Below, one piece after another: positions 1-8,266 of a stretch of 8,266 nt of DNA. The DNA is taken from the NCBI GenBank assembly GCA_021129445.1, contig JAJOLG010000062.1, forward strand, positions 4,732 through 12,997, given 5' to 3'. The notes beneath the pieces were generated by a model. The model saw nothing but the letters and a program-made list of their open reading frames with translations, ran no database searches and was not told the DNA's origin. The first letter of the stretch is position 1, and each line of letters opens with the position of its first letter. The translations under genes and the position numbers were made by a program. Source of the DNA: Candidatus Altimarinota bacterium. GTDB taxonomy: Bacteria; Patescibacteriota; Gracilibacteria; GCA-2401425; JAJOLG01.

Positions 1-1344
1 AGATTTTTTTTCAACAGGTTTTTCTTTTGTTTCAGAAATATTTTTTTCTTCACTTTTTGGTTTTTCAGTTATTTTTTCTTCTTTTTTAATTTCTGGTAAA
101 TCTAATTTTACATTTACGGCAGAAAAATCTTTTTTTGTTTCAACTGGTTTTTTTGGTTTATTTTCCTCAATTTTTTTCACATCTTCTTCTGAAATTCACA
201 ATCTATTTTTTTGCATAATTTGAATTTTTTCAATAAATTTTCAAATTTCAGCATCAAAATTTTGATACTCAGAAATTACAAATCATGCAGCCATTTTATG
301 CCCTCATCATCAATATTCTTTCGCAATTTCAGCCATATCAACAGCGATTGCATTTGATCTCAAACTTACATAAATTTTATCATCTGTTCATTCTTTTGCC
401 AAAATAATCACTTCTGATCAAGGTGCATTTGTCATTAATTCATCAATAAGTCAATCGGCTTCGTTGATAGTTGCTCATGTTTCGATAAAATCATTTTTGT
501 CAACTTCTGACCAAACAACTCTTGAAATTGGGTCTTCTTTGATGTTTGTCAAAATTTTTCACCAAATTTTTAGCATCGAAAGTTGTTTTGTTTTATAAAT
601 ATTCTTGATAATTTCTTGCTGTCTTGCTCATAAATCCATCAAATCTGCCGCATATTCAAGTGCTTTTGGCGAGGTATTATTATATTGAAAAGATCATGTG
701 TCTGTAATAAGTCAAGCCATTAAAAGTGTTGCAAGGTCTTCATCAATAATTTCCTTCCAGTTTTCTGAAAATATTTTTATTAAGTCAAAAATTATCATTG
801 TCGCAGATGCAGAAGTGATATCCACAAGATTTATTTGTCAAAAACCTCCATTTGTTACATGATGATCGATATTTATAATTGGAGTTTCAAAAAACAAATT
901 TGTATTTTCAAAATATAAATCTCAAAGATTTTCAAGACTTGCAGTATCTGCACAAATTATCAAGTCAAATTTTCAAATTCATTTTGCAAATGAAATTCAT
1001 TCTTGTGAAATTTCTCAATTTTTTGGAGAAATTACAATATTTAATTTATCTCATTCAGTATTGTATTTTAGTTTTTCAATACTTGCTCAATTTAATTTTA
1101 AAGAAATTACAAAATCCTTCGTTGCATTTTTTGAAATTTGTACTTTTTTTGTAAATGGCAAAAATTCAAATGAATCAGGGATTTCATTTGTTGAAATAAT
1201 TTTCACCTCCTTTCCCAGATTTTCCAAAAAGGTTCAAAAAGCTAATATTGATGCTAGTCAATCGACATCAATTTTTTGATGAGTCAAAAGCAAAATTTTT
1301 TCTTTTGACATAATTAAATTTTTTGCAGTTTGAAAATCTAACAT
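1..1344 (-). CDS. nrnA: NrnA-like DHH/DHHA1 phosphoesterase (oligoribonuclease / pAp phosphatase family) with C-terminal extension, 3' end outside window
   Basis: Read on the minus strand with UGA as Gly, this is one open frame of 448 codons without TAA or TAG that leaves the window. The family removes nucleotides from short RNAs and/or dephosphorylates pAp in the cytoplasm, using two Mn ions. The N-terminal DHH domain shows motif I (T21-H22..D26-V-D28-G-L-A-S), motif II (I-C-A-D-T-A-S) and the name-giving N-I-D160-H161-H162-V-T-N. A segment A-G-L-I-T-D-T-G-S-F then leads to the DHHA1 domain with Y-G-G-G-G-H349-K-M-A-A-G-F. Three consecutive Gly codons of that motif are UGA. The usual length is about 310-340 residues. 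From about residue 375 a Lys/Glu/Pro-rich, low-complexity tail follows, which is unusual for the family. The ATG at 1344-1342 is preceded by an A-rich leader without Shine-Dalgarno. The gene is divergent from the pilin gene. Family assignment is firm; nanoRNase versus pAp specificity is not determinable here. Confidence 0.9.
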
Positions 1345-1374
1345 TTTTTTAAATTTATTTTTTAAAATCCTTAA

Positions 1375-1402
1375 ATTATAACAATTTTTTTTTAATTTTC
1401 AG
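1375..1402 (-). promoter_or_regulatory. Probable sigma70-type promoter of the DHH phosphoesterase gene
   Basis: On the minus strand a perfect -10 hexamer TATAAT lies at 1380-1375. A weak -35 match, CTGAAA (4 of 6 consensus), sits at 1402-1397 with a 16-bp spacer. This would give a leader of roughly 25 nt before the ATG at 1344. In such AT-rich DNA a TATAAT can arise by chance, so the position in a divergent intergenic region is the main support. Confidence 0.45.
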
Positions 1403-1403
1403 A

Positions 1404-1436
1404 AAAAATATTTTTACAAATCATAAAAATATTTTT
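1404..1436. repeat. Two AAAAATATTTTT palindromes spaced two helical turns apart
   Basis: The 12-bp self-complementary sequence AAAAATATTTTT occurs at 1404-1415 and again at 1425-1436. The 21-bp centre-to-centre distance would place both on the same face of the helix. They lie between the divergent genes, next to the likely minus-strand promoter. They could be an operator, a bent-DNA element or simply a product of base composition. Confidence 0.3.
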
Positions 1437-1503
1437 TTTTACGAAAAAATTCTTTGATTAAGTGAAAAAAATTTTTATTTTCAAGAAAAATAAATAAAAA
1501 ATT

Positions 1504-2685
1504 ATGTTGTGAAAAAATTTTAAAAAAGCATTTACACTTGCAGAACTTATGGTTGTTCTTGCAATTATCTGAATTTTATCAGCATCTGCAATGAGTATTT
1601 TTAGCTGAGCAATTGCTCAGGCAAGAGATTCTAATCGTGTTTCTGATTTGAATACGATGAAATCTGCTTTGGAGAATTATTTTACGGAAAACAAGGTTTA
1701 TCCTCAGCCTGCGAAACAGACCAAAGAGAATATTTGGGGGTATGTTGATGATGATGCAATTGCAACTTGTTGAGTAAAAACGGATGCAAATTGAGAGATT
1801 GTTTATGATTTAAGTGCAAATGCTTGTGGTGGGAATATTTATGTTACTGAGAAAAGTGTAAATAAAATTGTATGTAAATATAAATATCGTGATAATTCTT
1901 GAAATGAACAGGAAACTAATTGAGATGAAATTACAACAAGTAGTGAATATATATCATGAGATAGTGCATGAATAAAGGTTTTAGAATGAGTTTATCAATT
2001 TGATAATTGAGCAGATGTTTGTATGAATTATTTAAAAGATAATTTGAAAAAATGTGAAGATGAAGATGATAATGATGATAATTATACTTGTAATAATCAT
2101 AATAATTTAGATGCTTTAACAGATATTTATAAATATTATCAAAATTGATGAGAGCCTGTTGTAAGTTCTGCAAAGATGACATATTCTACATCAAATCCAA
2201 AAAAAACAATAATCTGATGGAAATGAACTTTAACAGAAAAATCATGAGTTAATTCAATTCATTTTTCTAATGAAGATAAAATCAAAAAATCATTTTATTG
2301 ATTTATGGAAGAAAATGGTATTGATCCAAAATACAAAGCTTCAAAATATGAACAATCATGATTTTGATATTATCCTTATGCTGTTTTTAGGGATAATGTC
2401 TGAACAGACAATACTGCATCAAAAGCATTTATTTGATGAACAGCTTACCAAATTACAGCAACTCTTGAAAAACAAGATAAAGATTGAAATTATCATCCAG
2501 AAACTTTGATAATCTGAAATTATAAAAGACCAAAGTGAAAAAAATGATACCCAAGGTCGCTTTTCTGAAATTGATCGGATGTGATTGTAAATTGACAAGT
2601 TGAATGAGAAAAAGCAAAATATGTAAAAAAACCAAATTGAACAACAAATCGTTGAATTCCTTATCCAGTTGAAGAAATTGAATAA
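1504..2685 (+). CDS. Large type IV pilin / type II pseudopilin-like protein (prepilin N-terminus)
   Basis: The frame of 393 codons ends in TAA and contains about 32 UGA Gly codons. The N-terminus is a textbook prepilin signal: a short basic leader (M-L-G-K-N-F-K-K-A), then F10-T-L-A-E14-L-M-V-V-L-A-I-I-G-I-L. A prepilin peptidase would cut between A9 and F10, placing Glu at the conserved +5 position. Residues 10-35 are the hydrophobic helix used for membrane insertion and filament packing. The globular part is much longer than a usual major pilin (about 150-170 residues) and matches no family I recognise. It has an acidic Asp/Asn-rich loop between C184 and C196, and many aromatic, Asn and Gly residues towards the C-terminus. 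It may be a minor pilin or adhesin-like tip subunit of a type IV pilus, common in CPR bacteria for DNA uptake or host contact. No assembly genes are in the window, and a terminator follows, so it appears to be transcribed alone. Confidence 0.85.
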
Positions 2686-2697
2686 AAATAATTTTAC

Positions 2698-2728
2698 AAT
2701 CCTGCTAATTGCAGGATTTTTTATTTTG
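2698..2728 (+). terminator. Rho-independent terminator of the pilin gene
   Basis: An 8-bp stem AATCCTGC / GCAGGATT with a 5-nt loop TAATT occupies 2698-2718 and is followed by a T-rich run (TTTTATTTT). It lies 12 bases after the pilin stop codon and is the most G/C-rich spot in this intergenic region. It separates the pilin gene from the dnaN operon. Confidence 0.88.
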
Positions 2729-2925
2729 GGAAAAATTTTTTTGCACTTGTAAAAAAAATTTTTAGATTTTTAGAGAAAAAAGAAAGAAGTTTTTGGAATT
2801 TTTTTTTGAGGTAAATAAAAAGTAAAAAAAATTTTGAACGAAATAATTTTTGATAAAATGGCAGAAAAAATTTTAGACAAAAAGCAAAAATCTGTAAAAA
2901 AAATTTTAACAATTAAATAAAAAAT
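2729..2925. other. AT-rich leader region of the dnaN operon, no gene seen
   Basis: About 200 bases of A/T-rich sequence rich in A and T runs. Open frames across it on the minus strand are low-complexity Phe/Leu/Lys products of the composition and match no gene. I see no RNA gene, no DnaA-box cluster and no riboswitch-like structure. A possible extended -10 promoter lies at 2851-2859. Confidence 0.55.
2851..2859 (+). promoter_or_regulatory. Possible extended -10 promoter of the dnaN operon
   Basis: TG-A-TAAAAT at 2851-2859 fits an extended -10 element (TGn followed by a 5/6 match to TATAAT). A TTGAAC hexamer at 2834-2839 is only 14 bp upstream, too close for a normal -35, so the extended -10 reading is preferred. 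The leader to the dnaN ATG would be about 60 nt. Confidence 0.35.
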
Positions 2926-4047
2926 ATGAAATTCAAAATAGATAAAGATAAATTTTTAGATGCAATTTCAATAGTTTGAAGGTCGGTTTGATCGAATTGA
3001 ACATTGCCAATTTTGTCGAATATTTTACTGAAAGCAGAGGAGTGAAAAATATTTTTTCTTGCAACAGATTTAGATTTGCAAACTTCGTATTTTATTGATG
3101 ATATTGAGATTGAAGAAGAGTGAGAAATTACAATTCCGGCGAAATTATTGCAGTCTTATTTAAATTTTTTAAAACCTTGAATTGTAGATTTTCAAACGAA
3201 AGATGAAGATATTTTATTAAAATCAAAATCTTGAAAAACAAAAATAAAATGATTAAATTCAAAAGATTTTCCAAAAGTCGCACCAATAAAAACAGAAAAT
3301 AATTTTTTAATAAATTCAAAAATTTTAAAATCTGCAATTGCAGATGTGCTTTTTTCAGTTTCTACTTCGATGAGTAGGCCATTTTTAACTTGAATAAATT
3401 TGAACATAAAGTGATGAGAAGTTTTTTTTATGTCGACAGATTCTTACAGATTTTCTCAAAGAAAAATTGATTTAGACACAGGACTTGAAGATGTTTCAAT
3501 TATTATTCCAGCAAAAACAGCACAAGAGGTTTCAAAAACAATTTCTGACTGGGGAATGATTTGATGAGAAGACTTTGATGTGAAAATAAATTTTTCAGAA
3601 GACCAGATTTTGTTTGAAATTTGAGATATAAAATTGTCGTCAAGATTGATTCCATGAAAATTTCCAGATTGTACAATGCTGATTCCAAAAGAAAAAAAAC
3701 TTACAGTTGTTGCTCAAAGACAGGATTTTGCACAGTTGGTTAAAAGAGTGAATATTTTTGCAAAGGAAAATAATAACAATTTAAAAATTTCTTTTTCTGA
3801 GGAAAATCAAGAAATTGAAATTGACACAAAAGACACTAATATTTGAAGTGATGAGTCGAGTTTGGAGGCATCAATAAAATGAGAAAGTATGCAAATTGCT
3901 TTGAATTCGGAGTTTTTGATTGCGATTCTGTGAGTTATTAAGAGTGAGGATGTGCTGATTGAAGCAAATTGAGTGTATTCGCCTGTGGTTTTTAAGGAGC
4001 CGGAGAGAGAGAGGTTTTTGCATATTATTATGCCGTTGAGGGTGTAA
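2926..4047 (+). CDS. dnaN: DNA polymerase III subunit beta (sliding clamp)
   Basis: The frame is 373 codons and ends in TAA, the normal size for the bacterial beta clamp (about 365-380). DnaN forms a ring-shaped dimer that holds DNA polymerase III on the template. Recognisable pieces are the N-terminal M-K-F-K-I-D-K-D-K-F, L-P-I-L-S-N-I-L-L (family L-P-I-L), the central S-R-P-F-L-T-G-I (family R-P-I-L-T-G), F-M-S-T-D-S-Y-R-F (family A-T-D-G-H-R-L), S-S-R-L-I-P-G-K-F-P (family R-L-I-x-G-x-F-P) and the C-terminal I-M-P-L-R-V (family M-P-M-R-L). I count 19 UGA Gly codons against 2 GGA. The start ATG has an A-rich leader (AAATAAAAAAT) and no Shine-Dalgarno. dnaA and recF are not adjacent: upstream is the terminated pilin gene, and downstream, 23 nt away, is the M23-like gene. 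The last 40 codons use many more G-ending codons than the middle of the gene. Confidence 0.95.
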
Positions 4048-4070
4048 AAAAAGAATTAAATTTAAAAAAT

Positions 4071-5105
4071 ATGAAACCAATATTAAACAAAATCTTCCCA
4101 ATCACCCAAAAATTCTGACAAAACCCAGAAATCTACAAAAGATTTAACCTTGCCTGACACAACGGCTTTGATTTTGCAGTTCCAGAATGAACACCAATTT
4201 TTTCACCAATTGACGGAGAAGTATTTTTCATCGATTATCAGCCAACTTGATATTGAAAATATATAAAATTAAGAGATGATAAAAATGAGATAGTTTTTGC
4301 TTATTTGTCATTTATTTGAAAAGAAATTTGAGAAAAAGTGAAAGTTTGAGATTTTTTGTGATACACTTGAAATACAGGTTTTTCGACTTGACCGTATTTG
4401 CATTTTGGAATTCGCGAGTTGAAAAAATGATATGTTGAAAATTATGATAATTGATATTTTTGATATGTTGATCCGCAAAAATATTTTTCTGATGATGAAA
4501 ATTTCTTTTGAGATGAAAAAAAATTAGTCGATCCGTGAAAAAATTTGGAGGAAAAAAATTTTGCAAAAAATTATGATAATGTGGCAGATTGGGCAAAAGA
4601 TTGATACGATTTTGTTGTTGAAGAATGAATTTCAAATTGAGAAAGACCAAAAGAATTTATTTCAAGGGAAGAATTTCTCTTGATGATTTTTAGATTTTCT
4701 GAATTTATTTGAGAGGAGCGGGAGCTTGATGAAGATTTTAAAATTGATTTTGAAAAACTAGATATTGCAGACAGGCCGAGTGAATGGGCGGGAGATGCAT
4801 ATTTATTCGTTGTTTCTGAGAAAATTTCAAACTGAGAAAGACCAAAGGAATTTATTTCTCGTGAAGAGGCTTGGGTGATTTTATTCAGATTTTTGAGAGA
4901 TTATCATCAATTTCAAAAAGTTCCACAAATTGATAAATATAAGGACGAAAAAGTTAGAAGCGATTGATTGTCAGATTGGGCAAAAAGGGCTTATGATTGG
5001 GTATTGAAAAATTGAATTTCAAACTGAGAAAGACCAAGAGAATTTATTTCAAGGGAAGAAATTTGGGTGATGCTGTTGAGGTGTTATGAGGTTTTGGAGG
5101 ATTAG
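4071..5105 (+). CDS. M23/LytM-like peptidase-fold protein with three C-terminal SLH-like repeats; both catalytic His positions are Tyr
   Basis: 344 codons ending in TAG. Residues 1-125 form an M23 (LytM) domain: G-H30-N-G-F-D34-F-A-V-P-E-G-T-P gives the first zinc His and Asp, and G-P-Y109-L-H111-F-G-I-R-E gives the third zinc ligand, H111. Family members cleave peptidoglycan cross-bridges. Here the first His of the HxH pair is Tyr (Y109), and the other catalytic His, usually in a Y-A-H-L segment, is also Tyr (F-A-Y78-L-S). The zinc site therefore looks intact but the usual catalytic histidines are missing. No signal peptide or membrane segment is visible, as in many phage endolysins. From residue 173 three repeats of about 64 residues follow, each with W-A-x(n)-I-S-N-G-E-R-P-x-E-F-I-S-R-E-E. 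They resemble SLH or wall-binding repeats of the G-I-T-D-G-T-R-P...T-R-E-E type. It lies 23 nt after dnaN and 16 nt before the reductase. It may be a wall-binding or regulatory pseudo-peptidase, or an active enzyme with altered chemistry. Confidence 0.85.
4587..5102 (+). repeat. Three in-gene SLH-like repeats of about 64-65 codons
   Basis: The conserved 45-nt core encoding I-S-N-G-E-R-P-x-E-F-I-S-R-E-E occurs at 4629-4673, 4824-4868 and 5016-5060, so the period is 195 and then 192 nt. Cores 1 and 3 differ at 2 of 45 bases; core 2 differs from each at 6. Each core is preceded by a W-A helix (D-W-A-K, E-W-A-G, D-W-A-K) and followed by a hydrophobic helix ending in R-F or R-C. The flanks are much more diverged than the cores, pointing to selection or gene conversion on the core. 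Confidence 0.88.
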
Positions 5106-5121
5106 TAAAAATATTAAAATT

Positions 5122-5871
5122 ATGAAAAAATTCCAAGCAAAAATTTTAGAAATAAATAAAAAAACAGCTGATATTTCAGAGTTTATTTTATGAATTTCAG
5201 AAAAAATGGATTTCAAAAATTGACAATTTTTGACAATTGGTATTCCGCATAAAAAAATTTTGGAAAGAAATTGAGAAAAAATTGTGAAAGATGTTGTTTT
5301 AAAGAGAGCTTATTCCATTGTTGAAATTCAGGATTGAAAAATAAAATTGTGGATAAAAAATGTAAATTGAATTTGAACAAAATTTTTATTTTCTCAAAAA
5401 ATTTGAAACGAATTAAATATTGCTTGAAGTTTTTGAAATTTTTTTGTGAAGTGAGATGAGGAAAATTTGATTTTTATGGCAACTTGAATTTGAGTTCCAC
5501 CAATAATTTCACATTTAAAACAAGTTTTTGAGGGCGAAAAAAAATTTTTTGAGTGAAAAAAAATTTTATTTTTGTATTGAGTTCGTGAAAAAAAAGATTT
5601 CTTTTTTGAAGAAATTTTAAAAAAATTTTCGTCAGAAAATAAAAACTTTTCCTATAAAATATTTTTTTCTCGTGAGGAAAAAAATTTTTCTGATGAAGAA
5701 AAAAAATTTTTTGAAAAATGATATTTTACAAAAATTTTTGAAGATAAAAATTTTCCATTTCAAAATTCAGAGTTTTATTTTTGTGGCTCTGTGCCGTTGA
5801 AAGATGAAATTTTGTGAATTTTGAAGGAAAGGTGAATTGATGAGGAAAAGTTTGTTTTTGAGGCTTATTAA
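5122..5871 (+). CDS. FNR-family FAD/NAD(P)-binding oxidoreductase (ferredoxin-NADP reductase-like)
   Basis: 249 codons ending in TAA, the usual size of a compact bacterial ferredoxin/flavodoxin-NADP reductase. The N-terminal half is an FAD-binding barrel: N-G34-Q-F-L-T-I (family P-G-Q-F), R62-A-Y-S65 (the R-x-Y-S flavin motif) and I-A-G-S-F-G-N-F-F. The C-terminal half is the nicotinamide-nucleotide domain: M-A120-T-G-I-G-V-P-P (family G-T-G-I-A-P), L-Y-G-V-R-E-K-K-D, F-C221-G-S-V-P-L-K-D (family C-G-P) and a terminal E-A-Y. The family moves electrons between NAD(P)H and a small iron-sulfur or flavin carrier, or acts in related reductases. No iron-sulfur motif is present here and no partner carrier gene is in the window, so donor and acceptor are unknown. 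About 17 UGA Gly codons are used; the Cys-Gly of F-C-G-S uses GGC. It sits 16 nt after the M23-like gene and 19 nt before the mazG-like gene, so it is probably cotranscribed. Confidence 0.87.
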
Positions 5872-5890
5872 AAAAATAATAAATAAAACG

Positions 5891-6295
5891 ATGACAAATT
5901 TTAGAGAAAAAGTAATATTTTTATCTGAGCAGGCAATAAAATTAGACCCGTATTTAGATACAGTTAATTCAAAAAAATTATTTTGAGAGATAAAAGATGA
6001 GATAAAAGAAGCAATTGAGGTTTTTGATAATGATGATGGTGAATTAGAAAAAGAAATGTGAGATGTTTTTTGGGATTTTAATATTTTAATACAGAAGTTG
6101 CAACAGGAATGAAAGATTGATATTGAAAAAGTTTACAAAAGCATTTATGAAAAAATGTCTTCAAGGAAACCATTTTTAGAAAAAAATCAAAAGGTTTCAA
6201 AAGATGAAGCAAAAGCTATGTGGAATAGAGCAAAAATTAATGAATGATATTCCAAAGATAGATTATGGGTTGATGAAAGGGAGTGATTTGAATAA
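5891..6295 (+). CDS. MazG-like nucleoside triphosphate pyrophosphohydrolase
   Basis: 134 codons ending in TAA, predicted all-helical. The MazG/dUTPase-like alpha fold is indicated by E33-I-K-D-E37-I-K-E40-A-I-E-V-F and L-E-K-E55-M-G-D58-V-F-W-D-F, the paired E-x-x-E and E-x-x-D motifs that hold Mg2+. The distal R-K-P-F-L...A-K-A-M-W-N-R-A-K region also resembles single-domain MazG proteins. Such enzymes hydrolyse (d)NTPs to (d)NMP and pyrophosphate, removing non-canonical nucleotides or regulating nucleotide pools; which nucleotide this one prefers cannot be read from the sequence. It is a single-domain protein, unlike the two-domain MazG of E. coli. It starts 19 nt after the reductase and is followed by alaS after 62 nt. 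Its place in one transcription unit with the sliding clamp would fit a nucleotide-quality role, but this is inference. Confidence 0.82.
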
Positions 6296-6357
6296 AAAAA
6301 TTGATAAATATTTTTGTTTTATTATTTTTTAAATAAATTAAAAAATAAATTAAAAAC

Positions 6358-8169
6358 ATGATAAAATCAAACGAAATCAGACAAAAATTTTTAGATTTTT
6401 TCAAATCAAAAAATCACGCAATAATTCCATCAGCATCAGTTGTGCCAGAAAATGACCCAACTGTGCTTTTTAATACCGCTTGAATGCAACCTTTGGTACC
6501 GTATTTACTTTGAGAAAAGCACCCGTCCTGAACAAGATTGGCGGATTCGCAAAAATGTGTGAGAACCTGAGATATTGAGGACGTTTGAGATGATTCTCAT
6601 TTAACTTTTTTTGAAATGTTGTGAAATTGGTCGCTTTGAGATTATTTTAAAAAAGAATCAATTGCATATTCTTGGGAATTTTTAACTTCTGAAAAATGGT
6701 TGAATTTAGACCCGAGAAAAATTGCAGTGACTGTTTTTGAATGAGATGAAAATGCTCCGAGAGATGAAGAATCTGCGAAAATTTGGCAAGGAAATTGAAT
6801 GCCAGAAGATAGAATTTCATTTTTGCCAGCATCAGAAAATTGGTGGGCAGCATGAGATACTTGACCTTGTGGGCCGGATTCTGAGATTTTTTATCGGGTT
6901 TGAAAATCTGAATTTCCGCCAGAATGATCGAATGTCAAAAATGATGAGGAAAATTGGATGGAAATTTGGAACAATGTTTTTATGGAATTTAATAAATTGC
7001 CAGACTGAACTTTGGAAAAATTACCTGCTCAAAATGTTGATACTTGAATGTGATTGGAGAGGATTACTGCGACTTTAAATTGAGTAAAAACAGTTTACGA
7101 TACAGATATTTTTCAGGAAATTATTGAAAAAATTTGTGCAGAACTTTGAGTAAATTACGAAGAAAATAAAAAATGAGTGAGAATTATTGCAGATCATTCA
7201 AGAACCGCTTGTGTGATGATTTCAGACGGGGTTTTGCCTTGAAATGTTGATCAATGATATGTTTTGAGAAGGTTGATTAGGATTGCGATTAGGCAAGCTT
7301 ACAAAATGAATTTTAAATGACAATTTTTGCATAAAGTTGCGGAAGTTGTAATTGAAAAGTTGTGAAGTGCTTATTCTCATATGATTGAAAAAAAATCAGA
7401 AATTATTTCTGAAATTTTGAGAGAAGAAAAACAATTTTGAGAAACTTTGGAAAAATGATTGAAAGAATTTGATAAATTGATGAAATGATTTCAAATGGCT
7501 TTTGAAAAAACTTGAAGAAAAATTGAGGAAATTTCGTGAAAACAAGCTTTTAAACTTTATGACACATATTGATTTCCACTTGAAATGACAATTGAAATTG
7601 CAAATGAAAAGTGATTAAAAGTTGATGAAAAATGATTTTTTGAAGCAGAAAAAAAACATCAAGAATTATCAAAAGCAGGAGCTGAAAAAAAATTTAAATG
7701 AGGTTTAGCTGATGCTGGTGAGGAAACAACAGCTTTGCACACTGCGACACATTTACTTTTGGCTTGATTAAATAAAATTTTATGATGATGAATTTCACAA
7801 AAATGATCAAATATTACACCAGAAAGATTGAGGTTTGATTTTAATTTTGACAGAAAAGTTGAAAAAGATGAATTAAATAAAGTTGAAGAATGGGTAAATA
7901 ATGCGATTAAATCGTGATTTGATGTTGAAGTTCAAGAAATGGAAAAAGAGAAGGCAAAGGCTGAGTGAGTTGAGTGAAGTTTTTGGGAAAAATATCCTGA
8001 AATTGTGAAGGTTTATTTGATAAAATGAAGAAATTGAGAAATTTATTCAAGAGAACTTTGTGGTGGACCACATGTTGAAAATTCTGAAAAAATGGGGATT
8101 TTTAAGATTAAAAAAGAAGAATCGTCGAGTAGAGGGGTGAGGAGGATTAAGGCGGTTTTGGTTAAATAA
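6358..8169 (+). CDS. alaS: Alanyl-tRNA synthetase, short form lacking the C-Ala domain
   Basis: 603 codons ending in TAA. The enzyme attaches alanine to tRNA-Ala and hydrolyses mischarged Ser/Gly-tRNA-Ala. The N-terminus is typical ([10 protein letters not shown], then F-N-T-A-G-M-Q-P-L). Class II core signatures follow: K-C-V-R-T-G-D-I-E-D-V-G, F-F-E-M-L-G-N-W-S-L-G-D-Y-F, A-G166[11 protein letters not shown], N-V-D-T-G-M-G-L-E-R and I-A-D-H-S-R-T-A. The editing domain has the zinc quartet H461-T-A-T-H465 and C568-G-G-P-H572. The gene stops about 30 residues after this. Usual bacterial AlaRS is about 860-880 residues, so the C-terminal C-Ala (DHHA1) domain is absent and no remnant follows. 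About 42 Gly codons are UGA, including three in a row at 7783-7791. It is the last clear gene of the dnaN operon; the ATG lies after an A-rich leader without Shine-Dalgarno. Confidence 0.95.
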
Positions 8170-8225
8170 AAATTTAAAACAAAAAGAATGAGAAATTTAT
8201 TTAATTTATGAAAAGAATTTAAATA

Positions 8226-8266
8226 ATGAGAAAAATGATGAATGAAGTGTGGAGAAAGATATTTTA
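8226..8266 (+). CDS. Possible start of a further gene, truncated by window edge
   Basis: After alaS an ATG at 8226 opens a frame that is still open at the edge (M-R-K-M-M-N-E-V-W-R-K-I-F). It follows a 12-codon mini-frame at 8188-8226 (M-R-N-L-F-N-L-G-K-E-F-K, ending in TAA) and overlaps its stop by one base. An alternative ATG at 8242 in another frame begins M-K-C-G-E-R-Y-F with UGA as Gly upstream. Too little is visible to choose between these readings or name a product. Confidence 0.22.
   Translation, partial: MRKMMNEVWRKIF

Follow-up and report, generated by a model that had tools for sequence, protein, structure and literature searches.

In the 8,266-nucleotide stretch of DNA analyzed here (the window), from a tiny bacterium of the symbiont type, the gene at positions 4071 to 5105 (+ strand) encodes a 344-amino-acid protein that combines a probable M23 pseudo-peptidase domain with three SLH-like repeats. 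The M23 domain retains the three zinc ligands of its family and carries tyrosine at both catalytic histidine positions. We consider it likely, though well short of certain, that this is a catalytically dead M23 protein that still holds its metal, and that its ancestor was an active, signal-less M23-plus-SLH-repeat hydrolase of the kind that still exists in related Patescibacteria. On our analysis, it probably grips the cell wall and does not cut it.

Read with genetic code 25, the window is a chromosomal gene run encoding a DHH/DHHA1 protein, a prepilin-like protein, DnaN, the M23 protein, an FAD/NAD-binding reductase, MazG, and an AlaS-like protein. The M23 gene starts 23 bases past the end of dnaN, ends 16 bases short of the next start, and contains 24 in-frame TGA codons, which are translated as Gly. 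The window holds no phage gene neighborhood around it of the kind expected for an endolysin. The AlaS-like open reading frame (ORF) (6358 to 8169) stops after 603 amino acids, which is shorter than the usual length of a bacterial alanyl-tRNA synthetase. At the end of the window's contig (C13) lies a transposase-like ORF (L057, 13455 to 13865, − strand), which by eye we take to be of the IS1595/ISXO2 type. While TGA encodes Gly in the genome of the window (G000), the long M23 and dnaN frames of the sole same-order genome compared, G001, are free of TGA (L035, L036, and L268), as if the code had changed within the order.

The M23/LytM-fold domain spans residues 1 to 140 (4071 to 4490), including a zoocin A-like NGYFGYVDP tail, and was delimited by its match to Peptidase_M23 (PF01551), an AlphaFold2 model, and structural comparison. 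The PF01551 match covers residues 29 to 117 (E = 2.2e-20; 73.1 bits versus a cutoff of 28.7). In the alignment, H30 (4158 to 4160) and D34 (4170 to 4172) are the first and second zinc ligands, forming the HxxxD motif, and H111 (4401 to 4403), the second His of HxH, is the third; we infer zinc binding from these three residues only. Y78 (TAT, 4302 to 4304) occupies the position of catalytic His260 in LytM and His78 in EnpA (PMC9662197, PMC5519744), and Y109 (TAT, 4395 to 4397), at the first His of HxH, that of His291 in LytM and His109 in EnpA (PMC3046168, PMC8269130). These assignments of ligands and substituted positions had been proposed in an initial annotation of the DNA, and alignment with 219 other M23 matches upheld them; the span given there, 4302 to 4403, runs exactly from the Y78 codon through the H111 codon. 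The same annotation noted that TAT is a single C-to-T transition from CAT, which is correct but uninformative, because Tyr is mostly TAT in this genome (16 of the 19 Tyr codons of the gene).

The coding sequence contains only three His codons: H30, H111, and one in the C-terminal part. Both His residues of the M23 domain are zinc ligands, so there is no spare His to fill the catalytic positions, where an active M23 peptidase has two non-ligand histidines. We also considered that TAT might be recoded as His, and rejected this because His stands at both positions in the three other M23 genes of this genome (HDHHH); CAT and CAC codons in the AlaS-like gene of the window contradict it as well.

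The pair of tyrosines is exceptional within the family. In the alignment with the 219 other M23 matches, conservation reaches at least 85% in 21 columns, and the protein deviates at just two of these, Y78 and Y109. Column 78 holds His in 99% of the 219 sequences and Tyr in none; column 109 holds His in 215 of 215, a count biased by the presence of PHLH in part of the seeds, since many of the 219 sequences were obtained via seeds containing PHLH or GHNGxDF. Matches obtained without these seeds kept both His residues wherever they were read, and Tyr was found at neither position in any other surveyed M23 domain, those of the three other M23 genes of the genome included. Apparent non-His residues at position 78 in other loci were alignment shifts that disappeared in the profile alignment, and so did an apparent T in L321.

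Pattern searches returned no second case. T-G-x-Y-L/F-H-F matched in 61 of 353 genomes of the class; the 44 loci read (30 + 14) contained no further M23 domain, and matches outside those loci have a Cys or Trp codon at the Gly position. Across 379 genomes of the phylum, T-G-P-Y-L/F-H-F retrieved the window and one T-C-P-Y-L-H-F site elsewhere, nothing more. A viral pattern match, considered as a second Tyr-bearing M23 protein, was discarded because it is not M23. A T-C-N-Y-L-H-F site recurs outside M23 genes in many genomes of family f15, where it probably belongs to one conserved, unrelated protein. The double Tyr is thus known from one gene in one genome, and this counts against the reading we favor, in which conservation of the dead site has no second case. 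Both Tyr codons might also stem from a mistake in assembly or in the consensus, the genome being of metagenome type and split over 77 contigs. We give that explanation scarcely any credence: it needs two independent errors on exactly both catalytic codons, 93 bases apart, in a gene whose frame and every other conserved residue are right.

An alternative hypothesis is that the protein is a working metallopeptidase or hydrolase whose chemistry differs, with one or both Tyr hydroxyls taking the place of His, for example, in transition-state stabilization. Tyrosine is known to assist near catalytic zinc, as with Tyr204 of LytM, which stabilizes the oxyanion (PMC9662197), and the zinc ligands and groove residues are retained here. 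Yet the domain has no spare His to serve as the general base, every M23 enzyme for which we found a test needs His at these positions, and the class and phylum pattern searches revealed no clade of Tyr-bearing homologs. We regard such chemistry as very improbable, and we hold the same view of an M23-fold zinc enzyme whose site has been rebuilt on two tyrosines for a reaction or substrate unlike those of the peptidoglycan endopeptidases. The initial annotation had offered two options, a zinc-binding pseudo-peptidase serving wall binding or regulation and a subfamily with different chemistry. The former, for which we infer the loss of activity, is well supported by the alignment, the fold, the lack of a spare His, and published mutants of the equivalent residues; nothing positive spoke for the latter, and no subfamily was found.

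The structure prediction that had been suggested as a check gave an intact LytM fold. The AlphaFold2 model, built from 60 aligned sequences, has pLDDT values of 92 to 98 over residues 11 to 140 and superimposes on LytM (4zyb_A) with a DALI-scale Z of 17.6 (124 residues; rmsd, 2.3), as expected of a LytM fold. Z scores ranged from 15 to 19 across LytM, lysostaphin (18.6), ShyA, the DipM LytM domain (19.0, the best by Z), and EnvC. The top match in both sequence and Foldseek comparisons was EnpA, an Enterococcus faecalis prophage M23 protein (PDB 6smk); in the alignment with it, Tyr109 faces residue 109, the engineered His-to-Ala site of the crystal.

The DipM match raises the possibility that the protein regulates a wall amidase, activating it as the LytM-type regulators EnvC, NlpD, and DipM do; DipM also joins a dead LytM domain to wall-binding domains (PMC10336132). 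Lysostaphin and ShyA are tied with DipM within one Z unit, and because gaps of <1 count as ties, the structural ranking favors neither regulator nor enzyme. Regulators of this type usually lose their zinc ligands and are periplasmic, whereas this protein keeps all three ligands and has no evident export signal. The genome (95% complete) contains no Amidase_3 (PF01520) match and one Amidase_2. Taken as a regulator of this kind, the protein would be quite an improbable one.

Downstream of the M23 domain are three SLH-like repeats of about 42 residues each, at residues 169 to 210 (4575 to 4700), 234 to 275 (4770 to 4895), and 298 to 339 (4962 to 5087), all on the + strand. They were recognized by repeat and profile comparison and appear in the full-length model as three helix pairs of low confidence (pLDDT, about 41 to 63); a model of the C-terminal part alone (pLDDT, 38) was set aside. 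Every repeat contains ISNGERP(K/R)EFISREE, and the motif ISNGERPKEFISREE is conserved in all three. Residues 301 to 339, in repeat 3, also match phrog_18208. The protein scores 12.4 bits against SLH (PF00395), under the Pfam cutoff of 20.8, which counts against our preferred reading; the profile built from the repeats matches the SLH profile with E = 1.1e-5 and a probability of 82, and L323, a relative of the same layout, scores 25.9 bits, above that cutoff. The same genome holds no second copy of the repeat region and has 11 ordinary SLH matches. By hydropathy alone, the protein has no evident export signal or membrane segment (KD19 maximum, 0.83; N terminus, 0.12). The missing signal is a point against wall binding, although the intact relatives likewise begin without an evident one.

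The nearest M23 domains are 40 to 50% identical to this one and have intact active sites. They occur in short proteins that lack a signal, come from the same class, and are encoded among housekeeping genes; viral contigs carry them too. A family of M23 proteins in same-class Patescibacteria (L306 to L309 and L323 to L325; roughly 175 to 330 amino acids, intact sites, no evident export signal) likewise sits amid housekeeping genes. Neighbors of the nearest M23 genes include what we take by eye to be a GatB/EF-P-like gene (G036) and a RidA-like gene, which adjoins in G029 and G008.

Two genomes from another family of the class encode proteins of the same layout (L323 in G635, 244 to 1233, − strand; L324 in G636, 5731 to 6723, − strand), surrounded by housekeeping-type genes. 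These proteins of 329 to 330 amino acids (versus 344), with no evident signal peptide, also consist of an M23 domain and three SLH-like repeats, are 31 to 33% identical to the window's protein over the full length, and have a corresponding NGYxGYIDPQ tail. Unlike it, they have both catalytic His residues and no in-frame TGA, and their repeats are nearer to canonical SLH. The occurrence of the same layout with both His residues indicates that the Tyr pair is derived, and these comparisons of sequence are most simply read as a later change that arose within a cellular M23-SLH family. No close relative of the full protein was found in the genome contigs searched, and no phage had the M23-SLH layout at 80% coverage. 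The exact place of the protein in the M23 tree was not recovered.

The tree bears on a further explanation, that a hydrolase no longer of use, or even harmful, began by losing its catalytic residues and has become a drifting, jobless protein. The terminal branch is long (0.77; the median M23 end branch is 0.39), the composition is unlike the rest, the protein occurs in only one genome, and the linkage to dnaN is not conserved, as none of the 29 relatives' loci examined had an M23 gene adjoining dnaN. Against decay, the ORF is intact and free of frameshifts, all of the other columns that are at least 85% conserved are retained, and the AlphaFold2 model is confident. Random hits on the two catalytic His residues alone would not be expected; this pair is one of 210 that could be picked from the 21 conserved columns. 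The motif ISNGERPKEFISREE also persists in all three repeats, though 15 to 17 of 42 codons differ in residue when the repeats are compared whole. We think decay unlikely, while giving it real weight.

Mutants of other M23 enzymes suggest how a dead, zinc-retaining wall binder would behave. H260 and H291 of LytM are described as essential, with one serving to activate water and the other to stabilize the transition state (PMC5519744), and LytM H291A is inactive (PMC3046168); EnpA H109A is folded but inactive (PMC8269130). Pgp3 H247A, whose altered residue is the first HxH His, retains its zinc and was crystallized with a pentapeptide and with a crosslinked tetra-tri peptide (PMC6978369). In Clostridioides difficile SpoIIQ, a zinc-binding LytM domain takes part in a zinc-associated protein interaction (PMC4982068). 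From the LytM, EnpA, and Pgp3 results, the most likely outcome is that hydrolysis is lost and stem-peptide binding is retained, by analogy with mutants that are Ala and not Tyr substitutions.

We postulate that, with both catalytic His residues gone, the hydrolytic water would not be activated and the transition state would not be stabilized, leaving hydrolysis abolished or very slow. The retained zinc may hold the groove and coordinate a stem-peptide carbonyl of peptidoglycan. The M23 domain would then grip stem peptides, and the repeats would bind a wall polymer. The protein could occupy, mark, or shield peptidoglycan and compete with or recruit active hydrolases, either the three intact M23 enzymes of the cell itself or hydrolases of a host; host contact is a further role that we propose. 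The protein would have a bearing on how reduced code-25 Patescibacteria treat their own wall or that of a host.

Inactive M23 proteins are already known, including EnvC, NlpD, DipM, Csd2, SpoIIQ, and LECT2, and the bacterial ones have mostly lost the zinc ligands as well. EnpA coincides with the window's protein at positions 78 and 109 but has both His residues in the wild type and is a D,L-endopeptidase; its Ala was engineered (PMC8269130). DipM, EnvC, and NlpD are comparable in having an inactive LytM fold, with wall-binding domains in DipM and NlpD (PMC10336132); they differ in being exported and in having lost zinc ligands (DipM retains one of three). Csd2 of Helicobacter pylori, also an M23 protein, keeps its groove although two of the five key residues have changed (PMC5053510), but in its case the changes affect one zinc ligand and the first HxH His, and no metal is bound. 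LECT2, a nonenzymatic vertebrate signaling protein of the M23 fold, resembles our protein in keeping the zinc ligands and losing a catalytic His (PMC9662197, PMC13385698); the model matches it with a Z of 12.3 (PDB 5b0h). It has lost one catalytic His and not both, has an extra loop, and is a secreted animal protein. In the limited library of literature that we searched, we came upon no account of an M23 protein that keeps the three ligands while lacking both catalytic histidines; this combination appears to be new, while degenerate M23 proteins themselves are known. Because most inactive bacterial M23 proteins have lost zinc ligands, the part played by the metal after catalysis is hard to test in them. 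The protein described here, together with its intact relatives of the same layout, makes the step from enzyme to binder testable by a two-residue exchange in both directions.
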